A stretch of DNA of 64,000 nucleotides, taken from assembly GCF_021088345.1 (NCBI RefSeq), contig NZ_CP088156.1, positions 1,860,001-1,924,000 of the forward strand, in the 5' to 3' direction. Position 1 is the first letter of the stretch, and the number at the start of each line of letters is the position of its first letter. Shown in pieces: positions 1-64,000 of the stretch. Below the pieces are notes generated by a model, which saw only the letters and a list, made by a program, of their open reading frames with translations, was not told the DNA's origin and ran no database searches. The position numbers were made by a program, and so were the translations under genes. The stretch is from Bradyrhizobium ontarionense. GTDB taxonomy: Bacteria; Pseudomonadota; Alphaproteobacteria; Rhizobiales; Xanthobacteraceae.

Positions 1-252
1 TCAGTGCTGCATCGCCGCAACGGCCTTCTCCCGACGAGCGGCTCGTGATCATCACTGCGAGGCGTCGGAGAAAATCGAATGGCCTGGCGTGGCAGGCGTG
101 AGCGGGAGCCGTTCAAGACCACCGCGCGGGGGCATTTCCAGGGATGCTCGATGGCACGACTGGCCATGGGCAGGCGCCACCGGGATCACAAGGCCGCAGC
201 TTCACGCCACAGCGAACAAACCAGAAACAGGAATGGAATGAAAGGAGAGGTT

Positions 253-337
253 TGGTGCGCTCGGAGGGACTCGAACCCCCACGACTTTCGCCACTGCCAC
301 CTCAAGGCAGCGCGTCTACCAATTCCGCCACGAGCGC
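253..337 (-). tRNA. tRNA-Leu (anticodon GAG)
   Basis: An 85-nt cloverleaf reads on the minus strand. The 7-bp acceptor stem (GCGCTCG with CGAGCGC) closes it, the anticodon loop is TTGAGGT with GAG at the anticodon position, a long variable arm of the leucine type is present, and the T-arm contains GTTCGAGTC. The discriminator A and CCA are encoded. The isotype follows from the anticodon and long variable arm. No other RNA gene is near it. Confidence 0.95.
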
Positions 338-470
338 AAAGGAGAAGCCGGAACCAGGAGAAGAAAGGCACCGGATCAATGGCGCCCGTGTATCAAATCG
401 ATGTCGGGCGGACAAGGCCCGCCCTGCCCCATCTCCAGGTTTTGTGGAAGGTTTTTGGACCGGCGTGCCG

Positions 471-770
471 CTATCGCGTGGTCGGCGTCGGAGATCGAGG
501 CAGCATGTCCTTGACCTCGACCGCGATCCGGTTGCGGTCGACCAGCACCACCCCATTGGCGATGGGCATGTTGTTGGCCAGGACCTTGACGTCGTCGGCC
601 TCGGTGGCGTCCAGCTCGATGATGGCGCCGCGGGACAGGCGCAGAACCTGGTGGATGGGCATTGAACAGGTGCCGAGCACGACCATCAGGTCGACTGTCA
701 CTTTATCGAAGGTTGACACTGCAGGACCACCGAAGTCACGACTGGATTCCGTTACCCGAGACATCATCAT
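471..770 (-). CDS. fliN: FliN/SpoA-domain flagellar motor switch protein
   Basis: This 99-residue protein matches the C-terminal SpoA domain of FliN, the flagellar C-ring protein that binds FliM and helps set rotation direction. The family pattern is visible: V-x-V-D-L-M-V-V-L-G near residue 25, MPIHQVLRLSRGAIIELD around 40-58, and a terminal segment with V-L-V-D-R-N-R-I-A-V. Three tandem ATG codons (770, 767, 764) and an upstream TTG at 785 are possible starts; I prefer the first ATG. It stands away from other flagellar genes here and runs divergently from lipB, the two starts lying about 15 bp apart. A paralogue of the main FliN, or a type III secretion-type SpoA protein, is possible. Confidence 0.75.
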   Translation of the reverse strand: MMMSRVTESSRDFGGPAVSTFDKVTVDLMVVLGTCSMPIHQVLRLSRGAIIELDATEADDVKVLANNMPIANGVVLVDRNRIAVEVKDMLPRSPTPTTR

Positions 771-784
771 GTTGTGGTTAGCCA

Positions 785-1507
785 ATGGTTAACAGCCGCG
801 AAACGCTCGACCTGACCACCTTCGCCGGCCCGCCCGGCACCGCCGTGGATTGGCTCATCTCCGATTCGCTCGTCGACTATGCCGCGGCGACGGCCTTCAT
901 GGAGGCCCGTGCGGCCGCAATCGCCGCCCATGAGGCCGCGGAGCTGGTCTGGCTGCTCGAGCACCCCCCGGTCTACACCTCCGGCACCTCGGGCAAGCCT
1001 GAGGACCTGCGCGACCCGCGCTTTCCGCTGGTGCCGACCGGCCGCGGCGGCCAGGTCACCTATCACGGCCCCGGCCAGCGGGTCGCTTACGTGATGCTCG
1101 ACCTCAAGCGCCGTCGGCCGGATGTCCGCGCCTATGTCGCGGCGCTCGAGGAGACGATCATCCGCACGCTCGCCGCCTTCAACATCCGTGGCGAACGCCG
1201 CGAGGACCGCGTCGGCGTCTGGGTCAAACGGCCGGACAAGGGCGATGGCCATGAGGACAAGATCGCCGCGATCGGCGTCCGGCTGAAGCGCTGGGTGACC
1301 TTTCACGGCATCGCCATCAACGTCGAGCCGGACCTGTCGCACTTCCAGGCGATCGTGCCCTGCGGGGTGACCGACCCGCGCTACGGCGTCACCAGCCTGG
1401 TCGACCTCGGCCTGCCCGTGACGCTGGCCGACGTCGACATTGCACTCCGGGAGGCGTTCGAGAGCGTGTTCGGCGCCACTGTTCCGGCGCCGCCGGAGAC
1501 GGCATGA
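785..1507 (+). CDS. lipB: Lipoyl(octanoyl) transferase
   Basis: LipB moves octanoate from acyl carrier protein to lipoyl domains of 2-oxoacid dehydrogenases and the glycine cleavage H protein, the first step of cytoplasmic lipoate synthesis. At 240 residues it has the normal length. The signature [13 protein letters not shown] is near residue 87. The catalytic lysine lies in [13 protein letters not shown] (about residue 159) and the catalytic cysteine in IVPCGV (about residue 193). The ATG directly follows the divergent fliN leader, so the two genes share a very short promoter region. The stop is 2 nt from the stop of the convergent tautomerase gene. Confidence 0.96.
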
Positions 1508-1509
1508 GC

Positions 1510-1938
1510 TCAGACCGCGCCCCGCTGCGGCGGCACGTCGAGCTTGGCCGCGACATAACGGTGCTCCTGGGTCAATCCGCCGAAGCCGTAGGCATCTCCC
1601 CTGACCTCGTCGACATGCAGATAGGTTTCGTGGTGCAGCGGGCCGATCAGCTCGGCCATGCGGTCGAACACGGCCGCGAGATAGGCGGCCTTCTCGTCCT
1701 TGGTGTTGGTGCCTTCGCTGACGTGAACATCGATCCAGTAGCTGGCGAGCCCCTGCTCCGCGAGCGAGGCGCCGCCCGCGAACCAGTCCGCCGCATCGGC
1801 TTGCCTGACGATGACGGCGGTGACCTTGGGATCCTTGCGCAGGATGCGCGCCGTCAGCGCGGTGACGGTTTCCGCAATGTCCTTCTTCAGCGACGGCGAG
1901 CGGCGCTGGCTGGCATAGGTGACGGTGATCAGGGGCAT
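1510..1938 (-). CDS. Tautomerase / 4-oxalocrotonate tautomerase-family protein
   Basis: A 142-residue protein beginning Met-Pro-Leu-Ile-Thr-Val, so Pro would become the N-terminal catalytic proline of the tautomerase superfamily after Met removal. The first 60 residues follow the 4-OT fold pattern (beta strand, then a helix with LKKDIAETVTALTARIL, then a second strand VTAVIVRQ). It is roughly twice the length of classical 4-OT, as in two-domain MSAD/cis-CaaD-like members, so the substrate is unknown. The gene is divergent from a LysR regulator at 2049 across a 110-bp gap with a dyad. Regulation of this gene by that LysR protein is a reasonable inference. Confidence 0.75.
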   Translation of the reverse strand: MPLITVTYASQRRSPSLKKDIAETVTALTARILRKDPKVTAVIVRQADAADWFAGGASLAEQGLASYWIDVHVSEGTNTKDEKAAYLAAVFDRMAELIGPLHHETYLHVDEVRGDAYGFGGLTQEHRYVAAKLDVPPQRGAV

Positions 1939-2011
1939 GGTGATTTATTCCCGTGAATGGCGGCGACGCCGCGTACGCCTCAGGATTTAGCCATGCCGGC
2001 ATCATTTCTGT

Positions 2012-2043
2012 ATGCTATTGTTGTGGATATCAATGATAAGCAT
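2012..2043. promoter_or_regulatory. Imperfect dyad, possible LysR operator
   Basis: Between the divergent tautomerase and LysR genes lies ATTG-N10-CAAT (2017-2034), flanked by ATGCT (2012-2016) and AAGCAT (2038-2043), giving an imperfect larger dyad. LysR-type regulators commonly bind interrupted dyads with a T-N11-A core upstream of divergent targets. The site is only 6 bp from the regulator ATG, which would suit autorepression. Confidence 0.4.
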
Positions 2044-2048
2044 TTGTA

Positions 2049-2906
2049 ATGAAGACCACGCTCGACATCTCCGCCGTCCGCGTCTTCCTTCTCGTCGCTG
2101 ACATGCACAGCTTCACGCGATCAGCCGAAGCGCTGGGCACGACGCAGGCGGCCGTCAGCCTGAAGCTGCAGCGGCTGGAGGCTGCGCTCGGAAAGCGTCT
2201 CCTGGAGCGCTCCCCGCGGGCCGTGCAGTTGACTGCGGACGGCGCAGCTTTCCTGGAGAACGCCCGCGCACTCGTGGCCGCTCACGACCTCGCGCTGACC
2301 GGGACGACCCGCCCCCGTCCCCGACTGTCGCTCGGCATCAGCGACCATGCCGCCGGCCCCGAACTGGTGCCGATGCTGCAACAATTTCAGGCAATGGCGA
2401 CGGAGCTGGTCCTGTCGGTCGGCATCGGGTTCTCGCGCGACCTGCTCGACCTCTATGATGCGGGCAAGCTCGATGCGGTGATCGTGCGGCAGGAGGCGTC
2501 CCGTCGCGGTGGCGAAACCCTGATCGACGACGAATTCGCCTGGTTCGCGGCCCCGAAGTTTCGCATCCCTGCAGGCGGCCCGCTGCCGCTCGCGACGCTG
2601 GCGCCGCCCTGCGGCGTGCGTGCCATCGCTGTCCGCGCCCTCGACAAATCGAAATTGCCGTTCGTCGAGGCATTCGTCGGCGGTGGTGTCGCGGCTGTCG
2701 CTGCTGCCGCGCAGGCCGGCCTCGCGATCGCCCCCTTGGCACGACGAATTGCACCAGGCGGCCTGATCGACATCGGGCCGGGCCTCGGCCTGCCGAAGCT
2801 CGGGCGATCGAAGGTCATCCTCCATGCCAAGGTCAGCGACGCTGCCAAACGGACTGCGTTGCGCACGCTGGCCGCGGCATTCCGAAGCGCGTTGCTGTCG
2901 AAATAA
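2049..2906 (+). CDS. LysR-family transcriptional regulator
   Basis: A 285-residue LysR-type regulator. The N-terminal winged helix-turn-helix is clear at residues 6-65 (VFLLVADMHSFTRSAEALG, then TQAAVSLKLQRLEAALGKRL). The rest is the periplasmic-binding-like effector domain. The effector cannot be read from sequence. The divergent tautomerase-family gene is the likely target. The ATG at 2049 gives the usual LysR start about 6 residues before the first helix. Confidence 0.9.
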   Translation: MKTTLDISAVRVFLLVADMHSFTRSAEALGTTQAAVSLKLQRLEAALGKRLLERSPRAVQLTADGAAFLENARALVAAHDLALTGTTRPRPRLSLGISDHAAGPELVPMLQQFQAMATELVLSVGIGFSRDLLDLYDAGKLDAVIVRQEASRRGGETLIDDEFAWFAAPKFRIPAGGPLPLATLAPPCGVRAIAVRALDKSKLPFVEAFVGGGVAAVAAAAQAGLAIAPLARRIAPGGLIDIGPGLGLPKLGRSKVILHAKVSDAAKRTALRTLAAAFRSALLSK

Positions 2907-2965
2907 TTGACGGCGACTGAGCGTGATGTAGCATACGTTAATGATCGAAGCTCAGGAGCAGCGGC

Positions 2966-4012
2966 TTGAACCGTCTCTTGGCCGCAGCTGACCTCGTCAG
3001 CGCTTCACCAAAGCCGAGCCCGGTGATGACGGGCACGATCGGCCTCGAACCGTTGCACCGACACGCGCTGATCCGAACCTCCAATGCGGAAGTGCTGCGC
3101 GACCTCGCCGAGCGCCGGCTCGGCGCCGAGCGCGTCGACTTCAGGCACGCCGAACGGTTCGAGGCCGTCGTCAACCTGATCGAGCTCGAGACCATCGGCC
3201 TCGCCTTCGGCACCACCAGCTGCGACATGGTCTCCGACCACCGCGCAGCCGATTTCATCAGGGTGCAGATCGCCCTGAAAGGACGCGCGGTCAGTTGCGC
3301 CCGCGGCGACGCGACCGACGTCAATGAGCATCAGTTCGCGGTCGCGCCAGCCGGCGTGCCTTGGCAGATGGCCTGCCAGGGCGGTCATCGGCGGCTTACC
3401 CTGCGCCTCGATCCAAAGGTGCTGCGCCAGCGGCTGGCGGCGCTGGTCGGCGTGCAGCCACGCGCCGATTACGCGATCGATCCCGTCATTCCGGCCGACG
3501 ATCCGCAGGCCCGCAGCCTGATACGGCTGCTCGATTTCCTCACGACCCAGCTCAACGAGCAGGACGCCGCCTTCCCCGCCGCGGTCTACCGCGAACTCGA
3601 GGATGCGGTGCACGTCGCTTTTCTCTGCGCCAGCCGTCATCGCTTCCGCGACATGCTGCTCGACCCCGCGCCGATGCCGGATTTCGGGCTGGTCAAGCGG
3701 CTCGAAGACTATATCGAGGCCAATTGGCGCGAGCCGATGACGATCGAGCGGCTGGCACGCGAAGGCGGCGTCAGCGCCCGCTCGATCTTCCGCGTGTTCG
3801 AGCGCGTGCGCGGCTACTCGCCGATCGCATTCGCAAAATCCGTCCGTCTGCGCCGGGCCCATGAGATGCTGCGCTCGGGCGATCCGGCGGTCACCGTGGC
3901 AGCGGCAGCCGCGGCCTGCAACTTCGGCAATGCGGGACACTTCGCGCGCTACTATCGCGCCACGTTCGGCGAGCTGCCGTCGGTGACCATGGCCCGCGCG
4001 GAGCGGTTGTGA
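2966..4012 (+). CDS. AraC-family transcriptional regulator
   Basis: A 348-residue regulator with an N-terminal AraC-binding-like cupin region (about residues 30-200) and a C-terminal double helix-turn-helix (about 245-345: LEDYIEANWREPMTIERLAREGGVSARS at the first, then a second ending in FGNAGHFARYYRATFGELPS). The TTG at 2966 has AGGAG seven bases upstream; an internal ATG at 3026 would still keep the domains. No ligand or operon partner is visible: the next gene is convergent. The binding-domain type resembles AraC proteins controlling catabolic or oxygenase genes, which is family knowledge only. Confidence 0.85.
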   Translation: MNRLLAAADLVSASPKPSPVMTGTIGLEPLHRHALIRTSNAEVLRDLAERRLGAERVDFRHAERFEAVVNLIELETIGLAFGTTSCDMVSDHRAADFIRVQIALKGRAVSCARGDATDVNEHQFAVAPAGVPWQMACQGGHRRLTLRLDPKVLRQRLAALVGVQPRADYAIDPVIPADDPQARSLIRLLDFLTTQLNEQDAAFPAAVYRELEDAVHVAFLCASRHRFRDMLLDPAPMPDFGLVKRLEDYIEANWREPMTIERLAREGGVSARSIFRVFERVRGYSPIAFAKSVRLRRAHEMLRSGDPAVTVAAAAAACNFGNAGHFARYYRATFGELPSVTMARAERL

Positions 4013-4031
4013 CGCCTCTCGCCGCCGGGGA

Positions 4032-5468
4032 TCACAGAATCGCCTCGAGCGCACTGCGCAGGCTCTGGTGACGGAACACGAAGCCGCTCGACAGCGCCTT
4101 GTTCGGCACCACCCGCTGGCCGCCGAGCAGGAGCTCCTCGGCAAAGTCGCCGCCGATCCGGCGCAGCAGGCCGGCGGGGACGCGCAGCAGCGCCGGACGT
4201 CGCAGGCAGCGCGCGAGCTCGGCCGTGAAGGCCAGATTGCGCACCGGCAGCGGTGCCGTCGCATTGACCGGCCCGGTGATGGCGTCGGTTGCGATCACAT
4301 GCGCGATGAGCCGGACGAGATCGTCGCGCTCGATCCAGGACATCCACTGCAGGCCAGAGCCGAACGGGCCGCCGAGCCCGAACTCGAACGGCGTCAGCAT
4401 GCGCGACAGGACACCGCCGTCGCGGCCGACGACGAGCCCGATCCGCAACAGCGCCACGCGCACGCCATGCGCCTCGGCGGCGCGCGCCGCCTGCTCCCAG
4501 GCCTCGCAGAGATCGTGGCTGAAGCAGGCATGCGACTTGGCGGATTCCGTCAGCGGCTGGTCCTGCCACAGGCCGTACCAGCCGATCGCCGAGCCGTTGA
4601 CCAGCACCTTCGGCTTGCGGTCGAGCCGCGCGATCAGGGCCACGACGGCCTCGGTCGTGGCGAGCCGCGACTGCAGGATCGTCTGACGCTTCGCTGCGGT
4701 CCACGGCGCATTGCCGATCGGCTCGCCGGCGAGATTGACGATCGCGTCGATGCGGGTGTCGGCCGTGAGCTGGTCGAGACCGGTGATCAAGGTCAGCGGC
4801 GGCGGCAAGGCAGCGGCCTTGGCCGGATCACGGACCAGGGCGATGACGTGATGGCCTGAAGCAGCGAGGCTCGCAATGAGTCGCACGCCGATGAAGCCGG
4901 TCGCACCCGTGACCAGCACGGTCTGCGCCGGCGGCAGCGCCGCCGCCAGTTCCGCCGCATCGGGCTCCGCCATGCGCGCAAGGCGTGCCGCCGCGGTGAA
5001 ATCGCGCAGGCCGCACAGACCAGCGCCGACCGCGGCCGCCGCGGCAATCCAGCTCAAAAGACCGACATAGGCCGGCACGATCGCGGCGGGCTGCATCGCC
5101 CAGCCGATCAGGAGCGGCACCAACAGCATCAGGATGGCGCCGTAATTGATCGCGAGCAGCGTGTGATTGATGCGCTCGCTCGGCGGCAGCTTGCGCGTCA
5201 GGTCCTCCTCGACGAAATCGGTCAAGGTGATCGCGATCTCGGCGACCAGCACTGCGAGCACGAGAACTGCAAACAGCCCGTGCACCTCGCACCAGCCGAG
5301 AACGGCGAACAGCAGCGCATAGAGCAGATTGCGGACACCGTGCAGATTCAGCTCGCGCTGCTGCGACGGCCGCCACGCCAGGCGCTCGGTGAACTCGTGA
5401 TGATAGAAGGTGTCGAACACGCCCATCACGATCTGGAGGGCGATCAGGGACCAGAGCAGCGGCGTCAT
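4032..5468 (-). CDS. TIGR01777-type NAD(P)-dependent epimerase fused to a membrane domain
   Basis: A 478-residue protein. The first about 150 residues carry four or so hydrophobic segments (for example LLYALLFAVLGWCEVHGLFAVLVLAVLV is split across two), followed by an SDR domain with the nucleotide loop VTGATGFIGVRL at about residue 180 and the motifs VNLAGEPIG, SAIGWYG and PFEFGLGGPFGSGLQWMSWI. These are hallmarks of the TIGR01777 (YfcH/SDR39U1-like) epimerase group, whose substrate is unknown. ATG 5468 overlaps the stop of the upstream DUF4166 gene (ATGA), so translation is probably coupled. It is the last gene of a three-gene operon with a GbsR-type regulator. Confidence 0.85.
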   Translation of the reverse strand: MTPLLWSLIALQIVMGVFDTFYHHEFTERLAWRPSQQRELNLHGVRNLLYALLFAVLGWCEVHGLFAVLVLAVLVAEIAITLTDFVEEDLTRKLPPSERINHTLLAINYGAILMLLVPLLIGWAMQPAAIVPAYVGLLSWIAAAAAVGAGLCGLRDFTAAARLARMAEPDAAELAAALPPAQTVLVTGATGFIGVRLIASLAASGHHVIALVRDPAKAAALPPPLTLITGLDQLTADTRIDAIVNLAGEPIGNAPWTAAKRQTILQSRLATTEAVVALIARLDRKPKVLVNGSAIGWYGLWQDQPLTESAKSHACFSHDLCEAWEQAARAAEAHGVRVALLRIGLVVGRDGGVLSRMLTPFEFGLGGPFGSGLQWMSWIERDDLVRLIAHVIATDAITGPVNATAPLPVRNLAFTAELARCLRRPALLRVPAGLLRRIGGDFAEELLLGGQRVVPNKALSSGFVFRHQSLRSALEAIL

Positions 5469-6124
5469 GGTGCGGACTCCCGGAACACGGCGCTCTGGCG
5501 GATGATGCGCCCGAAGCGCGGATGGACGATCTCGAGCGAGAATCGAAAGGCACTGCCGCCGAGATCCGAATGGGTGACGGTGAGTTCGCCAGGCGCGAGC
5601 CATGATGGCAGCGTCCAGCGCCGCCGGGCGAACGCGAAGGTGTAGCCGGCGCTGTGGAAGGCAAGCGCGCCGTCGGCCACGCAGACGCGCAGACTCATGC
5701 TCAGCCCCCAGCCGAGATACTCCTCGAGCCCGGTGGGACCGGCGAAGCGCTTCGCCGAATGGATCACCTGCGGGAAGCCGTGAGGGCGACCGCAGATGCG
5801 GGTCCAGATCTGGCCGCCGCTCGCGGCATCTTCCGTCACCGCGACGATCATCGGCACGCCGGTGTTTGCGCTCATCGGCAGCGGCCCGCCGATCAGCCGC
5901 GCGGCTTGTGCGAACCAGAACCCGGCGCGGCTCATCTCGGACTGATCGACCTCGCCGACATAGACCACGGTCGCGCCATCGGCGAGACGCTTGGAGAAGC
6001 GGCGCCAGATCGACACCGGCAGCCGTCCCCAGTCCTCGGGCGACAGCAGCGCGCGAAACCGGTGATCGTCGTGGAGTCTGGCGCTGGAGGGCGTTGATAG
6101 TCCGAGATGTCGCAGGCTCACCAT
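5465..6124 (-). CDS. DUF4166-domain protein
   Basis: A 219-residue protein of unknown function that I assign to DUF4166 by its overall pattern (FRALLSPEDWGRLP near the N-terminus, then WFAQAARLIGGPLP, a GGQIWTR strand and GLEEYLGWGLSMSLRV). It has no signal peptide or membrane segment. The ATG is preceded by a strong GGAGGG ribosome site. DUF4166 commonly occurs beside or fused to TIGR01777-type epimerases, as here, which suggests a shared pathway, but no reaction is established. It lies 16 bp after the GbsR-type gene. Confidence 0.75.
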   Translation of the reverse strand: MVSLRHLGLSTPSSARLHDDHRFRALLSPEDWGRLPVSIWRRFSKRLADGATVVYVGEVDQSEMSRAGFWFAQAARLIGGPLPMSANTGVPMIVAVTEDAASGGQIWTRICGRPHGFPQVIHSAKRFAGPTGLEEYLGWGLSMSLRVCVADGALAFHSAGYTFAFARRRWTLPSWLAPGELTVTHSDLGGSAFRFSLEIVHPRFGRIIRQSAVFRESAP

Positions 6125-6140
6125 GACGCCCTCCTCTCAC

Positions 6141-6710
6141 CTAATCGCTGCCCGACCTGGACCGTCCCGACGGCAGCAGATTTGCAATCTTCTCGCCGAG
6201 CCTGATCAGCGCCACCAGACGCGGCCGCGGCACTTTCAGCATCTGCGCGTACCAGCGGTCGACCAGCTCGGTGAACGCCAGCATGTCCTTCAGCCGCTTG
6301 GCCGCGACTGCGCTGATCGCGGGATCACCGGTTGCTTCCGCGACGCAGGCGCGCAGCGCCGCGATGGCGGGATCGATCTCGCGCTCCTTGCGGCCGGCAG
6401 CGATGCGCTGCGCCACCTCCCAGATGTCAGTCTCCGCCTCGAAATGATCGCGGCGGTCGCCGAGGATCGGCACGCGCCGGATCAGGTCCCAGGCGAGCAG
6501 CTCCTTGAGCGAGTTGGACACGTTGGAGCGCGCCATGCCGAGCGTGTCGGCGACGTCCTCCGCCGTCATCGGCTTCTCCGCCAGATACAACAAGCCGTGG
6601 ATCTGGCTCACCGAACGGTTCACGCCCCACTGGTCGCCCATGTCGCCCCAGTTGAGGATGAAGCGCTCGACGGCGGGAGGAAGTTTCTTCTTGCCGGTTA
6701 TTTCTGTCAT
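6141..6710 (-). CDS. GbsR/MarR-family transcriptional regulator
   Basis: A 189-residue winged-helix regulator of the GbsR subgroup of MarR proteins. The DNA-binding part is at about residues 30-95 (QIHGLLYLAEKPMTAEDVAD, then GMARSNVSNSLKELLAWDLI, wing RRVPILGDRRDHFEAE). It is the first gene of an operon with the DUF4166 protein and the epimerase. The ATG at 6710 sits inside a perfect palindrome (6699-6720), which makes autorepression of the whole operon likely. A longer upstream reading frame exists but lacks coding character. Confidence 0.88.
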   Translation of the reverse strand: MTEITGKKKLPPAVERFILNWGDMGDQWGVNRSVSQIHGLLYLAEKPMTAEDVADTLGMARSNVSNSLKELLAWDLIRRVPILGDRRDHFEAETDIWEVAQRIAAGRKEREIDPAIAALRACVAEATGDPAISAVAAKRLKDMLAFTELVDRWYAQMLKVPRPRLVALIRLGEKIANLLPSGRSRSGSD

Positions 6711-6720
6711 AACAGAAATA
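6699..6720. promoter_or_regulatory. Perfect 9-4-9 palindrome over the GbsR start codon
   Basis: TATTTCTGT (6699-6707) and its exact complement ACAGAAATA (6712-6720) flank four bases that contain the start codon on the minus strand. It stands out as AT-rich in GC-rich surroundings. MarR/GbsR dimers bind palindromes of this size, so this is a probable autoregulatory operator. I see no second copy in the window. Confidence 0.7.
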
Positions 6721-6860
6721 TCTGACCGCCGAGAGTGAATGTCAAGAGCCGTGGGTGTGAACCGGGCGGCCGACTGGCAAGACGGACGTGAAGGCGCACA
6801 CCTCGCCCGCGGGCGCGGACCGCCTGATCGCCCCCTGCCCCTTTGGAACAGGAGCAAGCC

Positions 6861-7670
6861 ATGACGGCATCCGACAAGGCCTTCACCGGATCGATCCCGC
6901 AGATCTACGATCAGCTCATGGTTCCGCTGATTTTCGAGCCCTATGCGCAGGATCTTGCGCAGCGTATCAGGGCTCGGCAGCCGCGCGACGTGCTGGAGAC
7001 GGCGGCGGGCACCGGCGTGGTCACGAGGGCACTGCATGCACAGCTGCCGCCGCAGGTTCGGGTTACGGCGACCGACCTCAACGAGCCGATGCTGATGCAG
7101 GCGAAGACGCATGTCGCCGATGAGAGCCGGATGACGTGGCGGCAAGCCGATGCGCTGGCCCTGCCCTTTGCCGATGCGAGCTTCGACGCTGTCGCGTGTC
7201 AGTTCGGCGTGATGTTCTTCCCCGATCGCGTCAAGGGCTATGCCGAAGCGCGACGCGTGCTGAGACGAGGCGGACGTTTCGTCTTCAACGTCTGGGACCG
7301 GATCGAGGACAACGAGTTTCCCCATGTGGTGCACGAGACGCTGCAGGAGATCTTCCCCGAGAACCCACCGCGGTTCTTCACGCGGACTCCGCACGGCTAC
7401 TACGACACCGGGCGGATCAAGGCCGACCTGACCGAAGCTGGATTCACCGACATCGTCATCGAGACGGTCACACATTGCAGTCGCGCGGCGTCGCCGCATG
7501 AGCCGGCGATGGCGTTCTGCCAGGGCACCCCGATGCGCAGCGAGATCGAGGCACGCGGCACGCCGGGGCTCACGGCGGTGACGCAGGCGGTTGCGGGTGC
7601 GCTCGAACGACGGTTCGGTAGCGGACCGATCGAGGGCCGCATTCAGGCGTTGGTGATCTCAGCGGGGTGA
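6861..7670 (+). CDS. Class I SAM-dependent methyltransferase
   Basis: A 269-residue methyltransferase of the UbiE/Methyltransf_11 type. Motif I (VLETAAGTGVVTRAL) is at about residue 45, the acidic SAM-ribose position is in TATDLNEPML, and the post-motif DALALPFADASFDAV is typical, as is RVLRRGGRFVFNVWD. The ATG at 6861 follows AGGAGC at proper spacing; an earlier in-frame ATG at 6843 has no ribosome site. The substrate is unknown. It is monocistronic between the GbsR operon and a convergent small membrane gene. Confidence 0.9.
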   Translation: MTASDKAFTGSIPQIYDQLMVPLIFEPYAQDLAQRIRARQPRDVLETAAGTGVVTRALHAQLPPQVRVTATDLNEPMLMQAKTHVADESRMTWRQADALALPFADASFDAVACQFGVMFFPDRVKGYAEARRVLRRGGRFVFNVWDRIEDNEFPHVVHETLQEIFPENPPRFFTRTPHGYYDTGRIKADLTEAGFTDIVIETVTHCSRAASPHEPAMAFCQGTPMRSEIEARGTPGLTAVTQAVAGALERRFGSGPIEGRIQALVISAG

Positions 7671-7689
7671 GCGAAAGCGCAACGAGCGG

Positions 7690-7959
7690 CTATGGTCCGC
7701 GGGTCAAATGAACCAGAAGCAGGATGAAGGCGGCCCAGAACACGAATCCAACAAATGTGCACCATCCCTCGCCCGCAACGATGTCACCGGTCGTGCGGGT
7801 CGGGACCAGCCGGACACGGCCGATCGGTTCGCGCAACGGCGCGACCTTGATGCAGCCGAAGGAGATCAAGGGCAGGATCAGCCGCCCGGTGGCATAGAGC
7901 AGCGCGTAAAGGACGAATTCGAGAACGAAGCGAAGTACCGCCAGGAGAAGATCCGTCAT
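7690..7959 (-). CDS. Small membrane protein, unknown
   Basis: An 89-residue protein with two hydrophobic stretches: residues 3-35 (TDLLLAVLRFVLEFVLYALL and onwards) and residues 68-85 (FVGFVFWAAFILLLVH), with a charged middle rich in Arg and Pro. I recognise no family. The frame is open on the minus strand and hydrophobic in a way its shadow frames are not. It is convergent to the methyltransferase gene, 19 bp from its stop. Confidence 0.6.
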   Translation of the reverse strand: MTDLLLAVLRFVLEFVLYALLYATGRLILPLISFGCIKVAPLREPIGRVRLVPTRTTGDIVAGEGWCTFVGFVFWAAFILLLVHLTRGP

Positions 7960-8061
7960 ATGCGTTCGTCGCCCACGATCGATCGACGTTCAATGATCGC
8001 AAACTCTTGAAGTTTCCGTCTCTGACGCTGATCAAATTGCGTGGAGATCTGGAGAAGCCAA

Positions 8062-8364
8062 CTACACCGTCGGCAACACAGAGAACACCTCGCCGCGGCG
8101 GCACAGCGCGATCTGATCGGCCGTCGCAGGCGCGGCGATCACGTCATCGACCCGCGCAGCCGGCGCCCCCTTGCGGCAGGCAGTAACCATGGCTGCAACA
8201 TCATCAGCCGGACCAGCGAACACCGCTTCGACGCGGCCGTCGGTGCGGTTGCGGACCCAGCCTTCGAGGCCGTTCAGGATGGCCTGATCCTCGACCCAGG
8301 CGCGATAGCCGACGCCCTGGACGCGGCCGCGGACCGTGACGTGAACGATGCTACGATCGGTCAT
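8062..8364 (-). CDS. acyP: Acylphosphatase
   Basis: A 100-residue acylphosphatase, which hydrolyses acyl phosphates such as acetyl- or 1,3-bisphosphoglyceroyl-phosphate. The signature [11 protein letters not shown] (residues about 11-21) contains the phosphate-binding arginine; the catalytic asparagine lies in [20 protein letters not shown]. The ATG overlaps the stop of the upstream PEP-mutase-family gene in an ATGA junction, so the two are co-translated. Confidence 0.95.
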
Positions 8365-9227
8365 GATCCGAGCCCGAGATAATCGCGCAGGCGCTTCTTG
8401 ACATCGGCCTCGCGCATGACGCGCGCCGTGAGCTCGGACGACGGCAGCCCCTTCAGCTGCTTCGGCGAGACGCCATCGCGCAGCGCTTTCAGCGTCTCGT
8501 ACACGGCCTGCGTCGCCGCTGCGATCGGCGCATGGCCCTGCAGTGCGACACGAACGCGGCGCGACGCGAGATAGCCGAGATCGCACATCGATTCAGGCGC
8601 GCCGCCGAGCACGATCGGCAACTGCGTCGCCGCGGCGATCGCATCGAGCTGCTCGCGCGCAGTGATGCCGGTGAAGAACAGCCCGTCGATGCCGCAGTCC
8701 TCGTAGGCCTTCGCGCGCGCAATCGCGTCGTCGAGCGAGGTGATCGAGACCGCGCCGGTCCGCCCCAGGATGACCAGCGAGGAATCGCCGCGGGCCTCGC
8801 ACGCGGCCCTCACCTTGCCTGCTCCCTCAGCCAGCGGGATCAACTGCGGCTTGGCTTCACCAAAGGCCTGCGGCAGCAGCGTATCCTCGATGGTCAGGCC
8901 AGAAGCGCCCGCGGCTTCGAGCTCCCGCACGGTGCGGCGCACGTTCATCGCGTTGCCATAGCCATGATCGGCATCGACCAGCACCGGCAATGCGGCCGCG
9001 CGCGACATCCGCCGCATCTGCTCGGCAAGCTCGGTCAAGGTGATCAGCGCGATGTCGGGATCGCCGAGCACGGCGAGCGAAGCGGCCGAGCCGCCGAACA
9101 TGCCGAGCTCGAAGCCGAGATCTTCGGCGATACGGATCGAGATCGCGTCGTAGACCGAGCCCGGGTGAATGCAGCGATCGCCGCTGAGAATCGCGCGGAG
9201 CTTGTCTCTGCGTGCACGGAAGGTCAT
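8361..9227 (-). CDS. Isocitrate lyase/PEP mutase-family protein, oxaloacetate decarboxylase-like
   Basis: A 288-residue alpha/beta barrel enzyme of the isocitrate lyase/PEP mutase superfamily. The N-terminal [18 protein letters not shown], the metal-site stretch [13 protein letters not shown], the segment [16 protein letters not shown] and the closing [14 protein letters not shown] fit the small oxaloacetate-decarboxylase-like branch. It lacks the Cys of true isocitrate lyase (K-K-C-G-H), so glyoxylate-cycle activity is unlikely. The likely reaction is Mg-dependent decarboxylation or cleavage of an oxaloacetate-type C4 acid. Its 3' end overlaps the acylphosphatase gene; the upstream gap to pccA contains a cloverleaf repeat. 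Confidence 0.82.
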
Positions 9228-9240
9228 GATGGTCTCCCAT

Positions 9241-9323
9241 GTCGTTCCGGGGCGATGCGGAGCATCGAACCCGGAACCTCGAGATTCCGGGTTCGGTCGC
9301 TGGCGCGACCGCCCCGGAATGAC
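9241..9323. repeat. Cloverleaf-shaped intergenic dyad repeat, copy 1
   Basis: The outer arms GTCGTTCCGGGGCG (9241-9254) and CGCCCCGGAATGAC (9310-9323) pair with one mismatch. Inside are three perfect hairpins: CGATGC/GCATCG (9253-9267), GAACCCGGAA/TTCCGGGTTC (9267-9294) and GGTCGC/GCGACC (9295-9310). It lies between pccA and the PEP-mutase-family gene, which read in the same direction, so as RNA it would sit in their possible common transcript. Related elements are at 32136 and 38307. Confidence 0.85.
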
Positions 9324-9331
9324 TGCGTTAT

Positions 9332-11347
9332 CTACGCAAACTCCAGAATCAGCGCGTCCACCGCGAGCGTCGCCCCCGCAGCGGCGTGGACCTTCTTCAC
9401 GGTGCCGTCCTGCTCGGCGCGCAGCACGTTCTGCATCTTCATGGCCTCGACCACGGCCAGCGTTTCGCCGGCCTTGACCTCCTGCCCTTCGGTCACGGCG
9501 ATCGAGACCACGAGGCCCGGCATCGGGCAGAGCAGCTTCTTGCCGCTGTCGCCGGCGGTGACCACGGGCATCAACCGTGCCGCGGTCGCCTCGGCTTCGG
9601 TATAGACATAGACCGGCGCTTCCACGCCCTGATGCGCGAGCCGCACGCCGTTCGGAATCGCGCGCGTCTGCACCGCGAGCGCAGCGCCATCGATGGTGCC
9701 GTGCCAGACCGCATCGCCCGGCTTCCAATCCGACACCAGCCGATGCGCCGGGCCGACCTTGCCGTCGGCGCCGACGAAGCGGACCGTGATCGCACCATCC
9801 TCCCTGGCGATGTCGAGCAGGATCTCGTCACGGCCGAGCCACACGGCGCGGCGGCCCTGCCGTGTCACGGGACGGCCGATCATCTGCTGCGAGATCTGCC
9901 GCTTGCGCGCGCCGAGCACGTGATCGATCGCCGCTCCGACGGCCGCGAGCCGACGCGCGATCTCGCCTTCCGGCGCGCGGGCGGAAAAGCCCTTCGGAAA
10001 CTCCTCGGCGATGAAGCCGGTCGACAGCCGGCCCTCGCGCCAGCGCGGATGATTCATCAGTGCCGACAGGAACGGGATGTTGTGGCGGATGCCATCGACG
10101 TAGAAGGCGTCGAGCGCGGTCGACTGCGCCTCGATCGCAGCTGCCCGGGACGGCGCATGGGTGACCAGCTTGGCGATCATCGGATCGTAGTAGATCGAGA
10201 TCTCGCCGCCCTCCTGCACGCCGGTGTCGTTGCGCACGGTGATGCCGTCCGCCTTGCTCTCCGCCGGCGGGCGGTACTTCACGAGGCGCCCGATCGAGGG
10301 CAGGAAGCTGCGGAACGGATCCTCGGCATAGACGCGAGATTCCACCGCCCAGCCGGTCAGCGCGACGTCCTTCTGCGTCAGCGCGAGCTTCTCGCCGGCA
10401 GCGACGCGGATCATCTGCTCGACCAGGTCGACGCCGGTGACGAGTTCGGTCACGGGGTGCTCGACCTGCAGGCGGGTGTTCATCTCCAGGAAGTAGAAGC
10501 TCTTGTCCTGGCCGGCGACGAACTCCACGGTGCCGGCGGAGTCGTAGTTCACGGCCTTGGCGAGCGCCACGGCCTGCTCGCCCATCTTGCGCCGGGTCTC
10601 CTCGTCGAGCAGCGGCGACGGCGCTTCCTCGATGACCTTCTGGTTGCGGCGCTGGATCGAGCATTCGCGCTCGCCGAGATAGATCACGTTGCCATGCTTG
10701 TCGCCGAGCACCTGGATCTCGATGTGGCGGGGATCTGTGATGAACTTCTCGATGAAGACGCGGTCGTCGCCGAACGAGGCCTTGGCCTCGGCCTTCGCCA
10801 GATTGAAGCCTTCGGCCACTTCGCTGGTCGAATGCGCGATGCGCATGCCCTTGCCGCCGCCGCCCGCGGAGGCCTTGATCATGACGGGATAGCCGATCTC
10901 GTCGGCGATGCGCACCGCGTGCTTGTCGTCCTCGATGACGCCGAGGAAGCCGGGCACGGTGGAGACGTTGGCCTTCGCGGCCGCCTTCTTCGACTCGATC
11001 TTGTCGCCCATCGCGGCGATCGCGCCCGGATTGGGACCGATGAAGACGACGCCCGCCTCCTGCAGCGCCCGCGGAAACGCCTCGCGCTCGGAGAGGAAGC
11101 CATATCCCGGATGCACCGCCTCGGCGCCAGTCTTACGGCAGGCCTCTACGATGCGGTCGATCAGGAGATAGCTCTCCGCGGCAGCCGGCGGCCCGATCAG
11201 CACGGCATCGTCTGCCATTTCGACATGCAGCGCATCGCGATCGGCTTCCGAATAGACCGCAACGGTCCTGATTCCCATGCGGCGAGCGGTCTTGATGACC
11301 CGGCAGGCGATCTCGCCGCGGTTCGCGATCAGAATGGTCTTGAACAT
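9332..11347 (-). CDS. pccA: Propionyl/acetyl-CoA carboxylase alpha (biotin carboxylase + BCCP)
   Basis: A 671-residue biotin-dependent carboxylase alpha chain. The order is the biotin carboxylase domain (FKTILIANRGEIACRVIKTA at the start, glycine-rich ATP loop KASAGGGGKGMRI about residue 160, EMNTRLQVEHPVTELVTGVD about 285), a linker of the propionyl-CoA carboxylase BT type (about 460-590), and a C-terminal biotinyl domain with EAMKMQ, the biotin lysine near residue 636. It carboxylates acyl-CoA (propionyl-CoA most likely) with a separate carboxyltransferase beta chain that is not in this window. Acetyl- or methylcrotonyl-CoA specificity cannot be excluded. Confidence 0.92.
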   Translation of the reverse strand: MFKTILIANRGEIACRVIKTARRMGIRTVAVYSEADRDALHVEMADDAVLIGPPAAAESYLLIDRIVEACRKTGAEAVHPGYGFLSEREAFPRALQEAGVVFIGPNPGAIAAMGDKIESKKAAAKANVSTVPGFLGVIEDDKHAVRIADEIGYPVMIKASAGGGGKGMRIAHSTSEVAEGFNLAKAEAKASFGDDRVFIEKFITDPRHIEIQVLGDKHGNVIYLGERECSIQRRNQKVIEEAPSPLLDEETRRKMGEQAVALAKAVNYDSAGTVEFVAGQDKSFYFLEMNTRLQVEHPVTELVTGVDLVEQMIRVAAGEKLALTQKDVALTGWAVESRVYAEDPFRSFLPSIGRLVKYRPPAESKADGITVRNDTGVQEGGEISIYYDPMIAKLVTHAPSRAAAIEAQSTALDAFYVDGIRHNIPFLSALMNHPRWREGRLSTGFIAEEFPKGFSARAPEGEIARRLAAVGAAIDHVLGARKRQISQQMIGRPVTRQGRRAVWLGRDEILLDIAREDGAITVRFVGADGKVGPAHRLVSDWKPGDAVWHGTIDGAALAVQTRAIPNGVRLAHQGVEAPVYVYTEAEATAARLMPVVTAGDSGKKLLCPMPGLVVSIAVTEGQEVKAGETLAVVEAMKMQNVLRAEQDGTVKKVHAAAGATLAVDALILEFA

Positions 11348-11504
11348 GTTTTTTCTTGATACCTTTGGGCGGGCTCCCCGCTCACGGCACAGGCAAAAGG
11401 ACCGCGAGCTTGACCGGTTCGTCTATAGCAAAATCGCCCGCGCGCAACCCGCCTCTCGTCCAATCGGGCACGTGCCTCAGGCATGCCAGCGCCCGCTGCT
11501 CGCT

Positions 11505-11741
11505 TCACCCGGAATAGCTGTGGAAACGTCCGCGGGCATAGGCGTGGGAGACCGCCTTCATCAGCTCGCCCACCTCGGTCTCCAGATAATCATTCGCAAC
11601 GATCAGGGCGCGAATGGTCGCACGCAGATCGCCGCCACAGGCGGCAACGGCCTGGTCCACGGCGGCTTCCAGCGCGAGATCATCCGGGTTGGCTTCAAGT
11701 GTCCTGGCTTGCGGCGTCTTGGCTTGCGGTTCGGGCGGCAT
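11505..11741 (-). CDS. Small conserved-type protein, unknown
   Basis: A 78-residue, Ala/Glu-rich, predicted mostly helical protein. The part from about residue 20 (LALEAAVDQAVAACGGDLRA, followed by TIRALIVANDYLETEVGELM) resembles a small uncharacterised protein seen in Bradyrhizobium-type genomes; I know of no function. The ATG at 11741 is chosen; a GTG at 11771 would add ten residues. It is upstream of pccA on the same strand with a 157-bp gap. Confidence 0.6.
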   Translation of the reverse strand: MPPEPQAKTPQARTLEANPDDLALEAAVDQAVAACGGDLRATIRALIVANDYLETEVGELMKAVSHAYARGRFHSYSG

Positions 11742-11811
11742 GGCGTGATGGCGCTCCCTCGCTCCGGTCACGCCGTCATGTTCACTTTATGTTCTAACGA
11801 GTCAAGGCGGA

Positions 11812-12942
11812 TCAGGCCGCCCCAACCTCTTCCTGCCGCGCCTGCCGGCTGTCGACACTTTCAACGGCAACCGTTGCGGACTTCGACTGCCGGCCGTGGC
11901 GCACGAGCCGGTGGATGAAGTCGAGCTTGCCGATGACCGGCGGCGTCAGGATGAACGGGTAGAGATCGCGCCCGCCCATCGCCCGTGCGACGCTGTTCAT
12001 GGCGAAGGTGAACGGCAGCCAGGCGTTGACGATGACGTCGAAATCATCCGCCACATAGGGATCGAAGGTGACGCGCGCCGTCAGCCCGCCGATCTGGTCG
12101 GCGGGCGGGTTGACCTCGATGCCGAATTCGGAGGCCATCTCCAACGTATCCACGATGTGGAGGTAGTGCGCCCAGGTCTCCGCAAAATCCTCCCAGGGAT
12201 GCGTGGTCGCATAGGCCGAGACGTAGTTGTCCTGCCAGTTCGCAGGGGCACCCTGATCGTAGTGCCGCTTCAGCGCCTCGCCATAATCCTGCCCGTCGTC
12301 GCCGAACACGGCCCGGCAAGCCTCGAGCTTATCGGCATCGCGCACCAGCACGTCCCAGAAATAGTGTCCGACCTCGTGACGGAAATGGCCGAGCAGGGTC
12401 CGGTACGGCTCGTCCATCTCGAGCCGGCGCCGCTCGCGCTCGAAGTCGTCGGCCTCGGCCAGCGCGATCGTGACCAGGCCGTTGTCGTGGCCGGTCAGGA
12501 CCTTCTGCTGGCCGGCAGGATCGTCGGCGAGGAAGTTGAAGATCAGCCCGTGCTCGGGATCCTCGATCCGTGTTTTCACCGGGAGCTTCCACCGAATCAG
12601 CGAGTAGAACAGCCGGTGCTTGGCCACCTCAAGCTCGCGCCATCCGGCGAGTTGCGCCGGGTCCGAGAGGTTCGGGATCGTGCCGTTGTGGCGGCAGGCG
12701 CGGCAGAACCCCGTGGTTTCCCCGATCTCGAGCAACCAATTGCAGGCGTCATGGTCGGCATTGGCGCAGAAAAAACGCCCTGTCCGGTCGTCGGCGAGCG
12801 TGCGGACACCCTCATCAGCCGGCTCGATCGCCGACAACGTCTGACGCTCCGGCATGAAGGCAAGCTGATGGCCGCAGCGCCCGCAGCTGCGATTCTCGAA
12901 ATACAGAATGTTCTTGCAGGCCTGGCAGACGAAGAGCTTCAC
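11812..12942 (-). CDS. Putative zinc-binding metallopeptidase with N-terminal zinc ribbon
   Basis: A 376-residue cytoplasmic protein. The first 25 residues form a zinc ribbon (CQAC then CGRCGHQ). A second Cys cluster (FCRACRHNG) is near residue 80. The peptidase motif HEVGHYFWD at about residue 189 is a HExxH zinc site, and DFAETWAHYLH about 65 residues later may supply the third ligand. This matches the uncharacterised 'putative zinc-binding metallopeptidase' family of proteobacteria; no substrate is known. It is transcribed away from the hybrid histidine kinase gene. Confidence 0.82.
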   Translation of the reverse strand: MKLFVCQACKNILYFENRSCGRCGHQLAFMPERQTLSAIEPADEGVRTLADDRTGRFFCANADHDACNWLLEIGETTGFCRACRHNGTIPNLSDPAQLAGWRELEVAKHRLFYSLIRWKLPVKTRIEDPEHGLIFNFLADDPAGQQKVLTGHDNGLVTIALAEADDFERERRRLEMDEPYRTLLGHFRHEVGHYFWDVLVRDADKLEACRAVFGDDGQDYGEALKRHYDQGAPANWQDNYVSAYATTHPWEDFAETWAHYLHIVDTLEMASEFGIEVNPPADQIGGLTARVTFDPYVADDFDVIVNAWLPFTFAMNSVARAMGGRDLYPFILTPPVIGKLDFIHRLVRHGRQSKSATVAVESVDSRQARQEEVGAA

Positions 12943-13169
12943 GGTGTGACCTTAAGCGTTGCGGTGTTCAGGGCCTGACGACGCGCGACAGTAACAGTCC
13001 GTTCCGGGGGGCACGGAACTTTTTATCTGCCCCGACGTTTACGTTGTGGAGGCGTTTGCCTGCCTCAATCTCTGGCCAGTTTGCTTTCCTTGAACCCAAT
13101 GCCGCCACGTTTCCGAACACCCGCAGTGGAATTGTCGGGCGACCGCTCGTTCCACAAGCGCAGGTCAGC

Positions 13170-15635
13170 ATGAACAGCCCGGATGCACCCCGAGACGCTG
13201 TGCTCCCAGAGGCAGCCGCCGCGGCCGAATTGCGGCAGCACATCGAGGAGATCGCGCGCGATCGCGATCAGGCCTATCTGGCGCTGCAGGAGCGCGAAGC
13301 GGAGCTGGCGCGAATTCAGCGTATTGCGCGAGTCGGCGGTGTCGAGGTTGACCTGCGCGAAGGTTATCGCAACCGGCGCTCCCCCGAATATCTGATCATT
13401 CACGGCCTGCCGCCCGAGGCCGTCCATGAGACCCACGAAGACTGGGTCAAGCGTGTGCACCCCGACGATCGGGCCAAGGCCGAGCAGGACTTCATCGCCG
13501 CGGTCAAGAGCAAGGAAGAGGACTACACCACCGAATACCGCATCATCCGGCCCAATGACGGCGAGATCCGATGGGTCCGCGTCATCGCCCGTATCGAGCG
13601 CGATTGGAGCGGCCGCGCGATCCGGCTGGTCGGCGCCCACATCGACGTCACCGACCAGATGCTTGCGCAGGCGAAGTTGCGCGAGAGCGAGGAGCGCTTC
13701 CGGCTGATCGCCGACAGCGCGCCGGTGCCGATCTGGGTGACCAAGCTCGACCGCACCCGCTCGTTCATCAATCGCGCCTATGTCGATTTTCTCGGCGTGC
13801 CCCACGAGGAGGCGCTCGCCTTCGACTGGCGCAAGGCGCTGCACCCCGAGGACCTCGCGCGCATCCTCGGGGAGCAACAGTCCGGAGAGTGCTCGCTGAA
13901 GCCGTTCTTCCTCGAAGCCCGCTATCGCCGCGCCGACGGGCAATGGCGCTGGCTGCGCTCGGAATCGCAGCCGCGCTGGGATGCGAACGGCGAACATGTC
14001 GGCTTCATCGGCGTTGCTCACGACGTCACGGCCGCCAAGCAGGCCGAGATCGAGCTGCGCCGGATCAACGAGACGCTGGAAGAACGGATCAAGGAGCGCA
14101 CCGCACAGCTCGAGGCCAACGAGGCGCGCATGCGCGCGATCTTCGAGACCAGCAATCAGTATCAGGGCATCCTGGACATCGATGGCCGCGTCACCCATGC
14201 CAACCGCATCGCGCTCGCCGGCATGCGCGCCGGCGAGATCGACGTCATCGGCCAGCCGCTGTGGGATGCGCCGTGGTTCGCGCACACGCCCGGCGCGACC
14301 GAGATGCTCCGCCAGGCATTTGCGCGCGTGCTCGCCGGGGAAAGCTTTCGCACCGAGATGCGACTCGATTTCGCCAGCGGTGAGCGTCATTTCGAGCTGT
14401 CGATGCGCCCCTTGTTCAACCAGCACGAGGCGATCACCGGCGCGGTCGCCGAGGCCGTCGACGTCACCGAGCGCATCCAGGGCGAAGAGCTGCTGCGTCA
14501 GTCGCAGAAGATGGAAGCCGTGGGCCAGCTCACCGGCGGCGTCGCGCACGACTTCAACAATCTGCTCACGATCATCCGCTCGGCCACCGACTTCCTGCGC
14601 CGTCGCGATCTGCCCGAAGAACGCCGCAGGCGCTATGTCGATGCGATCTCCGAGACCGTCGAGCGCGCCTCGAAGCTGACCGGGCAGCTCTTGGCCTTTG
14701 CGCGGCGGCAACCACTGATGCCGCAAGTGTTCAATGTCGGCGAGCAGGTCGAGAGCGTCGTGCAGCTCATCCGTCCCCTGGTCGGCAGCCGCATCCAGAT
14801 CGAGCTGGCGGGCACCGACGCCGGGCTGTTCACGCTCGCCGACATCGCACAATTCCAGACCGCGGTGATCAACCTCGCCGTGAATGCGCGGGACGCGATG
14901 AATGGCGAGGGCCGGCTTTCGATCGGCGTGCGCAGGACCGAGCTGATCCCGGCGCTGCGCGGCCAAGCCGCGCGCCCCGGCGCCTTCATCGCGATCTCGG
15001 TCGCCGACACCGGCGCCGGAATTGCGCCCGAGCATCTCAACGCGATCTTCGAGCCGTTCTTCACGACCAAGGAAGTCGGCAAAGGCACCGGTCTCGGCCT
15101 GAGCCAGGCCTTCGGTTTCGCCAAACAGTCCGAGGGCGACATCGCGGTCGCAAGCCGGCTCGGCCATGGCGCGACCTTCACGATCTACCTGCCGCAGGCC
15201 GCGCCGCCGCAATCGAGCGTCGACGCAGCCCTGACGCGAATCGAGCCCGCCACGATCGGCCGCGGCTATCGCGTGCTGGTGGTCGAGGACAATGACGAGG
15301 TCGGTCAGTTTTCGACCGAGCTGCTCGAAGACCTCGGCTACGTCACGCGCCGCGCCGCCAACGGTGCCGAAGCGCTGGCGATCCTGGCGAACGATGAGTT
15401 CGCCGTCGACCTCGTGTTCTCCGACGTCATCATGCCCGGCATCAACGGCCTGGAGCTGGCCGGCATCATACGCGAGCGCTATCCCGGCCTGCCGGTGGTG
15501 CTCACCTCCGGCTACAGCCACGTGCTCGCGGAGAATGCCCATCACGGCTTCGAGCTGATCAAGAAGCCCTATTCGGTCGAGTCGCTGTCGCGCATCCTGC
15601 GCAAGGCGATGGCGGAGAAGTCGCTGCTGACGTAG
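13170..15635 (+). CDS. PAS-containing hybrid histidine kinase with receiver domain
   Basis: An 821-residue soluble sensor kinase. Three PAS regions cover about residues 40-430 (the first two with PAC-like motifs EYRIIRPNDGEIRWVRVIAR and RYRRADGQWRWLRSE), separated from the kinase by a coiled coil. The phospho-acceptor His is in GQLTGGVAHDFNNLLTII (about residue 459). The ATP domain shows the N box NLAVNARDAM and GTGLGLSQAFGFAKQSEG. A receiver domain (about 700-815) has the acceptor Asp in LVFSDVIMPGING and Lys in LIKKPYS. No transmembrane segment is present, so it senses a cytoplasmic signal. No cognate output regulator is adjacent. ATG 13170 is the best start; an upstream in-frame start lies at 13044. 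Confidence 0.92.
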   Translation: MNSPDAPRDAVLPEAAAAAELRQHIEEIARDRDQAYLALQEREAELARIQRIARVGGVEVDLREGYRNRRSPEYLIIHGLPPEAVHETHEDWVKRVHPDDRAKAEQDFIAAVKSKEEDYTTEYRIIRPNDGEIRWVRVIARIERDWSGRAIRLVGAHIDVTDQMLAQAKLRESEERFRLIADSAPVPIWVTKLDRTRSFINRAYVDFLGVPHEEALAFDWRKALHPEDLARILGEQQSGECSLKPFFLEARYRRADGQWRWLRSESQPRWDANGEHVGFIGVAHDVTAAKQAEIELRRINETLEERIKERTAQLEANEARMRAIFETSNQYQGILDIDGRVTHANRIALAGMRAGEIDVIGQPLWDAPWFAHTPGATEMLRQAFARVLAGESFRTEMRLDFASGERHFELSMRPLFNQHEAITGAVAEAVDVTERIQGEELLRQSQKMEAVGQLTGGVAHDFNNLLTIIRSATDFLRRRDLPEERRRRYVDAISETVERASKLTGQLLAFARRQPLMPQVFNVGEQVESVVQLIRPLVGSRIQIELAGTDAGLFTLADIAQFQTAVINLAVNARDAMNGEGRLSIGVRRTELIPALRGQAARPGAFIAISVADTGAGIAPEHLNAIFEPFFTTKEVGKGTGLGLSQAFGFAKQSEGDIAVASRLGHGATFTIYLPQAAPPQSSVDAALTRIEPATIGRGYRVLVVEDNDEVGQFSTELLEDLGYVTRRAANGAEALAILANDEFAVDLVFSDVIMPGINGLELAGIIRERYPGLPVVLTSGYSHVLAENAHHGFELIKKPYSVESLSRILRKAMAEKSLLT

Positions 15636-15797
15636 GTGACGCGTACGGCGACAGGCAAAGCCCCCTACCCTGCCGCAGTGCCGGCCGACATCATCTGACC
15701 TGACCACCCATCTCCGCCATCGATCTCGCGCTTGCGATGTGCCGGAACCAGATGCTGTTGTTCGCAGTTGCGTAGCGTCGGCTCGCAACGGGGCAGC

Positions 15798-17078
15798 ATG
15801 GTTGATTCCAGACACAGCGCAGACGCGACACGCGCGGGCCATGCGCTCGACGCTGCCAACTTCTTCCTGGCTGACGTGCGCGACGGCCTCGGCCCCTATC
15901 TCGCGATCTATCTGCTGACCGAGCAGAAATGGGACGAGGCCTCGATCGGCCTCGTCATGTCGCTGGCGACGATGGCAGGCATCGTCGCGCAGACCCCGGC
16001 CGGCGCCCTGGTCGATGCGACCAGGGCGAAACGCATGATCATGATCGTCGCCGCGATCATCGTCACGGCGTCTTCTCTCCTGCTGCCAGTGATGACGAGC
16101 TTCTGGCCGGTCGCGATCTCGCAAAGCATCGCCAACGCCGCCGGCGTGATCTTCGCGCCGGCCATCGCGGCGGTATCGCTTGGGATCTTCGGGGCCAGAG
16201 CGTTCACGGCGCGGGTCGGCCGCAACGAAACCTTCAACCATGCCGGCAACGCCATCGGCGCCGTCATCGCCGGCGCCGCCGCCTATGCGCTCGGCCCGTC
16301 GGCAGTGTTCTACCTGATGGCGGTGATGTCGGCGGGCAGCCTCGTCAGCGTGCTCGCGATCCCGGAGCGCGCCATCGATCATGATGTCGCGCGCGGCCTG
16401 TCGCATCAGGCCGACGGCGGTGCGCCGGAGCGAGGCGAGCAGCCGTCGGGCCTCGGCATTCTCCTCACCTGCCGTCCGCTCATGATCTTCGCGATCTGCG
16501 TCGCGCTGTTCCATTTGGCCAACGCCGCGATGCTGCCGCTGGTCGGCCAGAAGCTGGCGCTGCAGGACAAGAATCTCGGCACCAGCCTGATGTCGGCCTG
16601 CATCGCCGCGGCGCAGCTCGTGATGGTGCCGATGGCGCTGCTGGTCGGCGCCCGCGCCGACCGCTGGGGCCACAAGCGCTTCTTCCTGGCGGCGCTCCTG
16701 ATCCTGCCGCTGCGCGCGGTGCTCTACACACTGTCCGACGACAAGGCGTGGCTGGTCGGCGTCCAACTGCTCGACGGCGTCGGCGCCGGCATCTTCGGCG
16801 CCATCATGCCGGTGATCGTGGCTGACCTCATGCGCAACACCGGCCGCTTCAATGTCGCGCAGGGCGCCGTCATCACCGCACAGAGCATCGGTGCCGCGCT
16901 CTCGACGGCGTTGGCCGGCTTCATCGTGGTCCATGGCGGTTACAGCGCCGCATTCCTCGCGCTCGGCGCGATCGCGGCGCTCGCCGTGATCGTATGCTGG
17001 CTGCTGCTGCCCGAGACCCGCGGAAGCGAAGCGCCGCATTCGAACGCCGCGCCCTCACCCGCTATCGCCGCGGAATGA
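15798..17078 (+). CDS. MFS transporter
   Basis: A 426-residue major facilitator with about 12 hydrophobic segments. The start region (AGHALDAANFFLADVRDGLG, then PYLAIYLL) and the loop GALVDATRAKRMIM between segments 2 and 3 are typical of MFS efflux-type proteins. The substrate is not evident. It is 22 bp upstream of an ArsB-type carrier on the same strand, so the two may form an operon, and the pairing could suggest metalloid or anion export, which is inference. Confidence 0.85.
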   Translation: MVDSRHSADATRAGHALDAANFFLADVRDGLGPYLAIYLLTEQKWDEASIGLVMSLATMAGIVAQTPAGALVDATRAKRMIMIVAAIIVTASSLLLPVMTSFWPVAISQSIANAAGVIFAPAIAAVSLGIFGARAFTARVGRNETFNHAGNAIGAVIAGAAAYALGPSAVFYLMAVMSAGSLVSVLAIPERAIDHDVARGLSHQADGGAPERGEQPSGLGILLTCRPLMIFAICVALFHLANAAMLPLVGQKLALQDKNLGTSLMSACIAAAQLVMVPMALLVGARADRWGHKRFFLAALLILPLRAVLYTLSDDKAWLVGVQLLDGVGAGIFGAIMPVIVADLMRNTGRFNVAQGAVITAQSIGAALSTALAGFIVVHGGYSAAFLALGAIAALAVIVCWLLLPETRGSEAPHSNAAPSPAIAAE

Positions 17079-17100
17079 TTTCCTCTATCGGTCCCTGATC

Positions 17101-18351
17101 ATGTCCCCGCACGATACCTGGCTCGCTCTCGCCATCATCATCCCCGCCACCGCCGGCGTCATCATCCGCCCCTTCCTGTTGCCGGAAGCCGTGTGGGCGG
17201 TGGCCGGCGCGATCCTGCTGGTCGCGCTCGGCCTGTTGCCTGTCACCGACGCCCTCACCGGCATCCGCAAAGGCGTCGACGTCTACCTGTTCCTGATCGG
17301 TATGATGCTGATCGCCGAGCTCGGCCGCCGCGAAGGCCTGTTCGACTATCTCGCGGCCTATGCGGTCGAGCATGCGCGCGGCTCGCCGCAGATGCTGTTC
17401 CTGCTGGTCTATGCGGTCGGAACGCTGGTGACCGTGCTGCTCTCCAACGACGCCACCGCGATCGTGCTGACGCCGGCCGTCTTCGCCGCGACCCGCGCGG
17501 CCGGCGCTTCGCCGCTGCCCTATCTCTACGTCTGCGCCTTCATCGCCAATGCCGCGAGCTTCGTGCTGCCGATCTCGAACCCGGCCAACCTCGTCGTGTT
17601 CGGCGGGCGCATGCCGCATCTGACGGAATGGCTGCGCCAGTTCACCCTGCCGTCGATCGCCGCGATCGCCCTCACCTTTGTGGCGCTGTGGCTGACCCAG
17701 CGCCGTGCGCTACGCGAGGAGACGCTGCGCACCGATGTCGACAAGCCGCATCTGAGCCGCGAGGGCCGGCTCGCCGCAGTCGGAATCATGGTGATTGCCG
17801 CCGTGCTGCTGACCGCCTCGGCGCTCGACGTGCAACTGGGCCTGCCGACCTTCGTCTGTGGCGTGGTCACGGCGGCCGCGATCCTGCTCGTCAGCCGGCA
17901 GTCGCCATGGCCAACGGTCAAAGGTGTGTCCTGGGGCGTGCTGCCGCTGGTCGGCGGCCTGTTCGTGATGGTCGAGGGTCTGAACCGCGCCGGCGCGATC
18001 GGCCAGCTCAGCGCCTGGCTGCATCAGGGCGTGGCTGGCTCGCCCGTCGGTACGGCCTGGGCGGCCGGGCTGATCACGGCGGTGGCCGACAACATTGCCA
18101 ATAATCTTCCCGTGGGACTGGTCGCCGGCTCGGTCGCCGCCAGCGATCACCTGCCGCATGAGGTCATCCGTGCAATTTTGATCGGCGTCGATCTCGGCCC
18201 CAACATCTCCGTGACCGGCTCGCTCGCCACGATCCTGTGGCTGACTGCCTTGCGGCGCGAAAAGATCGAGGTGTCCGCCTGGCAGTTTCTCAAGATCGGA
18301 CTCGTCGCAACGCCGCCGGCGCTGATCGCGGCGCTGGCGGCGGCGATCTGA
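17101..18351 (+). CDS. ArsB/SLC13-type ion transporter
   Basis: A 416-residue inner-membrane carrier of the arsenite pump/ion transporter superfamily. Landmarks are VTVLLSNDATAIVLTPAVFA and, in the second half, GLITAVADNIANNLPVGLVA, the two inverted NDA/DN helix-break motifs, plus SFVLPISNPANLVVFG. ArsB proteins export As(III)/Sb(III). No arsR, arsC or arsA neighbour is here, so the ion is uncertain. A short copy of this gene's 3' end occurs at 20360-20430 beyond the next two genes. Confidence 0.85.
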   Translation: MSPHDTWLALAIIIPATAGVIIRPFLLPEAVWAVAGAILLVALGLLPVTDALTGIRKGVDVYLFLIGMMLIAELGRREGLFDYLAAYAVEHARGSPQMLFLLVYAVGTLVTVLLSNDATAIVLTPAVFAATRAAGASPLPYLYVCAFIANAASFVLPISNPANLVVFGGRMPHLTEWLRQFTLPSIAAIALTFVALWLTQRRALREETLRTDVDKPHLSREGRLAAVGIMVIAAVLLTASALDVQLGLPTFVCGVVTAAAILLVSRQSPWPTVKGVSWGVLPLVGGLFVMVEGLNRAGAIGQLSAWLHQGVAGSPVGTAWAAGLITAVADNIANNLPVGLVAGSVAASDHLPHEVIRAILIGVDLGPNISVTGSLATILWLTALRREKIEVSAWQFLKIGLVATPPALIAALAAAI

Positions 18352-18402
18352 CATTGGTGCGTGATTTTGCGGTGGGAACGCTGACGAATGTGGGAGCCCG
18401 CG

Positions 18403-19530
18403 CTACCCCTCCAGGGCACCGTTGAAGAAGTCGACGAGCCCGAATGGTGCGCTGTCGCCAAGGCAGAGTTTGAGGATCAGATGCGCGCCCGCGGCCGCCG
18501 ACGCGCTGCGCGGGAATAACGCCGCTTCGTAGACGGTGAGTGCCGCTTCGATGTCGCCGGGGTGGGCGGCGATCGCCTTGCCGAGCTCGGCGCCGTCGAA
18601 CATCGCCAGGTTCGCGCCCTCGCCGGCCGGCGGCGCCAGGTGCGCGGCATCACCGAGAAGCGTCACCCCAGGCACACGGTCCCATCGATGGTCGTTCGGA
18701 AGCGTGTGGATCATGCGCGGGACCGGCGGGATTTCGCCGTCAGTGATCAGCGCGGTGAGCGCAGGCGCCCATCCGTTGAACTCGGCCGCGATTCGGGCAG
18801 TCGCGACGGCGGCGTCCATGAAGTCGATGCCGGCGATCCACTCGGCGGAGCGGTTCAGCGCGACATAGGCGTGAAGAACGCGTCCCGCCTCACGGTGCGC
18901 GAAGATCCCCTGTCCCGGAGCGAGCGCGAACAATGCGCCGCCGCCGACCGCCTCGGCCGCGGCGGTGTGCCGCTCGTCGGCGTCATGCAGGTAGGTCTCA
19001 ATGAACGTCGTGCCGACATAGTCCGGCTTGGCGGCCGACAGCAGCGGCCGGACCTTCGACCAGGCGCCGTCGGCGCCGACCAGGAGGCTCGTGATCAGGG
19101 TCGAGCCGTCCGCGAACCTCAGCTCGTGCCTGTGATCGCCGAGGGGCACGACGCCGGTCAGCTTCTTGCTCCACCGGATCGTCTCCGCTGGCAGGGAATC
19201 GAGAAGAATCCGCCGCAGGTCGCCGCGCAGCACCTCGGGGCGTCGGCCGTCATCGGGCTGTGCGAGCAGCACCGTGCCATGCTGGTCGAGCACGCGCGAA
19301 GCCGCGCCGCCCTCATGGATGATCGCACGGAACGCATCGATAAGGCCGGCGTCTTCGAGAGCGCGTTGCCCGTCGTGCTCGTGAATATCGAGCTGGCCGC
19401 CTTGCGTCCGGGTCTCGGCGGAGGGATCCGCCTCATAGATCGTAGCCGGGATACCGTGGACATGGAGGACGCGTGCGAGCGTGAGGCCACCGAGGCCCGC
19501 GCCGACGATCGTGACCGGAGTCGTCATCAT
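18403..19530 (-). CDS. FAD-dependent monooxygenase, TetX-like
   Basis: A 375-residue class A flavin monooxygenase. The Rossmann start TIVGAGLGGLTLARVLHVHG is at residues 7-26, the RGDLRRILLDSL segment near 110, the DG motif LLVGADGAWSKVRPLL about 160, and the second FAD motif VTLLGDAAHLAPPAGEGANL about 290. The pattern GGQLDIHEHDGQRALEDAG is typical of TetX and related hydroxylases, so hydroxylation of a polycyclic or aromatic compound (possibly a drug) is likely; actual tetracycline inactivation is not shown. GAAAGG-type ribosome site precedes ATG 19530. It is divergent from, and probably repressed by, the TetR gene at 19608. Confidence 0.85.
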   Translation of the reverse strand: MMTTPVTIVGAGLGGLTLARVLHVHGIPATIYEADPSAETRTQGGQLDIHEHDGQRALEDAGLIDAFRAIIHEGGAASRVLDQHGTVLLAQPDDGRRPEVLRGDLRRILLDSLPAETIRWSKKLTGVVPLGDHRHELRFADGSTLITSLLVGADGAWSKVRPLLSAAKPDYVGTTFIETYLHDADERHTAAAEAVGGGALFALAPGQGIFAHREAGRVLHAYVALNRSAEWIAGIDFMDAAVATARIAAEFNGWAPALTALITDGEIPPVPRMIHTLPNDHRWDRVPGVTLLGDAAHLAPPAGEGANLAMFDGAELGKAIAAHPGDIEAALTVYEAALFPRSASAAAGAHLILKLCLGDSAPFGLVDFFNGALEG

Positions 19531-19547
19531 CTGCCTTTCAATTTGAC

Positions 19548-19562
19548 TGGAACGTTGTTCCA
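19548..19562. promoter_or_regulatory. TetR operator O1
   Basis: TGGAAC-GTT-GTTCCA is a perfect 6-3-6 palindrome, 18 bp upstream of the monooxygenase ATG. It shares both half-sites with the second copy at 19574. TetR-family dimers bind such sites in divergent promoters. Confidence 0.8.
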
Positions 19563-19573
19563 TGAAAATCAAT

Positions 19574-19588
19574 TGGAACAATGTTCCA
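19574..19588. promoter_or_regulatory. TetR operator O2
   Basis: TGGAAC-AAT-GTTCCA, the second perfect palindrome, 26 bp (centre to centre) from the first and 20 bp before the TetR ATG. The identical half-sites and near 2.5-turn spacing point to one regulator controlling both genes. Confidence 0.8.
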
Positions 19589-19607
19589 GGCATGTCAAGG
19601 TGTATTC

Positions 19608-20279
19608 ATGGCGACCAGGATTCAGCGGACCGAGCGGCGCGCGGACGCGCTCTCGAAGGAGAGAATCGTCAAGGCAGCGATCGAGATCCTCGACGCCGAC
19701 GGCGAGAGCGCTCTGACCTTCCGCGCGCTCGCGGCTCGCCTGGCAACCGGAAGCGGGGCGATCTACTGGCACGTCGCCAACAAGAGCGATCTGCTCGCAG
19801 CGGCCACCGATGACGTCATTACCCGTGTCATGACCGGCGTCGTCGGCGATGCACAGCCGCCGGAGGCGATCCGTGCCGTTGCCCTCGGGGTGTTCGACGC
19901 AATCGACGCCCACCCCTGGGTGGGCGCCCAGCTCTTCCGTGAACCGTGGCGGTCCGCGATGCTGCAGATCGTCGAAAGCGTCGGCGGACGGCTCCAGACG
20001 CTCGGTGTCCCCGACAGTGCCCTGTTCGATTCCGCGTCTACGCTCTTGAACTACATCCTCGGCGTGGCCGGGCAGAACGCCGCGAACGCCCGCCTCCTGC
20101 CACGCGAGACGGACCGCGCGGCGTTCCTCGGATCGGTCGCCGCACGGTGGACGCAGCTCGATCCCGCGGAGTACCCGTTCGTGCATCGGGTGGCGACGGA
20201 ACTGCGCGAGCACGACGACCGCGAGCAGTTTCTAGCCGGCATCGACCTCATCCTGGCCGGTATCGGGACCATCCGATAG
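19608..20279 (+). CDS. TetR/AcrR-family repressor
   Basis: A 223-residue TetR-type repressor. The helix-turn-helix is at about residues 12-58 (ERIVKAAIEILDADGESALT, FRALAARLATGSGAIYWHVA, NKSDLLAAATDDV). The rest is a TetR_C-type ligand and dimer domain with RWTQLDPAEYPFVHRVA near residue 180. ATG 19608 is preferred over an earlier start that would overlap operator O2. The divergent TetX-like monooxygenase is the obvious target, and two operators lie between them. Confidence 0.9.
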   Translation: MATRIQRTERRADALSKERIVKAAIEILDADGESALTFRALAARLATGSGAIYWHVANKSDLLAAATDDVITRVMTGVVGDAQPPEAIRAVALGVFDAIDAHPWVGAQLFREPWRSAMLQIVESVGGRLQTLGVPDSALFDSASTLLNYILGVAGQNAANARLLPRETDRAAFLGSVAARWTQLDPAEYPFVHRVATELREHDDREQFLAGIDLILAGIGTIR

Positions 20280-20359
20280 GCCGCAACCGACTTGCAACCC
20301 CTGCCCTGGTCCGAACGCAGAGATGCGCAACCGGCGGGAGAATATCGAAATCAGGACCT

Positions 20360-20430
20360 TGGCAGGCCTGACGGTGAGACTCGTGACGACGCCGCCAGCG
20401 CTGGTGGCAGCACTGGCGGCGGCGTTGTAG
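20360..20430 (+). pseudogene. Remnant of an ArsB-type 3' end
   Basis: The stretch beginning TGGCAG and ending in TAG matches the last 72 bases of the transporter gene ending at 18351. The encoded tail RLVTTPPALVAALAAAL parallels GLVATPPALIAALAAAI, and just before it the reading frame is broken by a 1-base deletion. No upstream part of the gene is present. The monooxygenase/TetR pair is therefore flanked by a full arsB end and a degenerate arsB end, suggesting the pair was inserted with a partial duplication or replaced a tandem copy. Confidence 0.65.
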
Positions 20431-20448
20431 TCACGGTCAGCCCGACGA

Positions 20449-20943
20449 TCAGGCCGCGGCTTCGTAGTTGACCGCGGTCTCAGCGATCTTGGTCAGCGTC
20501 TCGTCGGTCTTGCGCTCTTCATTCAGCGTCTGGTCGAGCAGTTTGGCGGCCTTCGGGATGTTGAGCTTGAGCGCCCAGGCCTTCAGGGTGCCATAGCGCG
20601 ACATCTCGTAGTGCTCCACCGCTTGGGCTGCGGCCAACAGCCCGGCGTCCAGCGCCTGCGTGCCCTTGTACTCGTCCATGATCTCCTTGCCCTCGTCGAT
20701 GATGCCCTCGATCGCATCGCACTTCTTGCCGCGGGCGGGCTTGCCGAGCATCTCGAAGATCTGCTCGAGGCGCTCGATCTGGCCCTCGGTCTCGTCCTGG
20801 TGCTTGAGGAAGGCGGCCTGCAGCTTTTCGGACTGCGCGGCCTTGGCCATCTTCGGCAGGGTCTTCAGGATCTGCTTCTCGGCGTAGTAGATGTCCTTGA
20901 GGGTATCGAGGAAGAGTTCGTTGAGATCCTTGTCGGCAGGCAT
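20449..20943 (-). CDS. YciE/YciF (DUF892) ferritin-like protein
   Basis: A 164-residue helical protein of the DUF892 family, the ferritin-like fold of E. coli YciF/YciE, linked to stress responses. The family opening LNELFLDTLKDIYYAEKQIL (residues 6-25) and the later helix LAAAQAVEHYEMSRYGTLKAW, with Glu, His and Tyr typical of a di-iron site, are clear. It is a single gene, oriented opposite to its neighbours. The ATG at 20943 is chosen because the sequence before it lacks family similarity. Confidence 0.92.
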   Translation of the reverse strand: MPADKDLNELFLDTLKDIYYAEKQILKTLPKMAKAAQSEKLQAAFLKHQDETEGQIERLEQIFEMLGKPARGKKCDAIEGIIDEGKEIMDEYKGTQALDAGLLAAAQAVEHYEMSRYGTLKAWALKLNIPKAAKLLDQTLNEERKTDETLTKIAETAVNYEAAA

Positions 20944-21144
20944 GGTGTGCTCCCTGGTTGCTGCGCGCCGACAACCGGGGAGCTGGGCGCTTGTTCCTGC
21001 CGCGGGCTGCCGCATCGGCAAAATTCATTCCGCCGCGCAGCATTCGCGCGCGCGCCTCTTGTAACAAAACTGTCACCCGGCAAAACTAAACCTCTCCCTG
21101 CGGCGCCACGCCGCGATTCCGTTTATGGCTTTCAGGAGTTTTTG

Positions 21145-23001
21145 ATGCGCCGCCCGCTCGTGCTGCTGTGCGCCGGACTGACCTTCTTGTCGTCCGGGGC
21201 TGCATTCGCGCAGAACGCCACCCCCCATAACCTCATCCTGTTCATTCCTGATGGCCTGCGCGCGCTGAAGGTGACGCCGGAGACGGCGCCAGCCATGGCC
21301 GCCGTTCGCGACAAGGGCGTCAACTTCAAGAACTCGCATTCGCTGTTTCCGACCTTCACCATGGCCAACGGCTCGGCCATGGCGACCGGCCATTATCTCG
21401 GCGACACCGGCACGTTCTCGAACACGATCTTCACCGGCTATACCTCGGCGCCCGCCGGCGACACCGTCGTGCCCTTCATCGAGAACGACGCGGTGCTCGG
21501 CGACATCGATGAGCACTTCAACGGCGACTATCTCAACGAGGACACGATCCTGAAGCTCGCCCGCAAGGCCGGCTATTCCACGGCCGCGATCGGCAAGCTC
21601 GGCCCGACCTACCTGTTCGATCATACCGGCTGCCCCTGCAAGCCCGGCGCGACCTCCTCGATCGTGATCGACGATTCCACGGGGGCTAAGGCCGGCGTAC
21701 CGATCACCGACGAGATCAAGGACGCGATCACCAAGGCCGGGCTGCCGCTGGCAACGCCGTCGCGCGGCGACAATGGCAAGGCCGGCGACGCCAAGACGCC
21801 GGGAACGACGACCGCCAACGTCGCGCAGCAGGCCTACATGGTCGACGTCGCCACCAAGGCGGTGCTGCCGATGTTCAAGGCCCGCAACAAGCCGTTCGTC
21901 CTGGTGTTCTGGTCGCGCGATCCCGACGGCAGCCAGCACAATCACGGCGACAGCCTCAACACCATCACGCCGGGCATCAACGGCCCGACCTCGATGGCCG
22001 GCATCAAGAACGCCGACGACAATCTGGCGCAGCTGCGCAAGGCGCTCGACGAACTCGGCCTGGCCGCCACGACCAACATCATGGTCCAGGCCGACCATGG
22101 CTTCTCGACCATCTCCAAGGAGAGCAAGACCAGCCCCTCGGCCAAGGTCAGCTATGACGACACGCCGAAGGACTTCCTGCCGATGGGCTTCCTGGCGCTC
22201 GACCTCGCCAAGGCGCTCGACCTGCCGCTGTTCGATCCCAACGACAAGAACGTAGCCGTGCCCGAGGGCAAGCATCCCAAGGCCGGCAATGGCGTGCTCG
22301 GCAAGGACCCGACCAAGCCCGAGCTCGTCGTCGCGACCAATGGCGGCTCCGACCTGATCTATCTGCCGAACCGCGACAAGAAGCTCGCCCAGCGCACCGT
22401 CAAGGCGCTGCTGGCGCAGGACTACGTCTCCGGCATCTTCGTCGATGATACGCTCGGCGAGATCGCGGGCACGCTGCCGCTGTCGGAGATCAACCTGCAG
22501 GGCAAGGCCGTGACGCCGCATCCCGCGATCGTCGTCAACTTCCGCTCCTATGTCGCGCCGGGCTGCGACGCGCCGACCAACTGCTCGGTCGAGGTCTCCG
22601 ATACGGTGCTGCGCCAGGGCCAGGGCATGCATGGCTCGTTCAGCCGCGGCGACACCTACAACTTCATGGCCGCCATCGGTCCGGACTTCAAGGCGGGCTT
22701 CGTCGATCCCCTGCCCGTCAGCAACGCCGATGTCGGCACCACCGCTGCCAAGCTGCTCGACCTCAAGGTCGCGCCGAAGGGCAAGCTGATCGGCCGCGTG
22801 ATGACGGAGGCGATGCCCAACGGCGCGACGCCGAAGGCCTCGTCCGATGTCGTCAGGTCCGACCCGGCCGCCGGCGGCCTGCGCACGATCCTGAAGCTGC
22901 AACGCGTCGGCACCCAGCGCTATTTCGATGTCGCCGGCTTCCCCGGCCGCACCGTGGGGCTCGACGAGGAAACGAAGAAGCAGAAGGCGGCGGCGAAGTA
23001 G
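21145..23001 (+). CDS. Secreted alkaline phosphatase-superfamily (type I phosphodiesterase) enzyme
   Basis: A 618-residue exported enzyme. Residues 1-22 are a signal peptide (RRPLVLLCAGLTFLSSGAAFA, cut after AFA). The NPP/alkaline phosphatase core follows: LILFIPDGLRALKV with the first metal Asp, the nucleophile region FPTFTMANGSAMATGHYLGD, FWSRDPDGSQHNHGD and MVQADHGFSTI, where Asp and His residues supply the two zinc sites, and the last His in GMHGSFSRGDTYN. It probably hydrolyses phosphodiesters or nucleotides in the periplasm. Ribosome site AGGAG precedes ATG 21145, and a strong terminator follows. It appears monocistronic. Confidence 0.88.
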   Translation: MRRPLVLLCAGLTFLSSGAAFAQNATPHNLILFIPDGLRALKVTPETAPAMAAVRDKGVNFKNSHSLFPTFTMANGSAMATGHYLGDTGTFSNTIFTGYTSAPAGDTVVPFIENDAVLGDIDEHFNGDYLNEDTILKLARKAGYSTAAIGKLGPTYLFDHTGCPCKPGATSSIVIDDSTGAKAGVPITDEIKDAITKAGLPLATPSRGDNGKAGDAKTPGTTTANVAQQAYMVDVATKAVLPMFKARNKPFVLVFWSRDPDGSQHNHGDSLNTITPGINGPTSMAGIKNADDNLAQLRKALDELGLAATTNIMVQADHGFSTISKESKTSPSAKVSYDDTPKDFLPMGFLALDLAKALDLPLFDPNDKNVAVPEGKHPKAGNGVLGKDPTKPELVVATNGGSDLIYLPNRDKKLAQRTVKALLAQDYVSGIFVDDTLGEIAGTLPLSEINLQGKAVTPHPAIVVNFRSYVAPGCDAPTNCSVEVSDTVLRQGQGMHGSFSRGDTYNFMAAIGPDFKAGFVDPLPVSNADVGTTAAKLLDLKVAPKGKLIGRVMTEAMPNGATPKASSDVVRSDPAAGGLRTILKLQRVGTQRYFDVAGFPGRTVGLDEETKKQKAAAK

Positions 23002-23030
23002 CCTCCCAGCGACGCCGGTCTGGTCGACTC

Positions 23031-23061
23031 AGAATGCCCCGCACAAGCGGGGCATTCTTTT
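23031..23061 (+). terminator. Rho-independent terminator
   Basis: AGAATGCCCCGC (23031-23042) pairs perfectly with GCGGGGCATTCT (23047-23058) around an ACAA loop, followed by TTT. It ends the phosphodiesterase transcript 30 bp after the stop codon. Confidence 0.9.
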
Positions 23062-23111
23062 GGACGCGATCTCGTCGTCGATCTATTTAACCTGCCAACT
23101 TCGCAGCGACT

Positions 23112-23840
23112 TCAACACGACGGAGCGGCAGGTTCCACGGCCTGTCTATCCCAGAGCTTCAGGGTAATCAGCGAGAAGCCGATCATCAGGCCCGCGGCGA
23201 GCGCGCCGACACATGCGAAATAGAAGTATTCCGGAAGCATGAGCATCTCGGTCGCATAGTCATAGTGATGATGGCTGGCGGTCGCCGTGATGATGTCCCA
23301 GTCGCGATGAACGGCCGCGGCAAAACTGCCGAGATAGCCACCCGCGGCGGCAGTCCAGACAAATGCGATCGTTTTGAGTCGATACAGCGAAGCCAGACAG
23401 ATGACTGCGCACATGATGACGATCACGATCGCGGCGTAAGATCCCCATTCCAATCCTGACGTCGCCTCGATGGCGAGATACGTCGCAAGCACAGCCGCCG
23501 CCAGGGACAGCAGCACGAGCAACCCCGATGGCAGGCTGCTCAAGCGATCGATGAGGCCTCGATCGCGCTCGGTCCGCACTCCCCAGCGCGCCAACACGAG
23601 CCTCACCTGCGCTGCGCAAAGTCCGCCTAGGATTGCCAACAACAGATCGCCGTTAAACTCGAAATCCCGGAACACCGCGAACCAGGCCCCCCTAAGGGAC
23701 CATGACAAAAGCAATTGAAACAGGACCGGCGCGAACGCGCTGAGAAGCACGCGCGGAATGTAGCGCTCGTTCCAGATGTAGGGGAGCGCGCAGACGAAGC
23801 CGACGAGCACGGCTTCGAGACTTTGGATCACACTATCCAC
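23112..23840 (-). CDS. Multi-pass membrane protein, unknown
   Basis: A 242-residue (from GTG 23840) or 256-residue (start 23882) integral membrane protein with about seven hydrophobic segments. A cytoplasmic-type basic loop (ARWGVRTERDRGLIDRLSSL) is about mid-protein. A His-rich loop ASHHHYDYATEMLMLPEY precedes the last segment. I recognise no family. It is convergent to the phosphodiesterase gene. Confidence 0.6.
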   Translation of the reverse strand: MDSVIQSLEAVLVGFVCALPYIWNERYIPRVLLSAFAPVLFQLLLSWSLRGAWFAVFRDFEFNGDLLLAILGGLCAAQVRLVLARWGVRTERDRGLIDRLSSLPSGLLVLLSLAAAVLATYLAIEATSGLEWGSYAAIVIVIMCAVICLASLYRLKTIAFVWTAAAGGYLGSFAAAVHRDWDIITATASHHHYDYATEMLMLPEYFYFACVGALAAGLMIGFSLITLKLWDRQAVEPAAPSC

Positions 23841-24027
23841 GACATACCCTGACCTGAATGAGCACCAGCGCGCCGGTGCCACGAATGTTCAAGGCGCAGG
23901 GCGCGCTGCGTCAAGCGGGAATCTGTGATGGCGACCTGTCACGCACGACGTGGTGCGACAAAACAAAAGAGCGCGACGGGGACGTCGCGCTCTTCGAATT
24001 CTGCTCTTCGTGCGTAGCGCGATGCAC

Positions 24028-24600
24028 TCACATCCCGATGTCGATCATCGAGGGCAGCTGCGCCAGCGGCAGCACGGTGACGCCGACAAGCGTCGCGACC
24101 ATGGCCCTCAGGGCACGATTGCCCTGGCGCTTGCCGCGCATCTGCTTGGCGACCCATTCCAGCACATCGGTGCGGACGCCGCGTGCATTGGCCGGCGCCC
24201 AGCTCGCGATGTCGGTCTCGGCGGCCAGCGCGACGCTGCGCGGCGGCACCGGCAGGCCGGATGCGGAGGCGGTGTGATGCGCAATCGCCTTGGCGAGCAG
24301 GTCCTCGAACCGCCCGTCATCGTTGCGCTCGGTCGCGGCCTGGTCGATTGCGAACAGGGCCTCGGCTTCGGCGCGGCTGACCGGCGCGTCATTGATCGCA
24401 GCCGCAGTCAGGATGGCCGCACACCAGGCCACGTCGTCGGCATCGAGCACGCGGGAGAAATGGACGCGTCCCGCGGTGGTCGGGCCCTCGCCGGTGATCA
24501 CGCCGTCGCGCACGATGGCAAGCGCTGAGGCAGCGGTCTCACAGGAGGACGGTTCGAGCCCATCGATGGAACCGATGGTTTTTGGGGCAGAGGCAGACAT
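24028..24600 (-). CDS. Uncharacterised protein
   Basis: A 190-residue protein. An acidic, Ala-rich region with an acidic-residue-rich pattern (SRAEAEALFAIDQAATERND, then DGRFEDLLAKAIAHHTA) is followed by a basic stretch QMRGKRQGNRALRAM and a short hydrophobic C-terminus (VATLVGVTVLPLAQL), perhaps a membrane anchor. I recall similar uncharacterised proteins in Bradyrhizobium-type genomes but no function. The ATG at 24600 follows a 360-bp gap containing no other gene. Confidence 0.6.
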   Translation of the reverse strand: MSASAPKTIGSIDGLEPSSCETAASALAIVRDGVITGEGPTTAGRVHFSRVLDADDVAWCAAILTAAAINDAPVSRAEAEALFAIDQAATERNDDGRFEDLLAKAIAHHTASASGLPVPPRSVALAAETDIASWAPANARGVRTDVLEWVAKQMRGKRQGNRALRAMVATLVGVTVLPLAQLPSMIDIGM

Positions 24601-24963
24601 GTTCTCTTCTCAGTTGCTGTGTTGACCCACCTTGTCGGTCCGCGTCTGAACGAGTGGTTAACGGTTCAAAACGGCGTTGTGGGTTTTTGTATCGGTTGCC
24701 GATTTGCCGCAGTGACCTCGATCACGGTTCAATGCCACGGCTGGCGGGGGCGGCGTGTTGCGACCGAGACATGGCGAAATCTGGGCAGCGGGTCGTCTCA
24801 TGGATGTTTCGTCGCACCTGCGGAACTCAAAAGAAGTTGTTGCGCGCGTGAGTTCCGGTGAAATTATTTTCTATTTTTTGTCAGCCAGTTCCCTTGTGGA
24901 GCGGTATTTCCTATAGTGGCTAGAAGAATTTATCCGCCTGTCTGCAATGAATTGAGGACTTCC
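24601..24963. other. Gene-free divergent promoter region
   Basis: It lies between the uncharacterised gene (minus) and the peroxiredoxin gene (plus). The last 100 bases are AT-rich (ATTATTTTCTATTTTTTG near 24863) and contain TATAGT at 24912-24917 as a possible -10 hexamer with only a poor -35 (TTCCCT, 17 bp upstream). No open frame here has coding character. Confidence 0.4.
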
Positions 24964-25623
24964 ATGGCTCTCCAAATCGGCTCCACTGCCCCGGACTTCG
25001 AGGCGCAAACCACCGAAGGCAAGATCAAATTCCACGACTGGATCGGCGACAGCTGGGCGCTCTTGTTCTCGCACCCGAAGGATTTCACCCCGGTCTGCAC
25101 CACCGAGCTCGGTGCCCTCGCCCGGCTGAAGCCGGAATTCGACAAGCGCGGCGTCAAGCTGATGGGGCTCTCGGTCGACGCCGTGGACAATCACACCAAA
25201 TGGTCTGAGGACATCAAGGAGACCCAGGGAGCGGCGCCGAACTACCCGATGATCGGCGACACCGACTACAACGTCTCCAAGCTCTACGACATGCTGCCGG
25301 CGGCGATCTCCGGCGATCCGGCGAAGCGCACCGCCGCGGACAACCTGACCGTCCGCAACGTCTTCATCATCGGCCCGGACAAGAAGATCAAGCTGATCCT
25401 GGTCTACCCGATGACAACGGGCCGCAACTTCCAGGAAATTCTACGCGTCATCGACTCGCTGCAGCTGACCGCCAAGCACCGCGTCGCCACCCCCGCCGAC
25501 TGGAAGCAGGGCGAGGACGTGATCATCGCCGGCTCGGTGTCCGACGACGAGGCCAAGACGATCTATCCGGACGGCTGGAAGGCGCCGAAGCCGTATCTGC
25601 GGGTCGTGCCGCAGCCGAAGTAA
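24964..25623 (+). CDS. 1-Cys peroxiredoxin (Prx6 type)
   Basis: A 219-residue thiol peroxidase that reduces hydrogen peroxide and organic peroxides. The peroxidatic Cys is in FSHPKDFTPVCTTELGAL (about residue 45). The Prx6-type C-terminal half follows (FIIGPDKKIKLILVYPMTTG, RNFQEILRVIDSLQLT, then ADWKQGEDVIIAGSVSDDEA). No second resolving cysteine is visible, consistent with a 1-Cys mechanism. The ATG has GAGGA seven bases upstream. It is monocistronic, with an AT-rich promoter region. Confidence 0.95.
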   Translation: MALQIGSTAPDFEAQTTEGKIKFHDWIGDSWALLFSHPKDFTPVCTTELGALARLKPEFDKRGVKLMGLSVDAVDNHTKWSEDIKETQGAAPNYPMIGDTDYNVSKLYDMLPAAISGDPAKRTAADNLTVRNVFIIGPDKKIKLILVYPMTTGRNFQEILRVIDSLQLTAKHRVATPADWKQGEDVIIAGSVSDDEAKTIYPDGWKAPKPYLRVVPQPK

Positions 25624-25642
25624 AGGTTCGCGCCTGGCGCCT

Positions 25643-25913
25643 TCATTCGCCCTTCTTCTCGGAGGAGGGCGAATGCCGGTGCAAATCCATCCGGTCGTGC
25701 AGCATGCGACTGATCTCGATGATCTGCCGACCGCCGACACGATAAAGCGACAAGTGCCCGCCCGGGTCGACCGTGTCTTGCGACATGGAGCGTGTGCACG
25801 CCCGGCATGATGTCTTCACGAGCTCTGGGCGCAGCAATCCGCCGCGGTCAATCGTCTGCGCGCCCGATGAGCTGTTCGGGCAAGCCACCCGGATCAGCCT
25901 GCAGCTCATCCAT
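25643..25913 (-). pseudogene. Decayed ParE/RelE-type toxin
   Basis: Pieces of a ParE-like toxin are spread over two reading frames. The last frame gives HLSLYRVGGRQIIEISRMLH, followed by DRMDL, the usual ParE C-terminus. Just upstream another frame gives DIMPGVHTLHVARHG, which fits the preceding 'PG-hRSh-hG' strand, and before it RPEL appears in the first frame again. At least two frameshifts are needed to join them, and a stop interrupts the N-terminal part. No intact antitoxin is adjacent. I infer a dead toxin-antitoxin remnant. Confidence 0.5.
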
Positions 25914-26161
25914 GCTGACGACCCCTCTTGAACCCGCCGCGATCCAGTGCGCGGAAGCGTGCCTGCGCGGGACAAGCACCGATGTCGCGTAGCTGGCACG
26001 CGGAGCCGTCGAGCGTCTTCGTGCGCCGTCATGGCGGCCGTAGTCCTACGGGCGATGGTTGGAAGTTGCGCGAAAATTAACTTCGATGGGCGAACTTTAT
26101 CGCTTCTCAACTCGCAGCTGTACCTCGCGCGCCGCGGGCGCAAATTCGTCTGGAGCGAATA

Positions 26162-27868
26162 ATGTCATTCATGGGTCGGTTCAGCATCCTCGCCAAGGTC
26201 CTCTCGATCGTCGTGCTGCTCAGCGGCGTCGCAGCGACCATGGCCTGGCTCGGCATTTCCGCGCTCGGCGACCTCAGCGAGAAGGCCGACGTGATGTCGG
26301 CGGCAGCGAAACGCGCCCTCTTCGCTGCGCGCGCCAATCAGAACGTGATCGCCTTGAACCGCGCCGAGTTCCGCAGCGCGCTCGACCCCAGCGACGAGAA
26401 CAGGCTCGCCGCGCGCGAGGTGATCCAGACCCAGCTCAAGCAATATGACGAACGCTTCGCCCAGGTCAGCGAGACCGTGGACGAGAAGGCGAAGGCCATG
26501 CTGCCCGAGGTGAAGGACGCCTTCACCGCCTACAAGAGCCAGCTCGACAAGACGCTCGCCGTCGTCGACGCGGAGAAGTCCAGCAACATCGGCGAGAGCG
26601 TCGTGCGCCTGCGCGATGCGGCGATGAAGAGCCGCGCCGCCGCCGAAAACCTGCAGGGCAAGGTCCGCGCGGTGGCCGACCGCCTCAATGCCCGGGTCGA
26701 GGAGAAGGCGAAGGAGGCGCACGATCAATACCAGGCGACGTCGCGCCTGCTCGTCATCGTAGCGTCGGTCGGCATCGTGTTCAGCGGCGTGCTCGGTTTT
26801 CTGATCGGCCAGTTCGGCATCGCGAAGCCGATCCGCGCCATCGTTGCCCTGCTGCAGCAGCTCGCCGGCGGCAACTATGATGCCGCCGTCCATGCGACGG
26901 ACCGCAAGGACGAGGTCGGTGACGTCGCCCGGGCCGCCGAAGTCTTCAAGGCCAACGGTTTTGCCAAGATCCGCATGGAGGCGGAGCAGAAGGAGATGGA
27001 GCGGCGCGCCATCGAGCAACGCAAGGCCGACATGCGCACGCTGGCCGACAATTTCGAGACTGCCGTCGGCGAGATCATCAGGACGGTCTCCTCCGCTTCG
27101 ACCGAGCTCGAAGCATCCGCGGGCTCGCTGACCTCCACCGCCTCGCGCTCGCAGCAGCTCGCGACCACCGTGGCCGCCGCCTCGGAGGAGGCCTCGACCA
27201 ATGTCCAGTCGGTGGCATCGGCCACCGAAGAGCTCTCCTCCTCGGTCAACGAGATCAGCCGTCAGGTGCAGGAATCCGCACGCATGGCCAGGGACGCAGT
27301 GGGACAGGCGCACCGCACCAACGAACGGGTCGGCGAATTGTCGAAGGCGGCGGCGCGGATCGGCGACGTCGTCGAGCTGATCAATACGATCGCCGGCCAA
27401 ACCAACCTGCTGGCGCTCAACGCCACCATCGAGGCGGCACGCGCCGGTGAGGCCGGTCGCGGCTTCGCGGTCGTCGCCTCTGAGGTGAAGGCCCTGGCCG
27501 AGCAGACCGCGAAGGCGACCGGCGAGATCGGGCAGCAGATCTCCAGCATCCAGGGAGCGACCCACGAATCCGTCGCGGCCATCAGGGAGATCTCCGGGAC
27601 CATCGAGCGATTGTCGGAGATCGCCTCGGCCATTGCGGCGGCCGTCGAGGAGCAAGGCGCGGCCACCCAGGAAATCTCCCGCAACGTGCAGCAGGCGGCG
27701 CTGGGCACGCAGCTGGTCTCCTCCAACGTCGCCGACGTCCAGCAGGGCGCAAGCGAGACCGGCTCCGCCTCCTCCCAGGTGCTGTCGGCAGCCAAGGCGC
27801 TGTCGAACGACGGCAACAGGCTGCGCTCCGAGGTCGGCCGGTTCCTGCAGACCGTTCGAGCCGCCTAG
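26162..27868 (+). CDS. Methyl-accepting chemotaxis protein (HAMP type)
   Basis: A 568-residue chemoreceptor. Membrane segments lie at about residues 10-32 and 195-215 and enclose a helical, four-helix-bundle-like periplasmic domain (about 165 residues). A HAMP domain follows ([20 protein letters not shown]), then a long coiled coil whose hairpin tip shows [20 protein letters not shown] and [19 protein letters not shown], the CheA/CheW contact region. No C-terminal receptor pentapeptide for CheR is seen. The ligand is unknown. A second chemoreceptor lies at 39906. Confidence 0.93.
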
Positions 27869-27956
27869 CGGTGATCCGCCTGCCGATGTCAGAGGTCAGC
27901 GCCGCGAATCTCGCGGCGTTGCCATGCGCCTCAAGGCAATTCCTGCGCGACGATCA

Positions 27957-28358
27957 TCACGTGCGCGGCGTGGCCCAGTCCGCGATCAGCAGGCCCACGG
28001 TGGCCGACACCGCGGTGACGAACATGCCCCAGCTGATGTCGACCAGCACCACGGCCCAGGTCCACTGCTTGAGCATGGTGAGCGACGTCAGTTCGAAGGT
28101 CGCATAGCAGAACAGCCCGAACAGCGCGCCATAGAGCAAGGTCGAGCGCCACGTCGCCTCACTCTGGCCGCTGACGAAGATCAGCACGCCCGCGACGTAG
28201 ACCAGATAGAACAGCACCGCCGGCGCGGGCCGGATCTCGCCCAGCATCTCGCCGACCTGCGACTGGAAGAAGCCCTTGGCGACGATGGCGAGAAAGGGGA
28301 TGTCGAACCCGAGCAGCACGGCGATGGTCGCCAGATAAAGAACGACAGTTCGACTCAT
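27957..28358 (-). CDS. DUF2177-family membrane protein
   Basis: A 133-residue protein with four hydrophobic segments, the DUF2177 pattern (start VVLYLATIAVLLGFDIPFLA; centre PAPAVLFYLVYVAGVLIFV and YGALFGLFCYATFELTSL; end VDISWGMFVTAVSATVGLLI). Function unknown. It is a single gene convergent with the chemoreceptor gene. Confidence 0.85.
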   Translation of the reverse strand: MSRTVVLYLATIAVLLGFDIPFLAIVAKGFFQSQVGEMLGEIRPAPAVLFYLVYVAGVLIFVSGQSEATWRSTLLYGALFGLFCYATFELTSLTMLKQWTWAVVLVDISWGMFVTAVSATVGLLIADWATPRT

Positions 28359-28437
28359 GCACTGCTCCGCTGACCTGGTTCGCGGGCCGGCGCTTGTTCA
28401 GGCCGACCCGGGTTGCCTCGCACGGACCAGGCGCAGA

Positions 28438-30492
28438 TCAGCCGCGACGCTTGTTCTTGGCCTTCTTGCCGTCCGGCGCCTTTGCCCGCGAGGGTCTCTC
28501 TGAAAACGTCTGTCCGGCGTGGCTGGACTTGCCGCCATGCTGCTTTTTCTTTGCGGAAGCCGGTTCGTGGCCGGATTTCGACGGACCGTCACGGTGCGGC
28601 TTGCTGCGCGGCTTGGCGTCCCTCCCCCCGCGCGGCTCATCACGTCGCAGCGGATGGTAGGCGGTCTCGTCGTCCTCGCGCCGCGGCGGCCGCTTGTCCT
28701 GCCGCGGCCTTTCCGATGACGCCTGCCCTGAAGGGGCGCCCGACAGCGGCTCGATCCGGATATTGTCTTCCTTGTCCGGACGGCGGATGTTGGCGGCGAA
28801 GGCGTCCGCGACGCGCTCGGCGATCTCGAACTCGGTCGTGGTGTCCTGGATCTTGATGGCGCCGATGTCGTGCTTGTCGATGCCGCCACGGCGGCAGATC
28901 ATCGGCAGCAGCCAGCGCGCCTCCGCATTCTTCTTGCGCCCGATCGCCGCCCGGAACCAGACGCTGGGCTCGCCCATGCCGTGGCGTGCCGACGGCTTTC
29001 CCGTTTTCGTTCGGGGGGCCGCTGGTGCACGATCCTCGCTCCGCGATGGCCTGGCGGTGTCGCGACCGCGATCCTGGCGCGATCGGCCGTTGTCCTGGCC
29101 GGGATCGAGAATGTCCTCGGGCGACGGCAGCCGGGCGCGATAGAGCCGGACCAGCGTTGCGGCGATGTCCTCGGCCGATCGCTCGGCGAGCAATGCGCGG
29201 GCCATCTCCACATCGTCCGCAGTCGTCTCCTCGGTGAAGATGGCGTCCTGCAGCATGCGCTCGTGATCGAGCTTGCGGATGTCATCGGCCTGCGGCGTCG
29301 CGCCCCAGACGGCATCGATGCCGGCCATATTCAACAGCACTTCCGCGCGTCGCCGCCGGGCCGGCGGCACCAGGAGGACGCTGACACCCTTGCGCCCCGC
29401 GCGGCCGGTGCGGCCCGAGCGATGCTGCATGACCTCGGGATCATTCGGCAGCTCCGCATGAATGACGAGGTCGAGCTTCGCGAGGTCGATGCCGCGCGCC
29501 GCCACGTCGGTGGCCACGCAGACGCGCGACCGGCCATCGCGCAGCGACTGCAGGGCCTGCGTCCGCTCGTTCTGCGTCAATTCACCCGACAGCGCGACCA
29601 CCGAGAAGCCGCGCTCCAGCAGCGCCGCCTGCAGATGCCTGACGGCCTCGCGCGTGTTGCAGAACACGATCGCGCTCGGCGACTCGTAGAAGCGCAGCAC
29701 GTTGACCACCGCGTGCTCGACATCTCCAGACGCAATGCGGATGGCGCGGTACTCGATGTCGGCGTGCCCGCCTTCGTCGCCTTCGACCTCGATCCGGAAC
29801 GCGTCGTCCTGATATTCCTTGGCCAGCGCCACGATGCCACGCGGGAAGGTCGCCGAGAACAGCAGGGTGCGCCGCGTCTCCGGCGTGGTCTCGAGGATGA
29901 ACTCCATGTCCTCGCGAAAGCCGAGATTGAGCATCTCGTCGGCCTCGTCGAGCACGACGGCCTTCAATTCCGAGATGTCGAGACGCCCGCGCCGCAGATG
30001 ATCGCAGAGCCGGCCGGGCGTGCCGACGACGATGTGGGCGCCCGCCTCCAGCTCGCGCTGCTCGCGGCGCGGATCCATGCCGCCGACGCAGGAGACGACG
30101 CGCGCGCCCGCGTGCTGATACAGCCAGGCGAGCTCACGATGGACCTGCAGGGCGAGCTCGCGCGTCGGCGCCACGATCAGGGCCAGCGGCGCGGCGGCCC
30201 GGTCGAACCTGTCGCCCTCGCCCAGCAGGTTCTTCGCGATCGCCAGCCCATAGGCAACGGTCTTGCCCGAGCCGGTCTGGGCGGACACGAGGAGGTCGCG
30301 ATCGACGGCCTCGTCGGCGAGCACGGCAAGCTGAACGGGCGTCGGCTGCTCATAATTGCGCTCGGCGAGAGCGCGGGCGAGCGGGGGATTGGTCGCGGGG
30401 AATGACAATTGACGGAAAACCTCGTTTGATTCGGGCTGCTTTACGCCATGCCGCGCCGGAACACGAGGGGAACGATCGTGAATATGCTGCAT
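28438..30492 (-). CDS. DEAD-box RNA helicase with DbpA-type RNA-binding domain
   Basis: A 684-residue ATP-dependent RNA helicase. Motifs in order: Q-motif region NYEQPTPVQLAVL, Walker A AQTGSGKT (about residue 72), PTRELALQV, GTPGR, DEAD in VVLDEADEMLNLGF, SAT, ARGIDLAKLDLVIH and HRSGRTGRAGRKGVSVLL. A DbpA/CsdA-like RNA-binding domain lies at about 500-585 (VWFRAAIGRKKNAEARWLLP onwards). The tail (about 600-684) is Arg/Lys/Glu-rich and probably unstructured. Its role is likely ribosome assembly or mRNA decay in the cold. The ATG at 30492 is the first in frame. Confidence 0.94.
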   Translation of the reverse strand: MQHIHDRSPRVPARHGVKQPESNEVFRQLSFPATNPPLARALAERNYEQPTPVQLAVLADEAVDRDLLVSAQTGSGKTVAYGLAIAKNLLGEGDRFDRAAAPLALIVAPTRELALQVHRELAWLYQHAGARVVSCVGGMDPRREQRELEAGAHIVVGTPGRLCDHLRRGRLDISELKAVVLDEADEMLNLGFREDMEFILETTPETRRTLLFSATFPRGIVALAKEYQDDAFRIEVEGDEGGHADIEYRAIRIASGDVEHAVVNVLRFYESPSAIVFCNTREAVRHLQAALLERGFSVVALSGELTQNERTQALQSLRDGRSRVCVATDVAARGIDLAKLDLVIHAELPNDPEVMQHRSGRTGRAGRKGVSVLLVPPARRRRAEVLLNMAGIDAVWGATPQADDIRKLDHERMLQDAIFTEETTADDVEMARALLAERSAEDIAATLVRLYRARLPSPEDILDPGQDNGRSRQDRGRDTARPSRSEDRAPAAPRTKTGKPSARHGMGEPSVWFRAAIGRKKNAEARWLLPMICRRGGIDKHDIGAIKIQDTTTEFEIAERVADAFAANIRRPDKEDNIRIEPLSGAPSGQASSERPRQDKRPPRREDDETAYHPLRRDEPRGGRDAKPRSKPHRDGPSKSGHEPASAKKKQHGGKSSHAGQTFSERPSRAKAPDGKKAKNKRRG

Positions 30493-30578
30493 TGCTCCGC
30501 GCCCTTCCCTGCCCCCGAAGCGCGGCTCGATCCGGCCCGTGCTAGTCTCGCAGGGACAATCCCAGGGAGCCCTGAGCC

Positions 30579-30935
30579 ATGTATGTCGCAGGATTCGTGA
30601 TCCCGGTACCGGAAGAGAAGATGGAGGCCTACCGCCGGTGGGCCGAACGCGGCGCGGCGCTGTTCAGGGAATATGGCTGCCTCGAGATCGTCGAGTCCTG
30701 GGAGGACAACGTTCCCGACGGCACGGCCACCGATTTTCGGCGCGCCGTCGCCGCGAAAGCCGGTGAGAAGATCGTCTTCGCCTGGCAGGTGTGGCCCGAC
30801 AAGGAAACGCTCGAGGCCGCCGAAGCCCACATGCAGAACGACAAGCGCTTCGAGCTCCCCGGCGACATTCCCTTCGATCCCAAGCGCCTGGTCCTCGGCT
30901 GCTTCAAGCCGATCCACACGATGGGGCGGGGCTGA
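30579..30935 (+). CDS. DUF1428-family protein
   Basis: A 118-residue protein of the DUF1428 family (ferredoxin-like dimeric alpha-beta barrel fold). The typical pattern is present throughout: YVAGFVIPVPEEKMEAYRRW, FREYGCLEIVESWEDNVPDG, FRRAVAAKAGEKIVFAWQVW, then KRFELPGDIPFDPKRL. Function unknown. The gene is divergent from the helicase gene. Confidence 0.92.
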   Translation: MYVAGFVIPVPEEKMEAYRRWAERGAALFREYGCLEIVESWEDNVPDGTATDFRRAVAAKAGEKIVFAWQVWPDKETLEAAEAHMQNDKRFELPGDIPFDPKRLVLGCFKPIHTMGRG

Positions 30936-31007
30936 CAACTCGCTGCCGTCAAGATCAGCCACCTTGCCCGAACGTCTCCCGGTCTCAGGTCGCGCCGTTT
31001 TCGGCCG

Positions 31008-31517
31008 CTATTCGTCGCTCCACGGCCAGTGCCAGTGACGCCACCCCCAATTGCGCGGCCCGCTGGCATCCAGCGCCGCCTTCTGCTTGTCATCGAGTGA
31101 ATCATAGAGCGCCTGAAACGCCGGCCGCACGGTCTTGATCGCCTGCTGCATGGCGTCGAGGCGTTGTTCGACGAGTGCAAGACGGTCGGTGGCTTTGACC
31201 GGCGGCGTAGCCGGACAGTCCTTGGTGATCAGCTCCGCCGCCTTGGCCGATGCCGCCTTGAGATCGCCGAGCCGCGCCCGCTGCGCCTCGTTCGGCTTGA
31301 TGGCGGTCTCGATCTGCGACAGGCGCCATTCGGCAAATCCGCCCATGCGGGGATTGCAGAGGAAGCCGAACCCCCGTCCGCCCATCATCCCCGGCCCCAT
31401 CATCATGCCGGGGCCCCACCCCGGCGGTCCGCCTGCTCCCGGCTGGGCGAAGGAAGGTGCAGCGGTGGCCGTCACGACTGCGGCGGCCAATATCAGCGCG
31501 CGTGGATCAACTCGCAT
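31008..31517 (-). CDS. Spy/CpxP-like periplasmic protein
   Basis: A 169-residue exported protein: signal peptide at residues 1-26 (ALILAAAVVTATAAPSFA), then a Gly/Met/Pro-rich stretch (GMMMGPGMMGGRGFG, which could bind metal), then helices with the LTxxQ-type arrangement (IKPNEAQRARLGDLKAASAK and LVEQRLDAMQQAIKTVRPAF). Spy/CpxP proteins are envelope chaperones or stress sensors. The ATG at 31517 is preferred; an upstream start would spoil the signal peptide. Confidence 0.8.
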   Translation of the reverse strand: MRVDPRALILAAAVVTATAAPSFAQPGAGGPPGWGPGMMMGPGMMGGRGFGFLCNPRMGGFAEWRLSQIETAIKPNEAQRARLGDLKAASAKAAELITKDCPATPPVKATDRLALVEQRLDAMQQAIKTVRPAFQALYDSLDDKQKAALDASGPRNWGWRHWHWPWSDE

Positions 31518-31924
31518 GGCGGAACTCTCTTGACGTGGCATCGACGAGTTTGCGCAAACTAAGCGCGGACCGGATGCGGCGCTTGAGCAAGATCAACGGA
31601 ACTCTTATTGCGCCGGTCCCGTCGAAACTGTCCTGCGTCGAAAGAATTTACTTTCGCTTTTTCGGAAATCGTGTATGATCCGCGTCGTCCCGCCTCATGC
31701 AGAGGGACGTACGCGTCGTCACGAACGTCGGGTGCGGGATGCGGTGGCCGCAGCCATGTCGGACGCGCTTTTGCGCAGACGACCGGCGTGATTGCGGACG
31801 TGAAGTCGCAGCGTCCTGACACCCCGATGCTGGTGTCCTCGCGCTGATGCGCAAGCATCATGCGCGACATGGTGGCCAACAAGCCCGGCGCACCAGGGAG
31901 ACTGCGTATAAGCGTGAAGACATC
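31518..31924. other. Gene-free region leading into a repeat
   Basis: No frame here looks coding on either strand. The overall sequence resembles degenerate intergenic repeat DNA of Bradyrhizobium-type genomes: spurious frames end in a GC-rich string upstream of the palindrome at 31925. Nothing else identifiable. Confidence 0.5.
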
Positions 31925-32027
31925 GCGCAGGGAATGCCGGATGTTCGGCTGATCCTGTGGTACCTGCCGCCTGCATTCTTTTCGCAGGCGGGCCATGGGT
32001 GAGGCCTTCACCCGGCATTCCCTGCGC
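31925..32027. repeat. Long intergenic palindromic repeat
   Basis: GCGCAGGGAATGCCGG (31925-31940) is exactly inverted as CCGGCATTCCCTGCGC (32012-32027). An inner hairpin CCGCCTGC/GCAGGCGG (31967-31991) is nested inside. I recognise the outer stem as a recurrent intergenic repeat in Bradyrhizobium and Rhodopseudomonas genomes from general familiarity, not from a search. Confidence 0.75.
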
Positions 32028-32135
32028 CCTCTCGTTTAAGGGAGGGACGAACTGATCGCAGACCTCGGGCGCGAAACGCCGCGAGAATACGTTCTCATGC
32101 CGACCGCTGTTTGACCCGTGAATCCGATCCATCCA

Positions 32136-32316
32136 CCGCTGTCGTCCCGGGCAAGCCGTGACGCGCGACCGCGCGCCACGGCGCCGACCCGGGATCCATA
32201 CTCCGCGGCGGACGTGGCGGGCGAAGTGCTGCTAACACCGTGCCTCAAACCGCGGCCTGGGGTTATGGGTCCCGGCGCCGCGTGCGCAATTGCGCACCAG
32301 GCCGGGACGACAGCGG
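32136..32316. repeat. Cloverleaf-shaped intergenic dyad repeat, copy 2
   Basis: The outer arms CCGCTGTCGTCCCGG (32136-32150) and CCGGGACGACAGCGG (32302-32316) are perfect complements. Inside are a nearly perfect arm GCCGTG... /CACGGC (about 32155-32182), a long arm pairing near 32190 with 32268, and the perfect palindrome GTGCGCAATTGCGCAC (32282-32297). The layout (outer stem plus three arms) matches copy 1 and copy 3 although arm sequences differ. Confidence 0.8.
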
Positions 32317-32557
32317 AGTGTGCCGAGATCGCACTGGCATTCACGCGCGCCCACCATTGACGACCAGTCACGCACGAGCGGGAAGAGACGATCGCGAGCG
32401 AACAATCGGAGGACGATCAGCAAGGTTGAGCGCCCACCACGCCGCGATCTCAAGTGCGCAACGCAGGAACGCGGAGCTGCAATCCATCAACGCGCTGGCG
32501 CGATGGCATAGGACTTGCTCAACTCGCACATCAATTCGTCGCTTGCGGAGACCTGGA

Positions 32558-34642
32558 ATGCTTGAAGGAGCCGAAGTCCGGCTGGCCGTCGATATCGGCG
32601 GCACGTTCACCGATATCGTTCTCGACATCGGCGCGCAGCGTCGAACGCGCAAGCTGCTGACCACGCCGACGCAGCCGGAGCAGGCCGTGCTCGACGGCAC
32701 GCGCCTCATCCTCGCCGATGCAAAGGCGCGAATCTCCGACATCGACGTCTTCATCCACGGCACCACGCTCGCGACCAACGCCATCATCGAGCGCCGCGGC
32801 GCCAAGACGGCGCTGATCGCCACTGACGGCTTCCGCGATGTTCTGGATATTGGAACTGAGAGCCGCTACGACCAGTACGATCTCTCGATCGACAAGCCGA
32901 AACCGCTGGTGCCGCGCAGCCTTCGCTTCACCGTGCCCGAGCGCGTCGATGCTCATGGACAAGTCAGACTGCCGCTCGACGAAGCGGCGGTGCGTGCGCT
33001 GGGGCCGCAGCTGTGCGCCCTGAACGTTGCCAGCATCGCCATCGCCTTCCTGCATGCCTACGCCAATCCGGAGCACGAGCGCCGCGCGGCGGAGATCCTG
33101 GGCGAGGAGATGCCGGGCGTGTCGATCACGCTGTCGTCGGCGGTCTGTCCCGAAATCCGGGAATATGAGCGGACCTCGACTGCGGTGGCCAACGCCTATG
33201 TGCAGCCGCTGATGGACAGCTATCTCGCGCGCATGGAGCAGGCGCTCAGGATCGAGCAGTTCCGCGGCGCGATCTATCTCGTGACATCAGGCGGCGGCGT
33301 CACCTCGATCGCGACGGCGCGGCGCTTCCCGGTGCGGCTGGTCGAATCCGGCCCGGCCGGCGGCGCAATCTTCGCCGGCCAGATCGCCGCACGGCTCGGC
33401 GAGCGCAAGGTGCTGTCGTTCGACATGGGCGGCACCACCGCCAAGATCTGCCTGATCGAGGATTTCGAGCCTGAGAGCTCGCGCGTGTTCGAGGTCGATC
33501 GCGCCGCGCGCTTCCTGAAAGGCTCCGGCTTGCCCGTGCGCATTCCCGTCATCGAGATGGTTGAGATCGGCGCCGGCGGCGGCTCGATCGCGCGGATCGA
33601 TGCGATGAAGCGCGTCACCGTCGGCCCCGAGAGCGCCTCCTCCGAGCCGGGACCTGCCTGCTACGGCCGTGGCGGCCAGCGTCCCGCGGTGACGGATTCC
33701 GACGTCGCGCTCGGCATGATCGATCCCGACGCGTTCGCCGGCGGCACCATCAAGCTCGACCCCGAGCTGTCGAAACAGGCCCTGCTCCGCGACATCGGCG
33801 CGCCGCTCGGCCTGACCGCCGAAATGGCCGCCTATGCGGTGCATGAAGTGGTCTGTGAGAACATGGCGAGCGCGGCGCGCGTCCATGCCGTCGAGCGCGG
33901 CGCCGTGATCGGCCAGCACACGCTGATCGCATTCGGCGGCGCAGCGCCGCTGCATGCCGCGCGCGTCGCGGAAAAGATCGGCGTGTCGCGCGTGGTCGTT
34001 CCCTCCAATGCCGGGGTCGGCTCGGCGGTCGGCTTCCTTGCTGCGCCGATCTCCTATGAGCTGGTGCGCAGCCGCCATGCGCGGCTCGACGATTTCGACA
34101 CGGCCCTCGTCTCCGGCCTGCTGCAGGAGATGGCCGACGAGGCGCGCGCGCTGGTCGAGCCGGGTGCGGCCGGCGCTGACGTTCGCGAGCGCCGTGCCGC
34201 TTTCATGCGCTATGTCGGCCAGGGGCACGAGATCGCGGTCGAACTGCCGAACCGTCCCCTGACCGCGGACGACCTCGCCGCGCTGCGATCGTCCTTCGAG
34301 GCCGGCTACGCCGCTTTGTTCGAGCGGCCGATTCCGGGGGCGGCGATCGAAGTGCTGAGCTGGTCGGTGCTCGCGACGACGGACCCGCTCCAGCCTCCCA
34401 TCGTCACCGAGGTGACGCGCAAACCCGCGGGCAAAGCCGCCGGACATCGCAAGTTCTTCGACGGCCGCGCTGGGCGCATCCTCGAGATCCCACTCTATCG
34501 CCGCGAGGAGATGGCGCCTGGGGCCACCATCGCCGGCCCAGCTGTTATCGCCGAGGACGAGACCTCGACCTTCATCTCCAACAGCTTCGATGCGCATATC
34601 GACGGTGCCGGCAGCATCGTCATGGAACGGAAGGCGGCCTGA
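32558..34642 (+). CDS. hyuA: Hydantoinase/oxoprolinase subunit A
   Basis: A 694-residue HyuA-type subunit of an ATP-dependent hydantoinase/oxoprolinase, an acetate-kinase/Hsp70-fold ATPase that opens 5-membered cyclic amides (N-methylhydantoin, 5-oxoproline) with ATP. The N-terminal phosphate motif RLAVDIGGTFTDIVLDIG is at residues 7-24. IHGTTLATNAIIERRGAKTA (about 68), a second phosphate motif LSFDMGGTTAKICLIEDF (about 286) and the GAGGGSIARID segment follow. The hyuB start follows 1 bp after its stop. TRAP transporter genes downstream suggest uptake of the substrate. Confidence 0.93.
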   Translation: MLEGAEVRLAVDIGGTFTDIVLDIGAQRRTRKLLTTPTQPEQAVLDGTRLILADAKARISDIDVFIHGTTLATNAIIERRGAKTALIATDGFRDVLDIGTESRYDQYDLSIDKPKPLVPRSLRFTVPERVDAHGQVRLPLDEAAVRALGPQLCALNVASIAIAFLHAYANPEHERRAAEILGEEMPGVSITLSSAVCPEIREYERTSTAVANAYVQPLMDSYLARMEQALRIEQFRGAIYLVTSGGGVTSIATARRFPVRLVESGPAGGAIFAGQIAARLGERKVLSFDMGGTTAKICLIEDFEPESSRVFEVDRAARFLKGSGLPVRIPVIEMVEIGAGGGSIARIDAMKRVTVGPESASSEPGPACYGRGGQRPAVTDSDVALGMIDPDAFAGGTIKLDPELSKQALLRDIGAPLGLTAEMAAYAVHEVVCENMASAARVHAVERGAVIGQHTLIAFGGAAPLHAARVAEKIGVSRVVVPSNAGVGSAVGFLAAPISYELVRSRHARLDDFDTALVSGLLQEMADEARALVEPGAAGADVRERRAAFMRYVGQGHEIAVELPNRPLTADDLAALRSSFEAGYAALFERPIPGAAIEVLSWSVLATTDPLQPPIVTEVTRKPAGKAAGHRKFFDGRAGRILEIPLYRREEMAPGATIAGPAVIAEDETSTFISNSFDAHIDGAGSIVMERKAA

Positions 34643-34643
34643 G

Positions 34644-36302
34644 ATGAGCCAATCACAAGCAACGAGCCTGATCGATCTGCAGATCATGTGGCACCGGCTG
34701 ATCGCCGTGGTCGAGGAACAGGCACAGGTATTGCTGCGCACCGCCTTCAGCCCGATCGTGCGCGAATGCGGCGACCTCTCCGCGGGCGTGTTCGATCTCA
34801 AAGGGCGCATGCTGGCGCAGGCGGTCACCGGCACGCCCGGCCATGTCAACTCGATGGCGGAATCGGTGAAGCACTTCATCGCGCGCTTCCCGATTGCCAC
34901 CATGAAGCCGGGCGATGCCTACATCACCAACGATCCCTGGATGGGCACCGGCCATCTCAACGATTTCGTCGTCACCACGCCCTGCTTCAAGGACGGCCAG
35001 CCGGTAGCGCTGTTCTCCTGCACCAGCCATTTGATGGATATCGGCGGCATCGGCTTCGGCCCTGACGGCACCGACGTGTTCATGGAGGGCCTCTACATCC
35101 CGATGCTGAAGCTGATCGACCAGGGCGTCGTCAACGAGACGCTGATGGCGATGATCCGCGCCAACACGCGGCTGCCGGTCGACACCGAGGGCGACACCTA
35201 TTCGCTCGCCGCCTGCAACGATGTCGGCTGCCAGCGCCTGGTCGAGATGATGACCGAGTTCGGCATCGCCTCGCTCGATGAGCTCGGCGACTACGTCTGC
35301 GACCGCTCGCGCGAGGCCGTGCTGGCCGAGATCGCCAAGCTGCCGAAGGGCACCTGGCGCAACGAGATGGTGGTCGACGGCTATGATGCACCGGTGACGC
35401 TGAAGGCCGCGCTGACGATCTCGGACGACGGCATCCACGTCCACTTCGACGGCACCTCGCCCGCCTCGAAGTTCGGCATCAACGTGCCGCTGTCCTACAC
35501 CACCGCCTACACCGTGTTCGGGCTCGGCTGCGTGGTGGCCTCTGATATCCCCAACAATGCCGGCTCGCTGTCGCCGCTCACGGTCTCGGCGCCCTCGGGC
35601 GCGATCCTCAATGCGCCGAAGCCCGCCCCGGTCGCCTCGCGGCATGTCATCGGCCAGATGCTGCCCGACGTCGTGTTCGGCTGTCTCAGGCAGATCATCC
35701 CGGAGCGGGTGCCTGCAGAAGGCACCTCCTGCCTGTGGAATCTCAACGTCCGCGGCCAGACCCGTAGCGGTGCCGGCGGCAATTACGGGTTCTCCATGGC
35801 GGTCACGTCGAACGGCGGCACCGGCGCCCGTTTCGACAAGGACGGGCTGTCGGCGACCGCCTATCCCTCCGGCGTGCGCGGCACCCCGGTCGAGATCGCG
35901 GAGACACAGACGCCGCTGATCTTCTGGCGCAAGGAGCTGCGCCCCGACTCCGGCGGCGCCGGCCGCACCCGCGGCGGCCTCGGCCAGATCATCGAGGTCG
36001 GCAGCGGCGTCGACGCTCCCTTCGACATCCTCGCCGCCTTCGACCGCATCGATCACCCGCCGCGCGGCCGCGACGGCGGCCACAATGGCCAGGCCGGCTA
36101 TGTCGGGTTGAAGTCGGGCCAGAAACTGCGCGGCAAGGGTTTTCAGACCGTGCCGCCGGACGACCGCCTGGTGGTGCTGACGCCAGGTGGGGCGGGCATC
36201 GGTGATCCCCGGGAGCGTGCGGCACAGCTGGTGCAAGGCGATGTCGAGGCGGGGCTGGTGTCGGCGGACAATGCCGCGGCGGTCTACGGTCAGGCGCGAT
36301 GA
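34644..36302 (+). CDS. hyuB: Hydantoinase/oxoprolinase subunit B
   Basis: A 552-residue HyuB-type subunit, the partner of HyuA. Typical stretches are SPIVRECGDLSAGVFDLKGR (about residue 35), FDGTSPASKFGINVPLSYTT (about 270), NAGSLSPLTVSAPSG and LRPDSGGAGRTRGGLGQIIE (about 430), then a Gly-rich C-terminus ending TPGGAGIGDP. Its ATG is 1 bp after the hyuA stop, so the pair is clearly co-translated. Confidence 0.93.
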   Translation: MSQSQATSLIDLQIMWHRLIAVVEEQAQVLLRTAFSPIVRECGDLSAGVFDLKGRMLAQAVTGTPGHVNSMAESVKHFIARFPIATMKPGDAYITNDPWMGTGHLNDFVVTTPCFKDGQPVALFSCTSHLMDIGGIGFGPDGTDVFMEGLYIPMLKLIDQGVVNETLMAMIRANTRLPVDTEGDTYSLAACNDVGCQRLVEMMTEFGIASLDELGDYVCDRSREAVLAEIAKLPKGTWRNEMVVDGYDAPVTLKAALTISDDGIHVHFDGTSPASKFGINVPLSYTTAYTVFGLGCVVASDIPNNAGSLSPLTVSAPSGAILNAPKPAPVASRHVIGQMLPDVVFGCLRQIIPERVPAEGTSCLWNLNVRGQTRSGAGGNYGFSMAVTSNGGTGARFDKDGLSATAYPSGVRGTPVEIAETQTPLIFWRKELRPDSGGAGRTRGGLGQIIEVGSGVDAPFDILAAFDRIDHPPRGRDGGHNGQAGYVGLKSGQKLRGKGFQTVPPDDRLVVLTPGGAGIGDPRERAAQLVQGDVEAGLVSADNAAAVYGQAR

Positions 36303-36370
36303 TGGACGATCGTGTGAGCCGGCTGCTCAGCCGTCGCCCAGCGCGGGGCACCCCTCTCGCGGCACGCGCG

Positions 36371-36522
36371 GTGCACCCTCTCCCCTTGTGGGAGAGGGTG
36401 GCGACGAGCGTCAGCTCGGCGCCGGGTGAGGGGTTCTCTCGGCAAATGCGCGCGCGGAGAGAGACCCCTCGCCCGGCTTCGCTACGCGAAGCCACCCTCT
36501 CCCACAAGGGGAGAGGGTGCAC
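36371..36522. repeat. Large inverted repeat, 31-bp arms
   Basis: The segment at 36371-36401 (GTGCACCCTCTCCCCTTGTG and onward) is repeated in exact inverse at 36492-36522. Inside, 36420-36440 and 36461-36480 pair imperfectly around CTCTC, and GGCTTCGC/GCGAAGCC (36476-36494) forms a perfect hairpin. It lies between hyuB and dctP within one transcription unit, so it could form a large RNA structure between the catabolic and transport genes. Confidence 0.85.
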
Positions 36523-36576
36523 TGTCTTCGCTGAAACAGCAGTGACCATGTCAAACGCACATCACCGGAGAGACTG

Positions 36577-37578
36577 ATGATTACACGACGCACATTCACC
36601 GCTGGCGCAGCCTCCCTGCTCGCCGCAACGCAGATTTCGACCCGCGCCCGCGCCGCCACGACCAACTGGGACATGTCGACGGTCTGGCCCGACGGCAACT
36701 TCCACACCCAGAACGCGATGGCGTTCGCCGAGGAAGTCAAGAAGCAGACCGGCGGCGCGGTCAACATCACCGTCAAGGCCGGCGGTCAGCTCGGCTTCAA
36801 GGGGCCCGAACATCTGCGCGCCGTGCGCGATGGCCTGGTGCCGCTGGCCGACGTGCTCAACATCCAGCAGGTCGGCGACGAGCCGTTCATGGGCGTCGAG
36901 AGCATCCCGTTCCTCGCCGGCTCGATGGACGAGCTCAAGGTGCTGCACAAATATGTGCGGCCCGAATATGAGAAGATCGCCGCGCGCAACAACCAGAAGA
37001 TCCTCTACATCGTGCCGTGGCCGACGCAGTACCTGCATCTCAAGGCCAAGGTTGCTGATGTGGCCGGGCTGAAGAACATCAAGATCCGCGTGCCCGACAA
37101 GAACGCGGTCGACATGCTCAACGCGGTCGGCATGGCCGCCGTGATGATCCCCTGGGGCGAGACCATCCCGGCGCTCGCCTCCGGCGCGGTGGCGGGCGTA
37201 TCCACCTCGGCGGTATCAGGCGTCGACGGCAAGTTCTGGGAGTTCCTCAAATACATCTACCCGACCAACCATGTGTGGTCGTCGCAGATGCTCAACGTGA
37301 ACCTGGATTCGTGGAAGGCGCTGACGCCGGAGCAGCAGAAGACGGTTGCTGACGTCGCTGCGAAGATGGAGCCCACCTTCTGGACCAATTCGCTCAAGGC
37401 CGACGCCGACAGCCTCAGCCGGCTCAAGGACGGCGGCATGGAGGTGGTGCCGGTGTCCGAGGCGATGATGACGGAGATCCGCACCAAGACAGCCCCGTTG
37501 ATGGACGCTTTCGTCAAGCGGGTGCCCGCGGCCGAACAGCCGGTGAAGGCCTATCTTGCCGAGATGAAACGTGGCTGA
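36577..37578 (+). CDS. dctP: TRAP transporter substrate-binding protein
   Basis: A 333-residue periplasmic DctP-type binding protein. A twin-arginine-like signal (ITRRTFTAGAASLLAATQIS, residues 2-21) is followed by the mature domain. Typical DctP features are the SMDELKVLHKYV stretch and, at about residue 165, the carboxylate-binding Arg in NIKIRVPDKNAVDML. The next gene overlaps its last 8 bases. The ligand is unknown but the hyuAB neighbours point to a cyclic amide or its carbamoyl/amino-acid product. Confidence 0.92.
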   Translation: MITRRTFTAGAASLLAATQISTRARAATTNWDMSTVWPDGNFHTQNAMAFAEEVKKQTGGAVNITVKAGGQLGFKGPEHLRAVRDGLVPLADVLNIQQVGDEPFMGVESIPFLAGSMDELKVLHKYVRPEYEKIAARNNQKILYIVPWPTQYLHLKAKVADVAGLKNIKIRVPDKNAVDMLNAVGMAAVMIPWGETIPALASGAVAGVSTSAVSGVDGKFWEFLKYIYPTNHVWSSQMLNVNLDSWKALTPEQQKTVADVAAKMEPTFWTNSLKADADSLSRLKDGGMEVVPVSEAMMTEIRTKTAPLMDAFVKRVPAAEQPVKAYLAEMKRG

Positions 37579-38176
37579 GGGTCTCCTGAACCTCTCACCC
37601 GCAACGCCGGCGAGCCTGAACGCGTCGGCGCCGGCGCCATTGCGGCTGCTGCTCGACGGCATCGACCGGCTCGGGCGCCTCGACGGCTGGATCGGCGGCG
37701 GCTGCCTGCTGACCCTGACGCTACTGATGCTCGCGGAGGTGACGACGCGGGCGCTGTCGAACGTGCTGCCGTTCTTCCCGCCGACCATCTCGATCGCCTG
37801 GGAATACTCGTCCTATCTGATGGCGGCCTCGTTCACCTTCGGCGCCGCCATGACGTTGCGGGTCGGCGGCCACATCCGCGTCGTGCTGCTCTTGAAGAAC
37901 GTTCCCGCGCCGGTGCAGCGGGCCCTGGAGGTGCTGGCGGCGGCCACCGGCTTCGCCTTCATGGCCTTCCTGACCTGGTCGATGACGAAGTTCGCCTTCG
38001 GCGCGTTCATGCGCGGCCAGGTCTCGACCTCGAGCGACACGCCGCTGTGGTTTCCGCAAGCCGTCGTCACCTTCGGCATGCTGCTGCTCACCTTGCAGTT
38101 CCTGGCCCGCGCGATTCAGGCGGCGCTGGGACTGCCCCTGGAGGACCACCGCATGAAGGCCTCGCCGGTCGAATGA
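37571..38176 (+). CDS. dctQ: TRAP transporter small permease (DctQ)
   Basis: A 201-residue protein with four membrane segments (for example LLTLTLLMLAEVTTRALSNV near residue 45), the DctQ architecture. The start codon is GTG at 37571, overlapping the end of dctP. The segment FTFGAAMTLRVGGHIRVVLL (about residue 84) with its G-H-I-R is a DctQ hallmark. Confidence 0.9.
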   Translation: MAEGLLNLSPATPASLNASAPAPLRLLLDGIDRLGRLDGWIGGGCLLTLTLLMLAEVTTRALSNVLPFFPPTISIAWEYSSYLMAASFTFGAAMTLRVGGHIRVVLLLKNVPAPVQRALEVLAAATGFAFMAFLTWSMTKFAFGAFMRGQVSTSSDTPLWFPQAVVTFGMLLLTLQFLARAIQAALGLPLEDHRMKASPVE

Positions 38177-38306
38177 GGGGGCGCGGACGACTCAAAACAA
38201 TCGTGTGGCCGCTGCAGGCGACTGCCAGCATCGGCAGCTGTCACTGGTGCGCCGGCAGGCGAGCCAGCGGACCGAATGCTCACTGGGACGCCCGCCCTCT
38301 CCACGC

Positions 38307-38517
38307 GTCGTTCCGGGGCGCGCGGAGCTTGAGGCCGACGCATGTCGGCCTCAAGTCGGAGCGCGAGCCCGGAACCCATAGCCACAGGATACGGTGCGAG
38401 GCACGCTCGCGGATACCAGGTCAACTCACAACGTCTGCCTGTGGTTATGGATTCCGGGCTCATTCGCGCTGCTCCGAAATGGCTTCGCCATTTCGCGCGC
38501 AAATGCCCCGGAATGAC
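38307..38517. repeat. Cloverleaf-shaped intergenic dyad repeat, copy 3
   Basis: The outer arms GTCGTTCCGGGGC (38307-38319) and GCCCCGGAATGAC (38505-38517) are near-complements and match the outer stem of copy 1. Three arms are inside: the perfect 12-bp hairpin CTTGAGGCCGAC/GTCGGCCTCAAG (38328-38355), the long arm GAGCCCGGAA/TTCCGGGCTC (38365-38461) and the perfect CGAAATGGC/GCCATTTCG (38475-38495). It separates dctQ from dctM in what would otherwise be one operon. Confidence 0.85.
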
Positions 38518-38591
38518 GGAGTGGGCGGACCAAGCCTGCCCTCCGCCCATCCCTTCCCGACCGCCCCACTCACCGCGGACTCCACCTCCCC

Positions 38592-39896
38592 ATGACCATC
38601 GAAGTCATCGCCCTGTTCGCCATCCTGTTCGCGCTGCTGGCCGGCGGCCTGTGGATCGGGCTCACGCTCGCCTTCACCGCGACCCTGCTGCTGGCGATGT
38701 TCCGCTCGATCCCGCTCGACAAGCTGCTTCCGCAATATGCCTGGAACATCCTGACCACCCAGGAGCTGCTGGCGCTGCCGCTGTTCATCCTGATGGGCGA
38801 GCTGCTGTTCCGCACCCGGCTGTCGCGCTCGCTGTTCCAGGGCCTGGCGCCATGGGCCGGCCTGCTGCCGGGCCGTCTGCTCCACGTCAACGTCATCGGC
38901 TGCACCATCTTCGCCGCGATCTCCGGCTCATCCGCCGCGACCACGCAGGTGATCGGCCGGATGTCGCTGAACGAGCTGCTGCGCCGCGGCTATTCGCGCG
39001 ACATCGCGATCGGCTCGCTCGCCGGCGCCGGCACGCTCGGCTTCCTGATCCCGCCGTCGAACATCATGATCATCTATGGCGTGCTCGGCGACGTTTCTAT
39101 TCTAAAGCTCTTCACTGCCGGCGTGCTGCCGGGGCTGCTGCTGGCCGGCACCTTCATGGGCTGGGTGATGCTGCACACGACCCTGAAGCCCGCGATGGTG
39201 CCAAAGGCGGAAGCGCAGCTGTCGCAGGTGCCGTGGGCGGAGCGCTTCGCCGCGCTGAAGGATCTGGCCCCGGCCCTGTTCCTGATCGCCTGCGTGCTCG
39301 GCTCGATGTATGGCGGCCTCGCCACGCCGTCCGAGGCGGCGGCCGTCGGCGTGCTCGGCGCGGCGCTGGTGGCCTATTTTCAGGGATCGATGTCGCTGCA
39401 GGTGGTGCGCGACGTGATGATCGGCTCGGTGATCACCTGCTCGATGATCGCGCTGATCGTGCTCGGCGCGTCGATCCTCGGCAATGCCGCAGCGTTCCTC
39501 GGCATTCCCCAGGCGGTCGCCGCCTTCGTGAAGGGGCTCGGCCTGTCGCCGTTCATGCTGATCGCCGTGCTGATCGTGTTCTACCTGATCCTCGGCTGTT
39601 TCCTCGACGGCTTCTCGATGATCGTGATGACGCTCCCGATCGTGCTGCCGATCGTGAAGGCGGCGGGTTTCGACGAGGTCTGGTTCGGGATCTTCCTGGT
39701 GCTGGCCGTCGAGATGGCCCAGATCACCCCGCCGGTCGGCTTCAACCTGTTCGTGATCCAGGGCCTGACGGAGGACGGCCTGGGCTACATCGCCCGCGTG
39801 ACCGCCCCCTACCTCATCATCATGGTCGCGTTCGTGCTGCTGCTCACGCTGTTCCCGGGCATCGTGACGATCCTGCCCCGGCTGCTCTACGGATAA
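38592..39896 (+). CDS. dctM: TRAP transporter large permease (DctM)
   Basis: A 434-residue DctM-type permease with about 12 hydrophobic segments. Landmarks are AISGSSAATTQVIGRMSLNE near residue 115, LAGAGTLGFLIPPSNIMIIY, and at the end ILGCFLDGFSMIVMTLPIVL and EMAQITPPVGFNLFVIQGLT. It forms the sodium-coupled conducting unit with DctQ. It is split from dctQ by 415 bp that hold only the cloverleaf repeat. Confidence 0.93.
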   Translation: MTIEVIALFAILFALLAGGLWIGLTLAFTATLLLAMFRSIPLDKLLPQYAWNILTTQELLALPLFILMGELLFRTRLSRSLFQGLAPWAGLLPGRLLHVNVIGCTIFAAISGSSAATTQVIGRMSLNELLRRGYSRDIAIGSLAGAGTLGFLIPPSNIMIIYGVLGDVSILKLFTAGVLPGLLLAGTFMGWVMLHTTLKPAMVPKAEAQLSQVPWAERFAALKDLAPALFLIACVLGSMYGGLATPSEAAAVGVLGAALVAYFQGSMSLQVVRDVMIGSVITCSMIALIVLGASILGNAAAFLGIPQAVAAFVKGLGLSPFMLIAVLIVFYLILGCFLDGFSMIVMTLPIVLPIVKAAGFDEVWFGIFLVLAVEMAQITPPVGFNLFVIQGLTEDGLGYIARVTAPYLIIMVAFVLLLTLFPGIVTILPRLLYG

Positions 39897-39905
39897 GCAG
39901 CCGTG

Positions 39906-41615
39906 TCAGGCCGCCCGCATGTTGTCGAGGAACTTCTCGACCTCGGCCTTGAGCCGCAGGCTTTCGCCGGACAGCGCCTGGGCCGAGGCGAACATCCGGT
40001 TGGAGCTTTCGCCGGTCTCGCCGGCCCCGCGCGCCGCGCTGCGGATGTTGTTGACGACGTCGGCGGTGCCGGTCGCGGCCGAGCGGACGCTATGGGTGAT
40101 GTTCTGGGTCGCCGCGCGCTGCTGCTCGACGGCGGCCGAGATCGACGCGGCAATGCCGTTGATGCGCTCGATGGTGGAGCCGATCGCCTTGATGGCGTCG
40201 ACCGATTCCTGGGTCACGGTCTGCATGTTGGCGATCTGGCTGGAGATCTCCTCGGTCGCCTTGGCGGTCTGCCCGGCCAGCGTCTTGACCTCCTGGGCGA
40301 CCACCGCAAAGCCGCGGCCGGCATCGCCGGCACGGGCGGCCTCGATCGTGGCGTTCAGGGCCAAGAGGTTGGTCTGCTCGGCGATCGAGGTGATCAGCTT
40401 GACGACGTCGCCGATGCGGTTGCCGGCGTCGGAGAGTTCCTTGATGCGCTGGTCGGTCGCCGTGGCCTGCTTGACCGCCTCGGCGGCGATGGCGTTGGAT
40501 TCCTGCACGCGGCGGATGATCTCCGCGATCGAGCCGGACAACTCGTCGGACGCCGCAGCCGCCGTACGAACATGCTCGGAGGCGGTTTCCGAGGCGCCCG
40601 CCGACTGCCCGGACAGGTCGGCCGTGGTGCGCGCCGTCTGGGTGAGCTGACGCGCCTCGCGCTCGAATTCGCTCGACGAGCTCAGCACGTTCTCGATGAT
40701 GCCGCCGATGCTGGCCTGGAACGAATCGACGAAACGCTGCAACTCGGCCTTGCGCTCCTCCACGGCCGCCGTCGCGGAGGCGGTCTGCTGTTCGCGCATC
40801 CGACGCCGCTCGCTCGCGGCGCTGCGGAACACAACCAGGCTGCGGGCAATCTCACCGATCTCGTCGCCACGATCGTCGGACTTGATCTGGACGTCCTCGC
40901 GGCCCTCGGCGATCGCGGTCAGCGCCTGCGTCACGGACGTCAAAGGCTTGGTGACGCGCCGGACGACCAGCATGGTGAGGCCGAGCACGAGCAGCGCGGC
41001 AATTGCGGCTGCAACGATCATGGTCTGCATCGCCTGCGACAGCATGGCGTCGAGCTCGGCCATGGGAACGCCGACATAGAGGATGCCGATCACCTTGCCC
41101 GCAGCATCGGTGACCGGGAAATACGCCGTCATGAACGGCTTGCCGAACAGCGTCGCCGGTCCCTTATAGGCCTCGCCGCGACGCAGCAGCGCCTGCGCCG
41201 GATGATCGGCGGCGAGCTGAGTGCCCACCGCGCGGTCGCCATTCTCCTTTTTCACATTGGTCGAGCGGCGCACGAACTGACCGTTGCCGTCGACGACGAA
41301 CAGCGTGGCGCTGCCGCCGACATAGGACACCGCGCGGTCGACGATCGCGTGATCCTTGATCTCGGGGATCGCGGGAATCTCGATGCGCGTAACGACGCCG
41401 TTCTGCACGCTGACTTTCGCGTCCTTGAAGGTTTCGGTGAACGTCAGCGCAAAGGTGCGCAGGTTGCCTTCGATGTCGCGTTTGGCGCGATCGGCGAAAT
41501 CCGACGTGAGCGACCAATACGCCGCACCGACGACGAGCGCCGTATTCAGCGCGATGACAACGGCGGCACAGATCAGCGCCTTGGTGCCGAGCTTCAATTT
41601 GACGGACAACGACAT
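39906..41615 (-). CDS. Methyl-accepting chemotaxis protein (Cache type)
   Basis: A 569-residue chemoreceptor. The first segment (about residues 10-32) and second (about 195-217) flank a Cache-like ligand domain with [40 protein letters not shown] and [22 protein letters not shown] follows ([20 protein letters not shown]), then the signalling coiled coil with [20 protein letters not shown] and [19 protein letters not shown]. The ligand type is unknown, but it is 10 bp convergent from dctM. Divergent from the photolyase gene. Confidence 0.93.
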
Positions 41616-41733
41616 AAACCTTCCAGGAAGTGCAACTGGTTCTCAAAGTGCCCGTACTTCGTTTCGAACGAGTTATTTTCCGGGGAGTAGAATACCGGAA
41701 GTCATTTCGGAAGCGGCAATAAGATACCTGCTA

Positions 41734-43179
41734 ATGTCATCGCCCCCTATCATCGTATGGTTTCGCGAGAGCTTGCGACTATCTGACCACCCCGCGTTGT
41801 ATGCAGCAGCAGCGTCGGTAGCCCCCGTCGTTTGTAGTTACGTCTACGATCAGGAGAGCCCCGAGTTGCGGCGCCTCGGCGGTGCAACGCGCTGGTGGCT
41901 GGCGCAATCGCTGCGTGCACTCGGTGCCGATCTGCAGGCGCTCGGCGCCGACCTCGTCGTCCGCCGCGGGCCCGCAGCAAAAGTGCTCGGCCAGCTGGCG
42001 CGCGAGACGAAGGCCCGTGCGGTGTTCTGGAACGATGTCGCGCAGAGCGGACCACGCGCCGTGGCGGCGAACGTCGAATCGGCGCTCGGCGAGATTGACG
42101 TTGCATCACGCGTGTTTCCCGACGACCTGCTGATCGATCCAAGCAAGCTGCGCGGCAAGGATGGACGCGGCCCGCGCGTGTTCACGCCGTTCTGGAAGCG
42201 CGTGCTCGCCTTGGGCGATCCGCCGAAGCCACTGCCGCGGCCGGCAAGGCTGTCTTCCGTGTCGGTGGTCGCAAGCCTTGCCATCGATGAGCTTGCGCTG
42301 GAGCCCACCAGGCCGGACTGGGCCGGCGGCCTGCGCGCGACCTGGCAAGTCGGCGAGCGCGCAGCCCAGGGGCGCCTGGCCAGGTTCCTCGATGCCCCCG
42401 TGCGGACCTACGCCGCCAACCGCGACCGGCCCGACGTCGAGTCGACCTCCCGCCTGTCGGCGCATCTGCGATTCGGCGAAATCAGCCCGCGTCAGGTCTG
42501 GCACGCGGCGCGCTTCGCCGCAGCCGAGCGTCCCGCCTTCGCGCCCGGCATCGACAAGTTCCTGAGCGAGCTCGGCTGGCGCGAGTTCAGCCGCCACCTG
42601 CTCTACGACAATCCGGACCTCGCCACGCGCAACCTGCAGCCCTCCTTCAACGCGTTTCCGTGGACGCAGGATGGTGCGGCGCTGGCGGCGTGGCAGCGCG
42701 GACGGACCGGCTATCCGATCGTCGACGCCGGTATGCGCGAGCTCTGGCACACCGGCAGCATGCACAACCGCGTCCGCATGGTGGCTGCGTCGGTGCTGGT
42801 GAAGCATCTGCTGATCGACTGGCGGCTGGGCGAGCAGTGGTTCTGGGACACGCTGGTCGACGCCGATCCCGGCAGCAACCCGGCCAGCTGGCAATGGGTC
42901 GCAGGTTCTGGCGCCGATGCCGCACCCTACTTCCGTGTCTTCAATCCTATGCTGCAGGGCGAGAAGTTCGATTCCCAGGGGAGCTATGTACGGCGCTGGG
43001 TTCCCGAACTGGCGCGCCTGCCGGCCGCTCTGATCCATCAACCCTGGGCCGCCAAGCCGCTCGAACTCGCCGAGGCCGGCATCGCGCTCGGCCGGTCCTA
43101 CCCGGCGCCGATCGTCGATCACAAGCAGGGCCGCGAGCGCGCGCTTGCCGCTTATGCGACGCTGCGCACAAGTGATTAG
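41734..43179 (+). CDS. phrB: Deoxyribodipyrimidine photolyase
   Basis: A 481-residue class I cryptochrome/photolyase. The N-terminal antenna domain begins PPIIVWFRESLRLSDHPALY. The FAD-binding half is typical: STSRLSAHLRFGEISPRQVW (about residue 233), LGWREFSRHLLY, YPIVDAGMRELWHTGSMHNR, and NPASWQWVAGSGADAAPYFR with the Asn equivalent to the active-site Asn of the E. coli enzyme. It repairs UV-induced cyclobutane dimers with blue light. The ATG at 41734 is the natural start; the frame upstream has no coding character. Confidence 0.94.
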   Translation: MSSPPIIVWFRESLRLSDHPALYAAAASVAPVVCSYVYDQESPELRRLGGATRWWLAQSLRALGADLQALGADLVVRRGPAAKVLGQLARETKARAVFWNDVAQSGPRAVAANVESALGEIDVASRVFPDDLLIDPSKLRGKDGRGPRVFTPFWKRVLALGDPPKPLPRPARLSSVSVVASLAIDELALEPTRPDWAGGLRATWQVGERAAQGRLARFLDAPVRTYAANRDRPDVESTSRLSAHLRFGEISPRQVWHAARFAAAERPAFAPGIDKFLSELGWREFSRHLLYDNPDLATRNLQPSFNAFPWTQDGAALAAWQRGRTGYPIVDAGMRELWHTGSMHNRVRMVAASVLVKHLLIDWRLGEQWFWDTLVDADPGSNPASWQWVAGSGADAAPYFRVFNPMLQGEKFDSQGSYVRRWVPELARLPAALIHQPWAAKPLELAEAGIALGRSYPAPIVDHKQGRERALAAYATLRTSD

Positions 43180-43249
43180 TTGGGCTCGCTTTGACAGCAG
43201 AGAGAATCCAGCTATCGTCGCAAGGTTTCCAACAGATCGGGGGACCGAT

Positions 43250-43543
43250 ATGGACGACACCACACTCACCGACCCGACCATCGCAGCACCGAGCACGCCG
43301 CCCGAGGCCGCGAAGGATCCCGTGACCACCCCGGCGCCCAAGGCCAAGCGGGCGCCGAAGAAGACCTCCAAGAAGGCCGCACCCAAGCGGGCCGCTGCCA
43401 AGGCCAAGAAGGTTGCGACCAAGAAGTCGGCCAAGAAGACCGTGAAGAAGGCGGCAAAGAAGGCTGCGAAAAAGACCGCCAAGAAAGCAGCCAAGAAGGC
43501 CACGAAGAAAGCAGCCAAGAAGACGAAGAAGGCCAAGCGCTGA
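43250..43543 (+). CDS. Lysine/alanine-rich histone H1-like protein
   Basis: A 97-residue strongly basic protein. The first 28 residues are acidic/neutral ([20 protein letters not shown]). From about residue 31 to the end it is almost only Lys, Ala, Thr, Pro and Arg in repeats of KKAAKK and KKATKK type. This is the composition of bacterial H1-like nucleoid proteins, which bind DNA non-specifically. A GGGGGA ribosome site precedes ATG 43250. It is immediately downstream of the photolyase gene, perhaps co-transcribed. Confidence 0.85.
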
Positions 43544-43860
43544 GCTGCCTGGTCTGGCTGAAGGCAAGCAATCGCCTTCACCGATCGTCTCGGCGAAGCA
43601 ATCCAGTGCCCGGTCACGGGGACAATCTGGCGCTGGATTGTTTCGTTCGTCGTTGTTCGGCCGACTGCGGATAGCAGCTGTTTTCGGACAGCTCGCTGGA
43701 ACATGACGTTGACTGGGCCTTTGGCTCCTCGCCGCATTGCGGGAGAGGCGAGGCCGAGATGCTGCGAGATACTGATGGAGTCAGGGCCGATCGGGCGATT
43801 GTGGCGGCATCACACCCGGGGGCCGCACGGTCCAATCTGTGGCGGGCAAAGGCGCGACCG
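43544..43860. other. Intergenic region with a hairpin repeat
   Basis: No gene is recognisable. CAATCCAGTGCC (43599-43610) pairs with GGCGCTGGATTG (43629-43640) with one mismatch. The right arm continues into TTTCGTTCGTC, a pattern reminiscent of short Bradyrhizobium intergenic repeats. Confidence 0.5.
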
Positions 43861-44304
43861 TCACCAGGCGTCAGGACAGGGATCGACGATCTTCCAGAGC
43901 TCGACGCCGTTCTTGATCCGCTTCATCTCGGTGGTGAGACCACCGTTGCGCCGGATCCAGTCCTTCACCGTGTCGGGATAATAGGACATCAGCTCGGATG
44001 TCCCCTCGATGCTCGTGACCTTGATGCCGAAGGTGAAGGCCTTGTCGTAGTAGGCCTGGTGGAAGCCGAGACTTGCCTTCGGCGTGACGCAAACCTTGTT
44101 GAGCGGCACGATGCCGAACACGAGCGTACAGGCGGAGTTGCAGATGCCGTCGATAATGACCCGCTGACGCGTGTCCCGGATGTGCTTGTACTTTGCCTTG
44201 TACTCTTCGATGTAGCCGCCGTGATCGCGCGTGATGTGCAGGTCCGCGCGCGCCGGTGCGGCGGCGACCAGCGCGAGCACGACGAATGGAAGCAGGCGGT
44301 TCAT
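43861..44304 (-). CDS. Small exported protein with ClpP/serine-protease-like core
   Basis: A 147-residue protein with a signal peptide (MNRLLPFVVLALVAAAPARA). The mature part contains RVIIDGICNSACTLVFGIVP (Ser at about residue 55-58) and CVTPKASLGFHQAYYD. This Ser followed about 25 residues later by G-F-H resembles the crotonase/ClpP-like serine protease arrangement found in short periplasmic proteins of proteobacteria. Whether it is catalytic is uncertain because the Asp position is not clear. Two cysteines (about 53 and 57) and a third and fourth could form disulphides. ATG 44304 is chosen for the signal peptide. Confidence 0.65.
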   Translation of the reverse strand: MNRLLPFVVLALVAAAPARADLHITRDHGGYIEEYKAKYKHIRDTRQRVIIDGICNSACTLVFGIVPLNKVCVTPKASLGFHQAYYDKAFTFGIKVTSIEGTSELMSYYPDTVKDWIRRNGGLTTEMKRIKNGVELWKIVDPCPDAW

Positions 44305-44520
44305 GGATGGACGAAAACCCGGTCTCGTCTCGGCGAAGTCGCGGCAGGGACAAGGACCGTGCGCGCGACGCAATTGCCGGACCCTGTCATGAATTCGTTA
44401 AGCATGCGGAAAAGGACAAAAATTTGGCGAGCCGGTCACCTTTCCCGCACCCTTTCCGGCCCTTTCGAGTTAGATTGCCGGCCAAATGTCCGGCCTTAGG
44501 GCGATTTCCGGAGAAAACAC

Positions 44521-44787
44521 ATGAGCAAGCTTGCAATGGTCGCTGCCGCCTTGATCGTGGCTGCGGCAGCCCTGGTTCCGACCTCGTCGGAGGCCCGCGG
44601 CCATCATCGGCACCACCGCCACCACGCCTTCAACGGGCTACCCTACGCGATCAGCTACCTGCACAATTATGGCCCCGGGCCGGCGCCCGGCACTTTCGCG
44701 TTCTATGACGGCCCCTCGACCAACCACTGCTACCAGAGCTCCGCGGCCTATATCGGCCAGGATCGCCACCGGCATCCCTGCTTCTGA
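44521..44787 (+). CDS. Small secreted His-rich protein, unknown
   Basis: An 88-residue protein. Residues 1-25 are a signal peptide (MSKLAMVAAALIVAAAALVP then SSEA). The mature start is ARGHHRHHRHH, followed by a Tyr/Gly/Pro-rich middle and two Cys (CYQ... and the terminal PCF). Such His clusters can bind Ni, Zn or Cu. I recognise no family. Confidence 0.6.
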   Translation: MSKLAMVAAALIVAAAALVPTSSEARGHHRHHRHHAFNGLPYAISYLHNYGPGPAPGTFAFYDGPSTNHCYQSSAAYIGQDRHRHPCF

Positions 44788-44916
44788 CGACGCGGCACGG
44801 ACGGCGCCGTTAAAGCGGCATGAGTGTTCGCTGCATGTCACGTCCGACCGCCCTGAAGGCTGGCCTTGCTCGGCCAAGTCTGATATCCGGAGTTTCGCGG
44901 GGTGGTCCCGCAGCGC

Positions 44917-44993
44917 GCGCTCGTAGCTCAGCTGGATAGAGCATCGGATTTCGATTCCGAGGGTCGGGAGTTCGAATCTCTCCGAGCGCGCCA
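44917..44993 (+). tRNA. tRNA-Arg (anticodon TCG)
   Basis: A 77-nt cloverleaf: acceptor stem GCGCTCG with CGAGCGC, D-arm GCTCAGCTGGATAGAGC, anticodon stem TCGGA/TCCGA around TTTCGAT, T-arm GGGAGTTCGAATCTCTC, discriminator G and encoded CCA. It lies just before an integrase gene, so it is probably the attachment site of the island. Confidence 0.95.
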
Positions 44994-45181
44994 GGCCCGT
45001 CTTCGCCCCCCTTCACCCGCCATCGCCGATCATCACCGAAGCGCACGATAACACCTTGTGAGATCGTGGTTTTTCGCGCCTTCGGTGACTGCAGCGTACC
45101 ATCGGCGATCGTCGGCAAGCTCCGCCAGACCGTCCCTTTGGCCATCCCTCGACCTGAGTTAGAATCACCCTCACCTGAAAC

Positions 45182-45227
45182 GCTGCATTTTTCAGCGAGG
45201 GACAGGAGTTCGAATCTCCCGTGCAGC
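45182..45227 (+). repeat. tRNA 3'-end-like remnant overlapping the integrase start
   Basis: GGAGTTCGAATCTC is shared exactly with the T-arm of tRNA-Arg, with a 7-base loop TTCGAAT and a 4-bp stem. A 7-base strand GTGCAGC (45221-45227) follows it without gap, as an acceptor strand would, and pairs with GCTGCAT at 45182. D and anticodon arms are missing. It may be a second, decayed attachment site or a tRNA remnant carried by the element. Confidence 0.55.
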
Positions 45228-46447
45228 TTCTAACTCAAAAGCCCGAGATCACCGCCAAGAACTATCTCTCCGTCGGGCCCGGCGAATACCCGTGCGGCAA
45301 CAACCTCTACCTGATCGTCACCCCAAGTGGCGGCCGCCGCTGGGCGTTCCGATACCAGCGCAACGGCATCATCAAGAAGATGGGCTTCGGTTCGGCCAAG
45401 GAAAGCGGCCTGAAGCTCTCCGAGGCCAGGGATAAGGCGATTGACGCTCTGCGGCTGCTGGCGAAGGGGACCGATCCGCGAGAGCACCGTGACGTAGAGA
45501 AACGCCGCACCCAGGGATCGCGCCAGTTCGGCGAATTCGCCGAGGAATGGCGGCGAACCTACGAGACCGGCATGAGGCACAAGGCCGCAAGAGCAAAGCT
45601 GAAGCGCATCGTGCAGGTCATCTGCCATCCGCTCCGCAAGCACTGGGTCCACGAGATCGAAACCGCACATGTCGTCAATGTGCTCATGCCGATCTGGCCC
45701 CAGCCTGAGACCTCCCGCTCCGCTCGCCAGATCATCAAAAAGATTCTTGACGCAGCGATCGCTCAAAACCTGCGACCGAAAGATAACCCGGCTGATTGGG
45801 CCAGCCGACTGCAACCGATCATGCCCAGGCAACGGCGGCGTGGCACGATACGGGGCGGCCACAAGGCGATGGACTACCAAGACCTACCGGCGTTCATGCA
45901 CAAGCTCAGCGCCATCTCGACGCAAAGCGCGCGGGCGCTCGAGGTCATTATTCTGACCTTGGGACGAACCGCCGAAGTGCAGAACATGCGCTGGGCGCAA
46001 GTCGATCTCGATAACGGAATCTGGGATCTTGGCTTTCTCGGCACCAAAAACGAGCGGTTGAAGCGCACGCCGTTGCCCCGGCAGACCCTGACCTATTTGC
46101 GCGAGGCTTACGACAGCTGCGTGAGTGACGAATTCGTGTTTCCCGGTCGCAGTCTAAAGACACCGATGAGCAACATGACCATGCTCAAGTATCTCAAGGA
46201 GCTCACCGGAGACGAATCCCTGACTGTGCACGGCTTCCGCACGACGTTTCGAACCTGGGCGCAGGAGCAAACCCACTTCGAGGAAGAAATCGTCGAGCAT
46301 TGCCTGCACCACATCACGGGCGATGATGCCGAAAAGGCCTATAAGCGCGGCGAGGCCCTGAAGAAGCGACTGCATGTGATGCAGACATTCGCGGACTTCG
46401 CAACACAACGACCAAAGAGCAATGTGACTCCGATAAAGGTCGCCTGA
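45221..46447 (+). CDS. Tyrosine integrase, P4/DUF4102 type
   Basis: A 408-residue site-specific recombinase. The N-terminal half carries the DUF4102-like arm-binding domain (GNNLYLIVTPSGGRRWAFRY) and SAM-like core domain. Catalytic residues are visible: Arg in ILTLGRTAEVQNMRW, His-x-x-Arg in LTVHGFRTTFRTWAQEQT, a second His in CLHHITGDD and Tyr in AEKAYKRGEALKK. The gene looks intact. Start GTG 45221 lies in the tRNA-like remnant; a later start is possible. Its place right after tRNA-Arg suggests it mediates integration there. Confidence 0.92.
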   Translation: MQLLTQKPEITAKNYLSVGPGEYPCGNNLYLIVTPSGGRRWAFRYQRNGIIKKMGFGSAKESGLKLSEARDKAIDALRLLAKGTDPREHRDVEKRRTQGSRQFGEFAEEWRRTYETGMRHKAARAKLKRIVQVICHPLRKHWVHEIETAHVVNVLMPIWPQPETSRSARQIIKKILDAAIAQNLRPKDNPADWASRLQPIMPRQRRRGTIRGGHKAMDYQDLPAFMHKLSAISTQSARALEVIILTLGRTAEVQNMRWAQVDLDNGIWDLGFLGTKNERLKRTPLPRQTLTYLREAYDSCVSDEFVFPGRSLKTPMSNMTMLKYLKELTGDESLTVHGFRTTFRTWAQEQTHFEEEIVEHCLHHITGDDAEKAYKRGEALKKRLHVMQTFADFATQRPKSNVTPIKVA

Positions 46448-46480
46448 AAGTTCAAGTATCCTCCTGCCCCGCCGAGGATG

Positions 46481-46705
46481 TCACCGCTCAGGCTGCTTGA
46501 TCCCATCGGGCAGGTTTTCCAAGAAGGATGCCAGATCTGCGCGCGTGATGATCGTCCGCGTGCCATACTTTCGGGTTCGCAGCCGCCCTTCTTTGATGGC
46601 CTTGTAAAGGGACGTTTGGCCCAGCGAAGACAGTACCGCAGCCTCAGGAACGGTGAGGCCGAGCTTTTCCGCAGCGTTTCGAAGCATCGGTTCGCGCTTT
46701 GGCAT
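46481..46705 (-). CDS. AlpA/excisionase-type helix-turn-helix protein
   Basis: A 74-residue MerR-like winged-helix protein. VPEAAVLSSLGQTSLYKAIK forms the helix-turn-helix and TRKYGTRTIITRADLASFL the wing plus helix. This is the architecture of excisionases (Xis/AlpA) that direct integrase excision. It faces the integrase gene convergently (33 bp). It is probably the recombination directionality factor of the element. Confidence 0.8.
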   Translation of the reverse strand: MPKREPMLRNAAEKLGLTVPEAAVLSSLGQTSLYKAIKEGRLRTRKYGTRTIITRADLASFLENLPDGIKQPER

Positions 46706-47272
46706 CTAGGGGTGGTCTCGCCTCATTTGTCGCCCGCGATATCTTTCCTTTGCCGCCGCGAATTGATCGCCGCGACGAAATCGAAGGCACGCAGATGCGA
46801 CGGATGGAGGCTAGGCGAATGCTTAGCAACACCCGAAGTCCCCAGGCGGAGTTTCGGACGCTATTTCGTGCAATTGGGATAGTTGAGAATCCTGACTGAA
46901 CCGACTGGCAGCGAAGCCACTCCGCGGATGCTGAGACCAGTCAAGAGGCCAGCCGCAGTGTTAACATAGTGTGGCGACTGTTGCCCCCTTTGCTGCGCCC
47001 TTGGCTCCATGGCTCTCCAAATCCTTCCGGACGTCCTTGGAGTGCCCCAAAGGAGATCGGCGCCAGGAATAGCCGATCCTTTCGCTTCAGTCTCCTGCGC
47101 CCGCTCCGGGTCTTGCAGCGCATATTCACGAGGAGGCAGAGATCCGGATGATACACGGCATAGCTTCCGGTTCGGCCCCCTGGACCGCCCCGCCGGCTCC
47201 CTCCAGCGGTTTGGAGCTTCGTCACGTCACTGCACCCAGCACAATCTGGGCGCCCCGCGACAGCCCGATCGC
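46706..47272. other. Gene-free region in the integrated element
   Basis: No frame on either strand has convincing coding character. I see no long repeat. It lies between the AlpA-like gene and the rep-like gene, both on the minus strand, and may hold a promoter or origin, which is not demonstrated. Confidence 0.4.
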
Positions 47273-47986
47273 TTACCTACCCTTCGGCCGGCCGCCACCC
47301 AGCAAATGTCGGTATCGGGTCCGAAGCTCCATGATCGCAAACCGGTCGAGCTCACCCCGCCGGTAGCGTTGACGCAACTCGTCCCGTGCTGGGTCCGGGA
47401 TCGCGGCGATCAATTCCCAACCTTCAGCAACGTCGTCGAAGAGCGCGACAATCCCTGGATCAAAGCGAGCGTCATCCTGCTGTTCGGCGAGCCGACGGAG
47501 CGTCACGTCGATGGTTTCCGGCCGACCATCAAGAGGGAGGCCCGCCGGCAATGCAGATTTGTTTTTATATAGTCCTTTATAGGCAGGTCCCTCAGGGCCC
47601 TGCGGCGAATCTTTATACGCAGGTCCCTTTTGGACCCGCGGAGCCGCAGGTCCCTTTCGACCCCGCGGACGCGCCGACTTATCCACAGGCGCCGGCACGT
47701 CACGGACGACGTAATCGATCTCGCCGAACCGATGTCCGTCGACAATTCGTTGCGCTTCGCGGGTGACGTAGCCGGCGGCGATCAACTCTCGGAAGATGCG
47801 CTGGAGCTTCTTGCGGCCGACCAGGAGGGTTCGCCCGATATGATCGAGGCGGACGTGCCATTTATGGGGACGCGACAAGAGATAGCCGAGGACGCCCTTG
47901 GCCTCGACCGAGAGGCGGGAATCCGCGAAGACCGCGTTCGGGACGATGGTGAACTGCGCCTTGTGCTCCCGACGGACAATGGTCAC
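47273..47986 (-). CDS. Winged-helix replication-initiator-like protein of an integrative element
   Basis: A 237-residue protein. The N-terminal part, FTIVPNAVFADSRLSVEAKG, VLGYLLSRPHKWHVRLDHIG and LQRIFRELIAAGYVTREAQR, is a winged helix of the kind found in replication-initiation and regulatory proteins of mobile elements. A basic, Gly/Pro-rich linker with short near-repeats (GPAYK appears more than once around residues 125-145) leads to a helical C-terminus. The start codon is GTG 47986, lying inside a perfect palindrome. Its function, replication versus regulation, is inferred. Confidence 0.7.
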   Translation of the reverse strand: MTIVRREHKAQFTIVPNAVFADSRLSVEAKGVLGYLLSRPHKWHVRLDHIGRTLLVGRKKLQRIFRELIAAGYVTREAQRIVDGHRFGEIDYVVRDVPAPVDKSARPRGRKGPAAPRVQKGPAYKDSPQGPEGPAYKGLYKNKSALPAGLPLDGRPETIDVTLRRLAEQQDDARFDPGIVALFDDVAEGWELIAAIPDPARDELRQRYRRGELDRFAIMELRTRYRHLLGGGRPKGR

Positions 47987-48000
47987 CGGCGGGTGACCAT
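47979..48000. promoter_or_regulatory. Perfect 9-4-9 palindrome over a GTG start
   Basis: ATGGTCACC (47979-47987) is exactly inverted as GGTGACCAT (47992-48000) with GGCG between. The GTG start of the replication-like gene is inside. A protein binding here would block translation initiation region DNA and probably transcription, so it may be the operator of this gene. Confidence 0.6.
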
Positions 48001-48410
48001 CCAGGTGAGCCCATGCAGATCGGCGCGAACTTCAGCCGGCCGACGGCACCCTACCCCGCCGAAACGGAGTGCGAAGCTCACGAGAGGATACGTCCCGTTC
48101 AGGAGCTTGCAGGACCTCGCATTGGTCGGAGCGCGCAGCTCACTCGGGCAATGGCCGCACGGCGACATATGTCGATTGTGCCACAGCAACTCTGGACTCG
48201 CATATCGCCGAGTCTTCGCTGTGCTACGCCGCCATGCGATCGACAGGTCGCGAAGGTCTAGGCCACGCGAGAGGCGTCAACCATGATGAACGTCGCCAGT
48301 GCGAGCCTTGCCGTGGACCGCATGCTGTCCCCCAAACCGGCCGCCCTGCTCAGCCGACTGTCCCTCAGAGAAACCGGCTCCCCTACTCTTCCAGGCCTTC
48401 TCCCACCCAA
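48001..48410. other. Gene-free region
   Basis: Several short open frames exist on both strands but none resembles a known family or has a good start. No repeat longer than about 12 bases was noticed. The 5' part is the probable promoter region of the replication-like gene. Confidence 0.4.
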
Positions 48411-48656
48411 TCAGTGCCGATTGTGATGTGATAGGACAGACTCCAGGCCGCGTTCTGTATCACTAGAGCTGACAATGCGGGGCTCGCCGCCCTCGGCAGC
48501 TTGCGCCGCTTTGACGAGACGCCTGACCTGCCTCGCCGTGCCGGCCAAGGCACGTCCCTGGATCTCCCGGAACTCCTCGTCAGTCGCCGCAATGATATCA
48601 TCGCTGAGCGCCTGGAGCAGGCGCGCGAGTTCGAGACGGGGGTGCCAGCGTGTCAT
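48411..48656 (-). CDS. Small helical protein coupled to the sigma-like gene
   Basis: An 81-residue mostly helical charged protein (RLELARLLQALSDDIIAATD, then EEFREIQGRALAGTARQVRR). I recognise no family. ATG 48656 overlaps the TGA of the sigma-like gene (ATGA), so translation is coupled to it. It could act as a partner of the sigma-like protein; this is inference from coupling only. Confidence 0.6.
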   Translation of the reverse strand: MTRWHPRLELARLLQALSDDIIAATDEEFREIQGRALAGTARQVRRLVKAAQAAEGGEPRIVSSSDTERGLESVLSHHNRH

Positions 48657-49243
48657 GGCGAGCTCCAATTCCGTTGGTGGCGGAGCAGCGCGCGCCGCAT
48701 TCGCCGCCGCGCAGTATCGTAATCGATAGCCGAGATGCCATACGCCCGGCAGATGTCCCTGGCCGCGAGGCCGTTGGCCAGCCCGTCGATGATCTGCAAC
48801 ACGACCGGATCTCCTGCAAACAGCCGGAACACCTCGGCGAGCCCTGCGACCGCCACAGCCACGCGTTCGGGATCGGCCAATTCGTCAACGGGATCGCTCG
48901 GGACGCCGTGCTGGCCGGGATCATCGCGGCTGACCAGTAGCCGTTGCTCGCTCCGAACGCGCCGCCAATAATCGTCGCAGAGGCTGCGCATGACGCCGGA
49001 CAGGAAAGCCAGGATCGGCACACCCAGCGGCTAGACCCGCGATCCGTCGAGAACGCGGAGGATGGCCTCATGCAGCACGTCGGCCCAGCCGATCCCTCCG
49101 GGTAGCCCGCGGCCCCACAATTGCGCCAGGGCCTTCAGGCGCACCAGATCGGTCTCAGACAGGGCCTCGATCGCGGCCGCCGCATCGGCGACGGTGCGAC
49201 CGGCGTTCGAGCCAACTCCAGGGGTGCCAATCGATCGTTCCAT
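48653..49243 (-). pseudogene. Sigma-70-like/helix-turn-helix gene with in-frame amber stop
   Basis: Two halves lie in the same frame. The first (from ATG 49243) ends GWADVLHEAILRVLDGSRV then TAG. The second continues without a shift as PLGVPILAFLSGVMRSLCDD and goes on to a terminal helix-turn-helix VLQIIDGLANGLAARDICRA. The two halves together follow the pattern of small sigma-like proteins of rhizobial islands. In such proteins a Trp before P-x-G-V-P would be expected, so TAG probably arose from TGG. A GTG at 49021 could restart the second half. Read as one gene, it has 196 codons. Confidence 0.7.
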
Positions 49244-49359
49244 GACCCCTATTATGCGGCCGAGCAGATACGTTGCGGACAGCCTCGGGAAAAATTTTCG
49301 GCCGTGTCCGCACTACCGTTCCGAGATCCGCATCCTCTCCATGCTGAGAGGAGAAAACC

Positions 49360-50235
49360 GTGAATCAGATCGCAAATGCACGCCGCTGGTATGCCGAAGA
49401 CCTACGCTGCAAGACGCCAGTCCTGCGCAACCCACACATCATCGAAGCCTTCGGCGCCGTCCCGCGAGAGGCGTTCGTCGGCGCAGGTCCTTGGTGGATC
49501 ATACCATACCCCTACCGGGAGCCGTTCATCACCCCGGACGACGATCCGAGTTGGCTCTATCACGACGTCCTGGTCTCGATCGACCCGACCCGGAAGCTCA
49601 ACAATGGGATGCCGAGCTTTTGGGCGCGCAATTTCGAGCACCTCGATATCGCCCGAGGTGAACGGGTGCTGCAGATCGGAGCGGGCAGCGGCTACTATTC
49701 AGCCGTGCTCGCCGAAATTGTCGGGCCCTCCGGGCAGGTGACCGCGATCGAAGTCGACCCAGATCTGGCCGCTCGAGCCGAGACCAACCTGAGGAGCTGG
49801 CCCCAGGTCAAGGTGATCTCGGGCGACGGCCGAGATTTCCATGCCGGCGCGAGCGACCATGACGTCACGATCGTGTTCGCAGGCTGCACGCATCCCGCAG
49901 CGAGATGGCTCGATGGCCTCGCCGACAACGGGCGGCTGCTGCTCCCGCTGACCATAGAGGATTGGTCTGGCTTCCTGCTGCGCGTGGTCCGCCGCGGCGC
50001 TTCGTTCGAGGCATCATCGATCGGCGGCGTCAGCATCTACCCCTGCACAAACGGCCGGGATGAGGACGCCAGCCGCCGGCTGAAGAGCGCCCTCGAGAAC
50101 TCGCCGATCATGAATGCTCCGATCCAAGCACTCCACCGTGGCATTCCATCATCCGCCGAGTCCGAACGGGTCTGGTATCAGGCACCCGGCTTCTGGCTGG
50201 AGCGGCGAGGATCGGAGGTCGATGCGACCACATAG
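49360..50235 (+). CDS. Protein-L-isoaspartate O-methyltransferase-like protein
   Basis: A 291-residue SAM-dependent methyltransferase. HIIEAFGAVPREAFVGAGPW near residue 28 is the PCMT N-terminal hallmark. The SAM site motif VLQIGAGSGYYSAVLAEIVG (about residue 107) and IEVDPDLAARAE follow. Residues 160-291 include an extra C-terminal part beyond the usual PCMT size (about 210), so its substrate may differ from isoaspartate. GTG 49360 has GAGGAG upstream. It is one of the few intact island cargo genes here. Confidence 0.82.
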   Translation: MNQIANARRWYAEDLRCKTPVLRNPHIIEAFGAVPREAFVGAGPWWIIPYPYREPFITPDDDPSWLYHDVLVSIDPTRKLNNGMPSFWARNFEHLDIARGERVLQIGAGSGYYSAVLAEIVGPSGQVTAIEVDPDLAARAETNLRSWPQVKVISGDGRDFHAGASDHDVTIVFAGCTHPAARWLDGLADNGRLLLPLTIEDWSGFLLRVVRRGASFEASSIGGVSIYPCTNGRDEDASRRLKSALENSPIMNAPIQALHRGIPSSAESERVWYQAPGFWLERRGSEVDATT

Positions 50236-50575
50236 CAGGCCGAAGGCGGCAACGGCGACACCACCTGACGCGCAATCCGAGGCATCGGCTAATACGGCCT
50301 TCCCCTCAGCTCGGGCGGAATGCGTCAGCCTAGTCTCCAAGACTCCATCTGCCGGCGCAGACCGAGTAGCGAATACTCGGCTTGTCGGGGATGATCCGAG
50401 TCTTTGCCAGAGTTCGCTACAGCACGATCAGTGCCGAAATGATCTTTGACTTTGTTCGCAAAAATCTTAATAGCGGCACGCCCACCGACCGACCGGCACG
50501 GCTGAACGCAAGCCATGTCAATGGCTTGCAGTTCAACCGGCGAGCCGCTTTTATCTTGCCCTAGAACGTCGACTT
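50236..50575. other. Gene-free region before IS66
   Basis: No recognisable gene. Open frames are short and unrelated to known families. The IS66 left end follows at 50576. Confidence 0.4.
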
Positions 50576-50657
50576 GTAAGCGTCCGGTCTCTGCACGCCT
50601 TCCCCCTCGTGTGTTGTCGTTCCATTTCGAGTTCTCTGCTGCTGTGGAGAATCTCCG

Positions 50658-51554
50658 GTGGGATCCAAACATTTCGAGAACAGAGCGCGCCGCGAATGGT
50701 GGTCGCTGCACATCGAAGCGTGGCGTCGCAGCGGTCTCGGGATCCGCAAATACTGCCAGCAACAACGTCTGACCGAGAACACTCTGCGGCGTTGGCTGAA
50801 GCGGCTGGCCGGCAACGAGACTGCGCTCAAACTCGAGAAATATCAGACGGAATTGCGCCGCGAGCGCGCCCGGGAAGAGCGAGAAAAGGCGCTCCGAAAG
50901 CAGAAGCAGCGCAGGTTCACGGTCACCTCGGATGTGCGCAATCGGGCGTCCCAGGCATTCTGGGCGATGCATGTCGAGGCACTGAACTGGAGCGGAATGG
51001 AGCTCCGCGCCTACGCCTCGGCGATGCAGCTGTCGCCGCATTCGCTGCGCAAATGGCGCGACCGACTGGCCGCCGGCGAGGTCACGATCGACTGGCGTGC
51101 CCATCTTCATCCCTCCGCCCGTCCCGCCGTTAGCACTAGTGCTAGGAACTCACAGCCCGAACGCCGCTTGACAGCCGCCGAGATCGGCGATCCGACCGCG
51201 CCCAAAATGCCAGCCCGCCGCTTCTTCAGCGACGAGGAAAAGCTCGCGATCGCCAAGGAAACCGAGCTACCAGGCGCCAAGGTCTCTGCCGTCGCCCGCA
51301 AGCATGGGATCGTCACCGGGCTGCTGTTCCGCTGGCGCGCGCAGTTCGGCATCGCGCAAAAGAAGCGCTCCAAGCTCGCCCGTGTCGTGCTGCCCAACGA
51401 CCTGCCCGCAGCACGCGCCCTGCGCGATCTCGTGCGTCCACCGGAGGGCATGATGGTCGTCGATCTCCGTGATGGACGGCGCGTCTTCGCTCCCGCCGGC
51501 AGCGATCCGGATGCGGTGCGAGCGCAGATCGAAAGCGGAGAGACAGCATCATGA
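50658..51554 (+). CDS. tnpA: IS66 accessory protein TnpA
   Basis: A 298-residue IS66-type TnpA with duplicated helix-turn-helix-like N-terminal segments: WWSLHIEAWRRSGLGIRKYC (about residue 14) and, repeated about 85 residues on, AFWAMHVEALNWSGMELRAY, then an additional DNA-binding domain about 190-230 (FFSDEEKLAIAKETELPG onwards). TnpA is needed with TnpB and TnpC. The GTG start and the 4-bp overlap with tnpB are as in other IS66 elements. Confidence 0.88.
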   Translation: MGSKHFENRARREWWSLHIEAWRRSGLGIRKYCQQQRLTENTLRRWLKRLAGNETALKLEKYQTELRRERAREEREKALRKQKQRRFTVTSDVRNRASQAFWAMHVEALNWSGMELRAYASAMQLSPHSLRKWRDRLAAGEVTIDWRAHLHPSARPAVSTSARNSQPERRLTAAEIGDPTAPKMPARRFFSDEEKLAIAKETELPGAKVSAVARKHGIVTGLLFRWRAQFGIAQKKRSKLARVVLPNDLPAARALRDLVRPPEGMMVVDLRDGRRVFAPAGSDPDAVRAQIESGETAS

Positions 51555-51904
51555 TGTTCGTTCCTGCAGGCGTGAAGGTGCACCTGGCGCTCGGCTACAC
51601 CGACATGCGCAAAGGCATGGATGGGCTCGCAATGCTGGTGCAGGACACGCTCAAGAAGGATCCGTTCTCGGGTCATCTGTTTGCCTTCCGCGGCAAGAAG
51701 GCATCGATCCTGAAGGTCCTGTTCTGGGACGGAAGCGGCCTTTGTCTGTTCACCAAACGCATCGACCAGGGCGGCTTCGTGTGGCCGGTGATGGCGGGCT
51801 ATGATGGCTCGATCACGCTCTCTCCTGCGCAGCTCGCGATGCTGATCGAAGGCATCGACTGGCGCGCGCCAGAGCGTGTCTGGAAGCCTGCCATTGCAGG
51901 ATGA
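51551..51904 (+). CDS. tnpB: IS66 accessory protein TnpB
   Basis: A 117-residue IS66 Orf2/TnpB: VPAGVKVHLALGYTDMRKGM near the start, then DGLAMLVQDTLKKDPFSGHL, the AFRGKKASILKVLFWDGSGL segment and LLIEGIDWRAPE-type end. It is complete. Confidence 0.95.
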   Translation: MMFVPAGVKVHLALGYTDMRKGMDGLAMLVQDTLKKDPFSGHLFAFRGKKASILKVLFWDGSGLCLFTKRIDQGGFVWPVMAGYDGSITLSPAQLAMLIEGIDWRAPERVWKPAIAG

Positions 51905-51973
51905 TCTGCAAAATGTAGTGCTGAACTGAGTTGCGATTCTTCTACGAATCAGTGTGTTCGAGTACCATCGGAC

Positions 51974-53335
51974 ATGCAGCTCGATCTCACCAATCTCCCA
52001 TCCGATCCTGAGCTTCTGCAGCGCCTGGTGCGCGACATCGCGGCCGCCATCGATCACCGCGATACTGAGATCCAGCGTCTCAAGTCCATCATCAAACAGC
52101 TGCAGCGAATGCAGTTCGGCCGTAGTTCCGAGCGCATCGATCCCGACCAGCTTGCACTCGGTTTGGAGGATCTCGACAGCGACATCGGGCGCGTCGAGGA
52201 AGCGCAACCGAAGATCACACCGGAAGCCAACTCTTCGCCGCGACGCCGCCCGCTGCCCGATCATCTGCCACGCGAAGACGTTCTGCTCGACGTGCAGGAT
52301 CGAGTCTGCAGCTGCTGTGGCGGCGCTCTCCATCTGATTGGTGAGAGCGTCAGCGAGATGCTGGATTGGGTCCCGGCGCAGCTTCGCGTCCTGCGTACGA
52401 CCCGTCCGAAATACGCCTGCCGCGCCTGCAGCACGGTGGTGCAAGCCGGAGCGCCAGAGCGATTGATCGCTGGCGGCCTGGCGACGCCTGCGCTGCTCGC
52501 GCACGTGTTGATCAGCAAGTATTGCGATCATCTTCCGCTCTATCGGCAGTCGCAGATCTTCGACCGTCACGGCGTCGATCTCTGCCGCTCGACGCTCGCG
52601 GGCTGGGTTGGTGGCGCATGCTGGTGGCTTGAGGCCTTGCACGAACGGCTGTGCAAGAGTGTGTTCGCCTCCAACCATCTTTTTGCCGATGGCACACCGA
52701 TTCCAGTGCTCGATCCTGGCCGCGGACGAACCAAGACAGGACGGCTCTGGGTGTACGCCCGCGAGCAACGGCCCTGGAGCGGACCTGAACCTCCGGCGGC
52801 CATCTACCTGTTCGCTCCAGATCGCAAGGCGGAGCGACCGGTCGCACATCTTGCTGCCTTCAAGGGCATCCTGCATGTCGACGGATATGCTGGCTTCGAG
52901 CAGCTGGCCGACAAGGAGGGCATCACGCTCGCAGCGTGTTGGAGCCACTCGCGACGCAAGTTCTACGACGTGGCCGAAGCCACGACGTCCCCCGTGGCAG
53001 CAGAAGCCCTGCGCCGGATCGGCGAGCTCTATGCGATCGAGGCGCGCATCCGCGGCCAATCGCCTGACTACCGACTTGCCGAGCGCAGGATGTTCTCCAA
53101 GCCAATCGTCGGCGCGCTGAACGTCTGGCTCGATGCACAGCTCCGCCTGGTCTCCGGCCGCAGCACGCTTGCCGAGGCAATCCGCTATGCACTCTCGCGC
53201 TGGCATGGGCTGACTCGCTTCCTGAACGACGGGCGCGTCGAGCTCGACACCAATCCGGTCGAACGCGCAATCCGTCCTGTCGCCCTCGGTCGCAAGAACC
53301 ATTTGTTCGCCAGACGGCGCAAAGTCGGGTGCTAA
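51974..53335 (+). CDS. tnpC: IS66 transposase TnpC, C-terminally truncated
   Basis: A 453-residue DDE transposase of IS66. An N-terminal leucine-zipper-like helix (VRDIAAAIDHRDTEIQRLKS) is followed by a zinc-binding cluster CSCCGG and CRAC, and the DDE domain with LFADGTPIPVLDPGRGRTKT, HVDGYAGFEQLADKEGITLA and VELDTNPVERAIRPVALGRK. About 60-80 residues after KNHLFA are missing and replaced by RRRKVGC, so the protein is probably inactive. Confidence 0.85.
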   Translation: MQLDLTNLPSDPELLQRLVRDIAAAIDHRDTEIQRLKSIIKQLQRMQFGRSSERIDPDQLALGLEDLDSDIGRVEEAQPKITPEANSSPRRRPLPDHLPREDVLLDVQDRVCSCCGGALHLIGESVSEMLDWVPAQLRVLRTTRPKYACRACSTVVQAGAPERLIAGGLATPALLAHVLISKYCDHLPLYRQSQIFDRHGVDLCRSTLAGWVGGACWWLEALHERLCKSVFASNHLFADGTPIPVLDPGRGRTKTGRLWVYAREQRPWSGPEPPAAIYLFAPDRKAERPVAHLAAFKGILHVDGYAGFEQLADKEGITLAACWSHSRRKFYDVAEATTSPVAAEALRRIGELYAIEARIRGQSPDYRLAERRMFSKPIVGALNVWLDAQLRLVSGRSTLAEAIRYALSRWHGLTRFLNDGRVELDTNPVERAIRPVALGRKNHLFARRRKVGC

Positions 53336-53339
53336 GGAA

Positions 53340-53510
53340 CTGAAAAAGCGGTTTCCCATGCTCCAGATTATGTAGCCTGCGTTTACGCCGGGAATGGCAT
53401 GGTTCATCAGAAGCTTGGAGTCGACCTCAGAGACACCGGCTGCTGTCGCAATCGTACGGAAGGTTTGGCGGAGGTCATTACCCCACTTCGATAGCATTTC
53501 TGGCGGTGAA
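53340..53510 (-). pseudogene. Tyrosine integrase C-terminal fragment
   Basis: The minus strand encodes MLSKWGNDLRQTFRTIATAA and further GVSEVDSKLLMNHAIPGVNA with GYI. This matches the C-terminal end of phage-type integrases, including the HxxR-like DLRQTFR and LMNHAIPGVNAGYI with the last Tyr. Neither the N-terminal part nor a complete C-terminus is present. It abuts the truncated IS66 on the left. Confidence 0.75.
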
Positions 53511-53737
53511 GCATTGCTGGCCCATTTCGCGGCCGCCGATATGGAGCGGCTGACGCCGCAATTGCGCCCGGAGATGCCGACCGGGCTCGACTACTATCCC
53601 CTGCCCAAACCCGGCGAGCGCTTTCCGCGATCGATCAAGATGGGGTTAGATCGATCGACATAACAACCGGCCAAGTCTTACGAACCAAGCGATTCGACGA
53701 AATTCGCAATCCGGTTGGACGTCGGGCGATACTAGTT

Positions 53738-54235
53738 TTGGGAGGCGACAGCAAAATAGTCCTCGTTGAGGACAAGATTGCTTCTGTCATCGATGTACTA
53801 TCTTGGCGCGAGCTCGCATCCTACCCTGTAGCGGTGCCTGAGCCGGGGTTTTACGGCATGACTTCTTACAGCAGGGTTGGCGCTAGGCTACGTGTGATCA
53901 ATCACAACTTCGCCGATGGAACTTTTGCGCTCGCCGACTTTAATCTCCTAACCGGGCAACATTTGGCAAGTTGGCACCGCACGGTCTATACAGAGTTGTG
54001 CGGAAAACCTATGTGTCCGTTTGATATGGGAGACGAACGCCACGTCGCCATCGCCGATCCAACTCGGAAAATCTGGATCCTCAACGCCGAAACAGGCGAA
54101 ACTGCCACCGACAGCGTCGGCACGATTACTCCTACGGTCGCAGTGGAAGATCTCCATCCGCAACGTCGCCAGACTGTCCAAGCACATGAACAAATCCCAC
54201 CGCAAAAAAACAAACAAGAACGGCGTCAAGCGTAG
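53738..54235 (+). CDS. Truncated beta-propeller-like protein
   Basis: About 165 residues from TTG 53738; the frame can be extended upstream to about 53600 as AIDQDGVRSIDITTGQVLRT, so the real N-terminus is uncertain. Repeats such as KIVLVEDKIASVIDVLSWRE, TFALADFNLLTGQHLASWHR and HVAIADPTRKIWILNAETGE fit WD40/YVTN-type propeller blades of about 45 residues. Only three to four blades remain, and the last 40 residues are polar. It is probably a fragment of a larger protein. Confidence 0.45.
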   Translation: MGGDSKIVLVEDKIASVIDVLSWRELASYPVAVPEPGFYGMTSYSRVGARLRVINHNFADGTFALADFNLLTGQHLASWHRTVYTELCGKPMCPFDMGDERHVAIADPTRKIWILNAETGETATDSVGTITPTVAVEDLHPQRRQTVQAHEQIPPQKNKQERRQA

Positions 54236-54238
54236 TCA

Positions 54239-54465
54239 ATGAATACCCATTTTCTCTTGATGGCCCAATACGGAGGCAAAGCGATTATACCGATCGAGGA
54301 TGTGTGCCGAGACCACTTCCCACACCTCAAACCTTTTAAATTTGTGCAGAAGATATCGACTGGAGCAATCGCGATTCCATTGGTCAGGATCGAAGCGGGT
54401 CAAAATGCGCAAAGGGAATTGCTCTCGTTGATCTCGCAAAGTATCTCGATGCCCGCGTTGAATGA
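54239..54465 (+). pseudogene. PrtN-type pyocin activator, frameshifted
   Basis: The start MNTHFLLMAQYGGKAIIPIE, VCRDHFPHLKPFKFVQKIST and AIAIPLVRIEAGQ match PrtN-family regulators (activators of pyocin or phage genes). After GQ the frame reads a nonsense tail. One extra base in the A run at 54402-54405 would give CAKGIALVDLAKYLDARVE and a stop at 54463, which is the expected PrtN ending. A single-base deletion thus disrupts the gene. Confidence 0.75.
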
Positions 54466-54659
54466 TCGCCCTTACCCGTTGAAGGCGGGACTCGCTATTC
54501 CGTGCTGCCACTGCTCATGAAGCGGGTATTGGAATTTCCAGCAGATTAGCGATCGGCGTGTAGATGTCGATGTTGGTTCCCGGTGCTCTCACGGAAACGA
54601 TTAGGGCATACCGCGCCGAGCGATCCCAGCGCTGAAGCGCAGGGTTTTTCTTTCCACCA
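54466..54659. other. Degenerate gene-free region
   Basis: No readable gene. It is the central part of a stretch (53336-55010) with no intact gene, bounded by remnants of several mobile genes. Confidence 0.4.
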
Positions 54660-54824
54660 GCCACTGATGGGAAACACTCCTATCGCATCACGCTCTGCTA
54701 ATTCTGCCGCAACGATCTGATGACCGTGTTCAACAACATGGCCGAGACCGCGCGAGCCTTCATGGCGGGCGTCCTCCGCGGTATCGATTTTCAGGACGGG
54801 GACGTCGACGCCGTGCTAAACTAA
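54660..54824 (+). pseudogene. Remnant of a small cysteine-containing protein
   Basis: One frame reads GKHSYRITLC, a TAA stop, then FCRNDLMTVFNNMAETARAF and ends about 30 residues later. A CxxC-like motif would result if the stop were a sense codon. I recognise no family. The short readable part could be the tail of a prophage-type protein. Confidence 0.35.
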
Positions 54825-55010
54825 TTGGTGTTTCAGACGGTAAATGACAGATGCCGCACGAGAAGCTCCTTGGTGCATGCGTGTGAAAATCAGATTGTCT
54901 AGCAGACACGGCGGTATCTCACAGGCGACTAGGCAGCCCCGAGACTTCAGGTACGGAACACGACCGTCATCCCGCCTCCGGACATCGCCTCAACTCAACG
55001 CGACAGTTGC

Positions 55011-55625
55011 TCAGGCAAGCCAATCCTCGATAAAGTATTCGTAGCTATCGGCATTCTTCAAAGCCGAGTCGGGATCCTGTCCCGCCAGCCTGAGGCAATC
55101 GTCGCGTCCATAACGGATGTCGTCCGTATTTCCGGTCAGGAAGAAATGAGTTACCTCGTGGATGATTGCACCGAGCTTGCCATCTGTCCCCGTCGCAGGT
55201 GCGTTGAAGAACGCAAGGCCGAGATTGATCTTGGTAAGATCACCGGGATCAACATATGCGAAGGTGTTTCCTGCCGTATCCCGCAGAACGATGGAGCCAT
55301 CGGGCGCTGTGGTGGACTCAACCAAAGAACCGTCATTTGCATACAGGCAATAGAGCGATACCTTGCCGACCCAATCCGAGGTCCGCGCGAGAACCGAAAC
55401 GACCTGGTCAATAGTCGCTTGGTCGTTCCTTCCAAACCACCGTTTCACGAGCTGTTTTGTCTTGCTGTCGTTGCCGTGGAGGAAGTTCAGGGCCGCCTTC
55501 AGCGTGTTTTGCGCGTCGACCTGCGCAGCCTTTGCGCTTGCGAGATCACTTCCCTTGCACGGAACGGGTTGCGCAACCGCCGGCGCGAACCAGAGTAGAA
55601 AGACCATAACAACGAAACATCTCAT
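55011..55625 (-). CDS. Secreted aspzincin (M35-like) metalloendopeptidase
   Basis: A 204-residue exported protease. The signal peptide is at residues 1-18 (CFVVMVFLLWFAPAVA). The zinc motif HEVTH is at about residue 156; it is followed by GNTDDIRYGRDDC, the aspzincin G-x-T-D-x-x-Y-G type motif, where Asp is the third zinc ligand, and by KNADSYEYFIED, seen in the lysine-specific metalloendopeptidase family. Such enzymes cut on the N-terminal side of Lys or basic residues. It is the last gene of the leftward operon containing the giant protein. Confidence 0.88.
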   Translation of the reverse strand: MRCFVVMVFLLWFAPAVAQPVPCKGSDLASAKAAQVDAQNTLKAALNFLHGNDSKTKQLVKRWFGRNDQATIDQVVSVLARTSDWVGKVSLYCLYANDGSLVESTTAPDGSIVLRDTAGNTFAYVDPGDLTKINLGLAFFNAPATGTDGKLGAIIHEVTHFFLTGNTDDIRYGRDDCLRLAGQDPDSALKNADSYEYFIEDWLA

Positions 55626-55693
55626 CGAAATATACCTCTCACCCTGTTGCCATTCCCGATCGGCCGACAGGCAGTTGCCTGGCCGGAGGCCTC

Positions 55694-56185
55694 TCACTGA
55701 CAAGCGACGCTGCCGCCGGATTTCAAACACTGGATAGCGATACTCCGATTGACGTCATGATCTGAATCGTAATCCGCGCGCTCGTTGTATTCTTTCTCTC
55801 CGCAACATTTGAACGCTCTCAGAGTGTTGAACTTGAAGTAGCCATTGATCTTGCCGTTCAACAAATTCGTCCGCGCAATGCGGTCATTATCTTCGTTCCA
55901 CTCTACGTCCTCCGACGCGTTGGCGGTGTAGACACGAATATGAAAATTGACGGGCGCGCGATCGATCCGGGCGAAACAGGCGCCGCCCTTGTCCATGAGG
56001 GCAATGAGGTCCTCCGGATAGCCCTCATTGCGCATTGCCGCCTTGGCCTTTGCCAGCCGGGGCGCGTATCGAGGATCGCCCTGGCAGAAGTCGGGGCCGC
56101 ACGCGCAGTCCTGACCGCTGGCTCGTTGCTGCGTGACAAAAAGCATCAGCGCGAAAGCCGCGCAGGCCGCAAGGCGTGGATACAT
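55694..56185 (-). CDS. Small secreted Cys-rich protein, unknown
   Basis: A 163-residue protein. Signal peptide at residues 1-23 (RLAACAAFALMLFVTQQRAS). The mature part begins with CACGPDFCQGD and contains seven or more further Cys, for example GGACFARID, FKCCGEKE and AIQCLKSGGSVACQ. YNERADYDSDHDVNR is Asp-rich and might bind calcium. I recognise no family. Strong ribosome site GAGGAGG precedes the ATG. It lies between the giant gene and the protease gene, 56 and 68 bp apart. Confidence 0.7.
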   Translation of the reverse strand: MYPRLAACAAFALMLFVTQQRASGQDCACGPDFCQGDPRYAPRLAKAKAAMRNEGYPEDLIALMDKGGACFARIDRAPVNFHIRVYTANASEDVEWNEDNDRIARTNLLNGKINGYFKFNTLRAFKCCGEKEYNERADYDSDHDVNRSIAIQCLKSGGSVACQ

Positions 56186-56241
56186 GGTCGATCCTCCTCT
56201 CAAATTTCGTGCCGTCGATGAGCGACTAGCCAGGAAAGGAA

Positions 56242-59200
56242 CTACCCGGCTGGCAGCTCCTGCAGGCCAAGCGCGCGATAGAACACCAGCCGGTCGTAGG
56301 CCGGCACCGGGCTGGATGACGGGCCGGAGTTGAAGGCACTGCCGGCGCTTCCGGTCATATCTCGATACGACGCTCCCGCCGGAAAGACCTCGAACTCCTT
56401 CACGGCAAGATAGTAGTCTTGTGGCGCCCGCAGCACGGCTGCACTGAGCGTGACCTTGCCCGCGAAGGTCTTCCAGTCGGCCGCACGATCCAGTTCCCAT
56501 CGGTCGACCGACCGCTGGTCGATCTGTTCGTCCCGGTGGGCGAGCGGACCTTCGAACGCGAGCGAGAGGCCTTCCATTCGCTGCCGCAGTTCGACGACAA
56601 CCTTCCGTTTGGGCAGGTTGGAGGACCTGGTGCCCGGCTGACGCAACCCGTCGAAGTTGCCGCCGAGCGCGACCTTGACGGCGTTGGCGCTCGATCGACG
56701 CACGGTCAGGCGACGCAGGCCGGGATGAACGATGGGATCGGCCAGGGCAACCTCCGACATCGACAACCGAGGAACGCTGTGTGGCTGATAGCGAACCAGC
56801 GCGAGCTGGACGAATGGCATCCCCTCTTCCGGAGCACGCACGGCGATGTCGGCGTACCACATGTCCTTTTTGGCGCTGTACTTGACCTCGTGCAGCGCAA
56901 CGCTCACCGGCGGCAATTCCGTGCCGTCCAGTTCAACGACATCGTCGTAGCGGGCCACATCGACGGCCCTTGTAAAATCGTCGATGGTCAAGGGTGAATA
57001 TTTGGCTTCGTCCCAGACCGGATCGAACCCCCACCGCGAGACGTACTTCCGCAAACCCTGCGGGATCAGTCCCTCGTTGGCCACGTCTTCGACGATACGG
57101 GAGGTGTTGATCTGCGCGCTGTACACAACGACCCCGAGCCGTTCGTCACCGGTCGCGTTCCATGGCCGGTGCATATAACAGCGAATCACGGAATCGCGCT
57201 GTTCGATCAGGCGGTCGGGCTCCTTGAGCAGCGGCCGGTTGGCATACGCCGGAAGCAGGTAGGCGATCTCGGGCTTGGGCGGCCGGGCCGAACTGACCAA
57301 CTCCAGAATTCGCGGCTCGGTGGTCATCGGTTGTCGATCGATTTCTGCGACCATATCCGGGAACCGCGTGCTCGCGTCACCGATGACATACAGGCGACGC
57401 GCCCGCGTATCGCCGAACGAATGCGAGAACTCGAAAGGTCGGCTTTCCCAAGCCGGCTGGTCGAGATTGTCGCGGTCGGCGATGGGCTGATCGGCGATCT
57501 GGGCCTGGTCGGTGTAGATCCCGACGATGACGGCGGCTGAATAGTCTTCGCCGAGTCCCGAATCTTCTTGTCCCAAAGCTGACCGTGTCTTGACCGGTTG
57601 GAACCCGGTCACCCGCCCCTCGCGATCGATGACGGCCTTGTAGTTGGCCTTGCGCCCCGTCCCCTTCATGTCGTGCAAGACGACCAACGGCGGCCTGGCA
57701 TAGAATCCGTTCGCCTCGGCGCCTTGCTTGAGACGCACCTCGACAACCTTGCCGCCGACAACCTTGGCCTCGGCTACGGCCGGCGTGTGCAACGGTGGCC
57801 GGCGATTGACGGTAATAGCGAAAGCACGATCCTTAGGATAGTTATTGCCGCCGTCTTCGATCGTAACCGCCGTCAGTTTACCGTCCTTGACGACTGGCTG
57901 CAGGATAGCGCCGTCGCCGCCGACGTGGATCTTGCCGACAACTGCCACACTGCCATATCCGAAACCGGGATTTTTGATTTCCACCTTGGTGATCTTGCCC
58001 GTGGGAGCGTAGGCCACCACGGTCGCAGGACCAAACAACGCCGGCACCGTCTCGTCCCAGAGATCGTTCCAGTACATCGAGAACGCCATCGCCCCCGAAC
58101 TCGGGACGTCGACGTTCAGGAGCGACTTGAAGTTCTGCGCCGTGTCGTTCTGGACCCGGCTCGGGTCGTCGACGAGCTGAATCCATTCCGGCTGGCGCAG
58201 CGGCCCGGTGACGGCGTGGGTCAGATCGATCGTCAGGCCCGCGTTCGCCTCCACGGCCGCGATCACATCCGGATTCTTTCGCAACGCGTCGGGCACTAAA
58301 TCCAGAACATGCATGGCAGCGATGCGACATTGAGCCGTGCGGGCCGGCGGGACACGCAACGCCAGCTTCTGACTGGACGCGCTGGCACCTACCGGTCCTG
58401 TCGCAAGTTCGAGCTGCGGCGCAGCCGCGTTCCGCCATTTGTCCTGCGGAATGAACCACGGCGTAACCTTGTCAAGCCACTTATCCTGCTGCACGAGTTG
58501 CAACTGTACAGGATTTGACCATTGACCCGGCCAGCCCGCGCCCGATGAAACCGCGGAAGCCGGAACGACGCCCCTGAGCGTTTCGGTAACGCTGGCGACG
58601 GCATGGGTCGCAAACGGATCGGGGAAATAATTCAGCCCCGATGGCCGTTGGGCAAGTATGCCGTCGTCAAAGAACTGCTCGTGCTTGCGGATGATCTCGG
58701 TGACCTGCTTGCCATGCGCCAGAAGCGCCGCGGCGTTCCTTTTCGGATCGGGATCGAGGAATCCCGTACCGATGACGGTTTCGACGTCGACCGGTGGCGG
58801 CAACAAGTGGCAGGACGAATTGTAGAGAGCTCCCTTGCCATTGCTGCGTGGCGGAACCGGCTTGCCGTTCCTTTCGGTGACAAGCACCAGCCGCAGGCTT
58901 TGCATCGAGGTGCCGGGAGCCTGGTCCGCAGCCTCTTCCTGATGATAGCCGACGAAGGAGAATTGCGGCAGGTTCAGCGTCTTGCCGGGCTGCGCCATGA
59001 CCGGCGCGAGCGGCGCATCCGGTCGAGTGAACTGAGAAAGCTTTTGCGCGTATGAGGCAGGCGTCAGGCTGGCCAGATGCTTCCTGGTTTCTGTATCCAG
59101 ATGTTGCGACATGTTGCCTGCGAGATCGACCCGCCATCCGCGGACCCAATAGCCTCGCTTGGTGCGCAGCGGCAGCATGCCTGCCGCCGGCGGCGTGCAT

Positions 59201-62200
59201 TTGATCGTGATCGGCCAAGCGCCGTCCGATTTCTTGCCCTCCGGAAGATCGGTGTTTCCCGGCTGCGGCACCGTAAGCCACCAGCCCCGCCAGCGCGCGA
59301 TGCAGTCGCTCGCAACCGCGTGGATCGGCGCAACGCCGGCGGCGGCAGCCGCCGCCGGTTGCGCGGCATGCTCGATGATTGTCCGCGCGAACGCCACCGG
59401 CAGATATCTGAGCGCGGCTCCCTCGATCGGATCGTGGCTTGCAAGCGCATTCTCCGCCGCAACGGCGCGGCTCTGATCCTGGTATCGCCGCGGACCCCAG
59501 ACCGTGCGCGAAATTCCTCGCGGGGTCCTCAGCACGCCAGGCAGGAAGTCGATCGATCCTTCCGAAAGCGCAATACTGGATAGTCTTTTGATGTTCGCCG
59601 AAGTGTCGGCCTGCGACGCCGGCGTCCATTTCCCGAACAGCCCCGCCTCGAGGGCGACCAACTTGCCGCCCAGCCCATCACTGCCGTCGGTCAAATCGAT
59701 CTGCAACTGGCCGCCTCCGTTCGGCCACGCACTTGCGACGATGCAATCACCCGGCAAAAGATCGGCGACGCGGCGATTCGGCAATCCGGACTCGACATCG
59801 GAGAACCGTGCGTCTTTTCTGCATTGCATTTGCCACTGCGACTTTCCTGTCAGGGAAGCCAGATGCAGCACCAACGTATCGGGCTGATTCGGAGTGGAGA
59901 CGATTTCGGTCGAAACCAGCTCGCCCATCATGCGCAACGTTCTCGGGCTCAGCATGTCGACGGCGGCAAGTGTGACCTTGCCCAGTGAACTGACAAGTTT
60001 GAAGTAACCGGCGCGATCGTTCGGATCGGCTGACGGAACCTGTATCGTACGCAGGTCCAATGTGGTCAGCGTAGTCGACTTTGCCGCGATGAAACCCGCG
60101 ATCCATCCCGGCCAGCCGACGCCGCGCAGCTTGCCGATCTCGTTGACGCAGATCGCCTCGAGCCAGATTTGATCGCCCTTGTTGAGCGCCGTGCTGATGT
60201 CGCTCGGCTGGTGCAACGGCTTGTTGGTGGTATCTTGCGGACCCGCCAAAACGTCGAACCGCACCGGCTGATCGCCCTGGTCTGTCGAGATCGTCACGAT
60301 CCAGTCGAGATGCGACGAGGACTTCGCGGCTCGCGCCTCGTCGCTGATGGCCGCGTCGATATTCGCCTTGTCAGCCGGAGCGAGCACTGCCCACCTCTCG
60401 ATGAGGAACACCTGCTGTTCCGATTCGGCGCCCACGGTGACGGTGACGACCTTACCGCTCGCAGCGACAATCTCGTCCTTGGCTGGCGTCGCGACGTCGG
60501 ACGGAACAATCAACTTCGTCTTGATCAGCGTCTGGCCAGCCGGTTGCCAGCTAATCAACGTCCCGTTCCGCGCGCTCGTTTCCCCTGGAAATTTGTAGGA
60601 CGTGGTGCTCGGGGTGATCTGTCCTCGCATCTCGAATGCCACTTGCCCCTTGGCAGGCCCGCGTACACGCTGCAACTCGGTCTCGATCCGCGCGATGCGC
60701 GGCAGCCACGCCACGACGGGCGCGGCAATGGCCGCTTTGGCGCCGGGCGATTGCGAGTCCTTGGTGCCGAGGAAATTCAATTGAAGGATCTTGAGCGGGG
60801 CATTGAGGCTTTGCAGAATGCCGTCTCCGGACACCGCGTCTCCTTTGGCAAGCTCGACGGCATGCCCAGCGCGGTCGGCAATTACTTCCGCCGCGCACGT
60901 GAACGGCACGTCCGCGGCTATGCCGGTGAGACGGAAATTGAACGATTTGCGACCGTCGCCGGTGTCGACTGCCGAAATGTCATCCACCTGACCGCTGAAA
61001 CGCAAGCGCAAGGGAAAAACAGCGATCGCGGGCATCTGCAACTTCTGCCCGCCGCGCGTCACGTCTTTGGACGCGACGAACGGAAGGGTCAGCAAGGTCA
61101 GGTCCCCACCCGATCTTGCCGCGTGCTCTGCCGTCAGCACCGCCTGCGGAAGGCTGTCGCTGATGACCGCGGTCCCCTTCCCCGGGTCGATCGAGCGGCT
61201 CAACCGCCGCTGCGCCACCAGATCCGTTGCTGAACGAAGATAGGCTCTTCGTTCCCCCTCGGCTTCAAAGGCTTCAAATTTGGGCGGCCAGGTTTCGTGT
61301 GCGAGGACGGTACCATCGGCATTGAGAAACGAGCTGATTCCGCCGGAGAAGGCGAAATTGAAATCTTCCTTCCGCAATTTGCTTCTCGCCTGGAAGAACT
61401 GCACGCGCGATTGCGGCAACTCACTGTCTTTCAAGGCGTCGGTCGCGAACACCGGCGAAAGGAAAAGTTCCTGAACCAGCGTAGGATCGAGTTCGGGTGC
61501 CCCACTCGGCATAGGTCCGATCGTCACCTGGACGCGGTCCATCTCCGCACCGGCAGGTAACGAACCCTGGTTGGCCAGAAGGTCGGAAATATCCGTGACG
61601 TCGCGGAGCACGGAGCGCAATTGGGTCGACGGCTCGACATCACTGTTTGAAGTCTCGATGCTGCCGGCGGCTTTTTGCGCCGTGACCAAATAGCCATTGC
61701 TGTGATCGGGGACCGACGAATTGTAGGCTCCCCGTTGGTCGACCCGCAGGACGAACTTCTGGAGGGTGGTCTTGTCATCCGCTCCGGTGACCGTATCGAT
61801 TGCCTGGATCGGCCCGACGATCGGGGCGGCAGATGTCCCCACCGAAGTCGAGACGTAGCCCTCCTCCTCGCAGTCGATCAGAGGATCGCTCTCGCCATCG
61901 CCATAGACCCGAACCCTCCTGCGGCACAGCGAATGCCACTTCCCCGCGCCGCCGTTTTCGTCGAAGGCGACATCGAATGCGTATCCGCTCATCAGGTCTT
62001 CAGCGTACAGCTCAATCGTCGGCGCGCCGATCAGCTCCTGCCCACGCGAGAGCCGGTTGAGAATGACCTCTGCAACCCTTTGGTCGTCGGGCCGTTCAGA
62101 CTGAATGATGATGGCATCCGTCAACGCCTCGTCCGTTGGCCCGGCTTGTGGGGACGTCGACGGACTTCCCGCGGTCAACAGCGAACGCATCAACGTACGG

Positions 62201-63438
62201 GTGTGATCCTCCTGCTGCAGCGAAAAATAGTCGCGGGGCAGGAGATTGAAGCGCTTCCAGTGTGTGGAGTGGCCATCGAGCTCGTTCTCGACTTTCTCCT
62301 GCGCGCGGAAAAATCCGTTCTTGGTATCCGGGTTGAGCTCAAAATGCGTCACTACCTCGGCCGGCGGCGCCAAGACGGTCGAACCGAATTCCGGAATTCG
62401 CAGTGAGATCGTACCGCTAACCAGCGCATCGCCCACTGCGTCGATCGGAGCGGAGCAATGCACCACCAAACCGAGTTGCTCCATTACGCCAGGATGGTGC
62501 TTCAAGCGCGCCAATATCTCGGCAACGCCGGGATGTTCCGCATGCTTGGGGTCCATAGCTTGCCGAGGCCGGTTTCGGGCCAGATTGACACTACGCTGAA
62601 CGCGGGCGGCCTCACCGCCGGCGGCAATGTTGGACAGTGACACGGCGGCCGCGAGCTTGAGCATCGCGGTATCCTGCGCGTTATTGGGATCGAGATTGAG
62701 CGCGCCGGGGGCAGCCGGGAGCGATAGAGCGTTGCTGACCGCCATCAGTTCCAAGGCTTGACCCGGCCCCACCTTGTTGGCGGCGCGGACGAAATCGGGG
62801 CGCCGCGCCGCAACGTGCGCCTTTACCATCGCCAACTGGCGGGGATCTGCCTGCAATACCGTCTGGATGTGCGCTGCCGACTGGTCCAGCCACGCACGCG
62901 TGCTCCGCGTTTCAAGAGACTCGATTCGCCGGGTTGGCCGGAGATCCGATCCGCCGCTCGGATTGGTGACCACCCTCTGGTCCGGTCCGGCGCCCACGGC
63001 CGGGTCGGCCGGGGCCTGCGGCTGCCTGAACAAGCTGGCCAGTTGTCCTACGCTTCGCCCGTGCTTCGACCTGTCGACATTCGGGTTCTCGAAGGAAAAT
63101 ATCTTGCTCCACGCTTTCAGCGCTTTCGATGCATCAAGATGGACGGCATCGGTACGCGAAGCTGGCCTGGACTTGCGCGTCTCTGCGATCTTAACGTCCA
63201 CGAACACGCCGCCTTCGATCTCCGCGACCGTTGGATTACCAGCAGCAAAGTTCGCGTTCCGCCACTTCAGGTTATGCAGCGTTTTCGGCCACTCGCGAAA
63301 AATCTCAGGAAAGGTAATTTCCTGATCCTGCGCGTTGCCGGACAGATCGAAATTGAACACCACCGCGAAATGAATTCGCTGTCCGTCGAAAGCACGGGGA
63401 ACGACGATCGGCCTCAGGGAAATCTTTGCGTCAGCCAT
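56242..63438 (-). CDS. Giant uncharacterised beta-rich protein (2,398 residues)
   Basis: One uninterrupted frame of 2,398 residues from ATG 63438 (GAGGAC ribosome site seven bases upstream). No signal peptide and no membrane helix are apparent. Residues 1-400 contain Arg-rich linkers and a helical stretch; most of the rest looks beta-rich. At about 1805-1980 there are repeats of the GxxxxVxIxNPGFGY / GKLTAVTIEDGGNNY / GRVTGF type, as found in phage-fibre and adhesin repeats. Near the end (about 2088-2150) lie IRCYMHRPWNATGDERLGVV and KYVSRWGFDPVW, motifs I associate vaguely with large uncharacterised bacterial proteins but cannot name. TAA of the upstream gene, one base, then ATG: translation is coupled. 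Function unknown. Confidence 0.85.
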   Translation of the reverse strand: MADAKISLRPIVVPRAFDGQRIHFAVVFNFDLSGNAQDQEITFPEIFREWPKTLHNLKWRNANFAAGNPTVAEIEGGVFVDVKIAETRKSRPASRTDAVHLDASKALKAWSKIFSFENPNVDRSKHGRSVGQLASLFRQPQAPADPAVGAGPDQRVVTNPSGGSDLRPTRRIESLETRSTRAWLDQSAAHIQTVLQADPRQLAMVKAHVAARRPDFVRAANKVGPGQALELMAVSNALSLPAAPGALNLDPNNAQDTAMLKLAAAVSLSNIAAGGEAARVQRSVNLARNRPRQAMDPKHAEHPGVAEILARLKHHPGVMEQLGLVVHCSAPIDAVGDALVSGTISLRIPEFGSTVLAPPAEVVTHFELNPDTKNGFFRAQEKVENELDGHSTHWKRFNLLPRDYFSLQQEDHTRTLMRSLLTAGSPSTSPQAGPTDEALTDAIIIQSERPDDQRVAEVILNRLSRGQELIGAPTIELYAEDLMSGYAFDVAFDENGGAGKWHSLCRRRVRVYGDGESDPLIDCEEEGYVSTSVGTSAAPIVGPIQAIDTVTGADDKTTLQKFVLRVDQRGAYNSSVPDHSNGYLVTAQKAAGSIETSNSDVEPSTQLRSVLRDVTDISDLLANQGSLPAGAEMDRVQVTIGPMPSGAPELDPTLVQELFLSPVFATDALKDSELPQSRVQFFQARSKLRKEDFNFAFSGGISSFLNADGTVLAHETWPPKFEAFEAEGERRAYLRSATDLVAQRRLSRSIDPGKGTAVISDSLPQAVLTAEHAARSGGDLTLLTLPFVASKDVTRGGQKLQMPAIAVFPLRLRFSGQVDDISAVDTGDGRKSFNFRLTGIAADVPFTCAAEVIADRAGHAVELAKGDAVSGDGILQSLNAPLKILQLNFLGTKDSQSPGAKAAIAAPVVAWLPRIARIETELQRVRGPAKGQVAFEMRGQITPSTTSYKFPGETSARNGTLISWQPAGQTLIKTKLIVPSDVATPAKDEIVAASGKVVTVTVGAESEQQVFLIERWAVLAPADKANIDAAISDEARAAKSSSHLDWIVTISTDQGDQPVRFDVLAGPQDTTNKPLHQPSDISTALNKGDQIWLEAICVNEIGKLRGVGWPGWIAGFIAAKSTTLTTLDLRTIQVPSADPNDRAGYFKLVSSLGKVTLAAVDMLSPRTLRMMGELVSTEIVSTPNQPDTLVLHLASLTGKSQWQMQCRKDARFSDVESGLPNRRVADLLPGDCIVASAWPNGGGQLQIDLTDGSDGLGGKLVALEAGLFGKWTPASQADTSANIKRLSSIALSEGSIDFLPGVLRTPRGISRTVWGPRRYQDQSRAVAAENALASHDPIEGAALRYLPVAFARTIIEHAAQPAAAAAAGVAPIHAVASDCIARWRGWWLTVPQPGNTDLPEGKKSDGAWPITIKCTPPAAGMLPLRTKRGYWVRGWRVDLAGNMSQHLDTETRKHLASLTPASYAQKLSQFTRPDAPLAPVMAQPGKTLNLPQFSFVGYHQEEAADQAPGTSMQSLRLVLVTERNGKPVPPRSNGKGALYNSSCHLLPPPVDVETVIGTGFLDPDPKRNAAALLAHGKQVTEIIRKHEQFFDDGILAQRPSGLNYFPDPFATHAVASVTETLRGVVPASAVSSGAGWPGQWSNPVQLQLVQQDKWLDKVTPWFIPQDKWRNAAAPQLELATGPVGASASSQKLALRVPPARTAQCRIAAMHVLDLVPDALRKNPDVIAAVEANAGLTIDLTHAVTGPLRQPEWIQLVDDPSRVQNDTAQNFKSLLNVDVPSSGAMAFSMYWNDLWDETVPALFGPATVVAYAPTGKITKVEIKNPGFGYGSVAVVGKIHVGGDGAILQPVVKDGKLTAVTIEDGGNNYPKDRAFAITVNRRPPLHTPAVAEAKVVGGKVVEVRLKQGAEANGFYARPPLVVLHDMKGTGRKANYKAVIDREGRVTGFQPVKTRSALGQEDSGLGEDYSAAVIVGIYTDQAQIADQPIADRDNLDQPAWESRPFEFSHSFGDTRARRLYVIGDASTRFPDMVAEIDRQPMTTEPRILELVSSARPPKPEIAYLLPAYANRPLLKEPDRLIEQRDSVIRCYMHRPWNATGDERLGVVVYSAQINTSRIVEDVANEGLIPQGLRKYVSRWGFDPVWDEAKYSPLTIDDFTRAVDVARYDDVVELDGTELPPVSVALHEVKYSAKKDMWYADIAVRAPEEGMPFVQLALVRYQPHSVPRLSMSEVALADPIVHPGLRRLTVRRSSANAVKVALGGNFDGLRQPGTRSSNLPKRKVVVELRQRMEGLSLAFEGPLAHRDEQIDQRSVDRWELDRAADWKTFAGKVTLSAAVLRAPQDYYLAVKEFEVFPAGASYRDMTGSAGSAFNSGPSSSPVPAYDRLVFYRALGLQELPAG

Positions 63439-63439
63439 A

Positions 63440-64000
63440 TTACGTCCTCGAATAATCGAATTTCGCCCAGTAGTCCGATTCCCAATTCGCGGGCTCGAAG
63501 CGCCAGCCGCGCTTCTTCCTCTCGGCTTTGTCTTTTGCGGTCGGGAAGTAGCTGCGAACCTGATCCGGATCCGGCGCATTCGCAGGTACAAAGGTCGCCC
63601 TGGAAGCGCGCACGAACTTCAGCGTTTCCGCACCGACTGGCGCGTCGAGCAGCACCAATCCTTGTGGCTGGTCCTGACCATTGCTTTCCGATTGGCCCTT
63701 CGAACCAGCGATGGTCTTTTCCATTCCCAGATGGACGTCGTAGCTGTACACCGTGACGTCGATCGAGACCGTAATTTCGCAATAGCCGTAGAGCAGCGAG
63801 TCGCTGCCGCTGCGGCGATAAGCCAGCGCCAGGAAGAACTCGACGCAGACATGGACAAGACCGAGCACATCGAGTTGACCGCCGGCACGAAGATAGCCGG
63901 CCAGCTCCGTCGATGAGTTGGTGATCTTCAGGTATCCGCCCGCCATCACATACAGGCCGCCGCTGGCGATCCCGATGTCGAAGGACAGCGCACCGCCGAA
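63440..64000 (-). CDS. 3' end of a large uncharacterised protein (partial)
   Basis: The frame is open to the window edge, so the N-terminal part is missing. The visible 186 residues start FGGALSFDIGIASGGLYVMA and continue with alternating hydrophobic/polar strands (GQLDVLGLVHVCVEFFLALA, CEITVSIDVTVYSYDVHLGM), probably a beta-sheet-rich domain. The C-terminus is charged (FPTAKDKAERKKRGWRFEPA, then SDYWAKFDYSRT). No family is recognised. The stop is separated from the giant gene's ATG by one base. Confidence 0.75.
   Translation of the reverse strand, partial: FGGALSFDIGIASGGLYVMAGGYLKITNSSTELAGYLRAGGQLDVLGLVHVCVEFFLALAYRRSGSDSLLYGYCEITVSIDVTVYSYDVHLGMEKTIAGSKGQSESNGQDQPQGLVLLDAPVGAETLKFVRASRATFVPANAPDPDQVRSYFPTAKDKAERKKRGWRFEPANWESDYWAKFDYSRT

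Follow-up and report, generated by a model that had tools for sequence, protein, structure and literature searches.

A conserved pair of very large proteins, part of it with Tat-like signals, encoded on a Bradyrhizobium ontarionense island

Two very large proteins, here called A and B and encoded in one leftward operon of Bradyrhizobium ontarionense, were found to form a conserved unit that spans many phyla. A and B lie side by side in 80 of the 81 loci that are uncut at B, and neither has a convincing sequence match in Pfam, NCBIfam, PADLOC, or the PDB. The reading that we favour, tentatively, is that A and B form an obligate complex that would be exported by the Tat pathway where A has a signal and would act on membranes or lipids outside the cell, with secreted hydrolases encoded nearby as local accessories.

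The operon and its island

The window, meaning the whole stretch of 64,000 nucleotides that was analyzed (G000:C1:1860001-1924000), belongs to a genome of 8.4 Mb in one contig. The operon is on the minus strand and is transcribed in the order A, B, Cys-rich gene, and aspzincin gene, and the gaps of 1, 56, and 68 bp reported in the initial annotation proved exact when the coordinates were read again. B (56242-63438, -) is the giant protein of the ORF list, with 2,398 aa from MADAKI and, as first described, no signal peptide. Only the 3' end of A falls inside the window (63440-64000, -). The partial large protein noticed there is a real gene that continues beyond the window edge, and in its entirety it occupies 63440-67672 in window coordinates (L002 9440-13672). 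It encodes 1,410 aa if read from the first possible start and ~1,372 aa if read from the Met ahead of a twin-arginine motif. Since homologues of both A and B occur in several phyla, chance ORFs are excluded for the two. The description of the remaining two products, which we regard as accessory, as a secreted metalloprotease and a secreted Cys-rich protein also stood. The aspzincin (M35) metalloprotease (55011-55625, -; 204 aa, predicted secreted) matches PF14521 at E 3.2e-27 with 96.1 bits against a curated cut-off of 30, so it belongs to that family, and it matches the peptidyl-Lys metalloendopeptidase 1g12 at E 4.6e-20. The Cys-rich protein (55694-56185, -; 163 aa) had no Pfam match; read by eye, it has a signal-like N-terminus followed by 8 Cys.

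The proposal that these genes sit on an integrated element with a tRNA-adjacent integrase was borne out. A tRNA-Arg(tcg) gene (44917-44993, +) is the attachment end of the island, and it is adjoined by a putative integrase ORF of 408 aa, named by its sequence appearance (45221-46447, +). The 3' end of the tRNA is repeated directly, with 25 of 26 bp matching, at the other island end (window coordinate 90949-90974; L003 16949-16974). Bounded in this way, the island is ~46 kb long and holds the entire operon. ORFs inside it at 50658-53335 (+) are presumably of the IS66 transposase type. The same-strand genes upstream of A encode a trypsin-like protease, an astacin, a PatA/PatG-type S8 protease, and a ferritin-like protein. 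The S8 protein, which matches TIGR03895 of NCBIfam at E 4.1e-209, shares this likeness with the PatA/PatG cyanobactin proteases, but its gene is a local neighbour outside the conserved pair. Between the S8 protease and astacin genes, a 49-aa ORF ending CEAICNAIGDPVARAACLALC was seen (L002 ~16110-16260, -; window coordinate ~70110-70260), which by eye looks like a RiPP-type precursor peptide. Apart from the operon, the same island carries an IetA-like AAA ATPase (L003 11993-14580, -; PADLOC E 7e-72) adjoined by an S8-type ORF and then by another ORF in a different frame, resembling an IetAS pair.

Distribution of the A-B pair

The A protein of this locus matches the A-family profile at E 1e-150 and the giant matches the B-family profile at E 2.1e-82. 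With A directly upstream of B, across the single base pair between them, the two fit the definition of the A-B family, whose members on both sides are about 1,000-3,000 residues long. The giant is a B-family member with two insertions, at residues ~538-1368 and ~1799-1980. Nine full-length giants were found among proteins, the query included, and weaker matches indicate a family of ~1,300 aa. A homologue search with a Streptomyces B yielded 891 homologues among 7,997 scored candidates. A pattern-limited search of 84,980 species genomes with the B alignment yielded 392 stretches encoding a B relative, and a genome scan with an alignment of the giants themselves gave zero matches. The 87 loci compared here are the best 80 of the 392 and seven plasmid loci, taken from seven of eight plasmid records; H3 was left out because H2 already represents its species. 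By their titles, the best 80 of the 392 come from Actinomycetota, Chloroflexota, Bacillota, Armatimonadota, Acidobacteriota, Myxococcota, Bacteroidota, relatives of Chlorobi/Ignavibacteria, Geobacter, Syntrophaceae, Chthoniobacterales, and Pseudomonadota.

The A profile detected A in 80 of the 87 loci, on the same strand as B in all 80. The distance from the A stop to the first B-profile position was -12 to 137 bp in 78 loci and 313 and 1,300 bp in two, with a median of 17. Six of the seven loci lacking A are cut at B by a contig end; the seventh, L076, is uncut and has no A detectable by profile. All four annotated plasmid loci compared have B behind a large protein that matches A, which is split into two ORFs in one of them. 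As a check that does not depend on the choice of these loci, 398 genomes of the same phylum were searched with the B profile. Five gave strong matches (the B. ontarionense genome, G667, G906, G917, and G929), and there were four weak matches (E 1.9e-6 to 8.7e-4) in open frames 250-484 aa long. When the A profile was run on 398 genomes chosen in the same manner, the identical five strong genomes came out among the matches listed. A precedes B in all five of G667, G906, G917, G929, and G644. Distances among A proteins correlated with those among their B partners (0.75 over 71 pairs), and none of 2000 permutations was as high, although shared inheritance alone could suffice for this. The giant and its large partner are a real unit, as the initial annotation had supposed, and no described tail, Rhs, or eCIS system was matched in the databases searched.

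Sequence searches gave little else for either protein. Pfam matched the giant only to YceG, below threshold, and matched A to an apolipoprotein-like helical stretch (E 7e-4) and to TAT_signal PF10518 (E 0.0047), both below cut-off; three other A proteins had no Pfam match. NCBIfam and PADLOC gave nothing convincing for A or B, with 0 PADLOC families for the giant and two weak matches for A (E 0.0067 and 0.043). A PDB sequence search with the family profiles was likewise unconvincing, with best E-values of 0.61 for B, 0.1 for A, and 0.13 for the giants, the last to a phage tailspike. PHROG virion and baseplate profiles matched giant residues ~1806-1954 (best E 6.3e-9), a span that corresponds to the second insertion and is perhaps a borrowed module, and another PHROG match fell at 1376-1397 (E 0.091); for A, the PHROG scan covered its 186-aa end. 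Phage records searched with the giant gave no match. A phage tail was set aside as unlikely, with the PHROG matches lying chiefly in one insertion of the giant and no match among the phage records. A single IMG/VR contig of putative viral origin, L095, carries an A-B pair. On this contig (2059-14170), A is in two ORFs, B has 2,407 aa, and a 244-aa ORF with a twin-arginine-like start and no Pfam match follows.

Tat-like signals and TatA genes

Since the N-terminus of A lies beyond the window edge, the Tat link is invisible from the window. In the translation of A, the twin-arginine motif SRRDFLK and a hydrophobic stretch were read near the N-terminus as SRRDFLKIGLTTAGGLALQGG. By eye, the giant has no hydrophobic segment at its N-terminus, so this pair has the signal arrangement of a hitchhiker complex, with a twin-arginine signal on A and none on its partner. 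Among 71 full-length A proteins, a Tat-like signal was found in 25 by a first rule and in 24 by a second, compared to 3 of 71 reversed A and 1 of 87 B as controls for the second rule; the two rules accept partly different A, and at least two second-rule acceptances, L061 and L067, look false. In the extra loci, the A proteins of G667, G906, and G917 have a signal by the second rule and that of L095 has none; in G929 and G644, A runs up to the edge of the sequence examined. An N-terminal hydrophobic segment was present in 1 of 112 B proteins with annotated starts.

In 6 of the 87 loci, a TatA gene was found beside the pair; it follows B in L010, L020, L036, and L053 and precedes A in L033 and L039. 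All six genes were confirmed by Pfam, and each partner A passes at least one Tat rule. Two TatA queries (E<1e-3) gave no further match in 1.69 Mb of loci, a search that divergent TatA may escape. One metagenomic B, P0077, continues into a TatA-like end. For part of the family, the Tat-like signals on A and the adjoining TatA genes thus link the pair to Tat. Judged by these signals, the link is limited to that part, and the remaining A have no such signal.

To our knowledge, the known Tat hitchhiker complexes are redox enzymes. One example is E. coli PaoABC (PMC4273604), which is reported to have a twin-arginine signal on one subunit and none on the partner, both encoded in one operon; this is also the arrangement of A-B. 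A and B differ in being very large, beta-rich, and of no known family, and in the TatA gene that sometimes adjoins them; their co-export would follow the same route. Tat hitchhiking is itself an export route of known kind. In Campylobacter jejuni, one report describes substrate-linked TatA paralogues, more than one per genome, that take part in localizing different substrates (PMC4148689). The likeness lies in several TatA per genome being tied to different substrates, and the difference is that in the A-B loci the tatA gene adjoins the cargo pair.

Predicted structures

Structures were predicted from folding alignments of 60 A and 50 B, chosen by length and spread. The C-terminus of A is predicted to be a porin-like amphipathic sheet, a meander of long strands, and B is predicted to consist of Ig/Fn3-like sandwiches joined in a chain. 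Strand-face analysis of A gave a two-face, amphipathic pattern, based on 11 of the 14 strands that were predicted between 859 and 1052; 15 predicted strands elsewhere in A had mixed face values, and some of these were two-faced too. A helix with a W..Y..[AS][FY] motif follows the last strand. Among the Foldseek matches listed for A, the top ones were closed outer-membrane barrels; the best was an S-layer deinoxanthin-binding complex (E 6.4e-5), LptD reached E 1.2e-4, and apoB and MTP were weak (E 0.03-0.04). The predicted meander of long amphipathic strands is what A shares with outer-membrane beta-barrels such as CymA, OmpG, and LptD. An aromatic last residue marks such barrels, but it was found in 0 of 71 A, which also differ in their many Tat-like signals, their occurrence in monoderms too, and the helix after the last strand. 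For B, the top Foldseek E-value among the matches listed was 4.8e-8, to A2M/TEP, with TM-scores of ≤0.1 in these rows, and adhesin and tail-fibre domains were among the matches as well. B has tandem beta-sandwich domains in common with the alpha-2-macroglobulin/complement superfamily, but the thioester motif in its usual context ([GP]C[GAL]EQ) occurs in 0 of 207 B, and a bare C.EQ in 2 of 207. Despite the top E-values, an A2M-like trap was rejected because no B has the thioester motif (CxEQ) in that context.

These predictions could also be read in two ways that depart from the complex proposed above. It is rather unlikely, in our view, that A-B is a carrier of lipids or hydrophobic compounds, with the sheet of A as a lipid groove like that of LptD or apoB/MTP, B as a shell, and neither pore nor antagonism. 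The two-face strands, the matches to LptD and, weakly, to apoB and MTP, and the sub-threshold apolipoprotein-like stretch are consistent with a carrier, as are some of the neighbours: a related membrane-anchored protein 18 bp (L074) and 45 bp (L077) after B, of which L086 has a relative lying 5.3 kb away from B; Polyketide_cyc2 of lipid-transport type in 2 of 76 neighbours; DUF4403 close to B in G929; and, in L007, a patatin 0.8 kb after B. However, lipid-type neighbours are scarce and vary by locus, and closed barrels head the structural matches of A. We consider it unlikely that the pair is a surface or appendage system in which A would sit in or on the envelope as an anchor, B would be a long adhesive fibre, and the proteases would trim or release it. 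The sandwich array of B with its adhesin and tail-fibre matches, the phage virion profiles in the second insertion of the giant, and the S-layer complex as best match of A would fit, but no sorting signal was noticed, A lacks the aromatic last residue, and the pair is present in monoderm genera (e.g., Streptomyces and Paenibacillus).

Neighbouring genes

Six neighbours of the B. ontarionense pair were compared by BLAST to the ORFs of the 87 other loci, whose flanks were ≤10-15 kb, with several contigs short. The S8 protease had a match in three loci and the Cys-rich protein a match of 55 residues in one, beside A in S. meliloti. The aspzincin, astacin, trypsin, and ferritin proteins had none, and 83 of the 87 loci had no match at all, within a sensitivity that missed the trypsin-like gene of G906 found by Pfam. 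An aspzincin homologue lies directly after B in G929, overlapping the B end; in G644, a Cys-rich homologue (44% identity, E 7e-38) lies ~0.5 kb beyond B; and in G906, Pfam identified a trypsin-like protein and a phage-type lysozyme after B. In no other locus examined were an aspzincin and a Cys-rich gene found together. The protease and Cys-rich neighbours singled out at first thus recur in G929, G644, and G906 but are not conserved, and they look like changeable accessories of a few loci rather than part of the core.

Adjacent genes were mixed overall. Among 76 of the 108 listed from the 87 loci that were scanned in Pfam, the commonest family occurred in 4, among the matches listed (25 of 102 families). 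Neighbour clustering gave only small groups, the largest being of a response-regulator type in 8 loci at varied distances, and a conserved third gene was rejected for this reason. A defence island was also rejected, since PADLOC found ten families with one member each in the 76 genes. A related protein of ~400 aa was seen 10-43 bp after B in five actinobacterial loci (L025, L026, L041, L043, and L046); that of L025 had no Pfam match.

An antibacterial weapon, with A-B as a pore-forming complex and the variable hydrolases as co-delivered effectors, is improbable. The differing secreted hydrolases after B (the aspzincin of G929, the trypsin-like protein and lysozyme of G906), the island location, and the sparse distribution (5 of 398 genomes) argue for it, but no immunity gene was identified, and the adjacent genes are as mixed as the Pfam census indicates. 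The four-gene system of the initial annotation, in which the aspzincin would process the giant and the Cys-rich protein would inhibit or neutralize it, is very improbable: the operon layout and the homologues after B in G929, G644, and G906 speak for it, but the absence of BLAST matches in 83 of 87 loci led us to reject it as a conserved system, and within the limits of flanks and BLAST most loci examined have giant homologues with neither a protease nor a Cys-rich neighbour, the very finding that had been set down as counting against it.

Discussion

In the Tat-exported complex that we favour, A and B would be made from one operon and fold together in the cytoplasm. The folded complex would leave via Tat, with B hitchhiking on the signal of A, and in some lineages the TatA subunit encoded beside the pair may assist export. 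Outside the cell, the C-terminal amphipathic beta-sheet of A would insert into a membrane or cradle lipid, and the Ig/Fn3-like sandwich chain of B may serve as a scaffold that shields this sheet and binds a target. Neighbouring secreted hydrolases would act in the same place, here the aspzincin, trypsin-like, astacin, and S8 proteases and in G906 the lysozyme. The pairing, the Tat-like signals, the TatA association, the lack of a signal on B, the amphipathic strands, and the predicted folds come from computation, and the physical complex, its co-export, and its action on membrane or lipid are what we infer. A more far-reaching version is possible but doubtful: a phylum-spanning export unit, assembled in the cytoplasm and moved folded by Tat, in some cases with a private TatA, in which the sheet would be a pore or lipid conduit and the hydrolases a swappable payload.

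We know of no described system with the make-up of A-B. A literature search, with most subscription papers and all preprints outside its scope, gave no paper that we recognized as describing A or B. The Tat link makes it possible to ask whether Tat can carry so large a complex across and whether a TatA encoded beside the pair is dedicated to a single cargo. If the sheet of A does serve as a membrane or lipid device, such a device would be delivered pre-folded and would be present also in bacteria lacking an outer membrane.

Some further features were seen in single loci or proteins. Extra Ig/ASH-type or FHA domains are present in some B (P0086, P0095, P0140, and P0141; precomputed annotation). 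In Thiothrix and in two Paenibacillus loci (L063, L064, and L091), an ORF that by eye looks papain-like is found 3-5 kb away from the pair. Plasmid pC of S. meliloti LMB1 (L010 1732-16423) encodes in succession an A of 3,052 aa, a B of 1,766 aa, and a TatA.
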